Counted from the stretch's first letter, positions 1-64,000 are shown. The stretch: 64,000 nucleotides of DNA from Candidatus Endomicrobium embiratermitis (GCA_009781315.1 WQYI01000001.1:310001-374000), one strand, 5' to 3'. Notes: generated by a model not told the origin, from the sequence alone. Program-made: numbers and translations.

Positions 1-1238
1 TCTTTTAAAACTTCGACTTTAAGTTCAAGATAGTCACCGGGTTTTACGGGCCTGCGGAACTTAACATTATCTATGGACATAAAATACGCAAGACAATTTC
101 TCATTTCGGGTCTTGACAAAAACATAACGCAGGACGTCTGCGCCATTGCTTCGACAATCAAAACGCCGGGCATTATCGGCGCTCCCGGGAAATGCCCCTG
201 AAAAAACCCTTCGTTTCCGCTCACGCATTTGTATCCTACGGCCTTTGAAGGATCCGCTTCGTTTATCTTCACTTTATCTATCATTATAAAAGGATATCTG
301 TGGGGAATAATTTGCAGCACTTCTTCGTGGCTTAATATTTTTTCGCCTGCGGCGGTTTGCGCAGCATCCGTCATTTTCGCCTCCGTATCTTTTTGTATAA
401 ACGCTTTTTTTACAAACTCTTTTACAAAACCTATATTATTTTGATGGCCGGGTTTATCTGCGACTATTTTAGCTTTTATAGGTTTTCCGGCAAGATATAA
501 ATCCCCTATCAAATCCAGAATTTTATGACGGACGAACTCATCCGTATATCTCAAAGGCTCTTTATTATGTATTCCGTCCAAAGACACAACTATGGCGTTG
601 TCAAGATTTCCGCCCAGCGCAAGCCCGTTTTTCTGCAGATATTCTATTTCGTAGTCAAAACAAAAAGTCTTAGCCGGAGCAAGTCCGTTTAAATAAATAT
701 CTTTATCTATATTTTCGAGGCAGAGTTTTTGCTCTTTTATATAAGGATGGTCAAAACCTATTGTACATTCTATTTCAAGTTTGTCCGACGGATAAGCTGA
801 AATTTTTGTTTTTCCCGCTTCAAAATGCACAGGTTCCTTTATAGTATAATACTCTTTAGGAGCGTCAAGTTCTTTAATGCCGCCTTCCGCAATAGTCTGC
901 GCAAAAATTTTCGCGCTGCCGTCTAAAATAGGCGGCTCGTTGTTGTTTATTTCAATTGCCAGATTGTCTATTCCCAGAGCAAAACACGCAGACATTATGT
1001 GTTCTATGGTATGGACTCTGGCGTTGTTTTTTTCTATGACGCTTCCCCTTACCGCCATTCCGACCGCGGTATTAGACCAAAGCGCCTCTATTTCTGTTTT
1101 TTCAGGCAAATCAACCCTTATAAACCTTATTCCGTAATTTGCCGCGGCAGGCTTAAATACGACCTTGCTTTTATTTCCGGTATGAAGTCCTATTCCCTCG
1201 ACAAAAACTTCTTTAGCTATCGTAGTCTGTTTCGCCAT
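1..1238 (-). CDS. lpxC/fabZ: LpxC-FabZ fusion: UDP-3-O-acyl-GlcNAc deacetylase / 3-hydroxyacyl-ACP dehydratase (3' end outside window)
   Basis: I translated this frame by hand because it runs off the left edge; about 412 residues are visible. Residues 1 to about 275 are LpxC, the zinc deacetylase that commits UDP-3-O-acyl-GlcNAc to lipid A: HTIEH at about 76-80 and HKILDLIGDL further on carry the zinc ligands. After a short linker comes FabZ, which dehydrates 3-hydroxyacyl-ACP: IIPHRYPF, then GHFPGAPIMPG with the catalytic His and VEAMAQ with the catalytic Glu. The ATG lies one base after the lpxD stop, so the two genes are translationally adjacent. LpxC-FabZ fusions are known in several Gram-negative phyla. 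Only the last few FabZ residues should be missing. Confidence 0.95.
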   Translation of the reverse strand, partial: MAKQTTIAKEVFVEGIGLHTGNKSKVVFKPAAANYGIRFIRVDLPEKTEIEALWSNTAVGMAVRGSVIEKNNARVHTIEHIMSACFALGIDNLAIEINNNEPPILDGSAKIFAQTIAEGGIKELDAPKEYYTIKEPVHFEAGKTKISAYPSDKLEIECTIGFDHPYIKEQKLCLENIDKDIYLNGLAPAKTFCFDYEIEYLQKNGLALGGNLDNAIVVSLDGIHNKEPLRYTDEFVRHKILDLIGDLYLAGKPIKAKIVADKPGHQNNIGFVKEFVKKAFIQKDTEAKMTDAAQTAAGEKILSHEEVLQIIPHRYPFIMIDKVKINEADPSKAVGYKCVSGNEGFFQGHFPGAPIMPGVLIVEAMAQTSCVMFLSRPEMRNCLAYFMSIDNVKFRRPVKPGDYLELKVEVLK

Positions 1239-1239
1239 T

Positions 1240-2274
1240 TTACTTTTTCCCGTCCTCTATTTCTTTTTTTATTTTTCTTATATCGTTGTACATTTCAGGA
1301 AGTTTTCTTAAAGTCGCTCTTATTTTTATGCTTTGTTTGAGTTCCGTTAAAGGATTCCCGCCAACTATCTCGCCGTCATGCAAATCCCCGCCGACTCCCG
1401 ACTGGCTTGATATTGTCACATTATTTCCTATTTTTATATGTCCTGCTATGCCGACTTGCGCGCCTATAGTCGCGTTATTTCCTATTTTGGCAGAACCCGC
1501 TATGCCGGTAAGCGCCACAATTATGCAGTTTTCGCCTATCTGAACATTATGCGCTATCATAACAAGATTATCTATCTTTGTGCCTTTTCCTATTCTGGTC
1601 GCGTCAACTGTAGCTCTGTCTATTGTAGTGTGTGCGCCTATTTCAACGTCATCGCCGATTTCAACTCTTCCTATCTGCGGAATTTTTTGGTTTACTCCGT
1701 CAACGGTCACAAAACCAAAACCGTCGCCTCCGATTACAACCGACGGCTGCAAAATAACTCTGTCGCCGGCAATTACGTTTTCCCTTATTACGACATTAGG
1801 GTAAAAAATACAATTTTTACCGACTTTTGAATTTTTACCTATATAGACATTCGGAAATATTTTTGTCCCGTCTCCAACCCAGGCGCCGTCTTCAATGACG
1901 ACATTCTGGCCGATATAGACATTCTCGCCTATATGCGCGTTATCCGAAATCGACGCGGAATTATGTATTTTAGGGGCTATTTCCGAAAGCCTTTCTTTGT
2001 CGATAATATTTAGAACGACGGAAAACGCAAATTGCGGATTTTTAACTTTAATAATTGTTTTACCGGCAAACTGACCCGCGTCCATATCCGCCGGAATAAA
2101 TATAACGCCTGCGTTTGTTTTTAAAGCGTCCTGAGTATATTTTAAGTTTCCCAAAAAAGAGACTTCCTCTTTTCGGGCTTCGGAAAGACCGTTTGCGCCG
2201 GTTATAATTTCGTCTTTATTTCCGGTTAATTCGCCTGAAACTATTTTCGAAAGCTCGTAAGCGGTAATTTTCAT
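1240..2274 (-). CDS. lpxD: UDP-3-O-(3-hydroxyacyl)glucosamine N-acyltransferase LpxD
   Basis: Third step of lipid A synthesis: transfers a hydroxyacyl chain from ACP to UDP-3-O-acylglucosamine in the cytoplasm. The 344-residue length is normal. An N-terminal uridine-binding domain (about 1-100) is followed by a long left-handed beta-helix of hexapeptide repeats (about 105-310). The catalytic His lies in [11 protein letters not shown] near residue 240, and GGDGFGF is typical of LpxD. The start has a good ribosome site (AAAGGA, 8 nt upstream). It sits in the order bamA-ompH-lpxD-lpxC/fabZ, the usual outer-membrane biogenesis arrangement. Confidence 0.96.
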
Positions 2275-2284
2275 TTAAAATCCT

Positions 2285-2400
2285 TTTTATCGTCATTGCG
2301 GACCTGTCCTGAGCAAAGTCGAAGGATTGACCCGCAATCCATTCTTTACGTTTTACGCGACCAACGTGGGTCCTCGATTAAAACACTCAAGAACGACAAA
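2285..2400. repeat. Interspersed intergenic repeat, GTCAT/GGATT type (copy 1)
   Basis: The ompH-lpxD gap begins with GTCATTGCGG and continues through an inward-facing CCGCAATCC, then a second half ending in AACGAC. The GTCAT...GGATT opening and ...GAC closing match the copies near 15587, 18180 and 60206. Similar GTCATTCC-GGAATCC repeats are common between genes in many bacteria. Confidence 0.6.
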
Positions 2401-2408
2401 AGAAAGAA

Positions 2409-3005
2409 TTAACGACCCGTTTTTGTCGATCTTTTTATAACTTCGTCGGTAATATCCTGGCAGTTCCCGTTTGTGCACAAAACGCTTTGTTTTTCCAGAA
2501 CTATTGTCGAACCGTATTTCTTTGAAATTTCATTTATTGAGGCTTCAATTTCTTTCAGCACTATTAGAGAATTGTTTTCTTCCATTCTGGCCATTTCGTC
2601 TTTAGTGCGTTTTGACAAGTCACTGATTTGTTCTTTTTGCTGTAAAAGAGATTTCTTTATTTCTTCATAACGCCCGGAAAGTTCGGACAAAAGCTGCTCG
2701 TCTTTTTTCTCTTCGGCTTCCACTATTTTCAAAGATATTTTCTTAATTTCTTCCTGCATATCTTTATACTGTTTAGACATATCTTCAAGAGCTGTTTTTC
2801 TTGTATTCGCGAAGCTCTTAAGCTCGGCTTTAAATTTTTCAGCCAGCGGATGAGCGGCAAAAACTTTGTCCATATCGACAAACAGTATGGACGTTTCATC
2901 TTTTTTATCTCTTTCAACCGCCCCGCTTAAGGGAATCTCAATGGCAACGGATTGAGAGCAGATTAATGTAAACAATAATAATGGCAATAATAATTTATTT
3001 GTCAT
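2409..3005 (-). CDS. OmpH/Skp-family periplasmic chaperone
   Basis: Predicted periplasmic holdase for unfolded outer-membrane proteins, next to its usual partner bamA. A signal peptide (about residues 1-21, ending near SQSVA) is followed by ILFVDMDKVFAAHP, the typical start of the mature Skp core. A long charged coiled coil (about 60-150) and a C-terminal Skp-like segment (EIEASINEISKKYGSTIVLEK) complete it. I chose the ATG at 3005 (198 aa); an in-frame ATG at 3017 would add four residues encoded by the adjacent repeat arm. No clear ribosome site is visible for either start, because the repeat element sits directly upstream. Confidence 0.85.
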   Translation of the reverse strand: MTNKLLLPLLLFTLICSQSVAIEIPLSGAVERDKKDETSILFVDMDKVFAAHPLAEKFKAELKSFANTRKTALEDMSKQYKDMQEEIKKISLKIVEAEEKKDEQLLSELSGRYEEIKKSLLQQKEQISDLSKRTKDEMARMEENNSLIVLKEIEASINEISKKYGSTIVLEKQSVLCTNGNCQDITDEVIKRSTKTGR

Positions 3006-3009
3006 AAAA

Positions 3010-3129
3010 ATTAACAATTTACAAATAACAAATTACATGAGTTTTTGCTTTGCAAAAACTTATTAACATGTTTCGGTTACGCCGAAACACAACAATTGGC
3101 AATTGAACTTTGTCATTTGTTAATTGTCG
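3010..3129. repeat. 7-mer arm element E1 (ATTAACA family)
   Basis: The left arm is four heptamers (ATTAACA ATTTACA AATAACA AATTACA, 3010-3037). The centre holds two mini-hairpins, at 3041-3059 and 3070-3088 (GTTTCGG-TTACG-CCGAAAC). The right arm (about 3092-3128) is an inverted heptamer run. It fills the whole gap between bamA and ompH. Confidence 0.85.
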
Positions 3130-5391
3130 TTAAAAAATGTTTCCTATCGTAAAATAAAACTGCTGCAAAGTTTGACCGGGTTCATGATTTAAGCCGTATC
3201 CCCAGTCAAGCCTTAAAGGGAACACCGGCGTTGCAAACCTTATTCCAAACCCGACGCCGGAACGTAAATTATTTGTGCCGGTCCCGAGAGAAAAATCTAT
3301 GTCTCCGAAATTCATCCAAGTTCCTCCTATATCGTAGAAAAACGCTCCCTGAAGAACGGTTCTTCCTTTTTCGGAAACTATAGGAAATTTATATTCGACG
3401 TTTAACACGCTCATAAATTGTCCGCCGTCAACGGGACCTATTTCGGTTCTATATTTATAACCTCTTACAGTATCGGCGCCGCCTACGTAAAATCTTTCAT
3501 AAATAGGAACGTCGTCTTGTCCTCCGTAAGGACCTATGGCTCCTAAATTTAAATTAAACGACAAAACAAATTTCCAAAATGTAGGCAAAAACCATGTGGA
3601 TTTAAACATTCCTTTAACAAAATTCACGTTTCCGCCGAAAGGACCGCCGGCCATCTGCAAGCTCAACAACTGCCTCTGCCCTCTTGACGGGTCAAAGATA
3701 TAATCTCTCGTGTCATAAGCTATCTGCCCGACAACGCTTGAAGTTATGTCCTTTGACAAATCTACGGCTTTGTTAAAATCAGCAAGTTCCGAACCGCTCA
3801 ATGTTATGTCGGTTAATTTTACGTTCTCATATGTGTAGCCGAACAAGAGCGATATGTAATCGCTTACTCTAGGGCCTACTTTAGTCGAAAAACCGAGCCT
3901 GTTTTCAGTATAGGCGTCAGTGGTGCTCGCGTAATCTCTTTTTCTTTGAATATTATACGCGCTTAAAGTCAAACTTGCGTTTTTATTGAATATCCAAGGC
4001 TCAGTCCAGTCTATTTCGTAATTTTGCCTTCTTGCTCCGAATTCCCACAACAAATTAAGCCTTTGCCCCAGACCGAAAAGATTCATATGCTGAAACTGTA
4101 TTGATCCTACAAACTGGTCAACCGAAGAATATCCGGCTCCCGCGGTAATCATTCCCGGCTTTCCCTCGGTTACGTTAAAGACCAAATCCATAATATCTGG
4201 AGAACTTGTAGGCAAAATCTGGGGTTCCGCCGATTCTATAAATCCCAGATTATAAATCCTTTCAATGCTTCTGCGCACTTTTCCCGCGGCAAGCACGCTG
4301 CCTTCTTTTACCAGAATTTCCCTTCTTATGACTTTTTCTTTAGTCGAAACAAGCCCGTCCACATAAATATTGCCCACATATACTACGGAATTTTCTCTTA
4401 TTGAAAGAGTAATATCGACAACGCCCTCTTTTGAACCTTTATCAAACGACGGCGCGACTACCGTATGCAGATAACCTTTATTGGAATAAATTTCGTAAAC
4501 TCCCTGTATGGATTCGTAAATTTTATCCTGTTGGAATATATCGCCTTTTTTCAGCTTTATAAGTTTATTCATTTCCTTATCGCTTACGGCAAAGTTTCCG
4601 TCGTAAGATATATTGCCAAGCTCGTATTTTACTCCCTCGCTTATATTTAATGTCAGAAACATCTTAGTGCGGTCTTCATTGTATGTGCTGGAAGTAGCGA
4701 TAATTTTAAAATCCATGAACCCGTTATTTTTATAAAAAGCTTCAATTGCTCTTAAGTCGGTCTGGAAAATATCTTCCTTAAAAATTTTATTTTCCTTTGT
4801 TTTCATCAGCTTCAGGATTTTTTTCTCTTTAAAAGCAATAACGCCTTCGATTTTTACCGCGCCTATGGTTATTTTATTGTTTTCCGTTATAAGAAAATTG
4901 ATTGTCATCTGGTTCGTCTCGGGATTGACCGTAGGATAAACGTCTATCTGAGAATCGGCATATCCCGCGTCTTTATACAAAGTGCTTATTTTTCTTTTAG
5001 TCTCTTCAAATTTTCCTAAATCGTAATACTCTTTTTCTTTTAAAACGCTTTCGCTTTTAAGTTTTCCTTTGGAAAATTGCTTATTTCCTTTAAAATCGAT
5101 TTTTTCCACATACGGTTTTTCCGAAACGATAAAAGTAAGCTTTCCCGTGGTTTTGTCAAAACGCACTTCAACGTCGTCAAAATATCCGAGTTCAAGAATC
5201 GAACGGACGTCTTCTCTTGTAATTTCCTGAGTATAATATTTTCCTTTTTTTGATTCTATCACGGAGATTACATTTTTCAATTTAACGTTTTTCAATCCGT
5301 CTATAACCACATTGGAAATCTTATCGGTATCGGCATGGGCAAATACAAAAAAGAACGTTAAAAATATTACTGCAAATAAACACTTTTTCAT
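3130..5391 (-). CDS. bamA: Outer-membrane protein assembly factor BamA
   Basis: Core Omp85 protein that inserts beta-barrel proteins into the outer membrane. 753 residues with a signal peptide (about 1-20). Five POTRA domains follow (about 24-400); the first begins KISNVVIDGLKNV. A 16-strand barrel makes up the rest, with the Omp85 hallmark VRGYKYRTEIG and a C-terminal phenylalanine (FYFTIGNIF), as barrel substrates usually have. It has its own promoter (5436-5464) and a GGAG ribosome site. Downstream are ompH, lpxD and lpxC/fabZ. Confident family call. Confidence 0.97.
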   Translation of the reverse strand: MKKCLFAVIFLTFFFVFAHADTDKISNVVIDGLKNVKLKNVISVIESKKGKYYTQEITREDVRSILELGYFDDVEVRFDKTTGKLTFIVSEKPYVEKIDFKGNKQFSKGKLKSESVLKEKEYYDLGKFEETKRKISTLYKDAGYADSQIDVYPTVNPETNQMTINFLITENNKITIGAVKIEGVIAFKEKKILKLMKTKENKIFKEDIFQTDLRAIEAFYKNNGFMDFKIIATSSTYNEDRTKMFLTLNISEGVKYELGNISYDGNFAVSDKEMNKLIKLKKGDIFQQDKIYESIQGVYEIYSNKGYLHTVVAPSFDKGSKEGVVDITLSIRENSVVYVGNIYVDGLVSTKEKVIRREILVKEGSVLAAGKVRRSIERIYNLGFIESAEPQILPTSSPDIMDLVFNVTEGKPGMITAGAGYSSVDQFVGSIQFQHMNLFGLGQRLNLLWEFGARRQNYEIDWTEPWIFNKNASLTLSAYNIQRKRDYASTTDAYTENRLGFSTKVGPRVSDYISLLFGYTYENVKLTDITLSGSELADFNKAVDLSKDITSSVVGQIAYDTRDYIFDPSRGQRQLLSLQMAGGPFGGNVNFVKGMFKSTWFLPTFWKFVLSFNLNLGAIGPYGGQDDVPIYERFYVGGADTVRGYKYRTEIGPVDGGQFMSVLNVEYKFPIVSEKGRTVLQGAFFYDIGGTWMNFGDIDFSLGTGTNNLRSGVGFGIRFATPVFPLRLDWGYGLNHEPGQTLQQFYFTIGNIF

Positions 5392-5435
5392 TTAAAAACT
5401 CCAAAGATATAAAACATGTAAATAATAATCAGTAT

Positions 5436-5464
5436 ATTTTATTAAAAATACATAAAAAATTCAA
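5436..5464 (-). promoter_or_regulatory. Promoter of bamA-ompH-lpxD-lpxC/fabZ
   Basis: Minus-strand TTGAAT, 17 bp, TAAAAT (-35 at 5459-5464, -10 at 5436-5441), about 40 nt before the bamA start and just past the mscL stem-loop. Confidence 0.6.
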
Positions 5465-5485
5465 TTAGAAACTATTTAAAAATCA

Positions 5486-5499
5486 GCGCAATATTGCGC
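5486..5499 (-). terminator. Stem-loop after mscL
   Basis: Perfect 14-bp palindrome GCGCAATATTGCGC followed on the minus strand by TGATTTTT, 10 nt after the mscL stop. The short stem and modest T-run make it a weak terminator candidate. Confidence 0.45.
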
Positions 5500-5508
5500 A
5501 AATTTTCA

Positions 5509-5982
5509 TTAGTTTTTACCTGACAAATCCGCGGTGCAATTGGGGCATTTTACGGCTTTTAAAGGTATATTTGTAAAGCAAAAAAGACATTCTTTAGCAT
5601 TTACCGGAACAGGAACAGGAGCATGTTTTAAATTGTTAATCGCTTTAATAAGAAGAAACACGCAAAAAGCCACTATTATAAAAGATATCGCAGTATTTAT
5701 GAATAATCCTATATTAACGGTTACAGCTCCGGCCTGCTGAGCTGCGGCAAGAGTAAGATAATGAGTATCGGCAACGGCTCCTTTACCGTGCTTTAATACT
5801 ATAAATAAATTTGAAAAATCTACATCTCCGAGCATTAATCCTATCGGCGGCATTATGATATCTTTAACAAGCGAATCCACAATTTTCCCGAAAGCCGCGC
5901 CTATAATTATGCCTACGGCCATATCTATTACGTTTCCTTTAACCGCAAAATCTCTGAATTCCTTGAAAAACGATTTAATCAT
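5509..5982 (-). CDS. mscL: Large-conductance mechanosensitive channel MscL with C-terminal zinc ribbon
   Basis: Tension-gated inner-membrane pore that releases solutes during osmotic downshock. 157 residues from the ATG at 5982, which has a GGATT ribosome site; an upstream in-frame ATG at 6078 only adds residues translated from repeat element E2. It begins [37 protein letters not shown], cited here as the family's TM1 pore helix (about 14-42), and has TM2 near 85-108. Instead of the usual charged C-terminal helix it ends in a two-CxxC knuckle (CLFCF...CPNC, about 134-150), which probably binds zinc. Confidence 0.93.
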
Positions 5983-6000
5983 TTTAATCCTCTTTTTAAC

Positions 6001-6126
6001 GACAAAGTTAAAAGAGTAAAGTGTAAAGTGAAAATATTGTGTTTCGGCTTTGCCGAAACCTGTTATATGTTTTTGCAAAGCAAAAACTCATAATTTCAAC
6101 TTTAAACTTTTAACTTTTCACTTTGC
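6001..6126. repeat. 7-mer arm element E2 (GAAAAGT family)
   Basis: Left arm ACAAAGT TAAAAGA GTAAAGT GTAAAGT GAAAATA, then TTGTG. Two central hairpins follow (GTTTCGG-CTTTG-CCGAAAC at 6041-6059 and GTTTTTG-CAAAG-CAAAAAC at 6069-6087), then an inverted arm of TTTCAAC/TTTTCAC units. It fills the gap between tamB and mscL. Confidence 0.9.
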
Positions 6127-6131
6127 CTTCA

Positions 6132-9100
6132 CTAATTTGTCTTTTTCGCCGGCTGCCCGAAACGTATCTGGTGCTGAAGCATAAGTTTTCTGTCGGGCTG
6201 ATGCATGGAAGCTTCGGATTCAAGCTCGTAACTTCCGCTTAAAAACAAATTATTGGCAAGCCTGTATTTCATTTCTATCTCATGCTTTAAATCGAGCCTG
6301 CGTTCCAACTGGTCGTAACGGTCAAAAGTAAGCGAATATCCCAGCAAAAACTGGTTAGTAAGATTTTTTTCCAGAGAATATTTTGTCCCGAGCAGCAAAT
6401 TTACGAAAGACGTATCGTCTACAAGCGCGGGATCTCTGTCCGGAGCGACATACGATACCTTAAAATTGTCAACCAGCCCCGTACGCCTTAAAACCGTTCT
6501 GGTAAAAGGCGTTGCAAAATTTGTGTCAAACAAACGCAGAGCCTGCTGCCTTAAATCAAATTCCGTAATTATGCCTAAAAGAAGTTCTCTATTCCTGCGT
6601 TCCGTAGTCTGCTCGGTTTTTGTGAGTTTAGCTAAAGCCGTCTGGGAATCCATAGTCGGATCATCGCGCGAATAAAACCTGACATTTAAAGAGTTTATTT
6701 CAGACCTGTCTATTACAAGCCTTATGGCTTCTGACACGGACTTATTCGAAGAATACACTTCGCTTTCTCCCTCCGCGGTTATATATATTGAATGATCTTC
6801 CATTATTTCTACTTTGACATTGATTATATTGAACTCTATACCCAAATATTGTATGCTTCCTCTCTGGGAGTCAATAATCCCGCTTGCTCTTATATTGTTT
6901 TTGGTTCCTTTTAAAAATACGCTTCCGTTTATCCATGCGTCGGCAAAAGAATTTTCAAACCTCGTATTTTTCGCGGATTTAAGCTCCAAATCAAATTCCG
7001 TATCTTCGGGAAGAGCCGAATCTCCGCCGGAAGATTTATTTGCCGACGGAAAAGTAAAACGCGTATTTTCAAGAATTACCGTGCCCGCGATTTTAGGTTT
7101 TTCGGCAGATCCCGTCAATGTTATGTCAAAACGCGGTTCGCCGCTCGAATAATCCTGTAATAAGACTTTAGAACCTATAAAACTCGGTATCGCAAGTTCG
7201 GGAATTTTAACCGGAATGCCTTTATTTTCCGTAAAAAAGCGTAAATCAAACTTTTGCGGCGTAAAACCTTCCAAAAATACGGTTCCGGTTCCGGTAATTT
7301 TACCGGTCCCCGACTTGGCTGAAAGTTTGTTTAGCGTAATCAAATTATCAACAATCGAAATGTCCGCGTTAAAATCTTTGATTTTATCCAAATATCTCTT
7401 AACGTCCAAAGAACCGCCGGTTATGGTGAACTGTCCGTTATTTGAAATTTTATCGAAAGTGCCTTTAACGGATCCTTTTAAACTTAATTTGCCTGAAAGC
7501 GGTTCCACATACCCTTGTGAAATATATTTAAAAATTGTCATTTTAGGGTCTTCTATGGAGTAACTTATATTTACCGGCAGCTTCCTCATTTTATTTTTTA
7601 AAGTTGAATCTATCCAAAAAGGGAAAAAACCGCTTGCCAAAACGTTAATTTCGTTCTTTTTATAAATTACGGCTTTTTTTATTTCAGCCCTGTTGTCTTT
7701 GGAAACTATCTCGACTTCAAAATTGTCGTAAGGTATTTCGCTTATTGAACCGCCTGAAGACTGCGTTTTAATTGTCGCGGAAGGATTTGAAGGATTACCT
7801 TCAAAATCCACTCTGAGGTTTGCCGTTCCGGACATAGAAACGGGGATACCGAACGCGTCGGTAATAAAATCCAGACTTAAATCTTTTCCTTTGATATCTA
7901 TTTCTATATTGTCGCTGGCGATGCCGGAATTCATTACAAACAAAGATTTCTCATGCTCGACTATAAAATTTTTTATGAAAACCCCTTCGCCGAAGACAAC
8001 CGTTCCGGATGATTTGAATATATTAGGCTTTGAATTCGCGCTTGCAAATTCAAAAATTTTATTGTGAATATGATAATTAAATTCCGACTGTAAAAGCTTG
8101 TATCTGTTTATCCAAAAATTGTTGAGAGTTATAGTTCCTCTGTATTCCGACCCGCCTTTCTTCTTTTTCATGCTGCCTGACAAAATTACATTGCCGAAAA
8201 CGTCAACAGGACCTACGTGGGTATTTACAAGTTTAAGTTCAAGCCCGTACGAGCCTGTTTTCAAATTGAAACTGCCGCTCGGAGCTTTTATTTCGCTGTC
8301 GGCGATTTTTGCCGAAGCGGAGCTTAAAGAAATTTTATTTTTATATATTTCGAAATTCGATTTAAAACCGCTGATTTTGACATTTTTGACAGATGTATTT
8401 TCTCCGGTCAAAAACATTTTAAGGTGTTTTCTGCCGTTTCTTTGTATAAGAGTTCCGGAACCTGAAAAATCCCCTTTGACGGGAGTTACAAATCCTACGA
8501 ATTTATTTATTAGCTTCTCCGGAATTTTCTCGAAAACAATATTGAGTTTTCCGATTTTCGAATAAACCCCGCTTGCAGATATTCTTGTTTTATCGGAAAC
8601 CAAATCAAATTTTTTAACGCTGATTTTTCCGTTCCTGCTTATAAAATCCGCGTCAAAAGAAAACGGAATTCCTGAGTACTTGGCTTTTTTAATGTTTGCC
8701 GTAATTCGCGCCGACGGGTTTTGAAAACTGCCGTTAAGTTTCACGGCAGAATTCACAGCCGCGGACAATTCGGGATAAAAACCTTTAATATCCGTATTTT
8801 TAAAATTTATCGTTCCGGACAGGTTTTTCTTTACAAAATCAGCTTTGAAATTTCCCGACAAACCGTTTTCGGACTTTAACTCCGAAATCACAAATCTCTT
8901 TGTGGAAATTACAGAATCTGCCGAGAGCGCGGGAAAAGAAATTCCCGAAACGCTCACATTAGTGCCTTCAAATTTACCTTTGACTTCGCGGTTTCCCGCA
9001 AGAGTTCCGTTAAATAAAATTCTGCCGTTAAGTTTAGCGCCCGCGATTTTAATATCTTTCAAATTCATATCAAAAGACGAATCCGGACTGTCTTCCGTAA

Positions 9101-10778
9101 AACCAAATAAAGCGTTTATATATGCCCGAACAACGTTTTTATCGTCTTTCAATACAAACTGTTCTATTGAAATTCTGTTCAGATTTACGTCGCCTTTGGC
9201 TTCAAGTTTTTTGAATTTATTATCGTATATAAAACCGTCAAAAGCCTTAAAGTCAAATTCCGTTGTGCCGTCTTTTTCATATTTTATGCGGCCGTTTGCC
9301 ATACCTTTAATTTTATTTGTCGAACGTCCGAACATTCTTAAGACGTTTGCAATATCCGTATTTACAAACTTAAAATCAGTAGAGAGTATCTGTCTGTCTT
9401 TTATAACGCTGTTAAAAACCACGGAATTATCGCTTTTATAAAAATTAAACACATACATTCCCCCGTTTCGCGCGATAGAGCCGTAAACGTCGGTTTTATC
9501 TATGGTTTTCGTATGAAAATCTCTTAAAACAAAATTAATTTTTCCGCTGTACTCGTCAATCTCTCCCTGAACCGTGATTTTTCCTTTAGGATCCGCTCCA
9601 AGAAGCGCGGCAAAAGGCATTTTGGAAATATCTGCTTCTTTCATATCGGCTTTGATTTCGCCCGTTTTAATATTTCCGGTAAAAGTTCCGGTTGTTTTAT
9701 CGTTGGATACAAGCTTGGCAATATAATCTCCGTCTTGAGAATAATTTATAAAAACCCCGCCTCTTGCGTACAAAATATTGAATTCGCCGTTTCTGCCGAT
9801 TTCGCCGTCTATGCTAAAACCTCCGATATTAAAATTCAAAGTTTTGACGGCATCGGCTTTGACATTTATTCTGTTTTCCGAATTTTTGCGCGAAAAACGA
9901 ATGTCAAGCATCGCTTCTATTTCTTGATTGATCTTTGACAAATCTATATTCGCCAAAACACCGAATTCTCCCGCTGTTTCTGATAAGATTTCAATTCTTC
10001 CGAAATTTCCGTTTAATTCAAACTTAAAATCATTTCCTTTTTTTATCGCCGTTCCCGATATGTCGCTTATGTCAAAAGCTTTGTAAGACATTTTTTCAAT
10101 GTTTATGTTCTGATCTAAATCAAAAGAAAAAATATCAAAGTTTCCGTGTGCGTTAATTAAAGCTTCGATGTCTCCTTCCGACGACAAAGATATATCGGAA
10201 TCGTACAGTCCGTCTTGTTTAAGAGTCATGGACGAGTTAAGCGTAATCGACGAGTTTAAAATAAAATACGACGCGGAAAGACTTATGGCGGGACGCGAAA
10301 CCGACATACGGGTATTATCAATATTGATGCTGTTAGAACCTGTTATAAGAGATATTCTGTCGGCTTGTATATCTACGGGATGTTCAGGCAGCGGAAAAAA
10401 ATTGTTTCGGGGCTCAATAATATTTCCGGCGGACGGCGCATTTTTTTGTATATTATCAAGCAATATCCGGACGTCGGAAATTTCGATGCTTTTTATGTAG
10501 TTCAGCGGAGTCTTAATATGCTTTACGATATTAAGTACTCCGAACTTTATTAAAACTCTTTTTGCCAAAACTTTATTTTCATAATTAAAATCCGTTATAA
10601 TAATTCCTTTGTTAAAAGGCGAAATATAAAAATTGTTAAACCGCATATCTTTGCCGGTCTTTTTTTGTATGTAATTTTGGATATAAGGCACCAGCATCGC
10701 ATTGCGCACATTATACGCCGCGGCAAAAACCGCTATAAGCACCGCTATATATATGATATATCTTATAAATTTCCACAT
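6132..10778 (-). CDS. tamB: TamB-like translocation and assembly module protein (DUF490)
   Basis: A very large (1548 aa) envelope-spanning protein of the TamB/AsmA group, implicated in outer-membrane protein insertion and in moving phospholipid to the outer membrane. There is one N-terminal membrane anchor (about 5-25). A long beta-rich taco-like region follows, with recurrent GxxxFNIxxxKA-type strands (about 60-1250). The DUF490 C-terminal domain (about 1250-1548) contains GSVFLKGTKNNIRASG and a LLGTKYSLEKNLTNQFLLGYS barrel-like motif. Its neighbours bamA and ompH fit the role. No tamA is in the window. The start has only a weak ribosome site. Confidence 0.88.
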   Translation of the reverse strand: MWKFIRYIIYIAVLIAVFAAAYNVRNAMLVPYIQNYIQKKTGKDMRFNNFYISPFNKGIIITDFNYENKVLAKRVLIKFGVLNIVKHIKTPLNYIKSIEISDVRILLDNIQKNAPSAGNIIEPRNNFFPLPEHPVDIQADRISLITGSNSINIDNTRMSVSRPAISLSASYFILNSSITLNSSMTLKQDGLYDSDISLSSEGDIEALINAHGNFDIFSFDLDQNINIEKMSYKAFDISDISGTAIKKGNDFKFELNGNFGRIEILSETAGEFGVLANIDLSKINQEIEAMLDIRFSRKNSENRINVKADAVKTLNFNIGGFSIDGEIGRNGEFNILYARGGVFINYSQDGDYIAKLVSNDKTTGTFTGNIKTGEIKADMKEADISKMPFAALLGADPKGKITVQGEIDEYSGKINFVLRDFHTKTIDKTDVYGSIARNGGMYVFNFYKSDNSVVFNSVIKDRQILSTDFKFVNTDIANVLRMFGRSTNKIKGMANGRIKYEKDGTTEFDFKAFDGFIYDNKFKKLEAKGDVNLNRISIEQFVLKDDKNVVRAYINALFGFTEDSPDSSFDMNLKDIKIAGAKLNGRILFNGTLAGNREVKGKFEGTNVSVSGISFPALSADSVISTKRFVISELKSENGLSGNFKADFVKKNLSGTINFKNTDIKGFYPELSAAVNSAVKLNGSFQNPSARITANIKKAKYSGIPFSFDADFISRNGKISVKKFDLVSDKTRISASGVYSKIGKLNIVFEKIPEKLINKFVGFVTPVKGDFSGSGTLIQRNGRKHLKMFLTGENTSVKNVKISGFKSNFEIYKNKISLSSASAKIADSEIKAPSGSFNLKTGSYGLELKLVNTHVGPVDVFGNVILSGSMKKKKGGSEYRGTITLNNFWINRYKLLQSEFNYHIHNKIFEFASANSKPNIFKSSGTVVFGEGVFIKNFIVEHEKSLFVMNSGIASDNIEIDIKGKDLSLDFITDAFGIPVSMSGTANLRVDFEGNPSNPSATIKTQSSGGSISEIPYDNFEVEIVSKDNRAEIKKAVIYKKNEINVLASGFFPFWIDSTLKNKMRKLPVNISYSIEDPKMTIFKYISQGYVEPLSGKLSLKGSVKGTFDKISNNGQFTITGGSLDVKRYLDKIKDFNADISIVDNLITLNKLSAKSGTGKITGTGTVFLEGFTPQKFDLRFFTENKGIPVKIPELAIPSFIGSKVLLQDYSSGEPRFDITLTGSAEKPKIAGTVILENTRFTFPSANKSSGGDSALPEDTEFDLELKSAKNTRFENSFADAWINGSVFLKGTKNNIRASGIIDSQRGSIQYLGIEFNIINVKVEIMEDHSIYITAEGESEVYSSNKSVSEAIRLVIDRSEINSLNVRFYSRDDPTMDSQTALAKLTKTEQTTERRNRELLLGIITEFDLRQQALRLFDTNFATPFTRTVLRRTGLVDNFKVSYVAPDRDPALVDDTSFVNLLLGTKYSLEKNLTNQFLLGYSLTFDRYDQLERRLDLKHEIEMKYRLANNLFLSGSYELESEASMHQPDRKLMLQHQIRFGQPAKKTN

Positions 10779-10846
10779 TTTTTTAATAAAACCGAAGCAA
10801 TATCATGAGAGAGACAGTTTATCATTATCGACAAGTAAACAACGAA

Positions 10847-10879
10847 GCGGCGGCAAAAATTATTTCATTACGCCGCCGC
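10847..10879 (-). terminator. GC-rich stem-loop after ilvE
   Basis: GCGGCGGC ... GCCGCCGC, an 8-bp stem with a roughly 17-nt AT-rich loop, downstream of ilvE on the minus strand. The following sequence (TTCGTTGTTT) is only moderately T-rich. The stem resembles the terminator at 59966-60006. Confidence 0.5.
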
Positions 10880-10895
10880 TGTAAAATCCGGGTAA

Positions 10896-11771
10896 TTATT
10901 TAATCGGAACGCCGGTAAGCCTTGTCAAAGTTTTAAATTCTTTTATAAGTTTTGCCGTAATTTTCCCCGGTTTTCCGTCGCCTATTTCTCTTGAATCCGC
11001 GCATACAACGGGTATAATTTCCGCGGCGGTTCCCGTAAGGAAGCACTCGTCCGCGGTATAGACGTTATAAATAGTCATTCGTTCTTCTTTCACGGATATT
11101 TTAAGTTTGTTTTTAGCAAGTTCAATGGCCGCATCTCTGGTTATTCCTATTAAAGCGCCCTCCGAAGCCGGAGGAGTATATAGAATTCCGTTTTTGACGA
11201 TAAAAATATTGTCTCCGGTACATTCCGCGACATAACCTTCGGCGTTCAACATTATGGCTTCCATAACTCCCGCTCTTGTCGCTTCCATTTTGGCCATAAT
11301 ATTATTTAAATAATTGAGCGATTTTACATTGGGGCTTAAAGAATCCGGACGTATTCTCCTTGTTGAAACCGTTATGACTTCGCCGCCTTTCTCATACAAT
11401 TCTTCGGGGTAAAGAGTTATTTTGTCGGCAATAACAATTACTGACGGCGGCTCCGTGCATTTCCTAGGGTCAAGCCCCAGGTCTCCGCAGCCTCTTGTGA
11501 CGATAAGTCTTATATAGCCTTCCGTTATTTTGTTTGCCAAAAGAGTTTTTATCACGGCTTTTTCCATTTCGGCTTTTGTCATCGGTATTGTAAGATTGAT
11601 AGCTTTAGCCGACATCCAAAGTCTGTCTAAATGTTCTTTAAGCCTGAATACTCTTCCGTTATAAGCTCTGATTCCTTCAAAAATCCCGTCTCCGTAAAGC
11701 AGACCGTGATCGAAAACGGAAATTTTCGCATCCTCTTTTTCAACAAGTTTCCCGTCAAGATAAATCTTCAT
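10896..11771 (-). CDS. ilvE: Branched-chain amino acid aminotransferase (class IV)
   Basis: PLP enzyme interconverting Val/Leu/Ile and their 2-oxoacids with glutamate/2-oxoglutarate. 291 residues, full length. It begins with the fold-type IV motif DHGLLYGDGIFEGIRAYNGRVF (about 21-42). The PLP lysine lies in SPNVKSLNYLNNI (about 148-160), and the phosphate-binding EGYVAECTGDNIF follows. A D-amino acid transaminase or ADC lyase is possible for the fold, but the sequence reads as the short IlvE type. Ribosome site GGGGAA. Last gene of lysS-lolC-lolD-ilvE. Confidence 0.88.
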   Translation of the reverse strand: MKIYLDGKLVEKEDAKISVFDHGLLYGDGIFEGIRAYNGRVFRLKEHLDRLWMSAKAINLTIPMTKAEMEKAVIKTLLANKITEGYIRLIVTRGCGDLGLDPRKCTEPPSVIVIADKITLYPEELYEKGGEVITVSTRRIRPDSLSPNVKSLNYLNNIMAKMEATRAGVMEAIMLNAEGYVAECTGDNIFIVKNGILYTPPASEGALIGITRDAAIELAKNKLKISVKEERMTIYNVYTADECFLTGTAAEIIPVVCADSREIGDGKPGKITAKLIKEFKTLTRLTGVPIK

Positions 11772-11791
11772 TTCTTATTCCCCTTTTTAAC

Positions 11792-11919
11792 TGCAAAGTG
11801 AAAAGTTAGAAGTGAAAAGTTAAAATAACGAATTTCGGCAAAGCCGAAATAGAATTAATTGGTTTTCGCAAAGCGAAAACACATAATTTTCACTTTTCAC
11901 TTTCAACTTTTCACTTTGT
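11792..11919. repeat. 7-mer arm element E3 (GAAAAGT family)
   Basis: Left arm GCAAAGT GAAAAGT TAGAAGT GAAAAGT. Hairpins ATTTCGG-CAAAG-CCGAAAT (11832-11850) and GTTTTCG-CAAAG-CGAAAAC (11862-11880). The right arm is the inverted run and reaches into the lolD stop: the TGA of lolD is part of an AAAGTGA unit. Confidence 0.9.
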
Positions 11920-12576
11920 CTCTATATGTCCGTCGGTCATCTTTATTATTCTGTCAGACTTTGCCGCAAGGCTCTCGTTATGCGTAACCAACACTAACGT
12001 CGCATTTCTTTCCGCCGAACTTTCAAATAAAAGTTTTTCTATCTCCGCTCCCGTAGCTCTGTCCAGATTTCCGGTAGGCTCATCGGCAAAAATAATTTTA
12101 GGGTCGTTTATTAATGCCCTTGCCAAAGCTGCTCTCTGCTGTTCCCCTCCGGACAATTCGTTCGGGAAATGATTTTTTCTGTGTGAAAGCCCGACTTTTC
12201 CCAAAATGTCTTCGGCTTTTTTCAATTTTTCCTCTCTGTCTTTCCACGCCGGAAGCAGGACATTTTCTAAAACGGTAAAATCCGAAAGCAAATAATGAAA
12301 CTGAAAAACAAAACCTATGTTTTCTTTTCTCATCGAGCATAAATAGTCGTCATTTGATAGAAAACAGTCTTTTGCGTCAACAAAGACTTTGCCGGAAGTA
12401 GGTCTGTCCATAAGGCCTAAAATATGTATAAGCGTGCTTTTTCCGGCTCCCGAAGGCCCGGTAAAAGCGACTTTCTCTCCGGACTTTATTTCAAGGTTTA
12501 TATTCTTTAAAACCTCTACGTCCGGAGAATCTTTTTTTTTATAATGTTTGCTTAAGTTAACCGCTTTTATGTTCAT
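11911..12576 (-). CDS. lolD: Lipoprotein-releasing ABC transporter ATPase LolD
   Basis: ATPase of the inner-membrane complex that releases outer-membrane lipoproteins to a carrier. 221 residues with Walker A GPSGAGKSTL (about 40-49), ABC signature LSGGEQQRAALARAL (about 141-155), Walker B IIFADEPTGNLD and the H-loop THNE. The MacB/LolD subfamily is supported by the permease gene immediately upstream. The ATG lies at the edge of repeat E4 with no clear ribosome site. The stop codon TGA is supplied by a heptamer of element E3. Confidence 0.9.
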   Translation of the reverse strand: MNIKAVNLSKHYKKKDSPDVEVLKNINLEIKSGEKVAFTGPSGAGKSTLIHILGLMDRPTSGKVFVDAKDCFLSNDDYLCSMRKENIGFVFQFHYLLSDFTVLENVLLPAWKDREEKLKKAEDILGKVGLSHRKNHFPNELSGGEQQRAALARALINDPKIIFADEPTGNLDRATGAEIEKLLFESSAERNATLVLVTHNESLAAKSDRIIKMTDGHIETK

Positions 12577-12580
12577 TTTT

Positions 12581-12645
12581 TAATTCGTTACTCGTAACTG
12601 CCGTTGATGTTGATTCGTAATTCGTAATTTGAAATTCATAATTGC
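12581..12645. repeat. 7-mer arm element E4 (ATTCGTA family, short)
   Basis: Right part ATTCGTA ATTCGTA ATTTGAA ATTCATA (about 12612-12640). A shorter left part, AATTCGT TACTCGT, lies near 12581-12597 around AACTGCCGTTG, the complement of the AACGGC core seen in other elements. It lies between lolC and lolD. Confidence 0.65.
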
Positions 12646-12647
12646 CC

Positions 12648-13874
12648 TTATCCGTATCTTATAGCTTCAAGCGGGTCGAGTTTAGAAACCTGATACGCGG
12701 GATAAATTCCCGCTAATACGGTTATAGCAAACGCGCTTATTGCTACCGCTAAAATGTCCGACGGCATTATTACTATCGGCAGTCTGTCAACATAATATAC
12801 TCCTTGCGGGAGTTTAAAAATTTCGAAATATTTAAGGAACAGGCTTATTCCGGCGCCTATAATAATTCCTAAAATCGTGCCGATAGTGCCTACTACGATT
12901 CCTTCATAAAAAAATATTTTGGCTATTGAAAATTTCGAAAATCCCATAGCCGACATTATTCCTATTTCTTTTGATTTTTGAACGCTAAGCAGCAAAAGAT
13001 TTGAAATAATATTAAACGCCGCGACAAGTATTATAAGACCTAAAATCAGAAACATCATTATTTTTTCAAGTTTCAGAGCGGAAAACAAATTTTTATTCAA
13101 CTCTATCCATGCCTTCGCCCTGTAAGGAAACGATATTGAGTTCTGAAGTTTTGCGGCCGTGACAACGGCTTTATCGAAATTATCGGTATGGACACTTATT
13201 CCGCTGACTTCGCCTTCCATGGAAAATATTTTTTGGGCTTCGCTTAAATCGATAAAACCTAAAGACGAGTCAAAATCGTACATTCCGGAATGTATCAAAG
13301 CCGAAACCGTAAATTTATACATTTTAGGCATGCTTGCGAAACTCCCGGGAAACATCAAAACTACTTCGTCTCCTGCTGTAACTGCAATAGTTTTTGCAAT
13401 CTCGCTGCCGAGCATTATGCTTTTTTCGCCTATTGTTTTTCCGTCAAAACGCGTATCCGAAACCGTAATCTGCTTTGAAAGATTTACTATGCTGTTTTCC
13501 GATTCATAATCTATGGCTTTCAATATTATTCCGGTAGAAGCGGACGAAGCCAAACCTCTTATTATTCCCTGTTTGTAAATAAATGGCGAGAAATTTACGA
13601 CGGATTTATTTTCTTTTATTTTTTCCTCAACAGCCTTATAGTTTTTAAAAGCTTCGCCGTCAATCCTCGTAATTACTATATGCGGCTGAATGCCGAGTAT
13701 TTTGTCTCTTATATCGTTTTGAAAACCGCTCATAACCGCCAAAGTTATGACAAGAGCCGCAACGCCGAGAGTTGTTCCCCCGACGGCAATCAAAGTGGTA
13801 AGAAGCGAGAAAAAGCCTTTTTTTCTGGCTTTTAAATACCTTATGGCTATAAAAATTTCCGGCGAAAGTTTCAT
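12648..13874 (-). CDS. lolC: Lipoprotein-releasing system permease (LolC/LolE family)
   Basis: Inner-membrane partner of LolD. 408 residues: an N-terminal membrane helix (about 22-48, LTTLIAVGGTTLGVAALVITLAV), a periplasmic MacB-like domain (about 50-260) and three C-terminal helices (about 275-400, FtsX fold). It ends with YPAYQVSKLDPLEAIRYG, the usual coupling segment. Only one permease gene is present, so the transporter may be a homodimer (LolF-like), or a second permease is elsewhere. It lies 11 nt downstream of lysS. Confidence 0.9.
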   Translation of the reverse strand: MKLSPEIFIAIRYLKARKKGFFSLLTTLIAVGGTTLGVAALVITLAVMSGFQNDIRDKILGIQPHIVITRIDGEAFKNYKAVEEKIKENKSVVNFSPFIYKQGIIRGLASSASTGIILKAIDYESENSIVNLSKQITVSDTRFDGKTIGEKSIMLGSEIAKTIAVTAGDEVVLMFPGSFASMPKMYKFTVSALIHSGMYDFDSSLGFIDLSEAQKIFSMEGEVSGISVHTDNFDKAVVTAAKLQNSISFPYRAKAWIELNKNLFSALKLEKIMMFLILGLIILVAAFNIISNLLLLSVQKSKEIGIMSAMGFSKFSIAKIFFYEGIVVGTIGTILGIIIGAGISLFLKYFEIFKLPQGVYYVDRLPIVIMPSDILAVAISAFAITVLAGIYPAYQVSKLDPLEAIRYG

Positions 13875-13885
13875 TTTTTATCCTG

Positions 13886-15367
13886 TTATTCTGGACGCAT
13901 TGCCGGGAAAGTAATAACTTCTCTTATTGACTCAACGCCCGTCAAAATCATAACAAGCCTGTCTATCCCTATTCCAAGCCCGCCCGTAGGAGGCAACCCT
14001 TGCTCCAAAGCGAATATAAAATCTTCGTCAAAAGGCATAACTTCGTCATCGCCTTTCTTTTTGGCTTCCATTTGCTGGGTGAAACGAAGCTTCTGAAGTT
14101 CAGGATCGTTTAACTCGGAGTATGCGTTGGCTATTTCCATGCCTCTTATGTAAAGCTCAAACCTTTCGGCAATCTCGGGATTGTCGAATTTAACTTTTGA
14201 AAGCGGCGAATACACCGCAGGATAATCCATAACAAAAGTCGGTTCCGTCAAATGCGGCACGACTTTCTCGTCAAAAATCTGATCTAAGACTTTTTTGTCC
14301 GGCGCATTTTCAGGCAAGTCGAGATTTAAATGTTTAACGACGCCGTACATTTTCCCGGTCTCTACATAAGGAAGCAGTTCCAGCCCGGTATGCTCTTTTA
14401 TTAAATCAAACAATTTCGCGCGTCTGAAATTCAGATTGACCTGCGAACCGATTTTTTCAGCCGCGGTTTTTATCAAAGTTTCGGTTATATCCATCATATC
14501 GTTGTAATCCGCGTACGCCTGGTAAAGTTCCATCATTGTAAATTCAGGATTATGATTTTTGTCTATGCCTTCGTTTCTGAAATTTCTGCCTATTTCAAAA
14601 ACTCTGTCCATTCCGCCTACGACAAGCCTTTTCAAAAACAATTCGGGCGCAATCCTTAAAAATAAATCAATGTCTAAAGCATTGTGATGAGTCGTAAAAG
14701 GCCTTGCGTTAGCTCCGCCGGCCAAAGACTGCAAAACAGGCGTTTCCACTTCGACAAAGTTAAGTTCTTCAAGTTTATGCCTTATAGCCGAAATTATATG
14801 CCCTCTTTTTATAAAGACGTCTTTGACTTCGTTGTTTGCTATCAAGTCCAGATATCTCTGCCTGTACCTTGTTTCAATGTCTTTAAGACCGTGCCATTTC
14901 TCGGGCAAAGGTCTGAAAGCTTTTGTAAGCATTTGCCACTTTTCTACCATTATGCTTAATTCGTTAGTTTTAGTTCTGAAAGGCATTCCTTCAACCGCAA
15001 CAATATCGGACAGGTCAACCATATCTTTGAAAAGTTTATATTGCTCCGCGCCCAATTTGTCCGCGCGGACATAAATTTGTATTTTAGCGTAACCGTCGCG
15101 TATATCTAGAAACGCGGCTTTACCCATATTTCTGTACGTCATAACCCTGCCGGCCGCTTTTATATGAGCATTTTCCGCCATTTGTTCTTTTTCAAGATAC
15201 GCAAACTCCTGCTGTAGAACCGCTATGTTTTTTTCATATTTATATTGCGCGGGATAAGGATTTATTCCCATTTTTACAAAATCTTTGGCTTTTTGTTTTC
15301 TCTGCTGCATTATCTGTTCAATCGGAGCCGTATTTTGATCTGTAGCCGCCTGTTCTTTATTTTGCAT
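13886..15367 (-). CDS. lysS: Lysyl-tRNA synthetase, class II
   Basis: Charges tRNA-Lys. 493 residues from the ATG at 15367, preceded by AAAGGTGA; a GTG nine bases upstream (15376) is less likely because it lies in that ribosome site. An OB-fold anticodon-binding domain (about 60-150) precedes the class II catalytic core: motif 2 [32 protein letters not shown] (about 265-296, family hallmark) and motif 3 [11 protein letters not shown] near residue 465. First gene of the lolC-lolD-ilvE unit, with a promoter at 15474-15503. Confidence 0.96.
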
Positions 15368-15385
15368 TTTTATCACCTTTTATTT

Positions 15386-15472
15386 GGATGCTTGGATGCA
15401 TAGATGCACGGATGCATAGCAACGGCGTTTGTCTTTTCCATGCGTCTATGCCTCCATACATCTAAACTTCTA
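15386..15472. repeat. 8-mer arm element E5 (GGATGCAT family)
   Basis: Left arm GGATGCTT GGATGCAT AGATGCAC GGATGCAT, then AGCAACGGCG. Read on the other strand, the right arm is AGAAGTTT AGATGTAT GGAGGCAT AGACGCAT. Exactly four octamers per arm. It would lie in the lysS 5' UTR if the 15474-15503 promoter is used. Confidence 0.85.
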
Positions 15473-15473
15473 A

Positions 15474-15503
15474 TTTATAGCATTTTTTTGATTTCTTAGT
15501 CAA
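15474..15503 (-). promoter_or_regulatory. Promoter of lysS-lolC-lolD-ilvE
   Basis: Minus-strand TTGACT, 18 bp, TATAAA (-35 at 15498-15503, -10 at 15474-15479) with an extended TGC directly before the -10. Confidence 0.6.
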
Positions 15504-15586
15504 AATTTATATTTTGCGAATTTGTATAAAAAATCAATCTGTTTTTTAAAACCGCCGAGGCGGGTTTGTTTTTCAAAATGGCCAGT

Positions 15587-15618
15587 GTGGATCCCCGATA
15601 CCGACACTCGGGGATGAC
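15587..15618. repeat. Interspersed repeat, GGATCCCCGA-TCGGGGATGAC type (copy 2)
   Basis: GATCCCCGA ... TCGGGGATGAC inverted repeat around a short loop, immediately beyond the shortened DUF192 reading frame. The GGATCC and ATGAC ends match the copies at 2285, 18180 and 60206. Confidence 0.6.
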
Positions 15619-15619
15619 A

Positions 15620-15886
15620 CTAAAGTGTCAATTTTGAAGGAATTTCAATTATTGAAACTGCGTCTTTTACGGGCATTGCTATACGCCACGGTTTTACGTT
15701 TTCTTTAATTTTCAGCGTTTTGCCGTTTTTATCAAGAAATAAAACGTCAATATTAAAAAGCATAAAAAACGTGTGAATGCACGAACAATTTTCAAAAAGC
15801 AAAGCGTAATCCGCGTCTTTTTTCAGCATAAAACCGCGAAACCTTTGCCAAAAACTCTCTGCTTTTACAATCTTAATATTTTCCAT
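15620..15886 (-). CDS. DUF192 family protein, C-terminally shortened
   Basis: Small protein of the DUF192 family (function unknown; other members are often secreted). SFWQRFRGFMLKKDADYALLF (about 12-32) and the CSCIHTFFMLFNIDVLFLD core (about 35-53) match the family. At 88 residues it lacks both a signal peptide and the usual C-terminal GD-containing strand. The frame stops just after IIEIPSKLTL, where an interspersed repeat begins, so the end was probably rewritten by the repeat. The divergent gene at 15915 starts 29 nt away. It may be a decaying gene. Confidence 0.6.
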   Translation of the reverse strand: MENIKIVKAESFWQRFRGFMLKKDADYALLFENCSCIHTFFMLFNIDVLFLDKNGKTLKIKENVKPWRIAMPVKDAVSIIEIPSKLTL

Positions 15887-15902
15887 AATATTAATTTTTT
15901 TG

Positions 15903-15908
15903 TATAAT
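15903..15908 (+). promoter_or_regulatory. -10 box directly before the 15915 gene (possible leaderless transcript)
   Basis: TATAAT ends 6 nt before the ATG, with a weak -35 (TTTCCA, about 15880). Transcription would start at or within a base or two of the start codon. No ribosome site is visible. Confidence 0.4.
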
Positions 15909-15914
15909 CCTTTT

Positions 15915-16949
15915 ATGAAAAAAAATATTTTCGCTTTAACGTTTTTAGTATTTCTGATTCTCGGAGGAATTTTTTATCTTTTAACCGGTTTGCTTTCAAA
16001 AAACAAAGAATCGGAATTGGAAAGACTTATTATTGAAAAATCCAAAGCAGTTGTAACCATCAATATTCCGGCAATAAACAGGGCCGTTGGAAATTCCGAT
16101 GATATAGCCCTTATTTCATACATAGAAAACATAGCGAAAGTCGAAAATATATCCTCGTGTTTTATTCTGGACAAAAACAACAAAGTTATTATACACAATA
16201 ATACAAGAGAATGGAACTCGGTAAAGAAAGGCAGCATATACGACAGAGCGGTAAAGTATGACGGCGAACTTATTCAGTTTATGCCGGACGATAATTTTAT
16301 GCTGTTTTCAACCCCGATTGCCAAAAGCTATACTTTATGCTGCGTATTTTCAGTCCAAAAAGCGAAAGACGACGCCAGATACTGGAGAATAAAATATTTT
16401 ACAATCGCCGCCGTAATGTTGTTTTTAATAACCGCGATATTTTATATGCTTGCCAAGCTTTTGATAGTCTTTCCTTTCAACAGAATGAAGAAATCTCTCG
16501 AGCAAAGCACCGCCAATGAAATAAAAAAAGGCGCGTACAATGAAATTACAGACATTTTTGCTACTGAAAGGGAAAAATACGACAAGGCAATAAACGCTTT
16601 AGTGGCGGACAAGGAAAGCTTGACAAAGATTATAGAATATTTATACGCGCCGGATTCAAGACATCGGGCGCTTATAATACTTAACTCGTCAAACAATATC
16701 GTATTTGCTTACGATAAAACCGGAAAATTTTTGAAAAAAGATTTTGAAAAAGGCAAACACATTGTGGAGTCGTCGCTAAATCCGAACATCATAGAACTTG
16801 TCTACAAAGCCGCAGAACGAAACGGAAAAGAAATAGAGTCTGTTTCAGAAGGATACGAAATTACCGTAATGTCAATAGCTGACCGAAATAAACTATACGC
16901 AACGATAATAAAAATATCGGTTCATATACTGTCATCTATTCAACCATAG
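15915..16949 (+). CDS. Two-helix membrane protein with extracytoplasmic sensor-like domain
   Basis: I do not recognise a named family. 344 residues from the ATG at 15915; an in-frame TTG at 15900 is inside the -10 box. TM1 is about 6-26 and TM2 about 165-187, enclosing a 135-residue periplasmic domain with a Cache/PAS-like segment (SSCFILDKNNKVIIHNN). A cytoplasmic linker of HAMP-like character and a C-terminal domain (about 255-344) follow; it includes ALIILNSSNNIVFAYDKTG, which also looks PAS-like. No kinase, cyclase or methyl-accepting domain is present. It is the only plus-strand gene in the first 58 kb. Confidence 0.6.
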   Translation: MKKNIFALTFLVFLILGGIFYLLTGLLSKNKESELERLIIEKSKAVVTINIPAINRAVGNSDDIALISYIENIAKVENISSCFILDKNNKVIIHNNTREWNSVKKGSIYDRAVKYDGELIQFMPDDNFMLFSTPIAKSYTLCCVFSVQKAKDDARYWRIKYFTIAAVMLFLITAIFYMLAKLLIVFPFNRMKKSLEQSTANEIKKGAYNEITDIFATEREKYDKAINALVADKESLTKIIEYLYAPDSRHRALIILNSSNNIVFAYDKTGKFLKKDFEKGKHIVESSLNPNIIELVYKAAERNGKEIESVSEGYEITVMSIADRNKLYATIIKISVHILSSIQP

Positions 16950-16995
16950 ACGTAAATTTTGAACCCTGCCGCAATTAACGCGTATGTCTTTTAAG

Positions 16996-17184
16996 TCATT
17001 TAATTTCTGTTATTTCCGCGCAGTTGTCTATTGTTTTTTTATCTTCGATTGAAACTTTAAAAGGCTTGTCTTCGTCTTTCAACACGAATTTTCCGTCCTT
17101 TTTGTTTACTTTAATAGACGCGCAGGAAAATAAAGCGCTGAAAGAAATTAAAATTGCAATTAAAAAAACGTTTCTTAATTTCAT
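16996..17184 (-). CDS. Small predicted lipoprotein
   Basis: 62 residues, no recognised family. Starts MKLRNVFLIAILISFSALFSC: a type II signal peptide with lipobox LFSC, the cysteine at residue 21. A short charged, lysine-rich mature part (CASIKVNKKDGKFVLKDEDK) follows. The ATG overlaps the stop of the acyltransferase gene (ATGA), indicating translational coupling; the longer frame starting at 17247 lies inside that gene. Confidence 0.65.
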   Translation of the reverse strand: MKLRNVFLIAILISFSALFSCASIKVNKKDGKFVLKDEDKPFKVSIEDKKTIDNCAEITEIK

Positions 17185-18104
17185 ATTGTCTCCCAGGATG
17201 TACCGCCTTGCGGGCGTGTTTTCCATTTTCTGTGAAACCAGAACCATTGTTCCGGATATTCTTTTACAACAGCTTCGAGCTGTTGAGAATAGATTGTACT
17301 GATTGTTTTTATATCTTCTTCTTCATTTCCGGAATCAGGCAGCGGAATTTGTCCTATTTTCATTTTCATTGAACCGTCTTTTTGCCTTGCGCCGAAAGCC
17401 GTTATAATAGGGCATTTTGCCTTCAAAGCAAAAATCGCCGCGCCTTTAGGAGTGGACGCCAGCCTTTCGAAAAAAGGAACAAAAACGCCTTGTTTGCCTG
17501 CGTCTTGGTCGGAAAGAACCGCTACAAACTCATTATTTCTTAAAGCTTTTATAACGTTTCTGAAAGCCGTGCCCGGAGGGTCCTTATAAATAGCGTGAAA
17601 TCCCTGTTTAGTTCTTATTTCGTTCATAAGTTTGTCGACAAGTTCATTAGACTGTTTAGCCACTATAACCGACATAGGATATCTCTTGGAAAATGAAAGC
17701 GCGGTAAGCTCCCAGTTGCCGAAATGCGCGGACATTAAAATAGCGCCTTTGCCGTTTTTATGTATTTTTTCAAATATTTCTTCATCTCCGGAGCCAAAAG
17801 TCATAAGTTTTTTTATCTCGTCATCCGACATTTTCGGAAAAAACATTATGTCTATAAAAGTTCCGGCAAAATTTATATAGATTTTTTTAGTTATACGTTT
17901 TATTTCTTTCAAGGTTTTTTGGGGAAAAGACAGCGTAAGCATATCAATAATGTGTTTTTTTCTTATCGGAATAAAATAATAGGCAAAAACCGCAAAAATT
18001 CTTCCTATCTTATGCGCTAAATTTCTCGGAATTAAACGTAAAAAAAACATCGCGGACTTTAATGCGAAATATTCGGTGTAATTTTGGATTTTAGTTCTTT
18101 TCAA
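17181..18104 (-). CDS. Lipid A biosynthesis acyltransferase (LpxL/HtrB family)
   Basis: Adds a secondary acyl chain to lipid A at the inner membrane. 307 residues; an N-terminal membrane segment (about 15-50) and the HxxxxD/E acyltransferase motif in SAHFGNWELTALSF (about 120-133). Later LSDQDAGKQGVFVPFFERLASTPKGAAIFALK is typical of the LpxL/M family. The start codon is TTG at 18104, preceded by AGAGG. Which lipid A position it acylates cannot be read from sequence. Its 3' end overlaps a small lipoprotein gene. Confidence 0.88.
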   Translation of the reverse strand: MKRTKIQNYTEYFALKSAMFFLRLIPRNLAHKIGRIFAVFAYYFIPIRKKHIIDMLTLSFPQKTLKEIKRITKKIYINFAGTFIDIMFFPKMSDDEIKKLMTFGSGDEEIFEKIHKNGKGAILMSAHFGNWELTALSFSKRYPMSVIVAKQSNELVDKLMNEIRTKQGFHAIYKDPPGTAFRNVIKALRNNEFVAVLSDQDAGKQGVFVPFFERLASTPKGAAIFALKAKCPIITAFGARQKDGSMKMKIGQIPLPDSGNEEEDIKTISTIYSQQLEAVVKEYPEQWFWFHRKWKTRPQGGTSWETI

Positions 18105-18179
18105 GGTAAGAGAACCTCTAAAAATATACTATACTGATATGTCTTGAAATTCGTTATTTGAAATCCATTCTGTTCTGTA

Positions 18180-18300
18180 TTTAACATGGATCCCCAATTA
18201 CAACATTTGGAGATGACAAAAAAGATGAATTACAACCTGTTTTTGGATTGCCACGTCACTCCGTTCCCCGTAATGACAAAAGAGAGGATTAACAGCCTGC
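18180..18300. repeat. Interspersed repeat, two copies in tandem (copies 3a and 3b)
   Basis: ATGGATCCCCAATTACAAC...GGAGATGAC, then GGATTGCCACGTCACTCC...CCGTAATGAC. Both have the GGAT...ATGAC end pairing of this family. They occupy the gap between the DUF362 gene and the acyltransferase. Confidence 0.55.
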
Positions 18301-18305
18301 TTTTG

Positions 18306-19439
18306 TCAATTTTCCCTGATGAACAGACCGGCGAGAAAACTCTTTTTAAAATTAACGGCTTTATAAGGACATACTTCGTGACAGCAAAAACAGCTTATAC
18401 AATCGGAATCAGATACATGCGGATATTGTTTTTTACCGATAACCTCTATCGCTTTAACAGGGCAGGATTTTACACAAAGCATGCATTTGGCGCATTTATT
18501 TTTATTTATTTTAGCTTTAACCCATAAAAAAGACCCCAGAGTCTTTACAAGAGATTTGGGAATGTAATCAAGAGCTCTTGTCTGCGGGAATTTAAAATTT
18601 TCAAGATTGAAATCTCTTATATCGTTTCCTATAACTTCCAAGCCTTCTATACTTTTTTTGCTTATTCCAAGATTTTGGGAAATAAAATTTTTCGAAATAT
18701 CGAAATTTAAAGCGTCTAAAATATAGGCGTCTAAAACCGGCGTATCGGCTGAAGCCGCTATAATTCCCATTTTCCGCACTTCGCCTCCCGAAGGACCGTT
18801 TCCTTCCATCCCGTATATGCCGTCAATAAGGGTAAATCTGATTTTATCTTTTAAAAACAAATAAATATTCGTAAGCAAATCGGCAAATTCTTTATTTTTT
18901 GAAGCGTATTTGTGATACTCTACTTTCATTAATCCTGGGATGCAGCCGTATAAATTTTTAACGCCCGCGGTAAAAAGCATAAGGGAATGCGTTTTTAGTT
19001 TTGGCAGATTTATAATTCCGTCGCAGTTTAAAACCGCGTTTGAAAAATGCGCTTTTTTTACGTTTTTATCGTTTATGTCGATTTCTTGAGAACCCGCGGC
19101 CTCAAAGTTTATAAGTTCGACATTTTCTTCTTTGCATATTTCTTCCATACCCGTGACTTTCCATAAATTTTTAATGTCCCTTATGGCTCCGCCGGGGCTG
19201 TCTCCTACAACGGGAGTCGCGCCTGCTTGTTTTACAAGCTGTATAACGGCTTTTACTATCTTGGGATGGGTTGTAACCGCTTTTTCAGGATCTTTCGGGC
19301 TTAAAAGGTTAGGCTTTATGAGGATTTTTTCGCCGGGTTTCACAAAATTAGAAATTCCGCCCAGAAGCCTGAGCGTTTCTTTGACGGCAGGATTTGATTT
19401 ATTATAATCGCCGCATTTAAGCAAACTGATTTTTGTCAT
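18306..19439 (-). CDS. DUF362 protein with C-terminal 2x[4Fe-4S] ferredoxin domain
   Basis: 377 residues. The DUF362 domain (about 1-300) starts ISLLKCGDYNKSNPAVKETLRLLGG; it includes ILIKPNLLSPKDPEKAVTTHP and GDSPGG. Two ferredoxin clusters follow, CAKCMLCVKSCP and CISCFCCHEVCP (about 316-360). Such proteins are probable iron-sulfur redox proteins of anaerobes; the substrate is unknown. It lies after smc with an 8-mer element between. Ribosome site AGGAATT. Confidence 0.85.
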   Translation of the reverse strand: MTKISLLKCGDYNKSNPAVKETLRLLGGISNFVKPGEKILIKPNLLSPKDPEKAVTTHPKIVKAVIQLVKQAGATPVVGDSPGGAIRDIKNLWKVTGMEEICKEENVELINFEAAGSQEIDINDKNVKKAHFSNAVLNCDGIINLPKLKTHSLMLFTAGVKNLYGCIPGLMKVEYHKYASKNKEFADLLTNIYLFLKDKIRFTLIDGIYGMEGNGPSGGEVRKMGIIAASADTPVLDAYILDALNFDISKNFISQNLGISKKSIEGLEVIGNDIRDFNLENFKFPQTRALDYIPKSLVKTLGSFLWVKAKINKNKCAKCMLCVKSCPVKAIEVIGKKQYPHVSDSDCISCFCCHEVCPYKAVNFKKSFLAGLFIREN

Positions 19440-19451
19440 TTATAATTCCTG

Positions 19452-19565
19452 AGATGCTTAGATGCATTGACGCACGGATGCATGGTAAACAGCCTTTGCG
19501 TTTTACCGTTGTTCTTTTTTGTATTTTCTACGCATCCATACTTCCATTCCTCTATGCATCTGCCG
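19452..19565. repeat. 8-mer arm element E6 (AGATGCAT family)
   Basis: Left arm AGATGCTT AGATGCAT TGACGCAC GGATGCAT, then GGTAAACAGCC. On the other strand the right arm is AGATGCAT AGAGGAAT GGAAGTAT GGATGCGT. Four octamers each. GGTAAA/TTTACC pair around the loop. It ends at the smc stop codon. Confidence 0.85.
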
Positions 19566-19567
19566 TT

Positions 19568-22500
19568 CTAGGCTTCCTGCTGAACCGCATCGGTCTTATT
19601 CATTCTTACCGATATTATTTTAGAGACACCGTGTTCTTCCATTGTTACGCCATAGAGGATGTCCGCGGTTTCCATTGTGCGTTTATTATGCGTTACTACC
19701 AAAAACTGCGTTTTTGAGACGAATTCTTTAACCATAGCGTTATATCTGCCGACATTCGCCTCGTCAAGAGGCGCGTCGACTTCGTCTAATATGCAAAAAG
19801 GAGAAGGTTTTACCATAAAAAACGCAAAAAGCAAAGCTACCGCGGTTAAAGCTTTTTCGCCTCCGGAACATAAAGAAATATTTTGAAGTTTTTTTCCGGG
19901 AGGCTGCGCGTAAATATCAACGCCGCTTTCCAAAAGATTATTTTCGTCGGTAAGCATCAAATCCGCTTCCCCGCCGCCGAAAAGCTTGCGGTAAAGCTCC
20001 CTGAAATTTCCCCTCACTATGTCGAAAGTCTTTTTAAAATTTTCTATTGTCGAGCGGTTAATCTTTTTTATCACTTCATGTAAATCGTCTTTGGCTTTAA
20101 GCAAATCCTGCTGCTGCGTTAAAAGAAAATTGTACCGCTGTTCCAAAGCGTCGTATTCTTCCTGGGCCGCGAGATTTACGGATCCCAGAGATTCCATTTT
20201 TCTTTTTATTCTCGCGATCTCCTCGCTATTCACTTCCACGCCGTCAAAATCATTCTTTATTTCTTCATAAGGTTTTCCGTAAGTTTCAAGAAGGCGTTTT
20301 TCCAAATCGTTTTTCTGGTAATCAAAATTTTTCAAATCGACTTGCATTGAATTCATTTCATTATTTAACGCGTCGACTTTATTTCTCAAATCATGCCATG
20401 CGCTTGTTTTGGAATCTATGTTTTCCTGAAATCCTTCTTTATCGCTAAGCGAAAGCTGTATTTCGGATTCTTTTTTAGCCTGTTCCTCGTACAACTGCCG
20501 TATTTTTACGGTTTCGGTTTCCTGAAGAGTTAAAACTTCCGAAAGTTTTGTTTCGTTTGCCGCCGTTCTGTTTACGGCATATTCTATTTGCCTCTTGATA
20601 TTTTCAATATTGTCTAAAATATACTGCTGGCCTTTCTGCCTGTTTTCAAGCTCGGCGGATTTCTTGTCCCAGACGCTTCTTGCTTCCATCATAACCGGCG
20701 CAATAAGCTCTTCGTCTTTTCTCAAAGAAATTATATCGTTTTCGATATCTTTGAGTTCCGCGTAAATCCTGTTTTCCTCGTCTTCAATTCCTGCAAGCTG
20801 TCCGTCATATACGGATATTTTATCGTTAAAAGATTCAAGTTCCGCGTTTTTTGAAGCGATTTCTTCTTTATGCCTGTTTATTTCTTCAACGGTATTTTTT
20901 ATATCGCCGCGTTTTTCTTCAATCTGAGCTTGCCTGCTTTCTACCTGCGTTTTGATTTTTACGGATTCAAAACCGAAGCGTTCTTTTTCAAGCTTAGAGT
21001 TTATCTGGTAATCGTTAATTTTTTCTATTTCAGCCTGAATTAAAGTTATATTTTGTTTTATTTCTTCGGACTTTTCCTGAAGTTTTTTTATCTGCTCTTC
21101 GATAAGAACAGGTTTTTCAAAAGCAGGCTTCCCTCCGCCCTGAACTATGACGTTTCCGTATATTTTATTTCCGGAAACTATAGCGTTTGAACAGACAAAC
21201 CTTATTATTTTTTCGTTTTCAGGAGAATATCTTATATATTTTATAAGTTCCGTATATCCGACGGGCAGCCCGACGGGCGAAGAATATGTGTCGGATATTT
21301 TGTCGGAAATTATAAACGAAAGTCTGCTTAAACCGTTTTCTTCCAAAAAGCGTATAGCGGCTTCGGCGTTTTCCGCGCTGTCGCAGACCAAGTAATTAAG
21401 TTTTTCACCCAAAGCGGAAGCTATAAGCTCGTCTTTATCGTCATCGGCGTCTATAAGACTGCTTATCGGACCTCTCGCTATGCCTAAATTTAAAACCGCC
21501 TTTATTGACGAACGTATGGGGTCCTGCTGGTCAAACTCTTTTAATGTTTCTATTCTCGAACCGTTTGAGGCTATATTTTCTTTATATTGCGAAAGTTTGT
21601 CCTCTAAAGCGTCGATTTTTGCTTCATTTTCAAGAACGTTTTTGTTTATTTCCTCTTTCTTGGATTCAAAATCCGACAAAGACTGCTGCGCTGCAACAAG
21701 CTCGGCTGCTATATTCGCGATTTCCTTATTCGCGGGCTCTATGTCGTTTTCAAGCCTGGATATAATTCTCTGAAGCGACGAAGCTTCCGCGTCGAGATGT
21801 ATTTTCGTTTCTGAAAGTTCGGCTTTTAAATTAATCTGCGTTTCTTTTTCGTCGGCAAGTTCCGCAAGCCTTGCGCGGATTGAACTTTCTTTAGACTGCG
21901 CATCCGAAAGTTTTGATTTTACCAGGTTGTATTGCTGTTCTTTTTCTTTATATGATTTCTCAAGATTTTCCGCTTCCGCTAAAAGAGGACTGTCGTCCGT
22001 GTCAAGCGAATTCAGCTGAATTTCGTACTGCGAAACTTTTTCTCGGTTTATTACAAGCTCCTGCGAAAACCTTTCCTGCTCCGCGCGTATCTCGTTTTCT
22101 CTTTGAGACGAGTTTTGTATTGTGTTGTCGGAAATAGCTATATTTGCTTTTATCTCGCTTAACTCTCTGTTGAGGCTGACGTATTGCTCGTTTTTCTCGT
22201 CAAGGTTTAAGCGCATTTCCTGTATTTCGGCGTCGGTTTGGGCAAGAACGGTATTGTTGGATTCAAACTCTTTGATTTTCGGGTCCAAATCCTTTTTTAA
22301 ACGCTCTATTTCCTCGTTGCCGTATTTTATATGCTGAACAAGAGCCGCTACTTCGTATTTAGCAAGCTCTTCCTGATACTTTTTATACTGTTTGGCTTTT
22401 TTTGCGGCAATATCCAACGCTTTTATCTGGTCGCCGTGTATGGCCAAAGCGTCGGAAAGACGTCCCATATCTCCGTCGATTTTTTCAAGCCTTCTTAAAG

Positions 22501-23029
22501 TTTCTTCCCTGCGGACTTTATATTTTGCGACGCCCGCGGCTTCTTCAAAAAGTTCTCTTCTGTCTTCGGGTTTTGCGGTTGTCAAAAAATCGACTTTTCC
22601 CTGCTCTATTATGGAATATCCGTCGGAACCGATGCCGGTATCCAAAAACATATCTTTTATGTCTTTGAGCCTGCACTGTGTTTTATTTATATAATATTCG
22701 CTTTCACCGCTTCTGAATAACCTTCTTGTCACAATAACTTCGGAATAATCTATAGGCAAAACGTTTTGGGAATTGTCAAAGATAAGAGAAACTTCGGACA
22801 TACCTGTCGTGGGTCTGGTCTGGGTGCCGCCGAATATGACTTCCTGCATATGCGCGCTTCTCATCGACTTGGCTTTCTGCTCGCCAAGGCACCAGCGTAC
22901 CGCGTCGGCAATATTGGATTTTCCGCACCCGTTAGGACCTATAATCGCCGTTATGCCCGGTTCAAAATCCAAAATCGTTCTGTCGGCAAAAGACTTAAAG
23001 CCGCATATTTCAACTTTCTTTAAATACAT
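19568..23029 (-). CDS. smc: Chromosome segregation/condensin protein SMC
   Basis: ATPase that compacts and organises the chromosome. 1153 residues, full length. Walker A GPNGCGKSNIADAVRW (about 32-47), long coiled coil (about 165-490), hinge (about 505-650, with GPISSLIDADDD and GNVIVQGGGK), second coil (about 660-985). C-terminal head with signature LCSGGEKALTAVALLFAFF and Walker B CILDEVDAPLDEANVGRY. Ribosome site AAGGGAA. No scpA or scpB is in the window. Confidence 0.97.
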   Translation of the reverse strand: MYLKKVEICGFKSFADRTILDFEPGITAIIGPNGCGKSNIADAVRWCLGEQKAKSMRSAHMQEVIFGGTQTRPTTGMSEVSLIFDNSQNVLPIDYSEVIVTRRLFRSGESEYYINKTQCRLKDIKDMFLDTGIGSDGYSIIEQGKVDFLTTAKPEDRRELFEEAAGVAKYKVRREETLRRLEKIDGDMGRLSDALAIHGDQIKALDIAAKKAKQYKKYQEELAKYEVAALVQHIKYGNEEIERLKKDLDPKIKEFESNNTVLAQTDAEIQEMRLNLDEKNEQYVSLNRELSEIKANIAISDNTIQNSSQRENEIRAEQERFSQELVINREKVSQYEIQLNSLDTDDSPLLAEAENLEKSYKEKEQQYNLVKSKLSDAQSKESSIRARLAELADEKETQINLKAELSETKIHLDAEASSLQRIISRLENDIEPANKEIANIAAELVAAQQSLSDFESKKEEINKNVLENEAKIDALEDKLSQYKENIASNGSRIETLKEFDQQDPIRSSIKAVLNLGIARGPISSLIDADDDKDELIASALGEKLNYLVCDSAENAEAAIRFLEENGLSRLSFIISDKISDTYSSPVGLPVGYTELIKYIRYSPENEKIIRFVCSNAIVSGNKIYGNVIVQGGGKPAFEKPVLIEEQIKKLQEKSEEIKQNITLIQAEIEKINDYQINSKLEKERFGFESVKIKTQVESRQAQIEEKRGDIKNTVEEINRHKEEIASKNAELESFNDKISVYDGQLAGIEDEENRIYAELKDIENDIISLRKDEELIAPVMMEARSVWDKKSAELENRQKGQQYILDNIENIKRQIEYAVNRTAANETKLSEVLTLQETETVKIRQLYEEQAKKESEIQLSLSDKEGFQENIDSKTSAWHDLRNKVDALNNEMNSMQVDLKNFDYQKNDLEKRLLETYGKPYEEIKNDFDGVEVNSEEIARIKRKMESLGSVNLAAQEEYDALEQRYNFLLTQQQDLLKAKDDLHEVIKKINRSTIENFKKTFDIVRGNFRELYRKLFGGGEADLMLTDENNLLESGVDIYAQPPGKKLQNISLCSGGEKALTAVALLFAFFMVKPSPFCILDEVDAPLDEANVGRYNAMVKEFVSKTQFLVVTHNKRTMETADILYGVTMEEHGVSKIISVRMNKTDAVQQEA

Positions 23030-23047
23030 TATTTTCCCTTATAAATG

Positions 23048-23168
23048 AAAGAATGAAGATTAGAGAGTTAAGAGTGGAGATACGTCAAAAAAATCATAAA
23101 CTGCAAAAATTATATATATAACATCAAAATTTTGTAATATTTTTACTCTTAACTCTTCAATCTTCACC
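23048..23168. repeat. 7-mer arm element E7 (GAGTTAA family)
   Basis: Left arm GAATGAA GATTAGA GAGTTAA GAGTGGA. On the other strand the right arm is GGGTGAA GATTGAA GAGTTAA GAGTAAA. Four heptamers each. The AT-rich centre lacks the usual mini-hairpins. It lies between the 66-aa gene and smc. Confidence 0.8.
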
Positions 23169-23176
23169 CTGATTTC

Positions 23177-23377
23177 TCAGTATTCTTCGGGAGAAAGGCC
23201 TTCATAGGCCTTTCTCAATCGTTCCTGATAATCTTCGTTGTTATTTTTACCGCGCTTGCATGCAGTCACAGCCAAAACTACAGTCGAACATACGACCATG
23301 GAAGCAAGAAAAAACTTGCCTAAACACTCGCAAAAACCGTCTATAGACGATTTGCTTTTATTTAACATACCGAACAT
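23177..23377 (-). CDS. Small hypothetical protein with one membrane helix
   Basis: 66 residues, not recognised. A hydrophobic segment FFLASMVVCSTVVLAVTAC (about 22-40) ends in a possible lipobox-like cysteine and is followed by a charged tail ending LSPEEY. It overlaps the preceding gene by 16 nt. The start at 23377 has GAGGA only 2 nt away; the in-frame ATG at 23368, which overlaps the upstream stop, has better spacing. Probably co-transcribed with the H1-like gene and smc. Confidence 0.5.
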   Translation of the reverse strand: MFGMLNKSKSSIDGFCECLGKFFLASMVVCSTVVLAVTACKRGKNNNEDYQERLRKAYEGLSPEEY

Positions 23378-23820
23378 TTCCTCGGAGAAGTCTTTAAAAT
23401 GGTATTTCCGTCGGGAGCGACAAGCCTTGCTGCAATGGAGTATTTGCCCGGAGTAAAATATATCCAGTCAAACCACCAATATCCTCCGCCGAATCTGCAC
23501 GGAATCCATTCGCCGTTATTGAAAGATATTTCGACATAGCCGTCTTGCGACGCACCTACACGTATCGCATAATGCTGACCACAGATTGTTTCCGAATTAA
23601 CGGGGTAATCTATATATAAATGAGCATTCGAATTTGTATTCACAGAAGCAGGAGCAGATTTTTTTAAGGTTACGTCTTTTTTTACAGCCGTTTTAACGGC
23701 TTTCTTTACGACAGTTTTTTTTGAAGCTGCTCTTTTTTTTGCAGGAGTTTTTGTTTTTGTTTCCGCAGTTTGACATATAGTTTCCTGCGCGTCTTTTTTC
23801 TTAACAGATTTTGTTGCCAT
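23362..23820 (-). CDS. Hypothetical protein with histone H1-like basic tail and beta-sandwich-like C-terminus
   Basis: 152 residues, family not recognised. Residues about 1-70 are rich in Lys/Ala/Thr with KKxxxKKAV-type repeats (KTKTPAKKRAASKKTVVKKA), like bacterial H1-type DNA-binding tails. Residues about 75-152 are different: aromatic and glycine-rich (FNNGEWIPCRFGGGYWWFDW, YSIAARLVAPDG), resembling an Ig-like or carbohydrate-module strand pattern. The ATG at 23820 has GGAGGACT, far better than the longer frame from 23859. A strong promoter lies upstream (23878-23906). The combination suggests a nucleoid or surface role; I cannot choose between them. Confidence 0.65.
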   Translation of the reverse strand: MATKSVKKKDAQETICQTAETKTKTPAKKRAASKKTVVKKAVKTAVKKDVTLKKSAPASVNTNSNAHLYIDYPVNSETICGQHYAIRVGASQDGYVEISFNNGEWIPCRFGGGYWWFDWIYFTPGKYSIAARLVAPDGNTILKTSPRKCSVC

Positions 23821-23877
23821 TTTTAAGTCCTCCAAAATAAAATTATGGCGCATATTCACGCCACGCCTATGACATTA

Positions 23878-23906
23878 ATTCTACAAACTTACATTTAAAA
23901 AATCAA
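23878..23906 (-). promoter_or_regulatory. Promoter of the H1-like gene and smc unit
   Basis: Minus-strand TTGATT, 17 bp, TAGAAT (-35 at 23901-23906, -10 at 23878-23883). A roughly 50-nt leader contains TGGCG-TGAATATG-CGCCA, a small stem-loop ahead of the GGAGG ribosome site. Confidence 0.6.
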
Positions 23907-23922
23907 TTGTTTTTTAACAACA

Positions 23923-24007
23923 GAAGTTGAGATGATGAGATGATGGGAAGTTGGGCAACGGCTTTGTTTTTGCTCAACTTCTCAGCCTCGCAACTTCTAA
24001 TCTTCTA
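23923..24007. repeat. 8-mer arm element E8 (GATGATGA family)
   Basis: Left arm GAAGTTGA GATGATGA GATGATGG GAAGTTGG, then GCAACGGC. On the other strand the right arm is GAAGATTA GAAGTTGC GAGGCTGA GAAGTTGA, then GC. Four octamers per arm. Confidence 0.9.
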
Positions 24008-24012
24008 AATGG

Positions 24013-25128
24013 TCAGCTCATTTCGTATATCGCGTATTTTTTATATATTCTCCCGTTCATCATTTCCGCGGTACGCTGAGTCATAATATTGTCGTCAAGA
24101 ACCCATGATAATTCGCAGTGTTTATAGCCGTTTTTCAAAGCGTTTTTAAGCCCTTTTTCATACATTATCGCTTCAATGCCTTTATGCCTGTACTCTTTTA
24201 TGACGCCCATTACCATAAGCCTTAAACTGTCTATTTTTTTTCTGTAATACATAAACTTAAAAAGCCCGAAAGGAAGCAAACTGCCGTTTAATTTTTTTAA
24301 AACCTGATTATAATCCGGCAAAGATATGAGCATCCCGACCGGAGAACCCGCGACAGAGGCAATTATAATCATATCGGGGTCCACAAGCATTTTTAGTTTT
24401 GAAGCTATATAAACGAATTCTTCGTCTGTCCATGGAACAAAACCCCAATTCTTTTCCCATGCACGGTTATATATGGATATAGCGGCTTTTAAATCTTCGC
24501 TGAAAGTCGCTTTTTGGAGATTTTTTATTTTCAAAGTCGGCAATTTCTTTTTTGCCATTTCCACCACGCGCCCGAGTCTGCCGACTCTTGAATCCCCTAC
24601 AACGTCCATATCATACGCGTAAAGCTCTTTAATTTTTTTCAAACCGGACTTTTGTGCAAGATTCAAATAATACTCCGGCGTATAACTCATCATAATGCTC
24701 GGTGAAATTTCAAAACCTTCCGATAAAAAACCGCATTCGTCGTTTGTCGAAGGATTCATCGGACCCATCATCTTATATATGCTGTTTCCCCTAAGCCAGG
24801 ATTTTGCCGCATCAAAAAGAGCTTTTGCGGTTTCAACATTGTCTATACATTCAAAAAAACCGAAAAAACCGCATTTATCATCCTGAAAATTTATGTAATT
24901 GTAATCTATTATGGCGGCGATTCTTCCGGTTATGTTATTGTGTTCGTCATAAGACAAAAACAGTTGGCGTTTTGCATGGAGCCAAAAAGGATTTTTATCT
25001 TCGGAAAGCATATCTATTATTTCTGAAATTAAAGGAGGCACCCACGGGCTGTCTTCGGAATATATTTTCCACGGAAAACGGATAAATTGCCTGAACTGCT
25101 TACTTGTTTCAACTTTTACTATTTTCAT
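24013..25128 (-). CDS. GNAT-fold N-acyltransferase, candidate bacterial ceramide synthase
   Basis: 371 residues, GNAT-like fold of the YghO-like group. Visible pieces are an N-terminal FIRFPWKIYSEDSPWVPPL (about 15-33), GPMNPSTNDECGFLSEGFE in the middle (about 139-157), and a C-terminal acyl-CoA-site-like segment VMGVIKEYRHKGIEAIMYEKGL (about 310-331). It lies 39 nt after a serine palmitoyltransferase-like gene, which follows an NAD-dependent epimerase-like gene. This trio matches the known bacterial ceramide route, in which a GNAT-family enzyme acylates 3-ketosphinganine. That role is inferred from context. Alternative: an unrelated GNAT enzyme. Ribosome site GGGG. Confidence 0.7.
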   Translation of the reverse strand: MKIVKVETSKQFRQFIRFPWKIYSEDSPWVPPLISEIIDMLSEDKNPFWLHAKRQLFLSYDEHNNITGRIAAIIDYNYINFQDDKCGFFGFFECIDNVETAKALFDAAKSWLRGNSIYKMMGPMNPSTNDECGFLSEGFEISPSIMMSYTPEYYLNLAQKSGLKKIKELYAYDMDVVGDSRVGRLGRVVEMAKKKLPTLKIKNLQKATFSEDLKAAISIYNRAWEKNWGFVPWTDEEFVYIASKLKMLVDPDMIIIASVAGSPVGMLISLPDYNQVLKKLNGSLLPFGLFKFMYYRKKIDSLRLMVMGVIKEYRHKGIEAIMYEKGLKNALKNGYKHCELSWVLDDNIMTQRTAEMMNGRIYKKYAIYEMS

Positions 25129-25167
25129 ATTACCCCGGCATTTAAACTTTGAACTTTTCAGTTGTCG

Positions 25168-26352
25168 TTAAATTATTCCCAGCGCTTTTCCTACTTTTGA
25201 GAATTTATCCAGAATGAAATCCAAATGTTCATCGGTATGCGTCGCCATATAAGACGTTCTTATTATAGCCTGGCCTTCAGGCACGGCGGGAGTTACTACC
25301 GGAGACGCGAAAACGCCTTCGTCAAAAAGCATTCTCCACATTTTAAAAGCGACCATATCGCTTCCGACCGTTAAAGGAATTATAGGAGATTGGGAATGAT
25401 TGGTATCGTAGCCCATTGCTTTAAACGCTTCTTTCATTTTGTTTGCCGTATCCATAAGTTTTACTCTTCTTTCCGGCTCCTGAATCATCAAATCCAACGC
25501 CGCGTCTATCGCTCCTACGCACGCGGGAGGAAGGCTTGCGGTAAAAATCATAGGTCTTGCCGCATGTTTTACATAATCGATCACTTCCGCTCTGCTTGCA
25601 ATAAATCCGCCTATTGAAGCAAGCGACTTTGAAGCCGTCGCCATCAAAACGTCGACATTTTCTTCCAAATTAAAATGTGAACCCGTTCCTTTTCCGTCTT
25701 TACCGATTACGCCTATGGAATGAGCTTCGTCGACAAAAAGTCTCGCGCCGTATTTTTTGGCAAGTTTGGATATTTCAGGCAGATTGGCTATGTCGCCTTC
25801 CATGCTGAATATGCCGTCTACTACTATAAGAATTGCTTTGCCTTCGTTTTTCTTAAGAACCCTTTCAAGATCCGCCATATCGTTATGGCGAAACCTGACC
25901 ATATCGCCGAAAGACAAACGGCAGCCGTCTATAATTGAAGCGTGGTCAAGTTTATCGGTCACTAAAATTTCGCCTTTGCCGACAAGACACGACAAAGAAC
26001 CTAAATTCGAATGATGACCCGTCGTAAAAAGAATCGCGTCTTCTTTACCCACAAATTTCGCAAACTTTTTTTCAACTTTTTCATGCAAATCGCTCGTTCC
26101 GTTAAGAAATCTCGAACCTGTTCCCGAAGTCCCGTATTTTTTTGCCGCTTCCATTGAAGCTTCTATTACTTTGGGATGGCTTGCAAGACCCAAATAATTA
26201 TTTGAACATACAACCACTTTTTTGTTGCCGTCAACTATAGTTTCCGGTCCCTGCTGCGATTCTACTCTGTGAAAATATGGATAGACACCTGCTTTTTTAA
26301 GATCGTTAGCACCGTGAAAATCAAGGCATTTCTCAAAAATATCCGCGCTCAT
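25168..26352 (-). CDS. spt: Serine palmitoyltransferase-like alpha-oxoamine synthase
   Basis: PLP enzyme predicted to condense serine with a long-chain acyl thioester to 3-ketosphinganine. 394 residues, about the size of Bacteroidetes SPT. The PLP lysine sits in TASKSLASIGGF (about 240-251), with DEAHSIGVIG before it. Family-wide markers are GVYPYFHRVES, SRFLNGTSDLHEKVEKKF, RHNDMADLE and SPIIPLTVG. Glycine C-acetyltransferase (Kbl) and BioF are the alternatives. No tdh or other bio gene is nearby, and the GVYPYF...SPIIPL pattern fits SPT better. Ribosome site AGGGGA. Confidence 0.8.
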   Translation of the reverse strand: MSADIFEKCLDFHGANDLKKAGVYPYFHRVESQQGPETIVDGNKKVVVCSNNYLGLASHPKVIEASMEAAKKYGTSGTGSRFLNGTSDLHEKVEKKFAKFVGKEDAILFTTGHHSNLGSLSCLVGKGEILVTDKLDHASIIDGCRLSFGDMVRFRHNDMADLERVLKKNEGKAILIVVDGIFSMEGDIANLPEISKLAKKYGARLFVDEAHSIGVIGKDGKGTGSHFNLEENVDVLMATASKSLASIGGFIASRAEVIDYVKHAARPMIFTASLPPACVGAIDAALDLMIQEPERRVKLMDTANKMKEAFKAMGYDTNHSQSPIIPLTVGSDMVAFKMWRMLFDEGVFASPVVTPAVPEGQAIIRTSYMATHTDEHLDFILDKFSKVGKALGII

Positions 26353-26373
26353 TTTTATGCAAGTCCCCTTTAT

Positions 26374-27354
26374 TTAGAAATACTTATTCGATAAATACCA
26401 ATTGTATGTTATTTTAGAAGCAATTTCAAGCTTTGTAAACTCCAGACCTAAGTCTTTTTTCGCGGCGCTGTTATCTGCAGTCCAACGTTCCTGAAGCATT
26501 TCCGTAATTTTCTGTTTATTTAAAACTGCCGCCTTTTTCGTAATATAAGAAAAAGATTGGACTGCTATTCCGGCAAGCTTAAAAATGAAGTCCGGCAGAG
26601 GCACGGGAACAGTCCTTCTGCCCATACTTTCAGCTATAATTCTGCCGACATCCGACCATGTATAAGAAGTTTCTTCCGCTACATAATAAGTATTGTTATC
26701 GGTTTTGGAATTTTCAAGGGATAAAACCGCAGCTTTTGCAACGTCTTTCACATAGACAAGCTGAATAAGCCTTTTTTTAATTGTTATTGGTCTCAAATGT
26801 TTGTGAACCAGATTGAAAAATATAAAAATGTCTTTGTCTCTGGGACCGTAAACCGACGCCGGCCTTAATATAGTAAAAGGAACTTTTCTGTTAAGCGTAT
26901 TTTTTAATTCCCTTTCGGCTTCAAGTTTGCTTAAACCATAATCCGACACGGGATTCTCTTTATCGTTTACTTTTCTCAAGGTCTCGGAAACGCTCGGTCC
27001 CATAGCGGCCTGCGTAGAAATAAACACGAATTTTTTCAGATTCGGATTGGATTTCAAAACAGCTTCGCACAATTTTTTGGTATTTCCAACGTTGGATTTA
27101 AAATATCCTTCTATGTTCATAGCTCTGACGGCGCCGGCGCAATGTATTACAGCGTCAACATCTTTTACTGCCTCATTCAAAAACTTCTCATCGCTTAAAT
27201 CGCCGTACTTATAAGAAACGGAAATCCCGTTTAACCAATTCAAATTAGACGTTTTTCTGACTATACAGGTAACTTGATGCTTAGCGGCAACTAAAGCTTC
27301 TGCTATATGACTGCCTACAAACCCGTTTGCCCCGGTAAGCAAAATTTTTGACAT
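26374..27354 (-). CDS. NAD-dependent epimerase/dehydratase, candidate ceramide (3-keto) reductase
   Basis: 326 residues, extended short-chain dehydrogenase. Rossmann motif TGANGFVGSHIAEAL (about 7-21). The catalytic tyrosine-lysine pair is in VSDYGLSKLEAEREL (about 136-150), and RPASVYGPRD follows. The family covers sugar epimerases and the bacterial CerR type that reduces the keto group during ceramide synthesis. Immediate linkage to spt (21 nt) and the GNAT gene favours CerR. GAGG ribosome site. First gene of the three. Confidence 0.75.
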   Translation of the reverse strand: MSKILLTGANGFVGSHIAEALVAAKHQVTCIVRKTSNLNWLNGISVSYKYGDLSDEKFLNEAVKDVDAVIHCAGAVRAMNIEGYFKSNVGNTKKLCEAVLKSNPNLKKFVFISTQAAMGPSVSETLRKVNDKENPVSDYGLSKLEAERELKNTLNRKVPFTILRPASVYGPRDKDIFIFFNLVHKHLRPITIKKRLIQLVYVKDVAKAAVLSLENSKTDNNTYYVAEETSYTWSDVGRIIAESMGRRTVPVPLPDFIFKLAGIAVQSFSYITKKAAVLNKQKITEMLQERWTADNSAAKKDLGLEFTKLEIASKITYNWYLSNKYF

Positions 27355-27371
27355 AATAAAACCTCATTAAA

Positions 27372-27472
27372 ATTAACAATTTACAAATAACAATTAACGA
27401 CACCGCAGTATGAATAAAAATGAATAGTTTAGTAATTATTAACTGTTAATTGTAAATTGTTATTTGCCGTTA
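27372..27472. repeat. 7-mer arm element E9 (ATTAACA family)
   Basis: Left arm ATTAACA ATTTACA AATAACA ATTAACG, then ACACCGC. The right arm is an inverted run (TTAACTG TTAATTG TAAATTG TTATTTG) ending in CCGTTAA. The hypE stop TAA lies inside this last unit. Confidence 0.8.
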
Positions 27473-28489
27473 ACAAATTCTCGGTATCTGTTCCATATCC
27501 GTATTCAATATCCGCCTTAAACCGCCCGAAGATGTTTTAATCCAAACGCCTTTCGGGCTTTTTACGACTTTACCTATAACTGCGGCGTTTTTTCCTAAAA
27601 TATTTTTTTTGCAGGCGTTTAAAACTTTTTCAGTATCAGCTTCTTTTTGTATAGAAATAATTTTCCCCTCATTGGCTACATATAAAGGGTCAAAGCCTAA
27701 AATGCGGCAAATTGCGGCGACATCTTTGGATACAGGCAATACCGAAGCGTCAATGATAATTCCGGTATTTGAACTTTCGGCAATTTCGTTTAAGGCTGCC
27801 GCTACTCCGCCTCTTGTAGGGTCCCTCATTACTTTTACATTGCGCGAAGCTTTTAAAATGTCGGCAGTTAAAGCGTTTAAACATGCGCAATCGCTTTTTA
27901 TATTATTTTTAAAACCGAAATTATCTCTTGAAAGCATAACCGATATGCCGTGCTGTGCGATATTTCCGCTTATTATAACCGAATCGCCGTGTTTTGCGTT
28001 TGAAGCGGAAAGATTAACGTTGTCTTTTACTATTCCTATCGCGCTTGTATTTATAAAAATCCCGTCAGCTTCGCCTTTTTTCACGACTTTAGTGTCGCCG
28101 GTAACTATGCTTACTCCGGCTTTTCTTGCAGCCTCTGCCATAGACTTAGCTATTTTTTCCAGATCTTTTAAAGGAAAACCTTCCTCTATAATGGCAGCCG
28201 CAGACATTGCAACAGGTTTTGCGCCCATAACTGAAATATCGTTGACTGTCCCGAATACCGCAAGTTTTCCTATATCCCCGCCGTTAAAAAAAACCGGATT
28301 TATAACAAAGCTATCCGTTGAAAATGCTATTTTGGTATTTTGTATATTAAAAACAGCCGCGTCGTTTAAAGAATTCAAAATCTTATTTGAAAAGTGTTTT
28401 TTAAACACTTTAGAAATAAGCTCTTTGGAAGCATTGCCTCCCGCTCCGTGAGCCATAGTTATTTTACCTTTCAACTTTTCACTTTTCAC
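27470..28489 (-). CDS. hypE: Hydrogenase maturation protein HypE
   Basis: Dehydrates the carbamoyl group on its C-terminal cysteine to the cyanide ligand of [NiFe]-hydrogenase. 339 residues, AIR-synthase fold. It ends QIPRIC, with the modified cysteine last as required. AHGAGGNASKEL (about 13-24), the TGDTKVV loop and MRDPTRGGVAAALNE (about 237-251) are diagnostic. The likely GTG start at 28489 overlaps the hypD stop. Its first residues (KSEKLKG) are a translated heptamer repeat; a start at the ATG at 28456 would skip it but would lose the usual ITMAHG strand. Confidence 0.95.
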   Translation of the reverse strand: MKSEKLKGKITMAHGAGGNASKELISKVFKKHFSNKILNSLNDAAVFNIQNTKIAFSTDSFVINPVFFNGGDIGKLAVFGTVNDISVMGAKPVAMSAAAIIEEGFPLKDLEKIAKSMAEAARKAGVSIVTGDTKVVKKGEADGIFINTSAIGIVKDNVNLSASNAKHGDSVIISGNIAQHGISVMLSRDNFGFKNNIKSDCACLNALTADILKASRNVKVMRDPTRGGVAAALNEIAESSNTGIIIDASVLPVSKDVAAICRILGFDPLYVANEGKIISIQKEADTEKVLNACKKNILGKNAAVIGKVVKSPKGVWIKTSSGGLRRILNTDMEQIPRIC

Positions 28490-28501
28490 TTTTCACTTTC
28501 T
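28467..28501. repeat. Single-arm heptamer run in the hypD/hypE junction (E10)
   Basis: On the minus strand GAAAGTGAAAAGTGAAAAGT and onwards, about five AAAAGTG units. It encodes the last residues and stop of HypD and the first residues of HypE. No second arm is present. Confidence 0.8.
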
Positions 28502-29487
28502 CCGTATTTGTAATATGCCGCGCAAATTCCTTCAGACGAAACCATACACGGCCCTAGCGGATTTTCAGGAACGCATTTTTTCGCAAAACCAGGACATTTA
28601 TCAGGCGTTATAATTCCTTTCATTATTTTCCCGCAAAGGCACGCGTCTTTACGAAAAGACACGGGTTTTATACAAAATTTTTTATCAGCGTCGAAATTTT
28701 CATATTTTGAATTTATTTTAAAACCGCTTTTTTTGATTACTCCTAAACCCCGCCAATAATCGTCTCCCAAGTCAAAAACCTCGCTAATAAATTTTTTGGC
28801 CTTTTTATTTCCGCCCGGAGACACGGCATAACCGTAGGCGTTTGCGATTTTATTTTTTTTGTCTTTTATAAGACGTTCTAAAATATTCACGGCGGAAATT
28901 ATCTCATTTTCAAGAAATCCCGACACAACGCAAGGCTTTTTTAAAAATTTAAAATCGTCGGAACCTGTTATGGAAGCTACGTTCCCCGGGAGCAAAAAAC
29001 CGTCTATTTTTAAATCTTTTGATTTCGCTATATTTTCTAAAGCGGGAAAAACGCTTTTAAACATTGAAAATACCGAAAAATTTTTAACTTTTCTTTTATA
29101 TGCTTCCTTTATAAGAACAGCCGCCGCCGGAGCCGTAGTTTCAAAACCCGCGCCCGCAAACACGACTTCTTTTTTCTGGTTTTCCGAAGCGATTTTTAAA
29201 CAATCGTAAACGGAATAAATAATTCTGATATCCGCGCCCGAAGATTTTTCTTTTTCAAACGACGATGTAATAGAAGGGACTCTTAACATATCGCCGAAAG
29301 TCGCTATTATTATATTTCTGTTTCTCGATAAAACAACGCACTGTTCAATCCTGTTCGAAGGAGTTACGCAGACGGGGCAGCCTGGGCCCGATACCATATC
29401 AACGCCGTCAAAGAAATTGCGCAGCCCGAATTTAGAAATTGCCGCGGTGTGAGTTCCGCATACTTCCATAATTTTATTTTTTTTCAC
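28486..29487 (-). CDS. hypD: Hydrogenase maturation protein HypD, N-terminus short
   Basis: [4Fe-4S] scaffold that, with HypC, assembles the Fe(CN)2CO unit. Conserved cysteine motifs are MEVCGTHT, GPGCPVCVTP and, at the C-terminus, CLCGKIMKG plus CPGFAKKC. I prefer the GTG at 29487 (333 aa), with AAGGAA 7 nt upstream, over the ATG at 29514, because the latter lies inside the MITE end and would add MSTHPKEIA. Either way the N-terminal helix of about 25-35 residues that most HypD proteins carry before MEVCG is missing. The MITE insertion directly upstream may be responsible. Confidence 0.92.
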   Translation of the reverse strand: MKKNKIMEVCGTHTAAISKFGLRNFFDGVDMVSGPGCPVCVTPSNRIEQCVVLSRNRNIIIATFGDMLRVPSITSSFEKEKSSGADIRIIYSVYDCLKIASENQKKEVVFAGAGFETTAPAAAVLIKEAYKRKVKNFSVFSMFKSVFPALENIAKSKDLKIDGFLLPGNVASITGSDDFKFLKKPCVVSGFLENEIISAVNILERLIKDKKNKIANAYGYAVSPGGNKKAKKFISEVFDLGDDYWRGLGVIKKSGFKINSKYENFDADKKFCIKPVSFRKDACLCGKIMKGIITPDKCPGFAKKCVPENPLGPCMVSSEGICAAYYKYGESEK

Positions 29488-29498
29488 GGCAATTTCCT

Positions 29499-29771
29499 TA
29501 GGGTGTGTCGACATATATAACGCGCTTGCGCTGCTCAGATTTTTTAGGAAATTTTAATTTTTTTATAACGAGCATAGCCAAAGCTATGTAAAGAGTAAAA
29601 AAATTAAAATTTACCGAAAAGCTGGCGCAGCCCGAAGGGTTTGGCCAAAAAAGCGCCAACTCCATTGTTGCGGCTCCTATCAATAGGCACCGCTATTGCT
29701 TCGTCACCGCGCCTAGGATTTGTCCCTTTTTTGACCAAACGCAAGCGTGTTATATATGTCGACACACCCTA
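29499..29771. mobile_element. 273-bp MITE with 32-bp terminal inverted repeats
   Basis: The left end TAGGGTGTGTCGACATATAT (first 20 of 32 bp, 29499-29530) matches the complement of the right end (29740-29771) at 31 of 32 positions. Outermost TA on both sides could be an IS630/mariner-type TA target duplication. The interior has a second inverted repeat (AAATTTTAATTTTTTTA / TAAAAAAATTAAAATTT) around a small hairpin. No transposase is encoded; the 61-aa frame inside is unlikely to be a gene. It supplies the last 19 residues of the LOG protein. Confidence 0.88.
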
Positions 29772-30309
29772 GCATCCGGCATTTCTTTAAAATTTCTTCA
29801 AAAGAAGTATCAATAATTAAATATTCCAAATTCTCTTTTTCAAAAAAATTCTGCGCTACCATATTATCAAGAAATTTTAAAAGATAATCGTAATAACCGT
29901 TGATGTTGAGCAAAGCGCAAGGTTTTCTGTGAAGGGATAACTGCGACCACGTAAGAGTTTCGGCAAACTCATCTAAAGTGCCTATTCCGCCGGGCAAAAC
30001 CAAAAAATAATCGGCAAGGGCGTACATTTTATTTTTTCTGGCATGCATTGTATCGGTAATTATAAGTTCGGAAAGTCCGTCATGGCAAAGCTCGCGTTTC
30101 TTTAAAAACTCAGGGATAATCCCTATAACTTTTCCGCCGCTTTCCAAAACGGAATCCGCAAGCGCGCCCATAAGCCCTGTTTTTCCGCCGCCATAAATAA
30201 GTTCCATTTTTTCGGAAGTTATAAACCGGCCGAGTTCAACGGCAGTTTCAATAAAAACTTTGTTTTTTCCGGCGCTTGAACCGCAAAAAACGCATATTCT
30301 TTCGCTCAT
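29713..30309 (-). CDS. LOG-family protein (cytokinin riboside 5'-monophosphate phosphoribohydrolase-like)
   Basis: 198 residues, Rossmann fold, often misannotated as lysine decarboxylase. CVFCGSSAGKNKVF (about 6-19) and the signature PGGIGTLDEFAETLTW (about 108-123) are clear. Bacterial members hydrolyse nucleoside monophosphates to base and ribose 5-phosphate. Residues about 180-198 (LGCVDIYNTLAFGQKRDKS) are encoded by the MITE end, so the native C-terminus was replaced. Its start overlaps the hypC stop (TAATG). A role in hydrogenase maturation is not known. Confidence 0.88.
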   Translation of the reverse strand: MSERICVFCGSSAGKNKVFIETAVELGRFITSEKMELIYGGGKTGLMGALADSVLESGGKVIGIIPEFLKKRELCHDGLSELIITDTMHARKNKMYALADYFLVLPGGIGTLDEFAETLTWSQLSLHRKPCALLNINGYYDYLLKFLDNMVAQNFFEKENLEYLIIDTSFEEILKKCRMLGCVDIYNTLAFGQKRDKS

Positions 30310-30530
30310 TATATAAGACCGGATTCTTTAGAGACTTTTATAATTTCCAAAGCGTCTTTTTTGGGGATTTTATTTATGGCAAAACCAGCGTGAACTAAAA
30401 CGTAATCCAAAGGTTTTAAACCGTTTACAAGAGTTGTTTTTATTTCGGAAGTCACGCTGCCGCCGAAATCTGCCGTGGCAGCGTCGTTTGAGTCAATTTT
30501 GATTATTTTGGCTACGACTGCAAGACACAT
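30309..30530 (-). CDS. hypC: Hydrogenase maturation chaperone HypC
   Basis: 73 residues; begins MCLAVVAKI with the essential Cys2, followed by the OB-fold (GGSVTSEIKTTLVNG, DYVLVHAGFAINKI). It carries the Fe(CN)2CO unit between HypD and the hydrogenase precursor. The stop of the preceding gene directly abuts its ATG, with AGGAG inside that gene. Confidence 0.95.
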   Translation of the reverse strand: MCLAVVAKIIKIDSNDAATADFGGSVTSEIKTTLVNGLKPLDYVLVHAGFAINKIPKKDALEIIKVSKESGLI

Positions 30531-31715
30531 TTACTCCTGCGCCTCAATTATTTTTTCAACGGCCTTTTGAGCTTCGGACTTTACTTCTGCGTTTTTAGAA
30601 GTTTCGGCCAGTTCTGATAAAGCGTCAATGGCAGAAATTGCGGCTTTACCCATTTCGGAAATTTCGGCAATAGCCCTTAATTGGGTATTTACATTGCCGT
30701 CTTTTAAAAGATTTATAAAATTAGGAATAGTATCTGCGGAAGGTCTTCCTATTTTATTCAAAGCAGCGGCAGCGGTAAGATTTATATCGTTATCGGAATC
30801 TTGAAGCAAGGGAATTAAAGCGTACACTGCGCTGTTGGCGTCACTCCCCATTGCAGCAAGCGAATCCATAGCGGCAATTCTTACTTCTTTTACGTTTGAA
30901 GGTACAAGAAGCCCAATTAACCCCGGAATCGCGGCTTTATTTCCGGGACCTATCTCCGATAAAGCCGATCTTGCCGCTCTTTTCCTTTCCGAATTAGTAC
31001 CGGCCAATTCTTGTATTATTACAGGTATAACTTCAGATGCCGCTGATTTTAGAGTAACAATGGTTCTAAGAGCTGTTTCCGAAACATCAGTATTCGGATC
31101 ATTTACAAGTTCGGCTATTTTTGGAATTACGCCGAGCTCTTTAAGTTTTGAAGGATTTGCAGAACTTAACACTTCAAGCGCGGATTTTCTTACTTCGTCG
31201 TATTCATGATCAAGCAGAGGAAGAATATCGGGAACAAAGCTAGAAACTGCCCCGCCCGTATGTTTTAAAGCCTCTAAATAGTCAGGCAAGGCATACTGGT
31301 TGGCTGTTTTCATTTGCGATATTATTTCTCTTGCGACTCTTTCTTTTGCTTTACTATTTTTTAAAGAAGCGATAGCATTCATAACCGCGTTTCTAATTTC
31401 AGGTTCTCTGTACGCAATAAAAGATACAAGCTCTTTTGAAGCAAGACGCGGGTCTGCTTCAACGGCTTTTTTATAATAATCTATAGCGGAAGTATAATCT
31501 TTTTGAGCAAGTCTTATATTTCCCATACCTTTCAATGCATCAGGATGATCCGGTTTCTTTTTTAGAATCTGCTGATAAACCGACTCAGCCTTATCGTATT
31601 CGCCGTTTTTGTGATAAGTATCGGCTCTATCAAGCATATTTCCGGTATTATCGCATGCAAATACAAAAAAACAAAAACAAAGACAAATAAAAATTAACTT
31701 CGCAAAATTTTTCAT
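30531..31715 (-). CDS. TPR and HEAT-repeat lipoprotein
   Basis: 394 residues. A lipoprotein signal peptide ends in FVFAC (cysteine at about 21). Two to three TPR units lie at about 28-95 (GEYDKAESVYQQILKKKPDHPDALKGMGNIRLAQKDY), followed by six to seven HEAT/PBS-lyase-like repeats (about 105-390, e.g. KSALEVLSSANPSKLKELG, VRIAAMDSLAAMGSDANSA). Such solenoids bind proteins; the partner is unknown. It is first in the promoter-defined unit with hypC-LOG-hypD-hypE and stops directly at the hypC start, so it is tightly coupled to a hydrogenase-maturation gene, which is unusual. Confidence 0.85.
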   Translation of the reverse strand: MKNFAKLIFICLCFCFFVFACDNTGNMLDRADTYHKNGEYDKAESVYQQILKKKPDHPDALKGMGNIRLAQKDYTSAIDYYKKAVEADPRLASKELVSFIAYREPEIRNAVMNAIASLKNSKAKERVAREIISQMKTANQYALPDYLEALKHTGGAVSSFVPDILPLLDHEYDEVRKSALEVLSSANPSKLKELGVIPKIAELVNDPNTDVSETALRTIVTLKSAASEVIPVIIQELAGTNSERKRAARSALSEIGPGNKAAIPGLIGLLVPSNVKEVRIAAMDSLAAMGSDANSAVYALIPLLQDSDNDINLTAAAALNKIGRPSADTIPNFINLLKDGNVNTQLRAIAEISEMGKAAISAIDALSELAETSKNAEVKSEAQKAVEKIIEAQE

Positions 31716-31756
31716 ATAACCTCTTTATTACGTATTTATTAAATAAATTTTCGCAT

Positions 31757-31785
31757 ATTATATAATAAAATTACATTTTTAGCAA
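31757..31785 (-). promoter_or_regulatory. Promoter of the TPR/HEAT-hypC-LOG-hypD-hypE unit
   Basis: Minus-strand TTGCTA, 17 bp, TATAAT (-35 at 31780-31785, -10 at 31757-31762), 41 nt before the lipoprotein start. Confidence 0.6.
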
Positions 31786-31795
31786 AATATAAAAT

Positions 31796-34060
31796 TTAAC
31801 GGCGCGTCATAAATGCCTGCCCTAGAGAAATCCCGCCGTCGTTTATAGGAACTTTCTCGTTAAAATAAACTTTAAAGCCGTGCGATTTAAGCTTTTTTAC
31901 CGAGTTTTTAAGCAAAAACATGTTTTGAAAAACCCCGCCGCTTAAAACAATTTGGCTGATATTATATTTCCGAGCGTAAAACAAAACCGATTTAATTATA
32001 ATTTCGCATACCGTATTATGAAATTTAACGCTTATATCGTTTTTTGAAATTTTATTTTCCAAATCGGAAATTATATTTCTGATTACAGGTTCAACATCAA
32101 TAATCCCGTCTTTTATTTCAAAAGGATAAAATTTTTTGCTTTTCGACGCTGCAAGAGATTCCAACGCAATAGCGCCCTCTGCCTCGAAAGTAGAAATATA
32201 TTTTACTCCCAATAAAGCGGAAAGCGCGTCAAACAATCTTCCGATGCTTGAGGTTTGCGGACAGTTTATATTATTATCCAGCATTCTTAACACCGGTTTG
32301 TAATCAAACTTTTTAAAACTTTCAGGCATATGTTCAATCATTGAGTATTTATGGAGAAGAGACAATGCCGTTCTCCATATTTCTTTTATGCAAACATCTC
32401 CGCCTGGAAGTTTAAAATAATCCAAATGAGCAAGCCTTTCAAATCTGTTACTATTATAAAAAACGATTTCCCCGCCCCATATTTTTCCGTCTTCCCCGTA
32501 ACCGCTGCCGTCAAAACTAAAACCTAACGCCGTTCCTCTTAATTTATGTTCGGCTATGGCGGAAGCTATATGTGCGTAATGGTGCCGGCCTTCGCATGTT
32601 TTTTTATATTTACTTTTTACATATTGTGATGAAAAATACTGCGGATGAGCGTCGCAAACCGCCTTTTTTGGATTTACTTCAAGGAAATTCTTCATTTTTT
32701 TTACGCTTTCGCCGTAAAAATCCAGATTTAATTTCTCGGATAAATCGCCGATGTAGTGCGACATATAAGCTTTATTTTCTCTCGTTACGCAGAAATTATT
32801 TTTTAAATCTCCGCCCGCGGCAAAAATACCGTCCGGTAAATCCGCGTCTATCGGGTCGGGAACAAAACCGCGGCTTCTTCTGACAATTATATTTTTGCCG
32901 GAATCCGGCAAAAATCCGATAATAGAATCGTCGCAGCGGTTTTCTATATCCCTGTCATGCGTCAAAAAACAATCGGCGATTCCTTTAAGATTTTTAAAAG
33001 CTTCGGCTTCATTTGAGCATATCGGCTCGTCGGAACGGTTTCCGGAAGTCATTATAAGCATCGGAATTTCTTTAATTAACATATGGTGCAGCGGAGCATA
33101 AGGAAGCATTACGCCTATTGAATTATTGCTTGGCGCGATAATTTCTAAATTTTTTTGAAATTGACTGTTTCCGTTTTTTCTTAAAAGAACTATCGGCGCC
33201 GCATCCGAAAGTAAAGCTTTTTTCTCATAACCGTTTACAGCACAAAGCTTTAATGCTGTTTTTATTTCAGCCATAACGGCAAAAGGTTTAAACGGCCTTT
33301 GCTTTCTTTGCCTTAAAATTTTAACGGAATTTATATTTAAGGCATCGCATATAAGATGGTAACCGCCGATACTTTTTATCGCGGCGATTTTACCTTTTTT
33401 TAATAAGCCGACGCAATCGTCAAAAGCATTCCCTTTTTCCGAAATTAATTTTTTATTACCGTCATAAAAATAAAGACGCGGTCCGCATTCGCAACAAGCA
33501 TTAGGCTGCGCGTGAAACCTTCGGTTTGAAGGATTAGAGTATTCGGCTTCGCATGCCGCGCACATTTCAAACCGATTCATAGTAGTATTTTTTCTGTCAT
33601 ATGGAAGTTTTTTTATTATGGAAAAACGCGGACCGCATTTAACGCAGTTAATAAAAGGATATTTATAGCGTCTGTCGGAGCTTGAGAAAAGTTCTTTTTT
33701 ACAATCGTTACACAAAGCTAAATCATGAGGAAATTCCGACAAGTTTTTTGTTTTTTTACTTTCTATTATTTTAAAACCGCAATACTTAACATAAGGAATT
33801 CTTTCCTGTTTATACGAAGCGTCAAAAGACGATTTTTTTAACTTCGAAAAGAAACTTCTTATATTTTTATAAGATCCGCTTACTGAAATTTCCGCTCCAA
33901 ACCCCGTATTTCTCACATAACCGGAAAGATTAAAACTTTTTGCCAAATTAAAAACAATAGGACGAAACCCAACCCCTTGAACAACGCCGAAAGCCTTAAT
34001 TTTTACGCTTCTTATTTCAACTTTCAACTTTTCACTTTTCACTTTTTTACTCACCCTCAA
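31796..34060 (-). CDS. hypF: Carbamoyltransferase HypF
   Basis: Makes thiocarboxamide on HypE from carbamoyl phosphate, the source of the cyanide ligands. About 750 residues. Acylphosphatase domain with VQGVGFRPIVF (about 28-38), two zinc fingers (CNDC...CVKC, CAAC...CCEC, about 115-195), a YrdC-like domain (about 210-400) and a Kae1-like domain with HHYAHIAS and LSGGVFQN. The start is uncertain: TTG at 34060, or GTG at 34054 or 34042. Residues before RSVKIKAFG (VKSEKLKVEI) are a translated heptamer repeat, so the native start was probably altered. It overlaps the hypA stop. Confidence 0.95.
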   Translation of the reverse strand: MRVSKKVKSEKLKVEIRSVKIKAFGVVQGVGFRPIVFNLAKSFNLSGYVRNTGFGAEISVSGSYKNIRSFFSKLKKSSFDASYKQERIPYVKYCGFKIIESKKTKNLSEFPHDLALCNDCKKELFSSSDRRYKYPFINCVKCGPRFSIIKKLPYDRKNTTMNRFEMCAACEAEYSNPSNRRFHAQPNACCECGPRLYFYDGNKKLISEKGNAFDDCVGLLKKGKIAAIKSIGGYHLICDALNINSVKILRQRKQRPFKPFAVMAEIKTALKLCAVNGYEKKALLSDAAPIVLLRKNGNSQFQKNLEIIAPSNNSIGVMLPYAPLHHMLIKEIPMLIMTSGNRSDEPICSNEAEAFKNLKGIADCFLTHDRDIENRCDDSIIGFLPDSGKNIIVRRSRGFVPDPIDADLPDGIFAAGGDLKNNFCVTRENKAYMSHYIGDLSEKLNLDFYGESVKKMKNFLEVNPKKAVCDAHPQYFSSQYVKSKYKKTCEGRHHYAHIASAIAEHKLRGTALGFSFDGSGYGEDGKIWGGEIVFYNSNRFERLAHLDYFKLPGGDVCIKEIWRTALSLLHKYSMIEHMPESFKKFDYKPVLRMLDNNINCPQTSSIGRLFDALSALLGVKYISTFEAEGAIALESLAASKSKKFYPFEIKDGIIDVEPVIRNIISDLENKISKNDISVKFHNTVCEIIIKSVLFYARKYNISQIVLSGGVFQNMFLLKNSVKKLKSHGFKVYFNEKVPINDGGISLGQAFMTRR
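34014..34047. repeat. Single-arm heptamer run in the hypA/hypF junction (E11)
   Basis: On the minus strand AAAAGTG AAAAGTG AAAAGTT GAAAGTT GAAATAA directly after the hypA stop and in frame with hypF. No second arm is present. Confidence 0.8.
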
Positions 34061-34397
34061 TGCTTTTCACATATGTTTCGCGCCCTGAAATTACGCTTAT
34101 GTCTCCTGACTTACAATTCGGACAGACAAGCTCCGACATATCCGAAGGTTTTACGTCAAAAGAACATATATTGCATTTTGCCGCAAGAGGCATAAATTCA
34201 TACTCTATGACAGCGCCTTTTGCGATTTCATTTTCCATAAAAATATGATCAACAAAAGAATGGTTTAAAAAATCTTTCTCTATTCCCGAAGCTTCGCCTA
34301 AAGCGATTGTAAGTTTTGTAATTTTTGAAATATTATTTTTTTGCGCTTCGGCTAAAACTATTTTCCACAGTTCTTTTGCAATTCCGTGTTCGTGCAT
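34047..34397 (-). CDS. hypA: Hydrogenase nickel-incorporation protein HypA
   Basis: 116 residues. The N-terminal MHEHGIAKEL has the nickel-binding His2 and Glu3. The zinc site is CNIC...CPNC (about 74-96). It delivers nickel to the hydrogenase large subunit, normally with the GTPase HypB, which is not found here. Preceded by GGAGGAG. A TATAAT at 34425-34430 may serve as its -10. Confidence 0.93.
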   Translation of the reverse strand: MHEHGIAKELWKIVLAEAQKNNISKITKLTIALGEASGIEKDFLNHSFVDHIFMENEIAKGAVIEYEFMPLAAKCNICSFDVKPSDMSELVCPNCKSGDISVISGRETYVKSIEGE

Positions 34398-34424
34398 TTT
34401 CTCCTCCGCTTATAAAATTAATTT

Positions 34425-34430
34425 ATTATA
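34425..34430 (-). promoter_or_regulatory. Possible -10 box of hypA-hypF
   Basis: Minus-strand TATAAT about 28 nt before the hypA ATG. The -35 would fall in the terminator stem and is not recognisable. Confidence 0.35.
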
Positions 34431-34435
34431 ACAAA

Positions 34436-34469
34436 AAAGGATCCGTTTCGGTTGAGAAACGGATCCTTT
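34436..34469 (-). terminator. Intrinsic terminator after etfA
   Basis: AAAGGATCCGTTTC / GAAACGGATCCTTT, a 14-bp perfect stem with a 6-nt loop, followed on the minus strand by further T residues (TTTTTTG in total). Confidence 0.85.
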
Positions 34470-34504
34470 GATTTTTAATCGGTAAATAATCTATGCATCC
34501 GTCT

Positions 34505-35737
34505 TTAAACGGCGCATCTTGAGGCTTTTATTTCTTTTATTATGTTAGGAATTATTTCGTACAAATCGCCTTCCAAAGCATATGTCGCGGTCTGCATCAT
34601 AGGACAAGTCGCGTCTTTATTTATCGCGATTATTGTATCTGAGGAACTCATTCCGACCATATGCTGGATTTGCCCGGAAATTCCGCAGGCTATGTAAATC
34701 TTCGGGGCAACGGTTCTGCCCGTTTGCCCTACCTGATGTGAATAAGGTATCCAGTCGGAATCTACCGCAGCTCTTGACGAACCTACGGCTCCTCCGAGAA
34801 GTTCGGCAAATTCTTCAATCAGTTTAAACCCTTCGGGTTTACCCAATCCCCTGCCGCCTGAAACTATTATGTCCGCGTCGGAGATATTTATATGAGCGCT
34901 GGAATCTTTTATAAAACCTAAAAACTTCGTTCTGTTTAACAATGTCTTTGCGTCAAATTTGCTTTCAATTATTTCGCCTTTTCTTCCTGTTTCGGCTTTA
35001 GCCTCTTTAAAAACTTTATGTCTTACGGTAGCCATCTGGGGACGGTGTCTCGGAGTGAGAATTGTCGCCATAATATTTCCGCCGAAAGCAGGTCTGGTTT
35101 GCTGGAGATTTCTTGTTTGCGGGTCTATATCCAAAGCCGTGCAGTCCGCCGTTAAACCGGTTTGGATTTTAGCGGCTACTCTTGAAGCAAAAGAACGTCC
35201 TATATTTGTCGCGCCCATAAGAATAATTTCAGGCTTTTCTTTTTCTATAAGCTGAGTAAGGATTGAAGCATAAGGATCATCCTGAAACTCAATAAAAATC
35301 GGATCATCGAAAACATAAACTTTCTCAGCGCCTCTGTCTATCAAATCCTGAGCTTTTGACTTTATATTATCGCCTATTAAAACCGCGCTTAAAGGAACTC
35401 CAAGCTGTTTTGCAAGCCTTGAACCTTCGTTTAAAAGCTCATATACAACATGTGAAATTTCGCCGTGTCTCTGCTCGGCGTAAACCCAAACGCCTTTATA
35501 CTGATTTTTATCAACATCTGCTTTCGGGGCGTCTTTAGTTATTTCTATCGCGGCAAATTTGCACGCTTCCTTACAGGCTCCGCAATACGTGCATTTGTTT
35601 AAATCTATAACGGCTAACTTCATTTTTTTAGGATGTTCCGGCCTTTCGACCATAGAAACTGCGCCAAACGGACAAGCGTCCACGCACATTTTGCAGCCTA
35701 TACATTTATCTGCTAAAACCTGAATACTGTTTGACAT
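34505..35737 (-). CDS. etfA: Electron transfer flavoprotein alpha subunit with N-terminal ferredoxin domain
   Basis: 410 residues from the ATG at 35737, with AAAGGAG; the longer frame to 35863 translates repeat E12. Residues about 1-65 hold two [4Fe-4S] clusters (CIGCKMCVDACP, CTYCGACKEACK). EtfA proper follows, with the FAD site near the C-terminus: SGGRGLG, VGSSRAAVDSDW, YSHQVGQTGRTVAPKIYIACGISG (cited in parts). Ferredoxin-type EtfA is known from CarE and LctC of acetogens, where the flavin complex bifurcates electrons. Third gene after acyl-CoA dehydrogenase and etfB. Confidence 0.93.
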   Translation of the reverse strand: MSNSIQVLADKCIGCKMCVDACPFGAVSMVERPEHPKKMKLAVIDLNKCTYCGACKEACKFAAIEITKDAPKADVDKNQYKGVWVYAEQRHGEISHVVYELLNEGSRLAKQLGVPLSAVLIGDNIKSKAQDLIDRGAEKVYVFDDPIFIEFQDDPYASILTQLIEKEKPEIILMGATNIGRSFASRVAAKIQTGLTADCTALDIDPQTRNLQQTRPAFGGNIMATILTPRHRPQMATVRHKVFKEAKAETGRKGEIIESKFDAKTLLNRTKFLGFIKDSSAHINISDADIIVSGGRGLGKPEGFKLIEEFAELLGGAVGSSRAAVDSDWIPYSHQVGQTGRTVAPKIYIACGISGQIQHMVGMSSSDTIIAINKDATCPMMQTATYALEGDLYEIIPNIIKEIKASRCAV

Positions 35738-35755
35738 TTTAAAATACTCCTTTAA

Positions 35756-35884
35756 CAGAAAAGTGAAAAGTGTAAAGTTAAAAGTGAAATTATTGTGTTT
35801 TCGCAAAGCGAAAACATTTAATAAATTTCGGCTTTGCCGAAATACAACATTTCCACTTTTCACTCTTCACTTTCAACTTTGTTG
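35756..35884. repeat. 7-mer arm element E12 (GAAAAGT family)
   Basis: Left arm GAAAAGT GAAAAGT GTAAAGT TAAAAGT GAAATTA, then TTGTG. Hairpins GTTTTCG-CAAAG-CGAAAAC (35797-35815) and ATTTCGG-CTTTG-CCGAAAT (35825-35843), then the inverted arm. It lies between etfB and etfA. Confidence 0.9.
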
Positions 35885-35885
35885 T

Positions 35886-36671
35886 TTAAATTACGCCTGT
35901 CTCCGACAACTTATCTACCAAAGATTTTGCTACAACGGCGGGTTCTCCGCTGAATTTTTCTCCGCCCGCTCTTTGCGGCGGCGTAAATATTTTCATAACC
36001 TGGGTAGGCGAACCGTTTAGTCCTATTTTTTGAGCGTCCGCGTTTATAGCAGTTGCCGTAAAGGTTTTAATAACGGCTTTCTTTGCCGCCATTTTTCCTT
36101 TAAGAGAGGCAATCCTCGGATTATTTATTTCTTTAACGACGGTTAAAAGAACCGGAACCGGAGATTCGATTAAATCATAACCGTCTTCCATCATTCTTTC
36201 GACTTTTATGGACTTATCGTCAATGGCTTCAATCTTTTTGACGTAAGCAACGTGAGGAATATTAAGCATTTCGGCTATTCCGGGGCCTACCTGCGCCGTA
36301 TCGCCGTCCGTAGCCTGTTTTCCGCAAAAAATCACGCCGTAATCGCCTATTGCTTTTATAGCCGAAGCCAAAGCGTAAGACGTGGCAAGAGTATCTGCTC
36401 CGCCAAAAGCCCTGTCGCTTACCAAAACAGCTTCATCGGCTCCTCTTGAAATTGCTTCTCTTAAAGCCGATTCAGCCTGGGGAGGACCCATTGTCACGAC
36501 AATAACTTTTCCGCCGGTTCTTTCTTTAAGACGTACGCCTTCTTCTATAGCGTATTCGTCAAAAGGATTGATTATAGATTCAACGCCTTCTCTTTTAAGA
36601 CGTCCCGTTTCCGCGTCAATCTGCACATTTGTTGTGTTTGGGACTTGTTTAATGCATACTATTATGTTCAT
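35886..36671 (-). CDS. etfB: Electron transfer flavoprotein beta subunit
   Basis: 261 residues. CIKQVPNT at the N-terminus and NPFDEYAIEEGVRLKE (about 36-51). The motif CGKQATDGDTAQVGPGIAEMLN (about 115-136, quoted from the family loop) is the form seen in electron-bifurcating ETFs, where it contacts the bifurcating FAD. It pairs with etfA downstream and acyl-CoA dehydrogenase upstream. GAGGG ribosome site. Confidence 0.93.
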   Translation of the reverse strand: MNIIVCIKQVPNTTNVQIDAETGRLKREGVESIINPFDEYAIEEGVRLKERTGGKVIVVTMGPPQAESALREAISRGADEAVLVSDRAFGGADTLATSYALASAIKAIGDYGVIFCGKQATDGDTAQVGPGIAEMLNIPHVAYVKKIEAIDDKSIKVERMMEDGYDLIESPVPVLLTVVKEINNPRIASLKGKMAAKKAVIKTFTATAINADAQKIGLNGSPTQVMKIFTPPQRAGGEKFSGEPAVVAKSLVDKLSETGVI

Positions 36672-36696
36672 ATTAAAAACCCTCTTAATTAACTAC

Positions 36697-36787
36697 GATG
36701 TTGGGAAGGTGAGAGGTTGAGAAGATGAGCAACGGCAAAAACTTAAACAGCCACAGCTCCTCTCAACCTCTCATCATCTCATCTTCT
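36697..36787. repeat. 8-mer arm element E13 (GATGATGA family)
   Basis: Left arm GATGTTGG GAAGGTGA GAGGTTGA GAAGATGA, then GCAACGGC. On the other strand the right arm is GAAGATGA GATGATGA GAGGTTGA GAGGAGC. It directly follows the acyl-CoA dehydrogenase stop codon. Confidence 0.88.
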
Positions 36788-37976
36788 ATTTCGTCTTTGC
36801 AGCTGATTCTTTTATAAGGTTCAGCGCAATTTCATTTTTCTGTATCTGGCTTGTGCCTTCGTATATTGTCGTAATTTTGGCGTCTCTCATCATTTTTTCA
36901 ACAGGATATTCTCTGCTGTATCCGTATCCGCCGAAAATCTGAACGGCATTTGTAGTAACTTCCATAGCGACTTCGGAGCAATAAAGTTTCGCCATCGCAG
37001 ACTCTTTACTTGTGCGTTTCTCAGGCTCTTTTGTGAGCTTGTTTGTTGCCACGTCTATCATTCTTGAGGAAGCATAAAGCAATGCTCTTGCAGCTTCAAC
37101 TTTTGTAGCCATGTCGGCTAACATATGCTGTATTCCCTGAAATGAAGCTATTGCCTGGCCGAACTGGACTCTTTTTCTCGCGTAATCAACGGCTTCGTCA
37201 AGAGCGCCAGCGGCAATACCTAAAGCCTGCGAGGCAACTCCCGGACGGGAACTGTCAAGCGTAGCCTGGGCAATCATCAGTCCGTGACCTTCTTTTCCGA
37301 GCAGCTGATCTTTATGAACTCTGCAATTATTGAATATCAATTCTCTGGTTGAAGAAGCTCTGATACCCATCTTTTTTTCTTTTTTGCCGAACTCAAAACC
37401 GGGCATTCCTTTTTCAAGAATAAAGCACGAAATTCCTCTCGCGCCTCTTGAAGGATTGGTTTTCGCAAAAACCGTATATGTTTCAGCGTCGCCGCCGTTA
37501 GTTATAAAGCATTTTGTGCCGTTTAAAACGTAATAATCGCCGTCTTTAACCGCAGTTGTAGTCATTCCGGTAGCATCAGAACCCGCGCCCGCTTCGGTCA
37601 AACCGAAAGCTGCAAGTTTTTTTCCTGAAGCTATATCGGGAAGATATTTTTTCTTCTGGGCTTCATTTCCGGCTATTATTATGGGAAGCGTTCCGAGCGC
37701 CGTGCACGCAATCGACAAAGCGACAGCTCCGTCAACTTTACAAAGTTCTTCTACAACCAAGACCAAACCCATAATACCAAAACCCATTCCGCCGTATGCT
37801 TCGGGGATATAAAGCCCGCACAAATCAGCCTGCGCAAATTCTTTTACCATTTCCCACGGAAACTCTTCTTTTTCGTCGTAGTGTTCCCTCATTGGTTTCA
37901 TTTTTTCAATAGCGATGGTTCTTGCCGTCTCAACCATCATCTGTTCTTCTTCAGACAAAAAATATTCCATTACCAT
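36786..37976 (-). CDS. Acyl-CoA dehydrogenase
   Basis: FAD enzyme acting on an acyl-CoA; with the two ETF genes it probably forms a CarCDE- or Bcd/Etf-like complex reducing an enoyl-CoA. 396 residues with FGLTEAGAGSDATGMTTTA (about 126-144), the YARKRVQFGQ motif and the C-terminal IYEGTSQIQKNEIALNLI. The catalytic glutamate is the E of YEGTSQ. The substrate (crotonyl-, caffeyl- or another enoyl-CoA) cannot be told from sequence. ATG at 37976 with AAGGGG. Confidence 0.9.
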   Translation of the reverse strand: MVMEYFLSEEEQMMVETARTIAIEKMKPMREHYDEKEEFPWEMVKEFAQADLCGLYIPEAYGGMGFGIMGLVLVVEELCKVDGAVALSIACTALGTLPIIIAGNEAQKKKYLPDIASGKKLAAFGLTEAGAGSDATGMTTTAVKDGDYYVLNGTKCFITNGGDAETYTVFAKTNPSRGARGISCFILEKGMPGFEFGKKEKKMGIRASSTRELIFNNCRVHKDQLLGKEGHGLMIAQATLDSSRPGVASQALGIAAGALDEAVDYARKRVQFGQAIASFQGIQHMLADMATKVEAARALLYASSRMIDVATNKLTKEPEKRTSKESAMAKLYCSEVAMEVTTNAVQIFGGYGYSREYPVEKMMRDAKITTIYEGTSQIQKNEIALNLIKESAAKTK

Positions 37977-37994
37977 TTAAAACCCCTTAGTTAC

Positions 37995-38086
37995 TGCAAA
38001 GTGTAAAGTGTAAAGTGAAAAGTGAAAATAAAAAACATTGTGTCTTGACGTTATTTTCACTTTCAACTTTTCACTTTTAACTTTGT
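37995..38086. repeat. 7-mer arm element E14 (GAAAAGT family, no mini-hairpins)
   Basis: Left arm GCAAAGT GTAAAGT GTAAAGT GAAAAGT GAAAATA, then a short centre (ACATTGTGTCTTGACG) and the inverted arm. The rnc stop TAA comes from its last unit (AAAGTTAAAAG). Confidence 0.88.
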
Positions 38087-38757
38087 CTTTTTATGTTTTC
38101 CAATGCTTTTTTCGCGGCTTCCTGCTGGGCCTCTTTTTTTGAGTGCCCGACGCCTTTTCCCAAAAGCCTGTCTTTTATATAAACTGCAGCCTCAAATTTT
38201 TTGTCGTGGTCAGGACCGAATTCTCTTATTATTTTATACTTTGGAAGCTCTTTGCAGTCCGACTGTGAAGATTCCTGCAGCCTGCTTTTATAATCCGTAA
38301 TTTCTATTTCTTTCTGTCCGTCTAAAAACTTCAAGACAAACTTTTTCGCGTTTTCAAAACCGCCGTCTATATAGATAGCTCCGCTGACGGCTTCAAAAGC
38401 GTCGCAAAGCAAACCTTCTCTGTTTCGCGCTTCTTTGCTGTCTTCACTTTTGCCCAAAAAAATAAAATCGCCGAGATTTATAAGTTTAGCCCAAGAGCTT
38501 AAATTTTGGGCTGAAACGATTTGCGATTTTAATTGCGAGAGTTTACCCTCAGTTTCTTCGGGGTATCTTTTATAGAGAGCGTCAGCGACAACCGCGGACA
38601 AAATACTGTCGCCCAAAAATTCCATTCGCTCATTATAATTTTTAAAACCCGACCCGGCAGCATGCGACTTATGCGTAAGAGCCGTTATTAAAACTTCAAG
38701 GTTATTGAACGTATATTCAATAACCTTTTGAAGTTTTTCAATCTCTCTATTTTTCAT
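38077..38757 (-). CDS. rnc: Ribonuclease III
   Basis: Double-strand RNA endonuclease for rRNA and mRNA processing. 226 residues. Signature NERMEFLGDSILSAVVAD (about 40-57) supplies the metal ligands, and CDAFEAVSGAIYIDGG is the second catalytic segment. The C-terminal dsRNA-binding domain (about 157-225) ends VGHSKKEAQQEAAKKALENI. Its start overlaps fabF by 11 nt. Confidence 0.96.
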   Translation of the reverse strand: MKNREIEKLQKVIEYTFNNLEVLITALTHKSHAAGSGFKNYNERMEFLGDSILSAVVADALYKRYPEETEGKLSQLKSQIVSAQNLSSWAKLINLGDFIFLGKSEDSKEARNREGLLCDAFEAVSGAIYIDGGFENAKKFVLKFLDGQKEIEITDYKSRLQESSQSDCKELPKYKIIREFGPDHDKKFEAAVYIKDRLLGKGVGHSKKEAQQEAAKKALENIKRQS

Positions 38758-39988
38758 ATTTCTTAATAACTACGGTCGAATTATGTCCGCCAAATCCCAG
38801 CGAATTTGAAATAGCGCAATGAATTTGCTGTTCTCTTGCTTTATTAGGGACATAATCCAAATCGCACTCAGGATCCGGAGTTTCATAATTTATCGTCGGA
38901 TGGATGAAACCGCCCTGCATTGAAAGCACGGTCGCGGCAAGTTCTACTCCCGCGGCGGCTCCCAAAAGATGTCCCGTCATCGATTTTGTCGACGATATAG
39001 GAATCTTGTACGCTCTTTCGCCAAAAACTTTTTTTATCGCGAAAGTTTCGGTTTTATCGTTCAAGGACGTTGACGTTCCGTGAGCGTTTATATAATCTAC
39101 TTCGTCTTTTGAAATTCCTGCGTCGGCTATAGCGTTTTCCATAGCCAAAACAGCGGCTTTACCTTCCGGTTCCGGCGCGGTCATATGATAAGCGTCGTCA
39201 GACGCCCCGTAACCCGCGAGTTCGGCGTAAATTTTCGCCCCTCTCGCCAAAGCGTGTTCTAAAGTTTCTAAAATAATAATGCCGGCTCCTTCACCCATGA
39301 CAAAACCGTCGCGGTTTTTGTCAAAAGGTCTGGAAGCCTTTTGAGGCTCGTCGTTTCGTGACGAAACTGCTTTCATATTGCAAAAACCCGCAAGCCCTAG
39401 CGGCGTAATTACAGCTTCGGCTCCGCCGGAAACCATAACATCCACATAACCGTTGCGAAGCATGTTCAAAGCGTCGCCCATAGCATGGTTTGCGGAAGAG
39501 CAAGCGCTGCTAATTGAATAATTTGGCCCGGTAAAACCGTGCTGTATGGCTATTTCGCCGGGAAGCATATTGGTTATTATCATAGGAATAAGAAAAGGGC
39601 TCACTCTTCTGGGACCTCTTTCAAGAAGAGCCTTCTCTTCTTCTTCGATAACGTCAAGCCCGCCCATACCCGTGCCGGTTATAACGCCGATTCTTGACAT
39701 ATCTTCTTTTGAAATATCAAGACCGGAATCTTCAATAGCCAGCTTTGCGGCAGCCATACCTACCTGCGTGAATCTCGCCATTCTTTTGGCTTTTTTCTTA
39801 TCGACAAACTGCTCGGGGTTAAAATCTTTTATATAACCGCCGATTTTTGTCGAAAAAGCGCTTATGTCAAAATGTTCAATCGCGGAAATACCGGATTTTC
39901 CTTCCTTTAACGCTTTTGCAAATTCGGCATTTCCAATGCCTATAGGCGTTACTACGCCTATACCTGTTATAACTATTCTCTTTTTCAT
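38747..39988 (-). CDS. fabF: 3-oxoacyl-ACP synthase II
   Basis: Elongating condensing enzyme of fatty-acid synthesis. 413 residues. Cys-His-His triad: SISSACSSANHAMGDALN (Cys near 165), NAHGTSTSLNDKTE (His near 305) and KSMTGHLLGAAAGVE (His near 342). Preceded by acpP, as in most fab clusters. Confidence 0.97.
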   Translation of the reverse strand: MKKRIVITGIGVVTPIGIGNAEFAKALKEGKSGISAIEHFDISAFSTKIGGYIKDFNPEQFVDKKKAKRMARFTQVGMAAAKLAIEDSGLDISKEDMSRIGVITGTGMGGLDVIEEEEKALLERGPRRVSPFLIPMIITNMLPGEIAIQHGFTGPNYSISSACSSANHAMGDALNMLRNGYVDVMVSGGAEAVITPLGLAGFCNMKAVSSRNDEPQKASRPFDKNRDGFVMGEGAGIIILETLEHALARGAKIYAELAGYGASDDAYHMTAPEPEGKAAVLAMENAIADAGISKDEVDYINAHGTSTSLNDKTETFAIKKVFGERAYKIPISSTKSMTGHLLGAAAGVELAATVLSMQGGFIHPTINYETPDPECDLDYVPNKAREQQIHCAISNSLGFGGHNSTVVIKKYEK

Positions 39989-40008
39989 TTTATTAACGCC
40001 TTGATATT

Positions 40009-40248
40009 TTACTTTCCGGCATGCGTTTTAATATATTCAACCGCATTTCCTACGGTTTGAATTTTTTCAGCTTCCTCATCCGGAATTTCAATACCGAATT
40101 CTTCTTCAAAAGCCATTACGAGCTCAACTGTGTCTAACGAGTCAGCGCCTAAATCATTAACAAAAGATGCTCCTGCTACAACTTCAGCCGGATCAACGCC
40201 TAACTGCTCAACAATAATTTCCTTCACTCTAGCTTCAAAGTCTGCCAT
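40009..40248 (-). CDS. acpP: Acyl carrier protein
   Basis: 79 residues, acidic four-helix protein. The phosphopantetheine serine is in [19 protein letters not shown] (Ser36 by count). Strong GGGAGGAAG ribosome site. Carries acyl chains for FabD/H/F/G and for LpxD. Confidence 0.97.
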
Positions 40249-40348
40249 TTTTACTTCCTCCCTTTTGTTTTTTACAACTGTTCTGTTTATTTTGCTTCTA
40301 GTTAATTAAGTGTGAGAAATGTCTTTATCTTCACTCTTCACTTTGATG

Positions 40349-41092
40349 TTACATATACATTCCGCCGTTTACCGCTAAAACATGGCCAGTTATATAGGAT
40401 GAATCATCGCTTGCGAAAAACAGAGCGGCCTTAGCTATATCGGACGCTTCACCCAGTCTTGAAAGCGGAATTGTGTCCGCCATTGCTTTCTTCTGGTCTT
40501 CCGTTAACTTGTCGGTCATTGCGGTGCGGATAAACCCGGGAGCTATTGCGTTGACAAGGATATTTCTTGAAGCAAACTCTTTCGCGCATGTTTTTGTTAT
40601 TGCGATTACTCCGCCTTTTGAAGCGGAATAATTAATTTGTCCCGCATTTCCCATCTGACCTACAACAGAAGCTATATTTATTATTCTGCCTTCTCTCTGC
40701 TTAAGCATTGGTTTTGAAGCTGCTTTTATACAATTAAATACTCCTTTAAGGTTAACCGCTATTACCGCGTCCCACTCGGCTTCGGACATTCTTAAAACGA
40801 GATTGTCCTTTGTTATTCCGGCATTGTTAATAAGTATATCTATTTTAGAAAATTTGTCAAGCGAGGACCTGACGAGATTTTCGCAATCTTCAGGCTTTGC
40901 AACGTTACATGCCACGGCTATGGTTTCAACGCCGTATTTCGACTTTATTTCATCCGCGGTTTTCTGCGAAAGTTCCGCGTTTATATCAGAAATTACCAAA
41001 TTTGAGCCTTCCTGCGCAAAAGCTTCGGCAATAGCTCTGCCTATTCCCTGAGCCGAACCCGTAACAACTGCTGTTTTACCTTTAAGTCTCAT
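40349..41092 (-). CDS. fabG: 3-oxoacyl-ACP reductase
   Basis: NADPH-dependent SDR of fatty-acid elongation. 247 residues: TGSAQGIGRAIAEAF (about 11-25), NNAGITKDNLVLRM, catalytic Ser in ASVVGQMGNAGQ and YSASKGG. The ATG overlaps the fabD stop (ATGA). Confidence 0.96.
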   Translation of the reverse strand: MRLKGKTAVVTGSAQGIGRAIAEAFAQEGSNLVISDINAELSQKTADEIKSKYGVETIAVACNVAKPEDCENLVRSSLDKFSKIDILINNAGITKDNLVLRMSEAEWDAVIAVNLKGVFNCIKAASKPMLKQREGRIINIASVVGQMGNAGQINYSASKGGVIAITKTCAKEFASRNILVNAIAPGFIRTAMTDKLTEDQKKAMADTIPLSRLGEASDIAKAALFFASDDSSYITGHVLAVNGGMYM

Positions 41093-42018
41093 TTACTTAA
41101 CTCCTGTATTGTTTTTTGTAAACTTGCTTCATCTTCTATATTCAATGCTTTTTTAGATCTGTCTATTCTTTTTAAAAGCCCGGCCAAAACTTTTCCGGGG
41201 CCAATTTCTATAAAAGTTTCAAAGCCCGAACTTATTATATTTTGTATGCTTTCATCCCATTTTACCGCGCTTTTAATCTGTTTTACCAGTTTATCTTTAA
41301 CAATTGTAGAGTCTTTTGTCAATACTGCGTCGCAATTTGTGTAAGTGCCGAAAGACGGATTATTAAATGTATGCTTTTTCAGTTCTTCAGCCATCATATC
41401 TGCGGCTGAAGACATTAAAGAAGAATGAAAAGGGCCTGAAACGTTTAAAATTACGCATTTCATGGCGCCTGCGGCTGCCGCAAGTTCAACTGCTTTTTGA
41501 ACGGCAGCAACCGTTCCGGCTATGACTATTTGCCCGGGAGAATTAAAATTTACAGCTTCGCATACTCCTAAAACCGAAGCCTGTTTGCATATATCTTCAA
41601 CCGCCGCTTTTTCCATACCCATTATGGCGGCCATTGTACCGGGATTTGCTTCGGAAGCCTTTTGTATAAATTCGCCTCTGGCTTTTACCATAGCCAAACC
41701 GTCCTGAAAACTGAAAAACCCCGCTGCGCATAAAGCCGAATATTCGCCCAAAGAATGACCAGCCGAAACAAACTCATATTTTGAAACGTCTATATTTTCT
41801 TTCAAAACTTCAAAAGCCGCCATACTTACCGTGAAAATCGCGGGCTGGGTATATTTTGTTATTTTTAAAGTTTCTTCCGGACCTTCAAATATGATTTTTT
41901 TAAGTTCGTCGCCTGCCGAATCTATTATTTCTTTGGCTTTCGGATACTTATCATAAAGTTCTTTTCCCATACCTACTGTCTGGCTGCCCTGCCCGGGAAA
42001 CATTAATGCTATTTTCAT
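41089..42018 (-). CDS. fabD: Malonyl-CoA:ACP transacylase
   Basis: 309 residues from the ATG at 42018 (GGAG upstream); the longer frame from 42105 translates element E15. FPGQGSQTVGMGKELY (about 8-23), catalytic serine in GHSLGEYSAL (about 90) and His in VSGPFHSSLM. Loads malonyl onto ACP for FabH and FabF. Confidence 0.95.
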   Translation of the reverse strand: MKIALMFPGQGSQTVGMGKELYDKYPKAKEIIDSAGDELKKIIFEGPEETLKITKYTQPAIFTVSMAAFEVLKENIDVSKYEFVSAGHSLGEYSALCAAGFFSFQDGLAMVKARGEFIQKASEANPGTMAAIMGMEKAAVEDICKQASVLGVCEAVNFNSPGQIVIAGTVAAVQKAVELAAAAGAMKCVILNVSGPFHSSLMSSAADMMAEELKKHTFNNPSFGTYTNCDAVLTKDSTIVKDKLVKQIKSAVKWDESIQNIISSGFETFIEIGPGKVLAGLLKRIDRSKKALNIEDEASLQKTIQELSK

Positions 42019-42038
42019 TTTTACTCCGTAAAAATTAA

Positions 42039-42135
42039 GAAGTTGGGATGTTGAGAGGATGAGAAGATGAGCAACAACATCAAAAAAATTTTTGCCTTTG
42101 CTCAACTTCCAAACTTCCCATCATCTCATCTTCTG
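42039..42135. repeat. 8-mer arm element E15 (GATGATGA family)
   Basis: Left arm GAAGTTGG GATGTTGA GAGGATGA GAAGATGA, then GCAACAAC. On the other strand the right arm is GAAGATGA GATGATGG GAAGTTTG GAAGTTGA, then GC. It lies between fabH and fabD. Confidence 0.9.
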
Positions 42136-42138
42136 TTT

Positions 42139-43128
42139 CTATATCCGTATTACTGCGGCGCCCCAAGTAAAACCCGCGCCAAAAGCCACAAGTTCTGCTA
42201 AATCGCCTTTTTGAATTTTACCTGTTTTTATGGCTTCGTCCAAAGCTGTTATCGTTGTTGCGGACGAAATATTACCTGTCTTATGAATATTTACAAAAAC
42301 TTTATCCATTGAAACTTCAAGCCTTTTCGCTACGGCTTCAATTATTCTCATGTTTGCCTGATGAGGAATAAAAAGTTTTATATCATCGATAATTTTATTT
42401 GCAATTTCAAGCGCTTTTTGAGCGGCTAAAACCATTTTAGGCACCGCTGTTTTAAAAACTTCTTTCCCTTCCATTCTTATATAATGCATTTTCTTTTCAA
42501 CCGTTTCCGCGCTTGCCGGATTGGCGGACGCGCCGGCCGAAAGATATAAAAGATCGGAATGTAAACCGTCCGAACCCATAAACACGGACAATATATCATT
42601 ATTTTCTTGTGAAGCGGCCAAAACCATAGCGCCCGCGCCGTCTCCGAATAAAACGCATGTATTTCTGTCCGACCAGTCGGTAAATTTCGACAACTCCTCC
42701 GCGCCTACAAGTAAAACCGTTTTATAAATTCCTGATTCTATAAAAGCTTTTGCTACGCCTATAGCATATATAAAACCGCTGCATGCCGCGGATAAATCAA
42801 AAGCAGCGGCATTATACGCGCCAAGTTTATTCTGTAAAAAACACGCAGTTGAAGGAAACAGCATATCGGGAGTTACGGTGGCTACTAAAATCAAATCTAT
42901 TTGTTCGGGCGAAATCCCGGCGGTTTTCAAAGCCTCTTTAGAAGCTTCGCAGGCAATATCGGAAGTAAGCTCGTTTTTTTCCGAAACATGCCTTTCTTTT
43001 ATACCGGTTCTCGTACTTATCCATTCATCCGAGGTTTCAACGATTTTTTCCAAGTCAGTATTCGTAAGGACTTTTTTCGGAAAATATGAACCCGTGCCTA
43101 AAACTTTTACGCCTGTTTTTTTATTCAT
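42139..43128 (-). CDS. fabH: 3-oxoacyl-ACP synthase III
   Basis: Starts fatty-acid synthesis by condensing acyl-CoA with malonyl-ACP. 329 residues with Cys in LSAACSGFIYAI (near 115), His in FIPHQANMRIIE (near 254) and Asn in KTGNISSATTITAL. Upstream is plsX, downstream fabD. Confidence 0.96.
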   Translation of the reverse strand: MNKKTGVKVLGTGSYFPKKVLTNTDLEKIVETSDEWISTRTGIKERHVSEKNELTSDIACEASKEALKTAGISPEQIDLILVATVTPDMLFPSTACFLQNKLGAYNAAAFDLSAACSGFIYAIGVAKAFIESGIYKTVLLVGAEELSKFTDWSDRNTCVLFGDGAGAMVLAASQENNDILSVFMGSDGLHSDLLYLSAGASANPASAETVEKKMHYIRMEGKEVFKTAVPKMVLAAQKALEIANKIIDDIKLFIPHQANMRIIEAVAKRLEVSMDKVFVNIHKTGNISSATTITALDEAIKTGKIQKGDLAELVAFGAGFTWGAAVIRI

Positions 43129-43132
43129 TTAT

Positions 43133-44149
43133 TTAACCGCTTATGTTGCCGTATTTTGCTATTGCTTCTTTAATTTCATTCGTGATATCGTGTTCGGCTG
43201 CCCGCGCGGCGGAAAACACGGCGTTTTTAACGGCTTTAGCTTCAGAACGGCCGTGACCTATTAAACATACTCCGTCAACTCCCAGCAAAGGAGCTCCGCC
43301 AAATTCGCTGTAATCGACTTTTTTTCTTAAATCGCTTAAAGCAAACCATAAAAAAGGAAGAGAAGCCCAAGCTATGGGATGATCCTTAAATCCTTTTTTT
43401 ATAAGTTTTAACATCATTTCAGCTAAGCCTTCGCCAAACTTTAAGATGATGTTTCCGACAAAACCGTCGCATATTACAACGTCGGCCTTGCCTTTGGGAA
43501 TATCTCTGCCTTCAACATTGCCTATAAAATTAAATTTGCCTTTTTCCATAAGTTTAAAAGCTCCCAAAGTAAGCTCATTGCCTTTAGTGGACTCTTCACC
43601 TATAGAAACCAAACCGATTTTTGGTTTTTCTATACCGATAACTTTTTTACAAAAAATATTTGCCATAATGGCAAACTGGAAAAGATGTTCCGCTTTGCAG
43701 TCCGCGTTTGCGCCCATATCGGCGATTATACAACTGCCGTTAACGGTAGGAAATCCGGTGGAAATGGCAGGTCTTAAAACGCCGTCTATTCTTTTTAAAT
43801 AAAATAACGCCGCAGCCATTGCCGCGCCTGAATTTCCCATGGAAACGCACGCGTCGGCTTTGCCGTCTGCGACCAACTTTGCCGACACCGACAGAGACGA
43901 ATCCTTTTTTTGCCTTACGGCTTTGGCCGGATGTTCATCCATGCCGATGACTTCAGTGGCATTGATTATTTCAATGTCAAGCGAAGTTACGTCGTACTTT
44001 TTATGATACTTTAGAAGTTCTCCGGAAATTAATTTCTCGGGACCTACCAGAAGTATTTTATGATTTGAGCTTTTGGCGGCAAGAACCGCTCCTTCAACCG
44101 TAGCCTGAGGAGCATTGTCTCCGCCCATAGCGTCAAGGGCGATTATCAT
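43133..44149 (-). CDS. plsX: Phosphate acyltransferase PlsX
   Basis: Makes acyl-phosphate from acyl-ACP for phospholipid synthesis. 338 residues. Begins IIALDAMGGDNAPQATVEGAV; KAVRQKKDSSLSVSAKLVADG (about 77-97) and CDGFVGNIILKFGEG (about 230-244) are typical. The ATG directly follows the rpmF stop. Confidence 0.95.
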   Translation of the reverse strand: MIIALDAMGGDNAPQATVEGAVLAAKSSNHKILLVGPEKLISGELLKYHKKYDVTSLDIEIINATEVIGMDEHPAKAVRQKKDSSLSVSAKLVADGKADACVSMGNSGAAMAAALFYLKRIDGVLRPAISTGFPTVNGSCIIADMGANADCKAEHLFQFAIMANIFCKKVIGIEKPKIGLVSIGEESTKGNELTLGAFKLMEKGKFNFIGNVEGRDIPKGKADVVICDGFVGNIILKFGEGLAEMMLKLIKKGFKDHPIAWASLPFLWFALSDLRKKVDYSEFGGAPLLGVDGVCLIGHGRSEAKAVKNAVFSAARAAEHDITNEIKEAIAKYGNISG

Positions 44150-44374
44150 TTATTTAGAAGCCTCTTGCTGCTGATTATCCTTAGCGGTCTTTTTTACTTT
44201 TCTGGGAACTATGAGTTTTCCGTTGTAAAATCCGCATTCGGGGCATACTCTGTGAGGCTGTTTTGCCGCTCCGCAATTTGAGCATTTGCTTGAATTAGGC
44301 ATGGCAAGTTTTGAATTTGCCGATCTTCTTGAATCCCTGCGATGAGGGGTGTGTTTTCTCTTTGGATTTGGCAT
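44150..44374 (-). CDS. rpmF: Ribosomal protein L32
   Basis: 74 residues. MPNPKRKHTPHRRDSRRSA is the classic L32 start; the zinc ribbon is CSNCGAAKQPHRVCPECG (about 32-49). A lysine-rich C-terminal extension (KKTAKDNQQQEASK) is slightly long. GGAGG ribosome site. Confidence 0.96.
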   Translation of the reverse strand: MPNPKRKHTPHRRDSRRSANSKLAMPNSSKCSNCGAAKQPHRVCPECGFYNGKLIVPRKVKKTAKDNQQQEASK

Positions 44375-44376
44375 TT

Positions 44377-44844
44377 TTACTTCCTCCGGTTATTCTTATT
44401 TAATAAATTTTCCCATCTTTGTTTTGCAAAATCTTCGTTTTGTTGCTGCGAGCAATCGCATTTATCGCTTTCTTTGTTATGTTTTCCGCATTCGGGACAT
44501 ATTCCAATACAATCCGGACCGCACAACGGCTTTGACGGTATTTCAAGAATTATCAATTGGCGTATTTCATCGCCTATATCAGCTTCGCCGTTTAAAAGGT
44601 CCATAGAGGACTCTATGTCAATTTCAACAGGGTGACGGTAAATTGAAAGACAGCGGGAGCACTCTATGTCTATATATCCTTCAACCGCCCCGCTGACATA
44701 TATTTTATCGTCAGATATTTTAGAAGTCTTGAACCATACAGCAATATTTGACGTAAAACCTACATCGCCTTCAAACTTCTCTATCCTTCTTTCAATTGTG
44801 CCGGAATTTAAAAAATCCGATGTATTTATTATAAGTTGTTTCAT
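44377..44844 (-). CDS. YceD/DUF177 family protein
   Basis: 155 residues, a family almost always found next to rpmF and implicated in 23S rRNA accumulation. ECSRCLSIYRHPVEIDIES (about 60-78) and the C-terminal cysteine-rich CGPDCIGICPECGKHNKESDKC (about 117-138). First gene of the fab operon; its transcript would have a leader of only about 15 nt. Confidence 0.88.
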   Translation of the reverse strand: MKQLIINTSDFLNSGTIERRIEKFEGDVGFTSNIAVWFKTSKISDDKIYVSGAVEGYIDIECSRCLSIYRHPVEIDIESSMDLLNGEADIGDEIRQLIILEIPSKPLCGPDCIGICPECGKHNKESDKCDCSQQQNEDFAKQRWENLLNKNNRRK

Positions 44845-44864
44845 ACAAAAGTATAAACTATTTG

Positions 44865-44893
44865 ATTATAAAAATTGTCTATTCGTTTGTCAA
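44865..44893 (-). promoter_or_regulatory. Consensus promoter of the yceD-rpmF-plsX-fab operon
   Basis: Minus-strand TTGACA, 17 bp, TATAAT, a perfect sigma-70-type consensus (-35 at 44888-44893, -10 at 44865-44870). The -35 lies inside the last codons of ackA. Confidence 0.85.
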
Positions 44894-46087
44894 GACTTTT
44901 TTAGATTCTCTGGCTATCATCAATTCTTCGTTTGTAGGGATTATTATAACTTTAACTTTAGATTCGGGAGTGGATATAAATCTTTCGCTGTTTAAAGGTT
45001 TGTTGTTTTCTTCAACGTTTATTTCTATGCCTAAAGCCTGAAAATTCGAGCAAATTTGTTCTCTTACCGTTGGAGAATTTTCCCCTATTCCCGCGGTAAA
45101 AACAAGAGCGTCGGCGCCGTTTAAAACTCCGAAATACGCGGATATATATTTTTTTATGCTGTAGCAAAGCATATTGAAAGCAAGCTTCGCTTTTTTGTTT
45201 CCCGCAGCTACGGCTTTTACTATGGTTCTCATATCGCCGGAAAGTCCTGATATGCCCATAAGCCCGCTTTTCTTGTTCAGTAAAATGTTTAATGCGGCAG
45301 CGTCTTTATATTCCGGATAAAACTCAAGCAAATAAGCGATTATCGCAGGGTCTATATCCCCGCATCTTGTGCCCATTACAACGCCCTGCAAAGGAGTAAA
45401 GCCCATTGAAGTATCGATAACTTTACCGCGTTCTATAGCCGTAATACTCGAGCCGTTTCCCAAATGGGCAGTAATAAGTTTAAGTTCGCTTAAAGGTTTG
45501 CCAAGCATTACCGCAGCTCTTTGAGAAACGTAATTGTGCGAAGTCCCGTGAAATCCGTATCTTCTTATATGATCTTTTTCGTAAAACTCGTAAGGAAGCG
45601 CGTACATATAAGAATAATCGGGCATTGTCTGGTGGAAAGCAGTATCAAAAACTAAAACCGACGGTATTCCCGGAAGCATTTTTTCTACGGCTTCAATGCC
45701 TGCATAATGGGCGGGAGTATGCAAAGGGGCTATGGAAAAGCATTCTTTCAAACCTTCTTTTACTTCTTCAGTTACCAAAACCGGCTTTGAAAACTTTTCC
45801 CCGCCGTGGACGATTCTGTGCCCGACAACGGCAATCTCGTCTATGCTTTGAATGCTGCCGTTTTCTTTATCGAGCAGTTCTTTTATGACAAGTTCCACCG
45901 CCTGAGTATGATTTTTTACTCTTACGGAATCTTCTTTCTCTTCATGTCCAGCAGACTGCCTTTTATAATATGCCTCGGGAAGACCGATACACTCCACTAT
46001 CCCCCAAGCTACCTTTTTTTCATTATCCATTTTAAAAAGCGTATATTTTACGGAAGACGAACCGCAATTGACCACTAAAACTTTCAT
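44879..46087 (-). CDS. ackA: Acetate kinase
   Basis: ATP formation from acetyl phosphate in fermentation. 402 residues from the ATG at 46087 (GAGGCGG upstream); the longer frame from 46126 runs into element E16. [15 protein letters not shown] at the N-terminus, [13 protein letters not shown] (about 87-99), [10 protein letters not shown], and [14 protein letters not shown] near 330. No pta is in the window. Last gene of icd-ndk-ackA. Confidence 0.96.
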
Positions 46088-46105
46088 ATTACCGCCTCTT
46101 TTTAA

Positions 46106-46236
46106 ACTACAATTTACAATTAACAATGAACAATTAATAATTATTGTGTTTTCGCTTTACGAAAACCTGCTAAATATGTTTTGGCTTTGCCGAAACTCCG
46201 ACATTGTTAATTATTACTTATTAATTGTTAATTGTC
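46106..46236. repeat. 7-mer arm element E16 (ATTAACA family)
   Basis: Left arm ACTACA ATTTACA ATTAACA ATGAACA ATTAATA, then ATTGTG. Two mini-hairpins (46148-46166 and 46178-46196, each imperfect by one pair), then the inverted arm. It starts directly after the ndk stop. Confidence 0.88.
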
Positions 46237-46237
46237 T

Positions 46238-46678
46238 CTATTTCCAGTCGTTATAATCGTAATTCATTATTTCTTCGGGTTTGAAAAAGAAAGAAACTTC
46301 TTTTTTTGCGTTTTCCGGACTGTCGGAAGAATGAAGGGCGTTTTTTCTGCCGTCCGTTCCGAAAAGATTTCTTAAAGTTCCCACAGCCGCCTCTTTAGAA
46401 TTTGTCGCGCCTATAATGTTTCTTACTCTCATTATGGCGTTTTCCCCTTCCCATGCCATAACTATGACCGGAGCCGAACATATAAAACTTATAAGAGGTT
46501 CAAAAAACGGTTTGCCTTTATGGACGGCGTAAAACTCTTCCATTTCCGGCTTAGCAGGCTTTAACATTTTTAAACCCGCAAGCTTTAATCCTTCGTCGTC
46601 AAATTTTTTTATTATATCTCCGGAAAATTTACGGCAAACCGCATCGGGTTTAATTATTACGCATGTTCTTTCAATCAC
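46238..46678 (-). CDS. ndk: Nucleoside diphosphate kinase (first copy)
   Basis: 146 residues, normal length. [18 protein letters not shown] (about 5-22), and the phosphorylated His in [13 protein letters not shown] (near 116). Some usual residues differ: [18 protein letters not shown] instead of GATNPxxAxPGTIRGDFG. GTG start overlapping the isocitrate dehydrogenase stop. A second, longer ndk lies at 63418. Confidence 0.92.
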
Positions 46679-47727
46679 TTAAGTTTACCTATGATGGCAT
46701 TGCCCATCTCTTTTGTGCCAGCAGTACCGCCTAAATCGTAAGTCACCTGTTTTTTCTCGGCAATAACTTCCGAGACGGCTTTTTCAAGCCTTGAAGCGGC
46801 GGCTGTTTCGCCCAAGTAGTCAAGCATTAATTTCGCGGACAATATCAGAGCCGTCGGATTAACTTTATTTAATCCTTTATATTTCGGAGCAGAGCCGTGA
46901 ACGGCTTCAAAAACCGCCATATCTTTTCCGAAGTTAGCGCCCGGAGCAACGCCAAGCCCTCCCACCAAACCCGCGCATAAATCCGAAAGTATGTCGCCGT
47001 AAAGGTTAGGCAGCGCTATAACGTCGTAAAGTTCCGGCTTTTGGACAAGCTGCATGCACATATTATCTATAAGCCTTTCTTCGTATTCGATTTTTCCTTC
47101 AAACTCTTTAGCCACTTCTCTGGCTGTTTTATAAAAAAGCCCGTCCGTACATTTCATAATGTTGGCTTTTGTAACGGCGGTGACTTTTTTCCTGTTGTGT
47201 TTTACCGCGTAATCGAAAGCAAAACGGACTATTCTTTCAGTCCCGAAAGCGGAAATAGGCTTTATGGATATTGCGGAATGTTCCCTTATTTTATTTTTAG
47301 ATAATTCGATTATTTTTTTAGATTCTTCGGAGTCCTCGGGGTATTCTACCCCGGCGTACAAATCTTCGGTATTTTCTCTGACTACGACCAAATCTATATT
47401 TTCATATTTTGATTTTACGCCTTTATAAGTTTTACAGGGTCTTAGGCAGGAAAACAAATCAAGTTCTTTTCTTATCGCGACATTAACCGAACGGAAACCC
47501 GTGCCGATAGGTGTGGTTATCGGGCCTTTCAACGCTACTTTATTTTTCGCTATTGAATCCAAAGTGCTTTGCGGAAGAGGAGTCCCCTCTTTTTCCATTA
47601 TGTCAACGCCGGCGTGCGCAATTTCCCAGTCTATTTTAACGCCCGTCGCTTCAACTACTTTTGCGGTAACTTCGGTAATCTCGGGGCCTGTGCCGTCACC
47701 CGGAATAAGCGTAACTTTATGAGCCAT
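46675..47727 (-). CDS. NAD-type isocitrate/isopropylmalate dehydrogenase family protein
   Basis: 350 residues. Substrate-binding [18 protein letters not shown] (about 76-93), [15 protein letters not shown] (about 113-127) and [17 protein letters not shown]. It resembles the monomer size and motifs of the NAD-dependent isocitrate dehydrogenases (IDH3-like) more than LeuB, but homoisocitrate or tartrate enzymes share the fold. Strong promoter upstream. Followed by ndk and ackA. Confidence 0.85.
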
Positions 47728-47773
47728 ATCAAACTCCTAAAACATATTTGTTTTTCAATAAAATAACGTGCTG

Positions 47774-47802
47774 ATTGTATCGTTTTTTCGACGAAATGTC
47801 AA
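47774..47802 (-). promoter_or_regulatory. Promoter of the isocitrate dehydrogenase-ndk-ackA unit
   Basis: Minus-strand TTGACA, 17 bp, TACAAT (-35 at 47797-47802, -10 at 47774-47779). An AATGTC/GACATT inverted repeat overlaps the -35, a possible operator half-site pair. Confidence 0.75.
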
Positions 47803-47913
47803 GAAATAGTATTAGTCGACATTTTATTATTTTGAGCGATGATTCGTAAAGATGTTTTTAGGTTTAAAGACAAATAAGTCCGCTTTGCATTATAATAAAA
47901 AAATTTACGATCT

Positions 47914-49476
47914 TCACTCTATATTTTCCTTAACTTTATCATAATATGTTTTATAACGGATATTTTTGGGATACAAATTTATAAGCCGTTCGGCAAAGTC
48001 CAACGCTTCTTTTTTATTTCCGGAAATATAATATAACTGGCTTAAAGTATATAAAGAAATTTTTCTGTTTGGATTTTTTTGTAAAACAGTTTCAAAAACT
48101 TCTTTTGCGCGCTCATAGTCTTTTTCCAATGCGTAAATACAACCTAAGTTTTCATAATATATCAGTTTGTCAGGCGCAAGTTCTAAAGCGCGAAATATTT
48201 CTTTTTTAGCTTCTTCAAACATACCTTTATCAGCATAATATAATGCGACTCTGGAACGAATATCCGCTATATTCGGCGATTCGATTAATGCGTTTGAAAG
48301 GAAATATAGTCTATTTGTAAATTTTTTACTTTGCCAATAAGAAGATATTGAAAATATACATATTAAAACAGAAAACAGTATGACAAAATATTTTTTTAAA
48401 AATTCATACTTTTGCAGTAAAACCGTAAAAAATTCCAGAAACATTATTATTATTCCGAATGACGCCAGATATAATCTATGAGAATAATAATAATTCAGTT
48501 TGACAGAATAGGCAAAAGTGGGAAGCATAAATATAATAAACCAAAGAGCCCCGAAGATTATTATGTTCTTTCTTTCTCTCTTAAAAAATAGAGTTGATGA
48601 TAAAGGAATTAGAACAATAATAAGAGAAGCTAAGATTAAAAAATCAACAGGCATTTCAACATTAAAAAGGCAGATTCTTGCAGGTATAATAGCAAATTCA
48701 ATATAACTTAAAAATAAAGGCAGAGAATTTTTAATATTAATTAAAATTGCATGCGCAGAAACTCCTAATCCTGAAAGGGCATAGAATCTGGCAGTAAAGT
48801 AAATTCCCGACAAGATAAGCAACCCTGCCATAATTACAAAATAATCCCGGCGTATAACATTTCTGCAAAACAAAAACATAAACGCAGGAACTATTACAAT
48901 CATAACAACCATAGTTTCTTTGGTAAATAACCCTAACAGACACATTACAAAAAACAAAACAATTTTTATATTCCTTTTGCCATAATCAAAATAATCATGT
49001 AAAAAAATAAAAGAAGCAAACGTAAATATGGCAATAAGAGTATCATTTCTTCCGGGTATCCAAGCCACAGCTTGTACAAAAGCGGGATGAACGGCAAATA
49101 AAAGCGTAAAAAAATAAACTACAGTTTTGTTAAAATTTAACCTGTTAAGCAAAATAAACATCAAAATAGCGGAAATGATATGCAAAATTACGTTTGTCAA
49201 ATGATAGAGAAAAGGGTTTGCGCCTGAAATAAAAGACTCAATAGCAAACGAGGTTGTAAGTAAAGGTCTGTAAAACGCTTCGTAAGATTCTAAGAAATAT
49301 CCAGGGATATTTTTATAATTTTTTAAAACATCAACTTTTTCCAAAATAAGTTCATTGTCATCAAAATAAGTGTAATCAAATATAAGGCTCTGCCCATACA
49401 CCACGGCAATAAGCAGTATTAACACGGAAATAAAAATAAATGTTTTATGATTTTTTAAAAAATTTAAGATTTTCAT
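47914..49476 (-). CDS. Multi-pass membrane protein with C-terminal TPRs (TMTC/DUF1736-like)
   Basis: 520 residues. About ten to eleven membrane helices in residues 10-385. An extracytoplasmic FDYTYFDDNELI near the start and LLFAVHPAFVQAVAWIPGRND (about 128-148) resemble the GT-C-type TMTC proteins that transfer sugars to proteins. Three to four TPRs fill about 400-515 (e.g. YENLGCIYALEKDYERAKEVF). Activity not proven by sequence. It lies alone between icd and serA. Confidence 0.75.
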   Translation of the reverse strand: MKILNFLKNHKTFIFISVLILLIAVVYGQSLIFDYTYFDDNELILEKVDVLKNYKNIPGYFLESYEAFYRPLLTTSFAIESFISGANPFLYHLTNVILHIISAILMFILLNRLNFNKTVVYFFTLLFAVHPAFVQAVAWIPGRNDTLIAIFTFASFIFLHDYFDYGKRNIKIVLFFVMCLLGLFTKETMVVMIVIVPAFMFLFCRNVIRRDYFVIMAGLLILSGIYFTARFYALSGLGVSAHAILINIKNSLPLFLSYIEFAIIPARICLFNVEMPVDFLILASLIIVLIPLSSTLFFKRERKNIIIFGALWFIIFMLPTFAYSVKLNYYYSHRLYLASFGIIIMFLEFFTVLLQKYEFLKKYFVILFSVLICIFSISSYWQSKKFTNRLYFLSNALIESPNIADIRSRVALYYADKGMFEEAKKEIFRALELAPDKLIYYENLGCIYALEKDYERAKEVFETVLQKNPNRKISLYTLSQLYYISGNKKEALDFAERLINLYPKNIRYKTYYDKVKENIE

Positions 49477-49490
49477 TTTATCCGTTAATA

Positions 49491-49529
49491 AAAAAAGGGC
49501 AGCGGTTATTTTTTCCGTTGCCCTTTTTT
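49491..49529 (-). terminator. Intrinsic terminator after serA
   Basis: AAAAAAGGGCAACGG ... CCGCTGCCCTTTTTTT: strong GC stem with a T-run on the minus strand, 13 nt past the serA stop. Confidence 0.88.
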
Positions 49530-49541
49530 GAATTATTCATA

Positions 49542-51122
49542 TTACAAAGCTATGTATTTTGCTTTTTTAATGCCGGGGATTTTTAGAATCTTTTCGGTAG
49601 TCGCAGCCGGGACTTCGCTGTCGACTTCTATAATCGTAAGAGCTTCCCCTCCCGCGTTTTTCCTGCCGACGTTCATTCCCGCTATGTTAATGCCGCTGTC
49701 TCCCAGTGCCACGCCGACTTTGCCTACTACGCCCGGCTTATCGTCATTGACAATCAGCATTTTGCCGCCTTCGGGAGCCACGTCGACGTTAAGTCCGTTT
49801 ATTTTTACGATTTTTGCGTTCTTATCGCCGAACAGCGTCGCAGACACGGCGATTTCAGCTTTATCGGTAACTATATTCGCGCTGATAAGACCCGTATAAT
49901 CTTCGGCGGCGTTATCTTTAATTTCTTTTACTTTTATTCCTCTTTCCTTGGCTATCAGAGGGACATTAACGGAATTTACTTTTATGTCGAGGATACGGCA
50001 GAGCACTCCTTCCAGAAACGAAATCGTAAGAGGACTGACGTTATAATCCGCGATATTTCCGAAATATCTTATTTCGACGTCTTTAATCGCGCCTTCGGTA
50101 ATCTGTCCCGCAAACGAGCCTATTTTTCCCGAAAGATCTATGTAAGGCTTCATTTGCTTGTAAGTTTCCCAGTCTACAGTCGGAACGTTTACGGCGTTTC
50201 TTATAAGGCCTTTGGTGAAAAAGTCTATTATAACTTCACTCATTTCAATGGCGATTTTAACCTGCGCTTCTTCCGTGGAAGCTGCAAGATGAGGAGTTGC
50301 TATAATGTTTTCAGTTTCTATCAGACTCCAATCTTCAGGAGGTTCTTTTACAAAAACGTCAAGCGCCGCCCCCGCTACCTTTCCGCTTTTTACGGCTTCA
50401 GCCAAATCTTTATCGTTAATAATCGCTCCTCTTGCGCAGTTGACTATTCTCACGCCGTCTTTCATTTTCGCGATATTAGCGGAGTTTATCATTCCCCTGG
50501 TATCATCCGTAAGAGGCGAATGTATGGAAATATAATCCGACTGTTTGAAAACTTCGTCAAGAGACGTTAAATCTATTCCGTGGCTTTTTGCTATGTCGGC
50601 GTTTGCGAAAGGGTCGTATGCAACGACTTTCATTCCGAAAGACAAAAGCCTTTTTGCGACTTCGGTTCCGATTCTTCCAAGGCCGATAAGGCCTAAAGTA
50701 TTTCCGAATATTTCATGTCCCATAAATTTTTTCTTTTCCCACTTTTTGCCTTTCATTGAAGTACATGCGTCGGGCAAACTTCTTGCCATGGAAAGAATAA
50801 GCCCTATCGTATGCTCCGCGACGGAAATGGTATTTCCTCCGGGAACATTGGCAACTACTATGCCTTTCTGCGTCGCAGCGGCTTTATCCACGTTATCAAC
50901 GCCCGTTCCCGCGCGGCCGATAAATTTGAGCTTATCGGCGGCTTCTATTATGTCCGCGGTAACTTTTACTTCAGAGCGTATCAAAAGACCGTCGTAATCT
51001 TTTATGAGTTTTTTAAATTCTTCCGGAGACGGCTTATTATGAACTTCAATTTTAAATTCTTTATTTGCGACTAATGCGTCCAAACCTTCCATACTGTCGT
51101 AAGTCATTAAAATTTTGTACAT
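49542..51122 (-). CDS. serA: D-3-phosphoglycerate dehydrogenase, long form
   Basis: First step of serine synthesis. 526 residues. The NAD-binding GLGRIGTEVAKRL (about 148-160) and the NCARGAIINDKDLAEAV segment belong to the catalytic core (1-315). The ASB domain (about 320-450) and a C-terminal ACT domain (about 455-526, IVNDDKPGVVGKVG) follow, so serine feedback control is possible. Last gene before the terminator, just after an aminotransferase. Confidence 0.95.
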   Translation of the reverse strand: MYKILMTYDSMEGLDALVANKEFKIEVHNKPSPEEFKKLIKDYDGLLIRSEVKVTADIIEAADKLKFIGRAGTGVDNVDKAAATQKGIVVANVPGGNTISVAEHTIGLILSMARSLPDACTSMKGKKWEKKKFMGHEIFGNTLGLIGLGRIGTEVAKRLLSFGMKVVAYDPFANADIAKSHGIDLTSLDEVFKQSDYISIHSPLTDDTRGMINSANIAKMKDGVRIVNCARGAIINDKDLAEAVKSGKVAGAALDVFVKEPPEDWSLIETENIIATPHLAASTEEAQVKIAIEMSEVIIDFFTKGLIRNAVNVPTVDWETYKQMKPYIDLSGKIGSFAGQITEGAIKDVEIRYFGNIADYNVSPLTISFLEGVLCRILDIKVNSVNVPLIAKERGIKVKEIKDNAAEDYTGLISANIVTDKAEIAVSATLFGDKNAKIVKINGLNVDVAPEGGKMLIVNDDKPGVVGKVGVALGDSGINIAGMNVGRKNAGGEALTIIEVDSEVPAATTEKILKIPGIKKAKYIAL

Positions 51123-51137
51123 TTTATAATCCTTTCA

Positions 51138-51216
51138 AATTACAATTAACAATTTACAATTTTTAAAGCAGTTTAACAAAATTAATTATTATTTGTTAAT
51201 TGTAAATTGTCAATTG
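51138..51216. repeat. 7-mer arm element E17 (ATTAACA family, no mini-hairpins)
   Basis: Left arm AATTACA ATTAACA ATTTACA ATTTTTA. The right arm is an inverted run; the aminotransferase stop TGA is part of its last unit (CAATTGACAATTTAC). Confidence 0.85.
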
Positions 51217-52346
51217 CTTTTTAAGAGTTCTTCTTCCGCTGCTGCCACGGCTTTGCCTTTTTCAACCTTTACTCCGAGTTCAGCCAAAACCATTTCAAGA
51301 CACGCAAAACCTACAAGCAGGTCTGCTTTGCCGATATAGCCCATATGGGCGAATCTTATGATTTTACCTTTCAAATCGCCCTGTCCGCCTGCGATTGAAA
51401 CCCCGTATTTTTCTCTTAAAGTTTTTACTATTTTTCCGCCGATAGCTTCGGGAACTTTCGCGCTTGTAACGACTTCGCACGGAACTTCGCCGTAAATTTC
51501 AAGCCCCAAAGCTTTCATACCCGCTCTTGCGGCTTTTGCCAGTAATTTATAATCATTCCAAAGATTTTCAATTCCTCTTTCTTTTATAAGCCTTATTGAC
51601 TCCTGCAAAGCAACTATAAGAGTAACAGGAGGAGTAAAAGGCGTTTCGTTTGTCGCGTAAGATTTTTTATATTTTTTTATGTCGAAATAAAATTTCGGCA
51701 TTTTAGATTCTTCAACGGCTTTCCATGCTTTATCGCCGAGCGTAATAAAAGCGAGACCCGGAGCAAGCATAAAACCTTTCTGAGAACCCGAAACTACAAC
51801 GTCGACTTTCCAATCATCCGTTTTAAATTCCTGACCAACAAGACCGGAAATCGCGTCCACAACCAAAACAGCTTTTGTTTTTGAAACTATTTCGCCTATA
51901 GCTTTAATATCATTGGCAACACCCGTCGATGTTTCCGTAAAAGTAGTATAAACGGCTTTAACGTTAGGATTTTCTTTTAACGCTTTTTCTATTTCAACAG
52001 GTTTAACTACGTTTCCCCACGGCGCGGAAGCGGAAATGACTTTCGCTCCGTAACTTTGGGCAATTTTTACCCATCTGTCGCCGAAATTACCGCAACCGGC
52101 GACTATAACTTCATCTCCCGGGCTCAGCAAATTTATTACCGCCATTTCCATCGCGGCAGTACCGGAACCCGCAAGCATATATACTTCATTTTTCGTTTGG
52201 AAAACGTATTTAAGCCCTTCCGCAACGTCTTTATAAATCGCCGCAAATTCGCTTGTGCGGTGATGTAGTATGGGCAACGCCTCTTTTAGGGCGACTTCAG
52301 GCGGAATCGGCGTAGGTCCGGGAGTCAAAAGATAATGCTTCTTCAT
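51210..52346 (-). CDS. Class V aminotransferase (serine-pyruvate/alanine-glyoxylate type), probable phosphoserine or serine aminotransferase
   Basis: 378 residues. LTPGPTPIPPEVALKE (about 6-21); the PLP lysine in VVSGSQKGFMLAPGLAF (near 190). Directly upstream of serA, so it may supply the serine-pathway transamination in place of SerC. This matches the AGT-type enzymes linked to serA in some thermophiles and anaerobes. Substrate inferred from context only. GGAGG ribosome site. Confidence 0.87.
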   Translation of the reverse strand: MKKHYLLTPGPTPIPPEVALKEALPILHHRTSEFAAIYKDVAEGLKYVFQTKNEVYMLAGSGTAAMEMAVINLLSPGDEVIVAGCGNFGDRWVKIAQSYGAKVISASAPWGNVVKPVEIEKALKENPNVKAVYTTFTETSTGVANDIKAIGEIVSKTKAVLVVDAISGLVGQEFKTDDWKVDVVVSGSQKGFMLAPGLAFITLGDKAWKAVEESKMPKFYFDIKKYKKSYATNETPFTPPVTLIVALQESIRLIKERGIENLWNDYKLLAKAARAGMKALGLEIYGEVPCEVVTSAKVPEAIGGKIVKTLREKYGVSIAGGQGDLKGKIIRFAHMGYIGKADLLVGFACLEMVLAELGVKVEKGKAVAAAEEELLKSN

Positions 52347-52367
52347 TTTTACTGCCTCCGTTTTATC

Positions 52368-52489
52368 AGTTAGGAATGAGGAGTTAGGAATTAGGAATGA
52401 ATGTGTTTCGCCTTCGGCGAAACCTATAACTTGTTTTCGCTTTGCGAAAACACATACACTCCTAATTCCTCATTCCTCACTCCTAATTG
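52368..52489. repeat. 7-mer arm element E18 (AATTAGG family)
   Basis: Left arm AGTTAGG AATGAGG AGTTAGG AATTAGG. Hairpins GTTTCGC-CTTCG-GCGAAAC (52405-52423) and GTTTTCG-CTTTG-CGAAAAC (52433-52451). On the other strand the right arm is AATTAGG AGTGAGG AATGAGG AATTAGG. The clearest four-plus-four example. Confidence 0.93.
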
Positions 52490-52492
52490 TAT

Positions 52493-54877
52493 TTATTTTT
52501 GTTTCTGTTTTTTAGTTTTCTCGGCTTTGCCTAAAGCAAAAGATATAACCTCATCCATATGCGATACGGGAATCATTTCAATTTTTTCTTTTATATCTTT
52601 GGGAATGTCCGCCAAATCTTTTTTATTGCTGTCTGGAAACAAAACCGTTTTAATGCCTTCCCTATACGCGGCCAAAACTTTTTCTTTAAGCCCGCCGATG
52701 CCAAGCACCCTGCCTCTCAAAGTAACTTCGCCGGTCATAGCGACCTTTTTCTTAACGGCTTTATTCATACACACCGAAGCAAGAGCGGTAGCCAGCGCTA
52801 TGCCCGCGCTCGGACCGTCTTTAGGAACCGCGCCTTCGGGAACATGAACGTGGAAATCAGTCTCTTTAAACAAATCTTCATTTATACCCAGTTTTGCCGC
52901 AGATGAACGCACATAAGTAAGCGCAGCATGCGCGGATTCTTTCATTACGTCGCCGAGTTTTCCGGTAAGAAAAAGACCGCCTTTGCCTTTCATTCTGTTT
53001 ACTTCTATGGTAAGCGTTTCCCCGCCGACTTCAGTCCACGCGAGCCCGGTTACCACGCCGATATCGTTCTCCGTAATTTTTTCTCTTTCAAATACCGGAA
53101 CGCCCAGATATTTATTTATATTTTCCGTAGTCACCGTTATCTTTTTTATATTGCCGTCAAAAGCAAGCTCTTTCGCGATTTTCCTGCATAGATTTGCTAT
53201 TTCCCTGCTCAAATTCCTTACGCCCGCTTCATGCGTGTAACTTTTGATTATCGCGTCTAAAGCCGAATCTTCAAGAATAAATTCCTCGTTTTTAAGACCA
53301 TGTTCGTTAAGCTGTTTCGGGAATATAAAATCCCGCGCTATGCGGTGTTTTTCTTCGTCTGTATAACCTGAAAATCTTATTGTTTCAAGCCTGTCAAGCA
53401 AAGTGGTCGGTATATTATGCAAAGTATTTGCCGTAGTTATAAACATAACTTTAGACAAATCAAAATCAACGTCAAGATAATGGTCGCCGAAAGCGTAATT
53501 TTGCTCCGGATCGAGCACTTCCAGCAAAGCCGACGACGGATCGCCTCTCCAGTCCGAACCCATTTTGTCTATTTCGTCAAGAATAAACACGGGATTATTC
53601 GAGCCAGCTTTTTTCATAGACTGTATGATTTTTCCGGGAAGAGAACCTATGTACGTGCGCCTGTGCCCTCTTATTTCGGCTTCGTCGCGCACTCCGCCCA
53701 TGGAAATTCTTACGAAATTTCTGCCCAAACTTCTTGCGACGGATTTTGCTATGGAAGTTTTTCCTACTCCCGGAGGTCCTATAAAGCACAGTATAGGCCC
53801 TTTTATTTTGTTGACTCTGGATAATACCGCAAGGTATTCCAAAATTCTGTCTTTAACTTTTTCAAGGCCGTAATGGTCCTGGTCTAAAATTTCTTTGGCT
53901 CTTTTTAAATCCAGATTGTCCTGCGTGGATTTTTCCCAGGGAAGTTCTACAATCCAGTCGAGATATGTCCTTATAACCGTAGCTTCCGGCGACATAGGCA
54001 TCATTTTTTCAAGGCGTGAAAATTCTTTTTCCGCCGCATCCCTGGCGGCTTGGGGCATTTTTGTTTTCTTTAATTTTTCTTTGAGATCGTCTAAATCTTT
54101 TTGGGCGTCGTCTTTTTGTTTAAGCTCTTTTTGTATGGCTTTCATCTGTTCGGTAAGATAATATTCTTTCTGCGTTTTCTCAATCTGGTTTCTTACCCTA
54201 TTTTGTATTCTGCGTTCAATATTTAATATTTCAATTTCAGCGTTTAAAATTTGTATTATTTTTTCAAGGCGCTCTACGGGATTTACGAGTTCTAAAATAA
54301 TCTGTTTATCGTTGTTTTTAATGGCAAGGTGCGAGGCTATGGTGTCCGCAAGCCTTGCCGGATCTGCGATATTGTTAACCGATATTGAAATTTCCATGGG
54401 CATTCTGGGATTAAGTTTTACATACTGCTCGAAAAGCGAAACAACGCGTCTCATCACGGCTTCCGTTTCGGGCGTTTTTTCAACTTTCTCGTCGAAAACT
54501 TTAACGCCTACTTCTATATAACCTCTGTCGTTAAGTCTGTAATCCGTCCATTGCGCGCGGCTTATTCCTTCGACAAGAGCTTTAAGCGTACCGTCGGGCA
54601 TTTTGAGAATCTGCAAAACCTCGCAGACAGTGCCTATCGCGTAAATATCGTCGGGCGCAGGGTCTTCAACCTGAACGTTTTTTTGCGTGACGGCAAAAAT
54701 AAGCCTATTTGAAGACATTGATTCTTCCAAAGCCCTTATGGACTTTTCCCTGCCGACAGCCAAAGGCAAAACCATAGCGGGATAAAGTATTATTTCACGT
54801 ACAGGAAGCATTGGCAATGTGTCCGGAATTTTCACGGCTTCGTTTTTGTCATTATTAAACCTGTCTAATTCGCTCAT
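52493..54877 (-). CDS. lon: ATP-dependent protease Lon
   Basis: 794 residues. Substrate-binding N-domain (about 18-215), AAA+ Walker [14 protein letters not shown] (about 370-382), Walker [11 protein letters not shown]. The catalytic serine is in [15 protein letters not shown] (near 695) and the lysine in [14 protein letters not shown] short basic tail (KKQKQK). The ATG overlaps the clpX stop (ATGA). Confidence 0.97.
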
Positions 54878-56109
54878 GCCGTCTCCTTTAACGTAATATT
54901 TGGTCTTTCTTTTTTAGCTATGCAGTCCTCGGTAACAACGCATTTCGCAATCAAATCGTTATCGGGAATTTCAAACATAGTGTCCGTCAAAATATTTTCT
55001 ATTATAGACCGGAGTCCCCTTGCTCCCGAACCTCTTTTAAGAGCGTCTTTGGCTATAAGTTCCAAAGCGTTTTTTTCAAAAGAAAGTTCTACGTTTTCAA
55101 GCTCGAACATTTTTTTATACTGTTTAACCAAAGCGTTTTTAGGCTGCGTTAAAATACGGACTAAATCTTCAACGGTCAAATGGTTAAGCGTAGATATCAC
55201 GGGAAGCCTTCCTACAAATTCCGGGATAAGCCCGAATTTTATTAAATCTTCGCTTTCAACTTTGGAAAGCGCGAAATCCTTGTTTTTAAATTTATCCCTG
55301 TTGTCGCAATCCGCGTCTTTTATGAACCCGAGGCTTTTTTTGGAAAGGCGTTTTTCTATTACCTTTTCAAGACCGTCAAAAGCTCCGCCGCATATAAAAA
55401 GAATATTTGTGGTATCAATTTTTAAATATTCCTGCTGAGGGTGTTTTCTTCCTCCCTGAGGAGGAACGCTTGCGACAGTCCCTTCAAGAATTTTCAAAAG
55501 AGCCTGCTGTACGCCTTCGCCGGAAACGTCTCTCGTAATAGAGGGAGAATCGGATTTTCTTGATATCTTATCGATTTCATCTATATAAACTATGCCTTTC
55601 TCGGCTTTTTTTACGTCAAAGTTGGCATTTTGTATGAGTCTTAAAAGTATGTTTTCAACATCTTCGCCGACATAACCCGCTTCCGTAAGAGTCGTAGCGT
55701 CGGCAATCGCGAAAGGAACGTTTAAAATTCTGGCAAGAGTTTGGGCTAAAAGCGTTTTCCCCGTGCCCGTAGGACCGATAAGCAGAATATTCGATTTTTG
55801 AAGTTCGACATCGCTCGAATTTTGAGACGTAAATTCTATTCTTCTGTAATGGTTATAAACCGCTACGGAAAGAGTTTTTTTCGCGTGTTCCTGCCCGATA
55901 ACGTAATCGTCAAGAAATTTTTTGATTTTGCTGGGCTTTAGAGTTTTTAAAGGTATCTCTTTTATCGCGTTTTTATCCATGCTGTCAAAAATTTCTTTTG
56001 AAGTTTTGGCGCATTCCTCGCAAATATAAACGCCGTTGCTCCCCGCAAGCTTATGCGGCGCGCCTTTTTTGCAAAACATACAACGTTTGTCGATAGTTGT
56101 GGTTTCCAT
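54874..56109 (-). CDS. clpX: Clp protease ATP-binding subunit ClpX
   Basis: 411 residues. N-terminal zinc domain [11 protein letters not shown]...CEEC (about 11-35), Walker [19 protein letters not shown] (about 109-126), Walker [11 protein letters not shown] and the IGF-type loop [11 protein letters not shown]. Unfolds substrates for ClpP, encoded just upstream. Confidence 0.96.
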
Positions 56110-56117
56110 TTATAAAC

Positions 56118-56723
56118 CTAACTTTTAATTGTCTTTATCACTTCGTCTATAATTCCGTAATCTTTCGCTTCTTGCGCGGACATATAATAGTTTCTGTCGG
56201 TATCTTTTAAAACCTGCTCGGTTGTTTTTCCCGTATGCTTGGCTATAATTTCGGACAGCTTTTGTTTTGTCGAAACAAGTTCTTTTGTTTCAATGTCAAT
56301 GTCCGAAACCGTGCCGGACAAACCGCCGCCGTAAATCAAAGGCTGGTGTATCATTATTCTGGAATGCGTTAAAGCGTATCTTTTATTTTTAGCGCCCGCG
56401 GCAAGAAGTACCGCGCCAAAAGACATTGCCATGCCCATACAAATAGTAGTTATCGGACTTTTTATAAACTGCATTGTATCATAAACCGCAAGCCCCGCCG
56501 TAACCATTCCTCCGGGAGAATTTATATACAAACTTATGTCTTTGCCCGGATCTTCGGAATCGAGATATAAAAGCTGGGCTATAAGAATGTTAGCGGAATC
56601 AGTAGTAACCGCCCCGCCCTGGCCGCCGACAAAAATAATTCTGTCTTTAAGCAGCCGCGAATATAAATCATAAGTTACCGCGGCTCCCTGGCTCCATCTT
56701 TCTATGACTGTAGGTATTATCAT
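56118..56723 (-). CDS. clpP: ATP-dependent Clp protease proteolytic subunit
   Basis: 201 residues. Catalytic Ser in [20 protein letters not shown] (about 98-117; the usual GxASMxA is MSFGAV here), catalytic His in [13 protein letters not shown] and Asp in DTDRNYYMS. Starts [24 protein letters not shown], typical of ClpP. GGAG ribosome site. Confidence 0.94.
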
Positions 56724-56739
56724 ACTAAACTCCGTTGAA

Positions 56740-56819
56740 GAAGGTGAGATGTTGAGAAGTTGGGATGTTGAGCAACGGCTTTGCTTTTACCCATCTTCTC
56801 ATCTTCCCATCATCTAACC
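56740..56819. repeat. 8-mer arm element E19 (GATGATGA family)
   Basis: Left arm GAAGGTGA GATGTTGA GAAGTTGG GATGTTGA, then GCAACGGC. On the other strand the right arm is GATGATGG GAAGATGA GAAGATGG GT. The trigger factor stop TAG is inside the preceding unit (GGTTAGAT). Confidence 0.88.
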
Positions 56820-58145
56820 CTCTTTTTTTAGGGGCATCTCTTTCACTTCTTCTTTTATTTTGGCGTTATCGAGCAAAAATTTGAAAAGTTTCGTTTCTTT
56901 AAGCGAAAGCATTATATTTTCTTTCTTTTCCGCGAAATATTTGTCAACCGCTTCCGTTCTTCCGGGATTGGACTCTTTCATTTTGTTCTTTTCGGCTTCA
57001 AGATCCGCGTCCGTTACCGCTAAATTTTCGTTAGTATATATTGTATTCAAAATATAAGAAAGCCTGACGTTTTTTTCGGCTTCGTCTTTAAATTTATTTT
57101 CGCCTGTTTCTACCTGTTTTTCAATAAACTCTTTCGGCATTCCCTGGTTTTTAAAGTAATTTTTCATTCTTTCTATCAAATGCTCTTTCTGCTGCACAAC
57201 CAAAGACTGAGGAACTTCAAACTTATTTTTCTCGACAAGATATTCCACAACCTGTTTTTCCGCATCCATATCCTGGCGGCGTTTTTCTTCCGTTTCAACG
57301 CTTTCTTTCACTTTATTTTTTAAATCTTCAAGATTTTCGGTTCCCATATCTTTCGCGAAATCGTCGTTAAGCTCGGGAAGCTCTTTTTCTTTTATTTCGA
57401 TTACTTTTGTTTTAAAAGTTATTGTTTTTCCGGCAAGCGTTTTATTCGGGTAATCCGACGGATACTCGACTTTCGCGTCTTTCTCGTCTCCCGCTTTTGC
57501 GCCTTTTAACGCTTTGGCAAAACCTTTTAAGGTATTTTCAGAGCTCAAATCCAGCATATGATTTTTAGCGGTAATTTCAGGAAGCACAACGCCTTTATCG
57601 TCAAAAGCGTCATAATCAACGGATACAAAACTCTTTTCAGTGGCTATTCCCGTTGAAGAAGGAACGAGCTTTGCGTTCCTGTCTCTCAAAGCGTCCAAAG
57701 TCTGGCCTAAGCTTTTATCCGTAACTTTAAATATTTCTTTCCGGACGGATATGCCTTTATAATTTTTTACTTCTATTTTGGGGTGGCATTCCGCGGTAAA
57801 ACGGTATTTCAAAGCTTGCCCGATTTCATATTCAAATTCATCAACAATCGGGAAATCTATCGGAACAAAATTTTCTTTGGCAAGAGCGTCAAAAACAGTA
57901 TTTTTTACTATATTTTCAATAGCTTTATCTTTCGCTTCTTTGGCATATTTGTCTTTTATGAGATTCATCGGAGCTTTTCCCTGCCTGAAACCGTCAAGCC
58001 TTGCCTGCTGCTGAAGCTGATTAAAAGCCGAATCTATTTCCTTCCCCGCAATTTCAGACGACACTTCAATATCTATTGTTATTGAACACAATTTTTTATC
58101 CGCGACCGAAGATTTAAAATCGATTTTACCGTTTTCCTGAGCCAT
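56814..58145 (-). CDS. tig: Trigger factor
   Basis: Ribosome-associated chaperone and prolyl isomerase. 443 residues. The N-terminal ribosome-binding signature is GFRQGKAPMNLIKDKY (about 53-68). A shortened PPIase-like middle (about 160-245; DYDAFDDKGVV, GAKAGDEKDAKVEYPSDY) and a long helical C-terminal arm (about 255-430) follow. Usual partner of clpP-clpX. AAAGGGG ribosome site. Confidence 0.93.
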   Translation of the reverse strand: MAQENGKIDFKSSVADKKLCSITIDIEVSSEIAGKEIDSAFNQLQQQARLDGFRQGKAPMNLIKDKYAKEAKDKAIENIVKNTVFDALAKENFVPIDFPIVDEFEYEIGQALKYRFTAECHPKIEVKNYKGISVRKEIFKVTDKSLGQTLDALRDRNAKLVPSSTGIATEKSFVSVDYDAFDDKGVVLPEITAKNHMLDLSSENTLKGFAKALKGAKAGDEKDAKVEYPSDYPNKTLAGKTITFKTKVIEIKEKELPELNDDFAKDMGTENLEDLKNKVKESVETEEKRRQDMDAEKQVVEYLVEKNKFEVPQSLVVQQKEHLIERMKNYFKNQGMPKEFIEKQVETGENKFKDEAEKNVRLSYILNTIYTNENLAVTDADLEAEKNKMKESNPGRTEAVDKYFAEKKENIMLSLKETKLFKFLLDNAKIKEEVKEMPLKKEG

Positions 58146-58173
58146 TATATTTCCCCTTTATATTTATATTAAA

Positions 58174-58298
58174 GACAAAGTGGAAAGTGTAGAGTGAAAA
58201 GTGAAGATATTGTGTTTTCACTATGTGAAAACTTATAATTTGTTTCGGCTTTGCCGAAACACGACATCTTCACTCTTCACTTTTAACTTTTCACTTTT
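58174..58298. repeat. 7-mer arm element E20 (GAAAAGT family)
   Basis: Left arm ACAAAGT GGAAAGT GTAGAGT GAAAAGT GAAGATA, then TTGTG. Hairpins GTTTTCA-CTATG-TGAAAAC (58213-58231) and GTTTCGG-CTTTG-CCGAAAC (58242-58260), then the inverted arm. It lies between tRNA-Leu and tig. Confidence 0.9.
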
Positions 58299-58313
58299 TA
58301 TTATTGCCGTTTT

Positions 58314-58394
58314 GCGGACGGAGGGACTTGAACCCCCACACCTTGCGGTATATGGTCCTAAGCCATACGCGTCTGCCAATTCCGCCACGTCCGC
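58314..58394 (-). tRNA. tRNA-Leu (anticodon TAG)
   Basis: Cloverleaf by eye: acceptor GCGGACG/CGTCCGC, anticodon stem TATGG/CCATA with loop CTTAGGA, a short class II-like variable arm (CCGCAAGG) and T-loop TTCAAGT. CCA is not encoded. It lies downstream of a promoter and a terminator-like leader, and ahead of tig. Confidence 0.93.
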
Positions 58395-58427
58395 ACTATA
58401 ACACTATATGTATGTATTATGCTATGT

Positions 58428-58480
58428 AAAAAAACAACGCATATGGCTTTTTGCCATAATTGCGTTATAATCCAACGCAT
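58428..58480 (-). promoter_or_regulatory. Attenuator-like leader ahead of tRNA-Leu-tig
   Basis: On the minus strand: TGCGTT (58479-58474), loop GGATTAT, AACGCA (58466-58461), ATGGC-AAAAA-GCCAT, TGCGTT, then GTTTTTTT. The middle AACGCA can pair upstream (antiterminator) or downstream (terminator with a T-run). No gene lies upstream on this strand, so the hairpin is in the leader of the tRNA. Confidence 0.6.
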
Positions 58481-58495
58481 TTTTTTATTATAAGG

Positions 58496-58524
58496 ATTTT
58501 AACATACTACATGTTAAAAGTCAA
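58496..58524 (-). promoter_or_regulatory. Promoter of tRNA-Leu-tig-clpP-clpX-lon, with internal palindrome
   Basis: Minus-strand TTGACT, 17 bp, TAAAAT (-35 at 58519-58524, -10 at 58496-58501). The palindrome TTTTAACAT-ACTAC-ATGTTAAAA (58497-58519) fills the spacer and could be an operator. Confidence 0.65.
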
Positions 58525-58619
58525 TTACGAATTCAAAATTACAAATTACGAATCAACGGCAACAGCAAACAGCTTTTGGGTCTTTGATTCGTAATTCTTC
58601 ATTCGTAATTCGTAATTAT
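58523..58619. repeat. 7-mer arm element E21 (AATTACG family)
   Basis: Left arm AATTACG AATTCAA AATTACA AATTACG, then AATCAACGGC. Right arm GATTCGTA ATTCTTC ATTCGTA ATTCGTA. It lies between the divergent tRNA-Leu and fadL-like promoters and touches the tRNA -35 box. Confidence 0.88.
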
Positions 58620-58629
58620 CGTTCAATAA

Positions 58630-58660
58630 TTGGCTATTTTTAATTGTTTTTTGCTAAAAT
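58630..58660 (+). promoter_or_regulatory. Possible promoter of the FadL-like gene
   Basis: TGC-extended TAAAAT at 58655-58660 with TTGGCT 19 bp upstream. The spacing is long, but the extended -10 may compensate. Confidence 0.45.
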
Positions 58661-58705
58661 ATTTCAAATTTGCCTTTTTGGCAAATAAATAAAAAGGAGG
58701 CACTA

Positions 58706-59950
58706 GTGGGTTTAAATTTGAAAATCGCAGTATCATCGTTGCTGGCGGTAGTTTTGATGTCGGGGACGGTAAACGCAGCAGGGTTTTCTTTGTATGAATG
58801 GAGCGCCCGCGGAACCGCGATGGGCGGAGCAGTAATGGCAAACAAAGCGGAACCCGCGTCAATTGCGGCAAACCCCGCGTTGATTACGAAATTGGAAGGA
58901 ACACAGGCTCAAGTCGGATTTACTTTGGTTGACGTTTCGGCAAAAACAACGGTTGCCGGACAGAGCAGAGAAATTGAAGGAAATATATTTTTCATTCCTA
59001 ACGCGTACGTAACCGGAAAATTAAATGAAAACGTTTATGTTGGCGTAGGCTTATTTTCAAGATTTGGTCTGGGAGAAGACTATAAAAATTACAAAACCTG
59101 GGTAGGCTCGTTAATCTCTCACTCCGCTCTTTTAGAAACTTTTTCGGTAAATCCGAACATAGCCGTAAAAATTAATGAAGAATTATCTCTTGCCATGGGA
59201 CTTGAGGCCATGACCCTTTCTTTCAGTGAAAAGAAATACGCAGATACTACTACATTAGGAGCCGTAGGCGAATTAACGCTTGAAGGAGACAGCATATCTT
59301 GGGGCGGAAATTTCGGAGCTTATTATACCCCGTCTTGGGCGGAAAAATGGGCCGCGGCTTTAACATACAGAACAAAGGTAAAACACGTAGTACAAGGTAA
59401 AGTCAATACTTCGGGTGCATTTGCAACGATTATGTCTATTCCGTCAGGCTATGGCACTGCGCCGCTAACTTTTCCCGACAGCGTAAGTTTCGCCGTAGCG
59501 CATAATCCTATAGAAAAACTTATTGTTGAAGCAAATATAACCGGCACTTTCTGGAGCAGTTTTAAAACACTGAGAGTAGATTATAATGATACCGATCTCT
59601 CGTTGGTTGAACAAAAAAATTACAAAGACGTATTCAAGCTGGCTTTGGGAGCGGAATATTCACTTACGGAAAACTGGGATCTTCGCGCGGGTTATTATTA
59701 TGACCAGTCGCCTGTAAATCCCAAATATATGGACACGCTTGTTCCTGCCCATGACAGAAACGTTTTTAGTATCGGAGCGGGTTATAAAAAAGATAATTGG
59801 GGAATTGACTTTTCTTACTCTTATTTAAAAGCAGCCGATTTAAACGGCTCTTCGGCTCATTCGCTCATACCGCCTATAGACAGCGTGCCTGTCAGCTATG
59901 AAAACAGTTCAAGCAATATTGTAGGATTGAACTTTAAATACATGTTTTAA
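58706..59950 (+). CDS. OmpP1/FadL-family outer-membrane protein
   Basis: 414 residues from a GTG at 58706 with AGGAGG 5 nt upstream; the longer frame from 58670 lacks a ribosome site. Signal peptide ending TVNAAGF (about 1-26), then FSLYEWSARGTAMGGAVMANKAE (about 26-48), the typical FadL/TodX plug-like start with AANPALI. The rest is a beta-barrel ending YMF. Probable channel for hydrophobic compounds such as long-chain fatty acids. A strong terminator follows. Confidence 0.9.
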   Translation: MGLNLKIAVSSLLAVVLMSGTVNAAGFSLYEWSARGTAMGGAVMANKAEPASIAANPALITKLEGTQAQVGFTLVDVSAKTTVAGQSREIEGNIFFIPNAYVTGKLNENVYVGVGLFSRFGLGEDYKNYKTWVGSLISHSALLETFSVNPNIAVKINEELSLAMGLEAMTLSFSEKKYADTTTLGAVGELTLEGDSISWGGNFGAYYTPSWAEKWAAALTYRTKVKHVVQGKVNTSGAFATIMSIPSGYGTAPLTFPDSVSFAVAHNPIEKLIVEANITGTFWSSFKTLRVDYNDTDLSLVEQKNYKDVFKLALGAEYSLTENWDLRAGYYYDQSPVNPKYMDTLVPAHDRNVFSIGAGYKKDNWGIDFSYSYLKAADLNGSSAHSLIPPIDSVPVSYENSSSNIVGLNFKYMF

Positions 59951-59965
59951 CGTTTTTATTTAACG

Positions 59966-60006
59966 CAAACGCCGCCGCATTATTTTAAATAGTGCGGCGG
60001 CGTTTG
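59966..60006 (+). terminator. Terminator after the FadL-like gene
   Basis: CAAACGCCGCCGCA ... TGCGGCGGCGTTTG: a 14-bp perfect stem with a 13-nt AT-rich loop (TTATTTTAAATAG), followed by GTTT. Confidence 0.8.
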
Positions 60007-60022
60007 GTTTAAAAGAGGTTTT

Positions 60023-60166
60023 ATGGGATTAGAAAGAATAAAAAATTCTATTAAAAAAGGCTGGCGCGTCTGGCTTGCATTGTTTCTTTTAATTTTAATA
60101 AGTATTATCGGAATAGTAATACTAACAGGAACAAAACTCACATTTCTTCAAAAATTTGTTTTTTAA
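60023..60166 (+). CDS. 47-residue single-helix membrane protein
   Basis: Read by hand: MGLERIKNSIKKGWRVWLAL, then a hydrophobic helix (about 16-38: WLALFLLILISIIGIVILTG) and TKLTFLQKFVF. A ribosome site (AAAGAGG) 6 nt before the ATG supports it. It follows the FadL-like gene past its terminator. Unknown function. Confidence 0.55.
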   Translation: MGLERIKNSIKKGWRVWLALFLLILISIIGIVILTGTKLTFLQKFVF

Positions 60167-60205
60167 AGCCATAACCGCCAACTGTCGAAAAACAACAAGA
60201 GACCT

Positions 60206-60316
60206 GTCATTCCGGGCTTGACCCGGAATCCATTTTTGCTAAAATAATATGTTATTCCTTATGTCTTTTAACAACCAACTTGGATACCCGTTTTCACAGG
60301 TATGACAGCCAAGACG
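60206..60316. repeat. Interspersed repeat, GTCATTCC-GGAATCC type (copy 4)
   Basis: GTCATTCCGGG-CTTGAC-CCCGGAATCC, about 60 bp of AT-rich sequence, then GGATACCCG...CAGGTATGAC. The end pairing GTCAT...GGAATCC / GGATACC...ATGAC matches the other copies. Confidence 0.65.
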
Positions 60317-60329
60317 GGAACAAATTTAT

Positions 60330-61259
60330 CTATTGAAAAATAAAACGTTTATCTGATATTTTTTCAAGCCAGAATTCTTTTATCTCTTCCGTAACGTCTA
60401 ATCTGGAATTCCCCCAATTATAGTTTACAAACATCGGCTGTTCATCCCAATCGGCGTTTATATAACACAATGCTTTAACATTATTATTTTCTATGAATCT
60501 GAAAAGTTTTTTATACCAATTTATTTTTCCATCCGGCTTCAAATCATGCCCTAACATTGGCGAGCATTCAGCTATCATCAGCGGTTTATTATGCCTCTGC
60601 GAAAATTTTAACATAGGAATCCACTGAGGATTGGTAAAATAAGAAATAGCGCACCAATCAACATATTCATCGCCCGGATACCATGCCTCTATTCCGCGAG
60701 GATTTAGCGCCGCGTAAGAATGCCATACATATGAGACGTTTTTAACTTTAAGTTTGTCAAATTTGTCAACTATTCTTTGGTATGCTTTTACATACAGTTC
60801 CGGATCGTACCCGTTTTCCGGATAATCAAATTCATATCCGATTCTTAAAAATACCGGAACGTTTGCTTTTTTAATCCATTCTGCAAATTTACTTATATTA
60901 TTGTCTAAATACCCGTCTATAACCTTTTGCAAGTCCCCTGCCAGATATAATCCTATCTGTAACGCCGCGCCCGGATACTTTTCCAGAATATGCCTTCCGC
61001 TTGTTTCACCCGCGCCGAGATCAACGTTTTCATCAAGCCCTTCCAGCCTGCTTAACGACGTATAAATCATAAACCCGTACGGCACTCTTCCGTTTATTTT
61101 GACAAAATGATCGCTGTCTGCGTTATTTTGTCCGCCGAAAACATAAGTTTTGCCGTCACTGGGAATAAATCTTCCTGCTTGTTTAGCATCCCTTGCTAAA
61201 GTTGCACAAGAGCATAACGACAATAAAACAAAAAAACTAAAAAATGTTTTTATATTCAT
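60330..61259 (-). CDS. Lipoprotein with GH26-like glycoside hydrolase domain
   Basis: 309 residues. A lipoprotein signal ends in LCSC (about residue 18). The rest resembles (beta/alpha)8 mannanase-like GH26 proteins: PVFLRIGYEFDYPENGYDPELYVKAY (about 133-158) with a probable acid/base Glu; WYPGDEYVDWCAISYF (about 192-207); and a nucleophile-like Glu in PLMIAECSPML (about 227-237). The family call is by motif order and remains tentative; the substrate is unknown. It lies in an AT-rich accessory patch. Confidence 0.65.
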   Translation of the reverse strand: MNIKTFFSFFVLLSLCSCATLARDAKQAGRFIPSDGKTYVFGGQNNADSDHFVKINGRVPYGFMIYTSLSRLEGLDENVDLGAGETSGRHILEKYPGAALQIGLYLAGDLQKVIDGYLDNNISKFAEWIKKANVPVFLRIGYEFDYPENGYDPELYVKAYQRIVDKFDKLKVKNVSYVWHSYAALNPRGIEAWYPGDEYVDWCAISYFTNPQWIPMLKFSQRHNKPLMIAECSPMLGHDLKPDGKINWYKKLFRFIENNNVKALCYINADWDEQPMFVNYNWGNSRLDVTEEIKEFWLEKISDKRFIFQ

Positions 61260-61403
61260 TTATAAGGCTTCTTTTGTGGATTTTATATCCGATATTATAC
61301 AAAAAAGAAATTGAAATTTAGTAATTAAACAAGGATAGATAAAAGAATAAGGCAAGTAAAATGTTTAACAAGTTTTTCAGTGATATTGTATATTTCAAAA
61401 TGT

Positions 61404-61631
61404 CTATGTTTTCAAGTTATTTGCCTGATTTATTTTTTGAAATACTTCTTGAACATCTTCCGTTACAGATACACTGTTTCCATGTACTTTGAATACAATT
61501 ACTGACCCTCCTGATCTGATTGGCACAACATAGAGGATTTCTTCTGGATCTACAACTACATCGCCGCTTTTGTTATGTAGAAGTATAAACGAAAAACAAA
61601 TACATAATAATAAACAAATCAGTTTTTTCAT
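61404..61631 (-). CDS. Small secreted hypothetical protein
   Basis: 75 residues, not recognised. Signal-like hydrophobic N-terminus (LICLLLCICFSFILL, about 4-18), then a short VVVDPEEILYVVPIRSGGSV region and a charged C-terminus. A weak ribosome site (GGGAG) precedes it. No homologue comes to mind. Confidence 0.45.
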   Translation of the reverse strand: MKKLICLLLCICFSFILLHNKSGDVVVDPEEILYVVPIRSGGSVIVFKVHGNSVSVTEDVQEVFQKINQANNLKT

Positions 61632-61736
61632 AAAATTTCTCCCGTAAGGTTAAAAATTGACTACAATTAAATAACACCTACAGCAGTTTTTTTATTGCAA
61701 GTACCAACATTTTATAATGATCTAAAAGAATATTAT

Positions 61737-61814
61737 AAAAAATCAGAATGCAGTCAAAGATATTGCTTTATATTTGAAACTAACTATTTCAGTAACAATA
61801 TTTTCATTCTGATT
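61737..61814 (-). terminator. Long nested hairpin after the 61844 gene
   Basis: AATCAGAATG (61741-61750) pairs with CATTCTGATT (61805-61814). Nested inside are ATATTG/CAATAT and TGAAA/TTTCA. On the minus strand the structure ends in TTTTTT, so it could be a terminator or a small structured RNA. This 212-bp gap holds no gene. Confidence 0.45.
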
Positions 61815-61843
61815 ATTATAATAACTCAAGATAACGCAAATGA

Positions 61844-62710
61844 CTAAGACACATATCCTTTCGCATATCTATCTTTTACTATTTCTTGATTTCTAATAAA
61901 AATTCTTCCATACAATTGTTCATAATTTTTTGAAGTTTTATATATGTATTCAATATCTAAAAAATCGTCCCACCAGCTATCATTATAATATTTTAAAGAA
62001 TCCAATTCTTTAGGATACAACTCTCCTGAAAACAATTTTAAAAAATCTTTTTGTGACATTAAAATACCTTTAAACTGACATCTTCTAGTTAATGGATCAT
62101 TTAATATATACTTAATTGTATCATAAAAATTCACAATATTTGCTCTATCAGGTTGCTCATCATCAATTGCAAAGTTAACCGTTAAAGGTAATATAATAAA
62201 CTCCCAGCCAGAAAGCTTTAAAACAATACCAACTTCCCAATCTTTACTTCTAACAAAAAATATTTGTTTTGCACAGGTATCTACAATAACTTGAAAATAC
62301 TTTCGTGGAGACAAATAAAGTCCTCTATAAGTTACAAACTTATTACCTTCACCATGTATAAGCCAAGCTTTTTCTAAACCAAAAAATTTCGCATATCTTT
62401 CTATAAAAGGCAACGGTGCTTCTTTTATACCGTCAAAATATTTTTCTATTTCACCAACCAAACCATAGTTCAAAAAATCCCGAACCTTGCTTAACATTAA
62501 AGGATCATTCTTACATGAAAGCAATTGAATAGATAATCTTAACCTTTCAGATAACTCTTCTTTATATGATTTATTTGTTTTTTCAACAAAAGGAACCTTT
62601 ATTTCCATTACCGGTTCACTCTTAACATCTTTGATGCTATTAAGTCTATTTGTCTTAATAAAATCATAGACTATGTTTGCTAATACTCCATTAATAAATC
62701 CTTCAAACAT
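61844..62710 (-). CDS. Hypothetical protein with XRE-like helix-turn-helix segment
   Basis: 288 residues from the ATG at 62710, with AAGGAA; the longer frame from 62746 has no ribosome site. Not recognised as a named family. Residues about 50-115 look like a degenerate phage-repressor-type HTH, ending in FIERYAKFFGLEKAWLIHGEG, the usual last helix of such domains. The C-terminal 170 residues are aromatic-rich, unknown and include SWWDDFLDIEYIYK. AT-rich codon use differs from neighbouring housekeeping genes, suggesting acquired DNA. Confidence 0.55.
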   Translation of the reverse strand: MFEGFINGVLANIVYDFIKTNRLNSIKDVKSEPVMEIKVPFVEKTNKSYKEELSERLRLSIQLLSCKNDPLMLSKVRDFLNYGLVGEIEKYFDGIKEAPLPFIERYAKFFGLEKAWLIHGEGNKFVTYRGLYLSPRKYFQVIVDTCAKQIFFVRSKDWEVGIVLKLSGWEFIILPLTVNFAIDDEQPDRANIVNFYDTIKYILNDPLTRRCQFKGILMSQKDFLKLFSGELYPKELDSLKYYNDSWWDDFLDIEYIYKTSKNYEQLYGRIFIRNQEIVKDRYAKGYVS

Positions 62711-62912
62711 TTTATATTCCTTCCTTAAAAAAATATTTATGCACAATATGCTAAAAATAGAGAAATAGACTTTTGCTGAAGGTTTTGGCGATATTACTCT
62801 TCATGGGATTTTGACATAAAAAAAACTTCCACAACTTATCATCGTGAAAGACTGTAAGAATTTAATTTCTCAATCTCAAAAAATGCTGATTTTTCAATAA
62901 ATTTTAAAAATA

Positions 62913-62990
62913 TGGGGTGGACGACGGAACTTGAATCCGCAACCTTCGGTTCCACAAACCGACGCTCTAACCAATTGAGCTACGCCCACC
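62913..62990 (-). tRNA. tRNA-His (anticodon GTG)
   Basis: Acceptor GTGGGCG/CGTCCAC with the extra 5' G (G-1) opposite C73. Anticodon stem TCGGT/ACCGA with loop TTGTGGA, and T-loop TTCAAGT. CCA is encoded. Confidence 0.95.
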
Positions 62991-62999
62991 AACTATGAA

Positions 63000-63029
63000 G
63001 ATAAAGTGAAGAGTAAAACGTGGAATTTA
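63000..63029. repeat. Single-arm heptamer run (E22) beside tRNA-His
   Basis: GATAAAGT GAAGAGT AAAACGT GGAATTT, GAAAAGT-family units with no second arm. The remaining inter-tRNA sequence to 63153 holds no gene that I can support. Confidence 0.5.
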
Positions 63030-63153
63030 TTAAATAAAATATTTTAGCGAAGTATTTTGGATTTAGACGAGTAAGAGGCGAAGAAAGTTTGCAATTGAAA
63101 AGCAAATGACTGAGCCTATGACGAAGTATAAATTCAAAAGACGAAGCCAAAAC

Positions 63154-63226
63154 GTCTCCGAGGTGAGTTGAACACCTAACCTACTGCTTAGAAGGCAGTT
63201 GCTCTATCCAATTGAGCTACGGAGAC
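63154..63226 (-). tRNA. tRNA-Arg (anticodon TCT)
   Basis: Acceptor GTCTCCG/CGGAGAC, anticodon stem CTGC/GCAG with loop CTTCTAA, T-loop TTCAACT. CCA is not encoded. Confidence 0.93.
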
Positions 63227-63254
63227 TCTCGCATACGTTAACTTAAGGATTGGA

Positions 63255-63283
63255 ATTATAGCAAAATGAACCTATGCAGTCAA
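63255..63283 (-). promoter_or_regulatory. Promoter of tRNA-Arg (and perhaps tRNA-His)
   Basis: Minus-strand TTGACT, 17 bp, TATAAT with extended TGC before the -10 (-35 at 63278-63283, -10 at 63255-63260). Confidence 0.8.
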
Positions 63284-63291
63284 ATTTAGAT

Positions 63292-63320
63292 TTGCAAAAA
63301 ACTCTCATTTTTTGTATTAT
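63292..63320 (+). promoter_or_regulatory. Promoter of the second ndk
   Basis: TTGCAA, 17 bp, TATTAT (-35 at 63292-63297, -10 at 63315-63320), giving a leader of about 90 nt. Confidence 0.6.
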
Positions 63321-63351
63321 ATCAAAAATCAATTTATCGTGCGGCAACCGA

Positions 63352-63389
63352 TTGCGGCGTAATGATTTTTTATAACGCTGCAATTTTTT
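63352..63389 (+). terminator. Terminator hairpin inside the ndk leader
   Basis: TTGCGGCGT pairs with ACGCTGCAA (9 bp, one G-U), followed by TTTTTT, 28 nt before the start codon. Only the ndk transcript crosses it, so it may act as an attenuator. Confidence 0.55.
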
Positions 63390-63417
63390 ATGCGCTGCCT
63401 ATAAAAGGAGAACTAAA

Positions 63418-63942
63418 ATGGCAATAGAACAATTATTAATTCTAATTAAACCCGACGGAATTAAAAAATCTTTAACGGGAAATATTCTGACTAAACTTTC
63501 AGAAGCAAGAATGGTCATCATAGGCGCAAAAGTCGTTAAAGTAAGCAAAGAACTGGCGGAACAGCATTATTATCATTTAAAAGACAAGCCGTTTTTTAGC
63601 GAGCTTGTGGATTATATACAGGGAAAACTTTACGGCGAGCCGTGGGACAGAGTTCTTGCTTTCGTATATCAGGGCGAAGACGCGATAGCCAGAATGAGAA
63701 AAATAGCGGGCGCCACAAACCCTGAGGAAGCAGACCCAGTTTCGATAAGAGGCGCATACGGCAGAATTACAACCAAAGGCGTTTATGAAAACGTCGTTCA
63801 TTGCTCGTCGGACGTCAGCGAAGCGGAAAGAGAAATAAAACTTTGGTTTAAACCTGAGGAAGTAGTAAAAGAAATGGGAAATAACCTGTATCCTACAAAA
63901 GAAGTCATAACGCCTAACAAAAAAGAAATAGTCTGGTCGTAA
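63418..63942 (+). CDS. ndk: Nucleoside diphosphate kinase (second, longer copy)
   Basis: 174 residues. LILIKPDGIKKSLTGNIL (about 7-24) and the phosphorylated His in YENVVHCSSDVSEAEREI. The central GATNPEEADPVSIRGAYG is closer to the usual motif than in the first copy. There is an insertion around KLYGEPWDRVL (about 69-79) and a C-terminal extension of about 25 residues. AGGAGAAC ribosome site. The two copies are not recent duplicates. It may be a distinct NDK-like subfamily. Confidence 0.88.
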   Translation: MAIEQLLILIKPDGIKKSLTGNILTKLSEARMVIIGAKVVKVSKELAEQHYYHLKDKPFFSELVDYIQGKLYGEPWDRVLAFVYQGEDAIARMRKIAGATNPEEADPVSIRGAYGRITTKGVYENVVHCSSDVSEAEREIKLWFKPEEVVKEMGNNLYPTKEVITPNKKEIVWS

Positions 63943-64000
63943 AGTTGCGCGCAGTACGCCCGTAAAGCTTGTCAGTTGTTTATAACAACCGGGGGCAAGG

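Follow-up and report, generated by a model that had tools for sequence, protein, structure and literature searches.

Three consecutive genes of Candidatus Endomicrobium embiratermitis, cerR, spt, and bcerS, very probably form an operon for ceramide biosynthesis. They lie at 24013-27354 of the window, which is the whole 64,000-nucleotide stretch of DNA analysed here (GCA_009781315.1 WQYI01000001.1:310001-374000). The gene content and order, the family and fold memberships, the placement of Spt in the tree, and the conservation of the cluster within the lineage and in other phyla are shown here, while the substrates, the order of acylation and reduction, the acyl donor, and the production of the lipid are inferred. 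What makes the operon noteworthy is less the enzymes than the lineage and its spt-less endosymbionts.

The three genes are all on the minus strand and are transcribed in the order reductase, Spt, and GNAT acyltransferase. The original prediction described three consecutive, tightly spaced genes, and three open reading frames are indeed found there with only short gaps between them (Table 1). The trio is flanked by the hydrogenase-maturation genes hypD and hypE on one side, and by a small lysine-rich gene (p165) followed by smc on the other. The gaps to the flanking genes (115 bp to hypE and 153 bp to p165) are wider than the gaps within the trio, which suggests that the three genes are transcribed as a unit. 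No dedicated AcpR or AasR gene adjoins spt in the window cluster, and neither the gene layout nor the Pfam and NCBIfam searches reveal a tdh gene in the neighbourhood of spt. The flanking gene p165 (23362-23859) encodes a 165-residue protein whose N-terminus is rich in lysine and alanine and resembles histone H1, and whose C-terminal domain is conserved. This protein has no match in Pfam or NCBIfam, and in much of the Endomicrobiaceae its gene separates bcerS from smc.

Table 1 Positions of the predicted ceramide genes in the window and of the spt remnants in three endosymbiont genomes
Feature	Position	Strand	Description
cerR-like gene	26374..27354	-	326 aa; NAD(P)-dependent SDR, epimerase family; proposed 3-oxo-(ceramide) reductase
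cerR-spt intergenic gap	26353..26373	-	21 bp; fits a single transcript
spt	25168..26352	-	394 aa; predicted serine palmitoyltransferase, PLP-dependent alpha-oxoamine synthase
spt-bcerS intergenic gap	25129..25167	-	39 bp; fits a single transcript
bcerS	24013..25128	-	371 aa; GNAT-fold N-acyltransferase, YghO / CC_1154 family; proposed ceramide synthase
G010 spt remnant	L154:7876-8588		cerR and bcerS 714 bp apart; stops and fragments still recognisable as spt
G080 spt remnant	L175:9895-10137		243 bp between cerR and bcerS
G059 spt remnant	L176:7721-8147		homologous to the G080 remnant, 86% over 185 bp

The best NCBIfam match of Spt is NF047600 (SerpalmtaseCFB) with 506 bits, compared with 387-391 bits for the Kbl and bioF models. 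The score is below the equivalog cut-off of NF047600 (640 bits), which is reached by none of the searched genomes of the class, and the window Spt is therefore not to be filed as that equivalog. The best PDB match is the SPT of Sphingobacterium multivorum (E 4e-115, 388 bits). The PLP lysine K242 and the residues H137, D208, H211, and R365 of the window Spt align with K244, H138, D210, H213, and R367 of the S. multivorum enzyme. Since these residues are common to other alpha-oxoamine synthases, they indicate activity and not specificity; the signature residues that separate Spt from Kbl and BioF are uninformative here (4/7 columns). In an IQ-TREE phylogeny of 48 alpha-oxoamine synthases, from which the sulfonolipid-type synthases (PDB 28eh) were left out, the window Spt forms a clade with S. 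multivorum SPT, the Spts of Sphingomonas, Prevotella, and Parabacteroides, and the cluster-linked Spts of many phyla (support 100/99). Outside this clade are E. coli Kbl, E. coli BioF, a Thermus enzyme, and the genome's own second alpha-oxoamine synthase.

The same comparisons bear on the amino acid used. The operon could make a ceramide-like lipid from an amino acid other than serine, for example alanine, giving a 1-deoxyceramide, or cysteate, giving a sulfonolipid, and we consider this unlikely. Spt homologues are reported to use alanine (PMC11334938), a cysteate-using relative of the sulfonolipid type (28eh) is among the PDB matches, and the active-site residues mapped above do not settle the amino-acid substrate. 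However, 28eh matches the window Spt with 250 bits, as against 388 bits for S. multivorum SPT, and the window Spt is inside a clade that holds serine-using enzymes.

It is less likely again that the PLP enzyme is another alpha-oxoamine synthase, either a Kbl of threonine catabolism or a BioF paralogue, with an unrelated epimerase and an unrelated acyltransferase as neighbours. The scores of the Kbl and bioF profiles reflect a general family similarity, which is consistent with such an assignment, but a placement of the PLP enzyme inside Kbl or BioF, which the original prediction had named as the outcome speaking against it, is not what the tree gives. The enzyme groups with verified Spts, and the AU test rejects a grouping of the Endomicrobia enzymes with the Kbl clade (p 6.9e-5) as well as with the BioF clade (p 2.9e-5). 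A constraint that unites the Endomicrobia Spts with all Kbl and all BioF sequences together is not rejected (p 0.65), which bears only on how the deepest branches of the Spt clade are ordered. Kbl is ruled out by the tree, the AU test, and the lack of linkage to tdh; in accordance, PMC11257099 reports that Endomicrobiaceae have no pathway for threonine utilisation. BioF is ruled out by the tree and the AU test, and the genome has a separate BioF, its second alpha-oxoamine synthase, on contig C3 (419 bits). The conserved linkage of the gene to those for bCerS and CerR also argues against both assignments and for a serine palmitoyltransferase.

The bCerS protein (ACYLTRANSFERASE) has no sequence match of its own in Pfam, NCBIfam, or PDB. 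It is a full-length homologue (32-37% identity) of cluster-linked YghO-type proteins from E. coli, Klebsiella, Pseudomonas, Sphingomonas, Roseomonas, Rubrobacter, and Streptomyces, and its gene is single-copy in the genome. An orthologue with 74% identity passes the Pfam GNAT cut-off (PF00583), and the AlphaFold2 model of bCerS (pLDDT 91.5, pTM 0.89) has the tandem GNAT acetyltransferases 5kf1 and 7q3a as its best Foldseek matches (E ~2e-13), which bears out the GNAT label first given to the third gene. PMC9386255 equates E. coli yghO with Caulobacter CC_1154, whose acyltransferase is needed to form dihydroceramide. Judged by sequence and predicted fold, bCerS is a GNAT-fold acyltransferase of the CC_1154/YghO family, the link to Caulobacter going through YghO.

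CerR belongs to the epimerase-family SDRs (PF01370, 131 bits). When the E. coli ceramide-cluster dehydrogenase is compared with the genome, CerR is the best and almost the sole match (E 6.5e-25 versus 5e-4 for the next protein), and its gene adjoins spt in relatives. Its PDB matches include NDUFA9-type subunits of complex I; homology to NDUFA9 has been reported for CerR, and so has a periplasmic localisation of the protein in Caulobacter (PMC11087976). The window CerR is a divergent SDR in a family with many paralogues. The best NCBIfam match of the SDR is the hopanoid epimerase HpnA, which we do not adopt because the score of 124 bits is far below the cut-off of 368.

In the proposed pathway, Spt would use L-serine (possibly alanine) and a long-chain acyl thioester to form 3-oxo-sphinganine. 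The long-chain base would then be N-acylated by bCerS, which is of the tandem-GNAT type and has no relation to the ceramide synthase of eukaryotes. CerR would reduce the 3-oxo group, and the resulting dihydroceramide would go to the cell envelope. That acylation precedes reduction is presumed; the order is disputed even in Caulobacter, for which localisation data favour the one given here (PMC11087976). The acyl donor is probably acyl-CoA or a housekeeping acyl-ACP, because the operon has no ACP or acyl-ACP synthetase gene of its own nearby. The genome has three full-length AMP-binding enzymes, whose best matches are models of acyl-ACP/phospholipid acyltransferase and of short-chain acyl-CoA synthetase; an enzyme of the acyl-ACP-synthetase/phospholipid acyltransferase type is thus encoded.

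The cluster also occurs in known sphingolipid-type loci, and each of the three proteins belongs to the family expected of it, as the original prediction of a match to Spt, CerR, and bCerS had it. The pathway of Caulobacter crescentus (CC_1162 spt, CC_1164 cerR/epi, CC_1154 bcerS, CC_1163 AcpR, CC_1165 AasR) uses the same three core enzyme families, a judgement that rests on the homologues in E. coli and Sphingomonas. In contrast to Caulobacter, the window cluster consists of the three core genes alone in tight order, with no specialised ACP or acyl-ACP synthetase adjoining, and it is not of the rhodobacterial five-gene type, in which AcpR and AasR lie beside spt. Records of E. coli, Klebsiella, and Pseudomonas contain a five-gene version with an acyl carrier protein and an acyl-AMP ligase (yghO-spt-acpR-epi-aasR), and in E. 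coli YghO sits beside spt, the ACP, the dehydrogenase, and the acyl-AMP ligase. These clusters bring homologues of all three window proteins together, but they differ from the window cluster in having five genes, with bcerS divergently transcribed, and their Spts are on a separate rhodobacterial branch of the tree. DNA matching the spt of the cluster in an E. coli plasmid record (L056) is present in 4105 of 5426 complete E. coli genomes; among the matches listed are genes annotated 'serine palmitoyltransferase', and the adjacent yghO is the bCerS homologue. The presence of spt is also reported for E. coli BL21(DE3) (PMC9386255).

Among the Bacteroidota Spts (S. multivorum, Prevotella, and Parabacteroides), the S. 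multivorum enzyme is the closest solved structure to the window Spt. The Parabacteroides record resembles the window in having no dedicated ACP beside spt, whereas spt and bCerS of Prevotella are at separate places in the genome and those of the window are in one operon. Annotated records of Rubrobacter, Aureispira, and Streptomyces have the three genes side by side. As in the window, the plasmids of Rubrobacter radiotolerans and Streptomyces sp. NBC_01001 carry consecutive spt, bCerS-like, and SDR genes, but in the order spt-bcerS-cerR instead of cerR-spt-bcerS.

With the acyltransferase alone as query, we collected 80 named loci (L061-L140). In 54 of them, from at least 15 phyla, spt lies within 1 kb of bcerS and is always codirectional with it; cerR lies within 5 kb in 43. 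Since spt and bcerS are also adjacent in 33 of the 41 genomes of the class, the arrangement is not due to chance. The remaining 26 loci have a bCerS-like gene with no spt within 1 kb, and therefore membership of the acyltransferase family alone is no proof of ceramide synthesis. Such loci (e.g. L070, L081, and L090) are found in Aminicenantota, Latescibacterota, Spirochaetota, and others. Probably the bCerS family has other functions as well, or the genes of these loci are scattered over the genome.

The assembly to which the window belongs has 25 contigs and a size of 1.9 Mb. Its named relatives, among them Candidatus Endomicrobiellum devescovinae (acyltransferase 76%) and a MAG of an Endomicrobium sp., are Elusimicrobiota, which places the window genome in the Endomicrobiaceae (Elusimicrobiota). 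Within the family, spt is kept in 61 of 77 genomes and at least part of bcerS in 65. The pathway is kept in endosymbiont assemblies of 0.5-0.6 Mb (G051 and G072), so that ceramide is likely important to these cells. All three reading frames are intact in the window genome and in every genus-mate, at 69-90% protein identity, indicating purifying selection, and it is hardly credible that the trio in the window genome is the remains of a ceramide pathway, decaying or no longer expressed, even though spt or the whole cluster is eroded in some endosymbiont relatives.

The bacterial ceramide pathway itself is already known, and for Elusimicrobiota we found no prior report of it in the searched literature. 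Spt-like genes are reported in MAGs of 38 phyla, and Elusimicrobiota are not named in the main text of that study (PMC11334938). The literature search found no paper that pairs Elusimicrobia with serine palmitoyltransferase, and the main genome paper on Endomicrobia does not mention sphingolipids or ceramide, so the remark that sphingolipids would be notable for this lineage is fair.

Three Endomicrobiellum genomes from endosymbionts of termite-gut flagellates (G010, G080, and G059) form one clade (99 SH-aLRT), and in all three spt is eroded, with remnants left between cerR and bcerS (Table 1). No other copy of spt is present in G010 or G080, both of which are 99% complete. In these two genomes, cerR and bcerS are free of stops, and the dN/dS values between G010 and G080 are 0.15 for cerR and 0.17 for bcerS, on a par with the neighbouring smc (0.17) and DUF362 gene (0.18). 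Thus, cerR and bcerS are under purifying selection in G010 and G080 despite the eroded spt. In G059, cerR and bcerS are both broken. The remnants shared by G080 and G059, together with the grouping of all three genomes in one clade, suggest that spt was lost in their common ancestor; if so, selection has maintained CerR and bCerS after the loss of Spt. The losses in this clade may instead be independent.

Host long-chain bases suggest themselves as the obvious candidate substrate for CerR and bCerS in the absence of Spt. As a tentative explanation, the spt-less symbionts might acylate and reduce long-chain bases of the flagellate host in a split pathway, or bCerS and CerR might have a second role that is independent of Spt. 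The lineages that lack spt alone provide a natural test of whether endosymbionts use host long-chain bases.

The operon predicts sphingolipids in the cell envelope of the Endomicrobiaceae, which include endosymbionts of flagellates and a free-living bacterium in culture; cultivation is reported for Endomicrobium proavitum. The outer membrane in which they would sit is odd, as LptD and BamBCD are reported absent throughout the family (PMC11257099). Genes for lipid A are present in the same genome, and ceramide would therefore be additional to lipid A; the window encodes LpxC (411-1229) and an LpxD-type hexapeptide acyltransferase (1240-2274). The idea that ceramide substitutes for lost LPS finds no support, since LpxC has been lost without the ceramide genes and the ceramide genes without LpxC, and the window genome has LpxC. 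LpxC is missing and the operon is kept in G043, whereas LpxC is kept and the operon is missing in G056 and G058.

Two further regions of the window are of note. A 1548-residue protein with no Pfam match is encoded at 6132-10778, upstream of envelope genes. Genes for a ferredoxin-domain-bearing EtfA, EtfB, and an acyl-CoA dehydrogenase are located at 34505-37976 and possibly encode an electron-bifurcating complex of an anaerobe.
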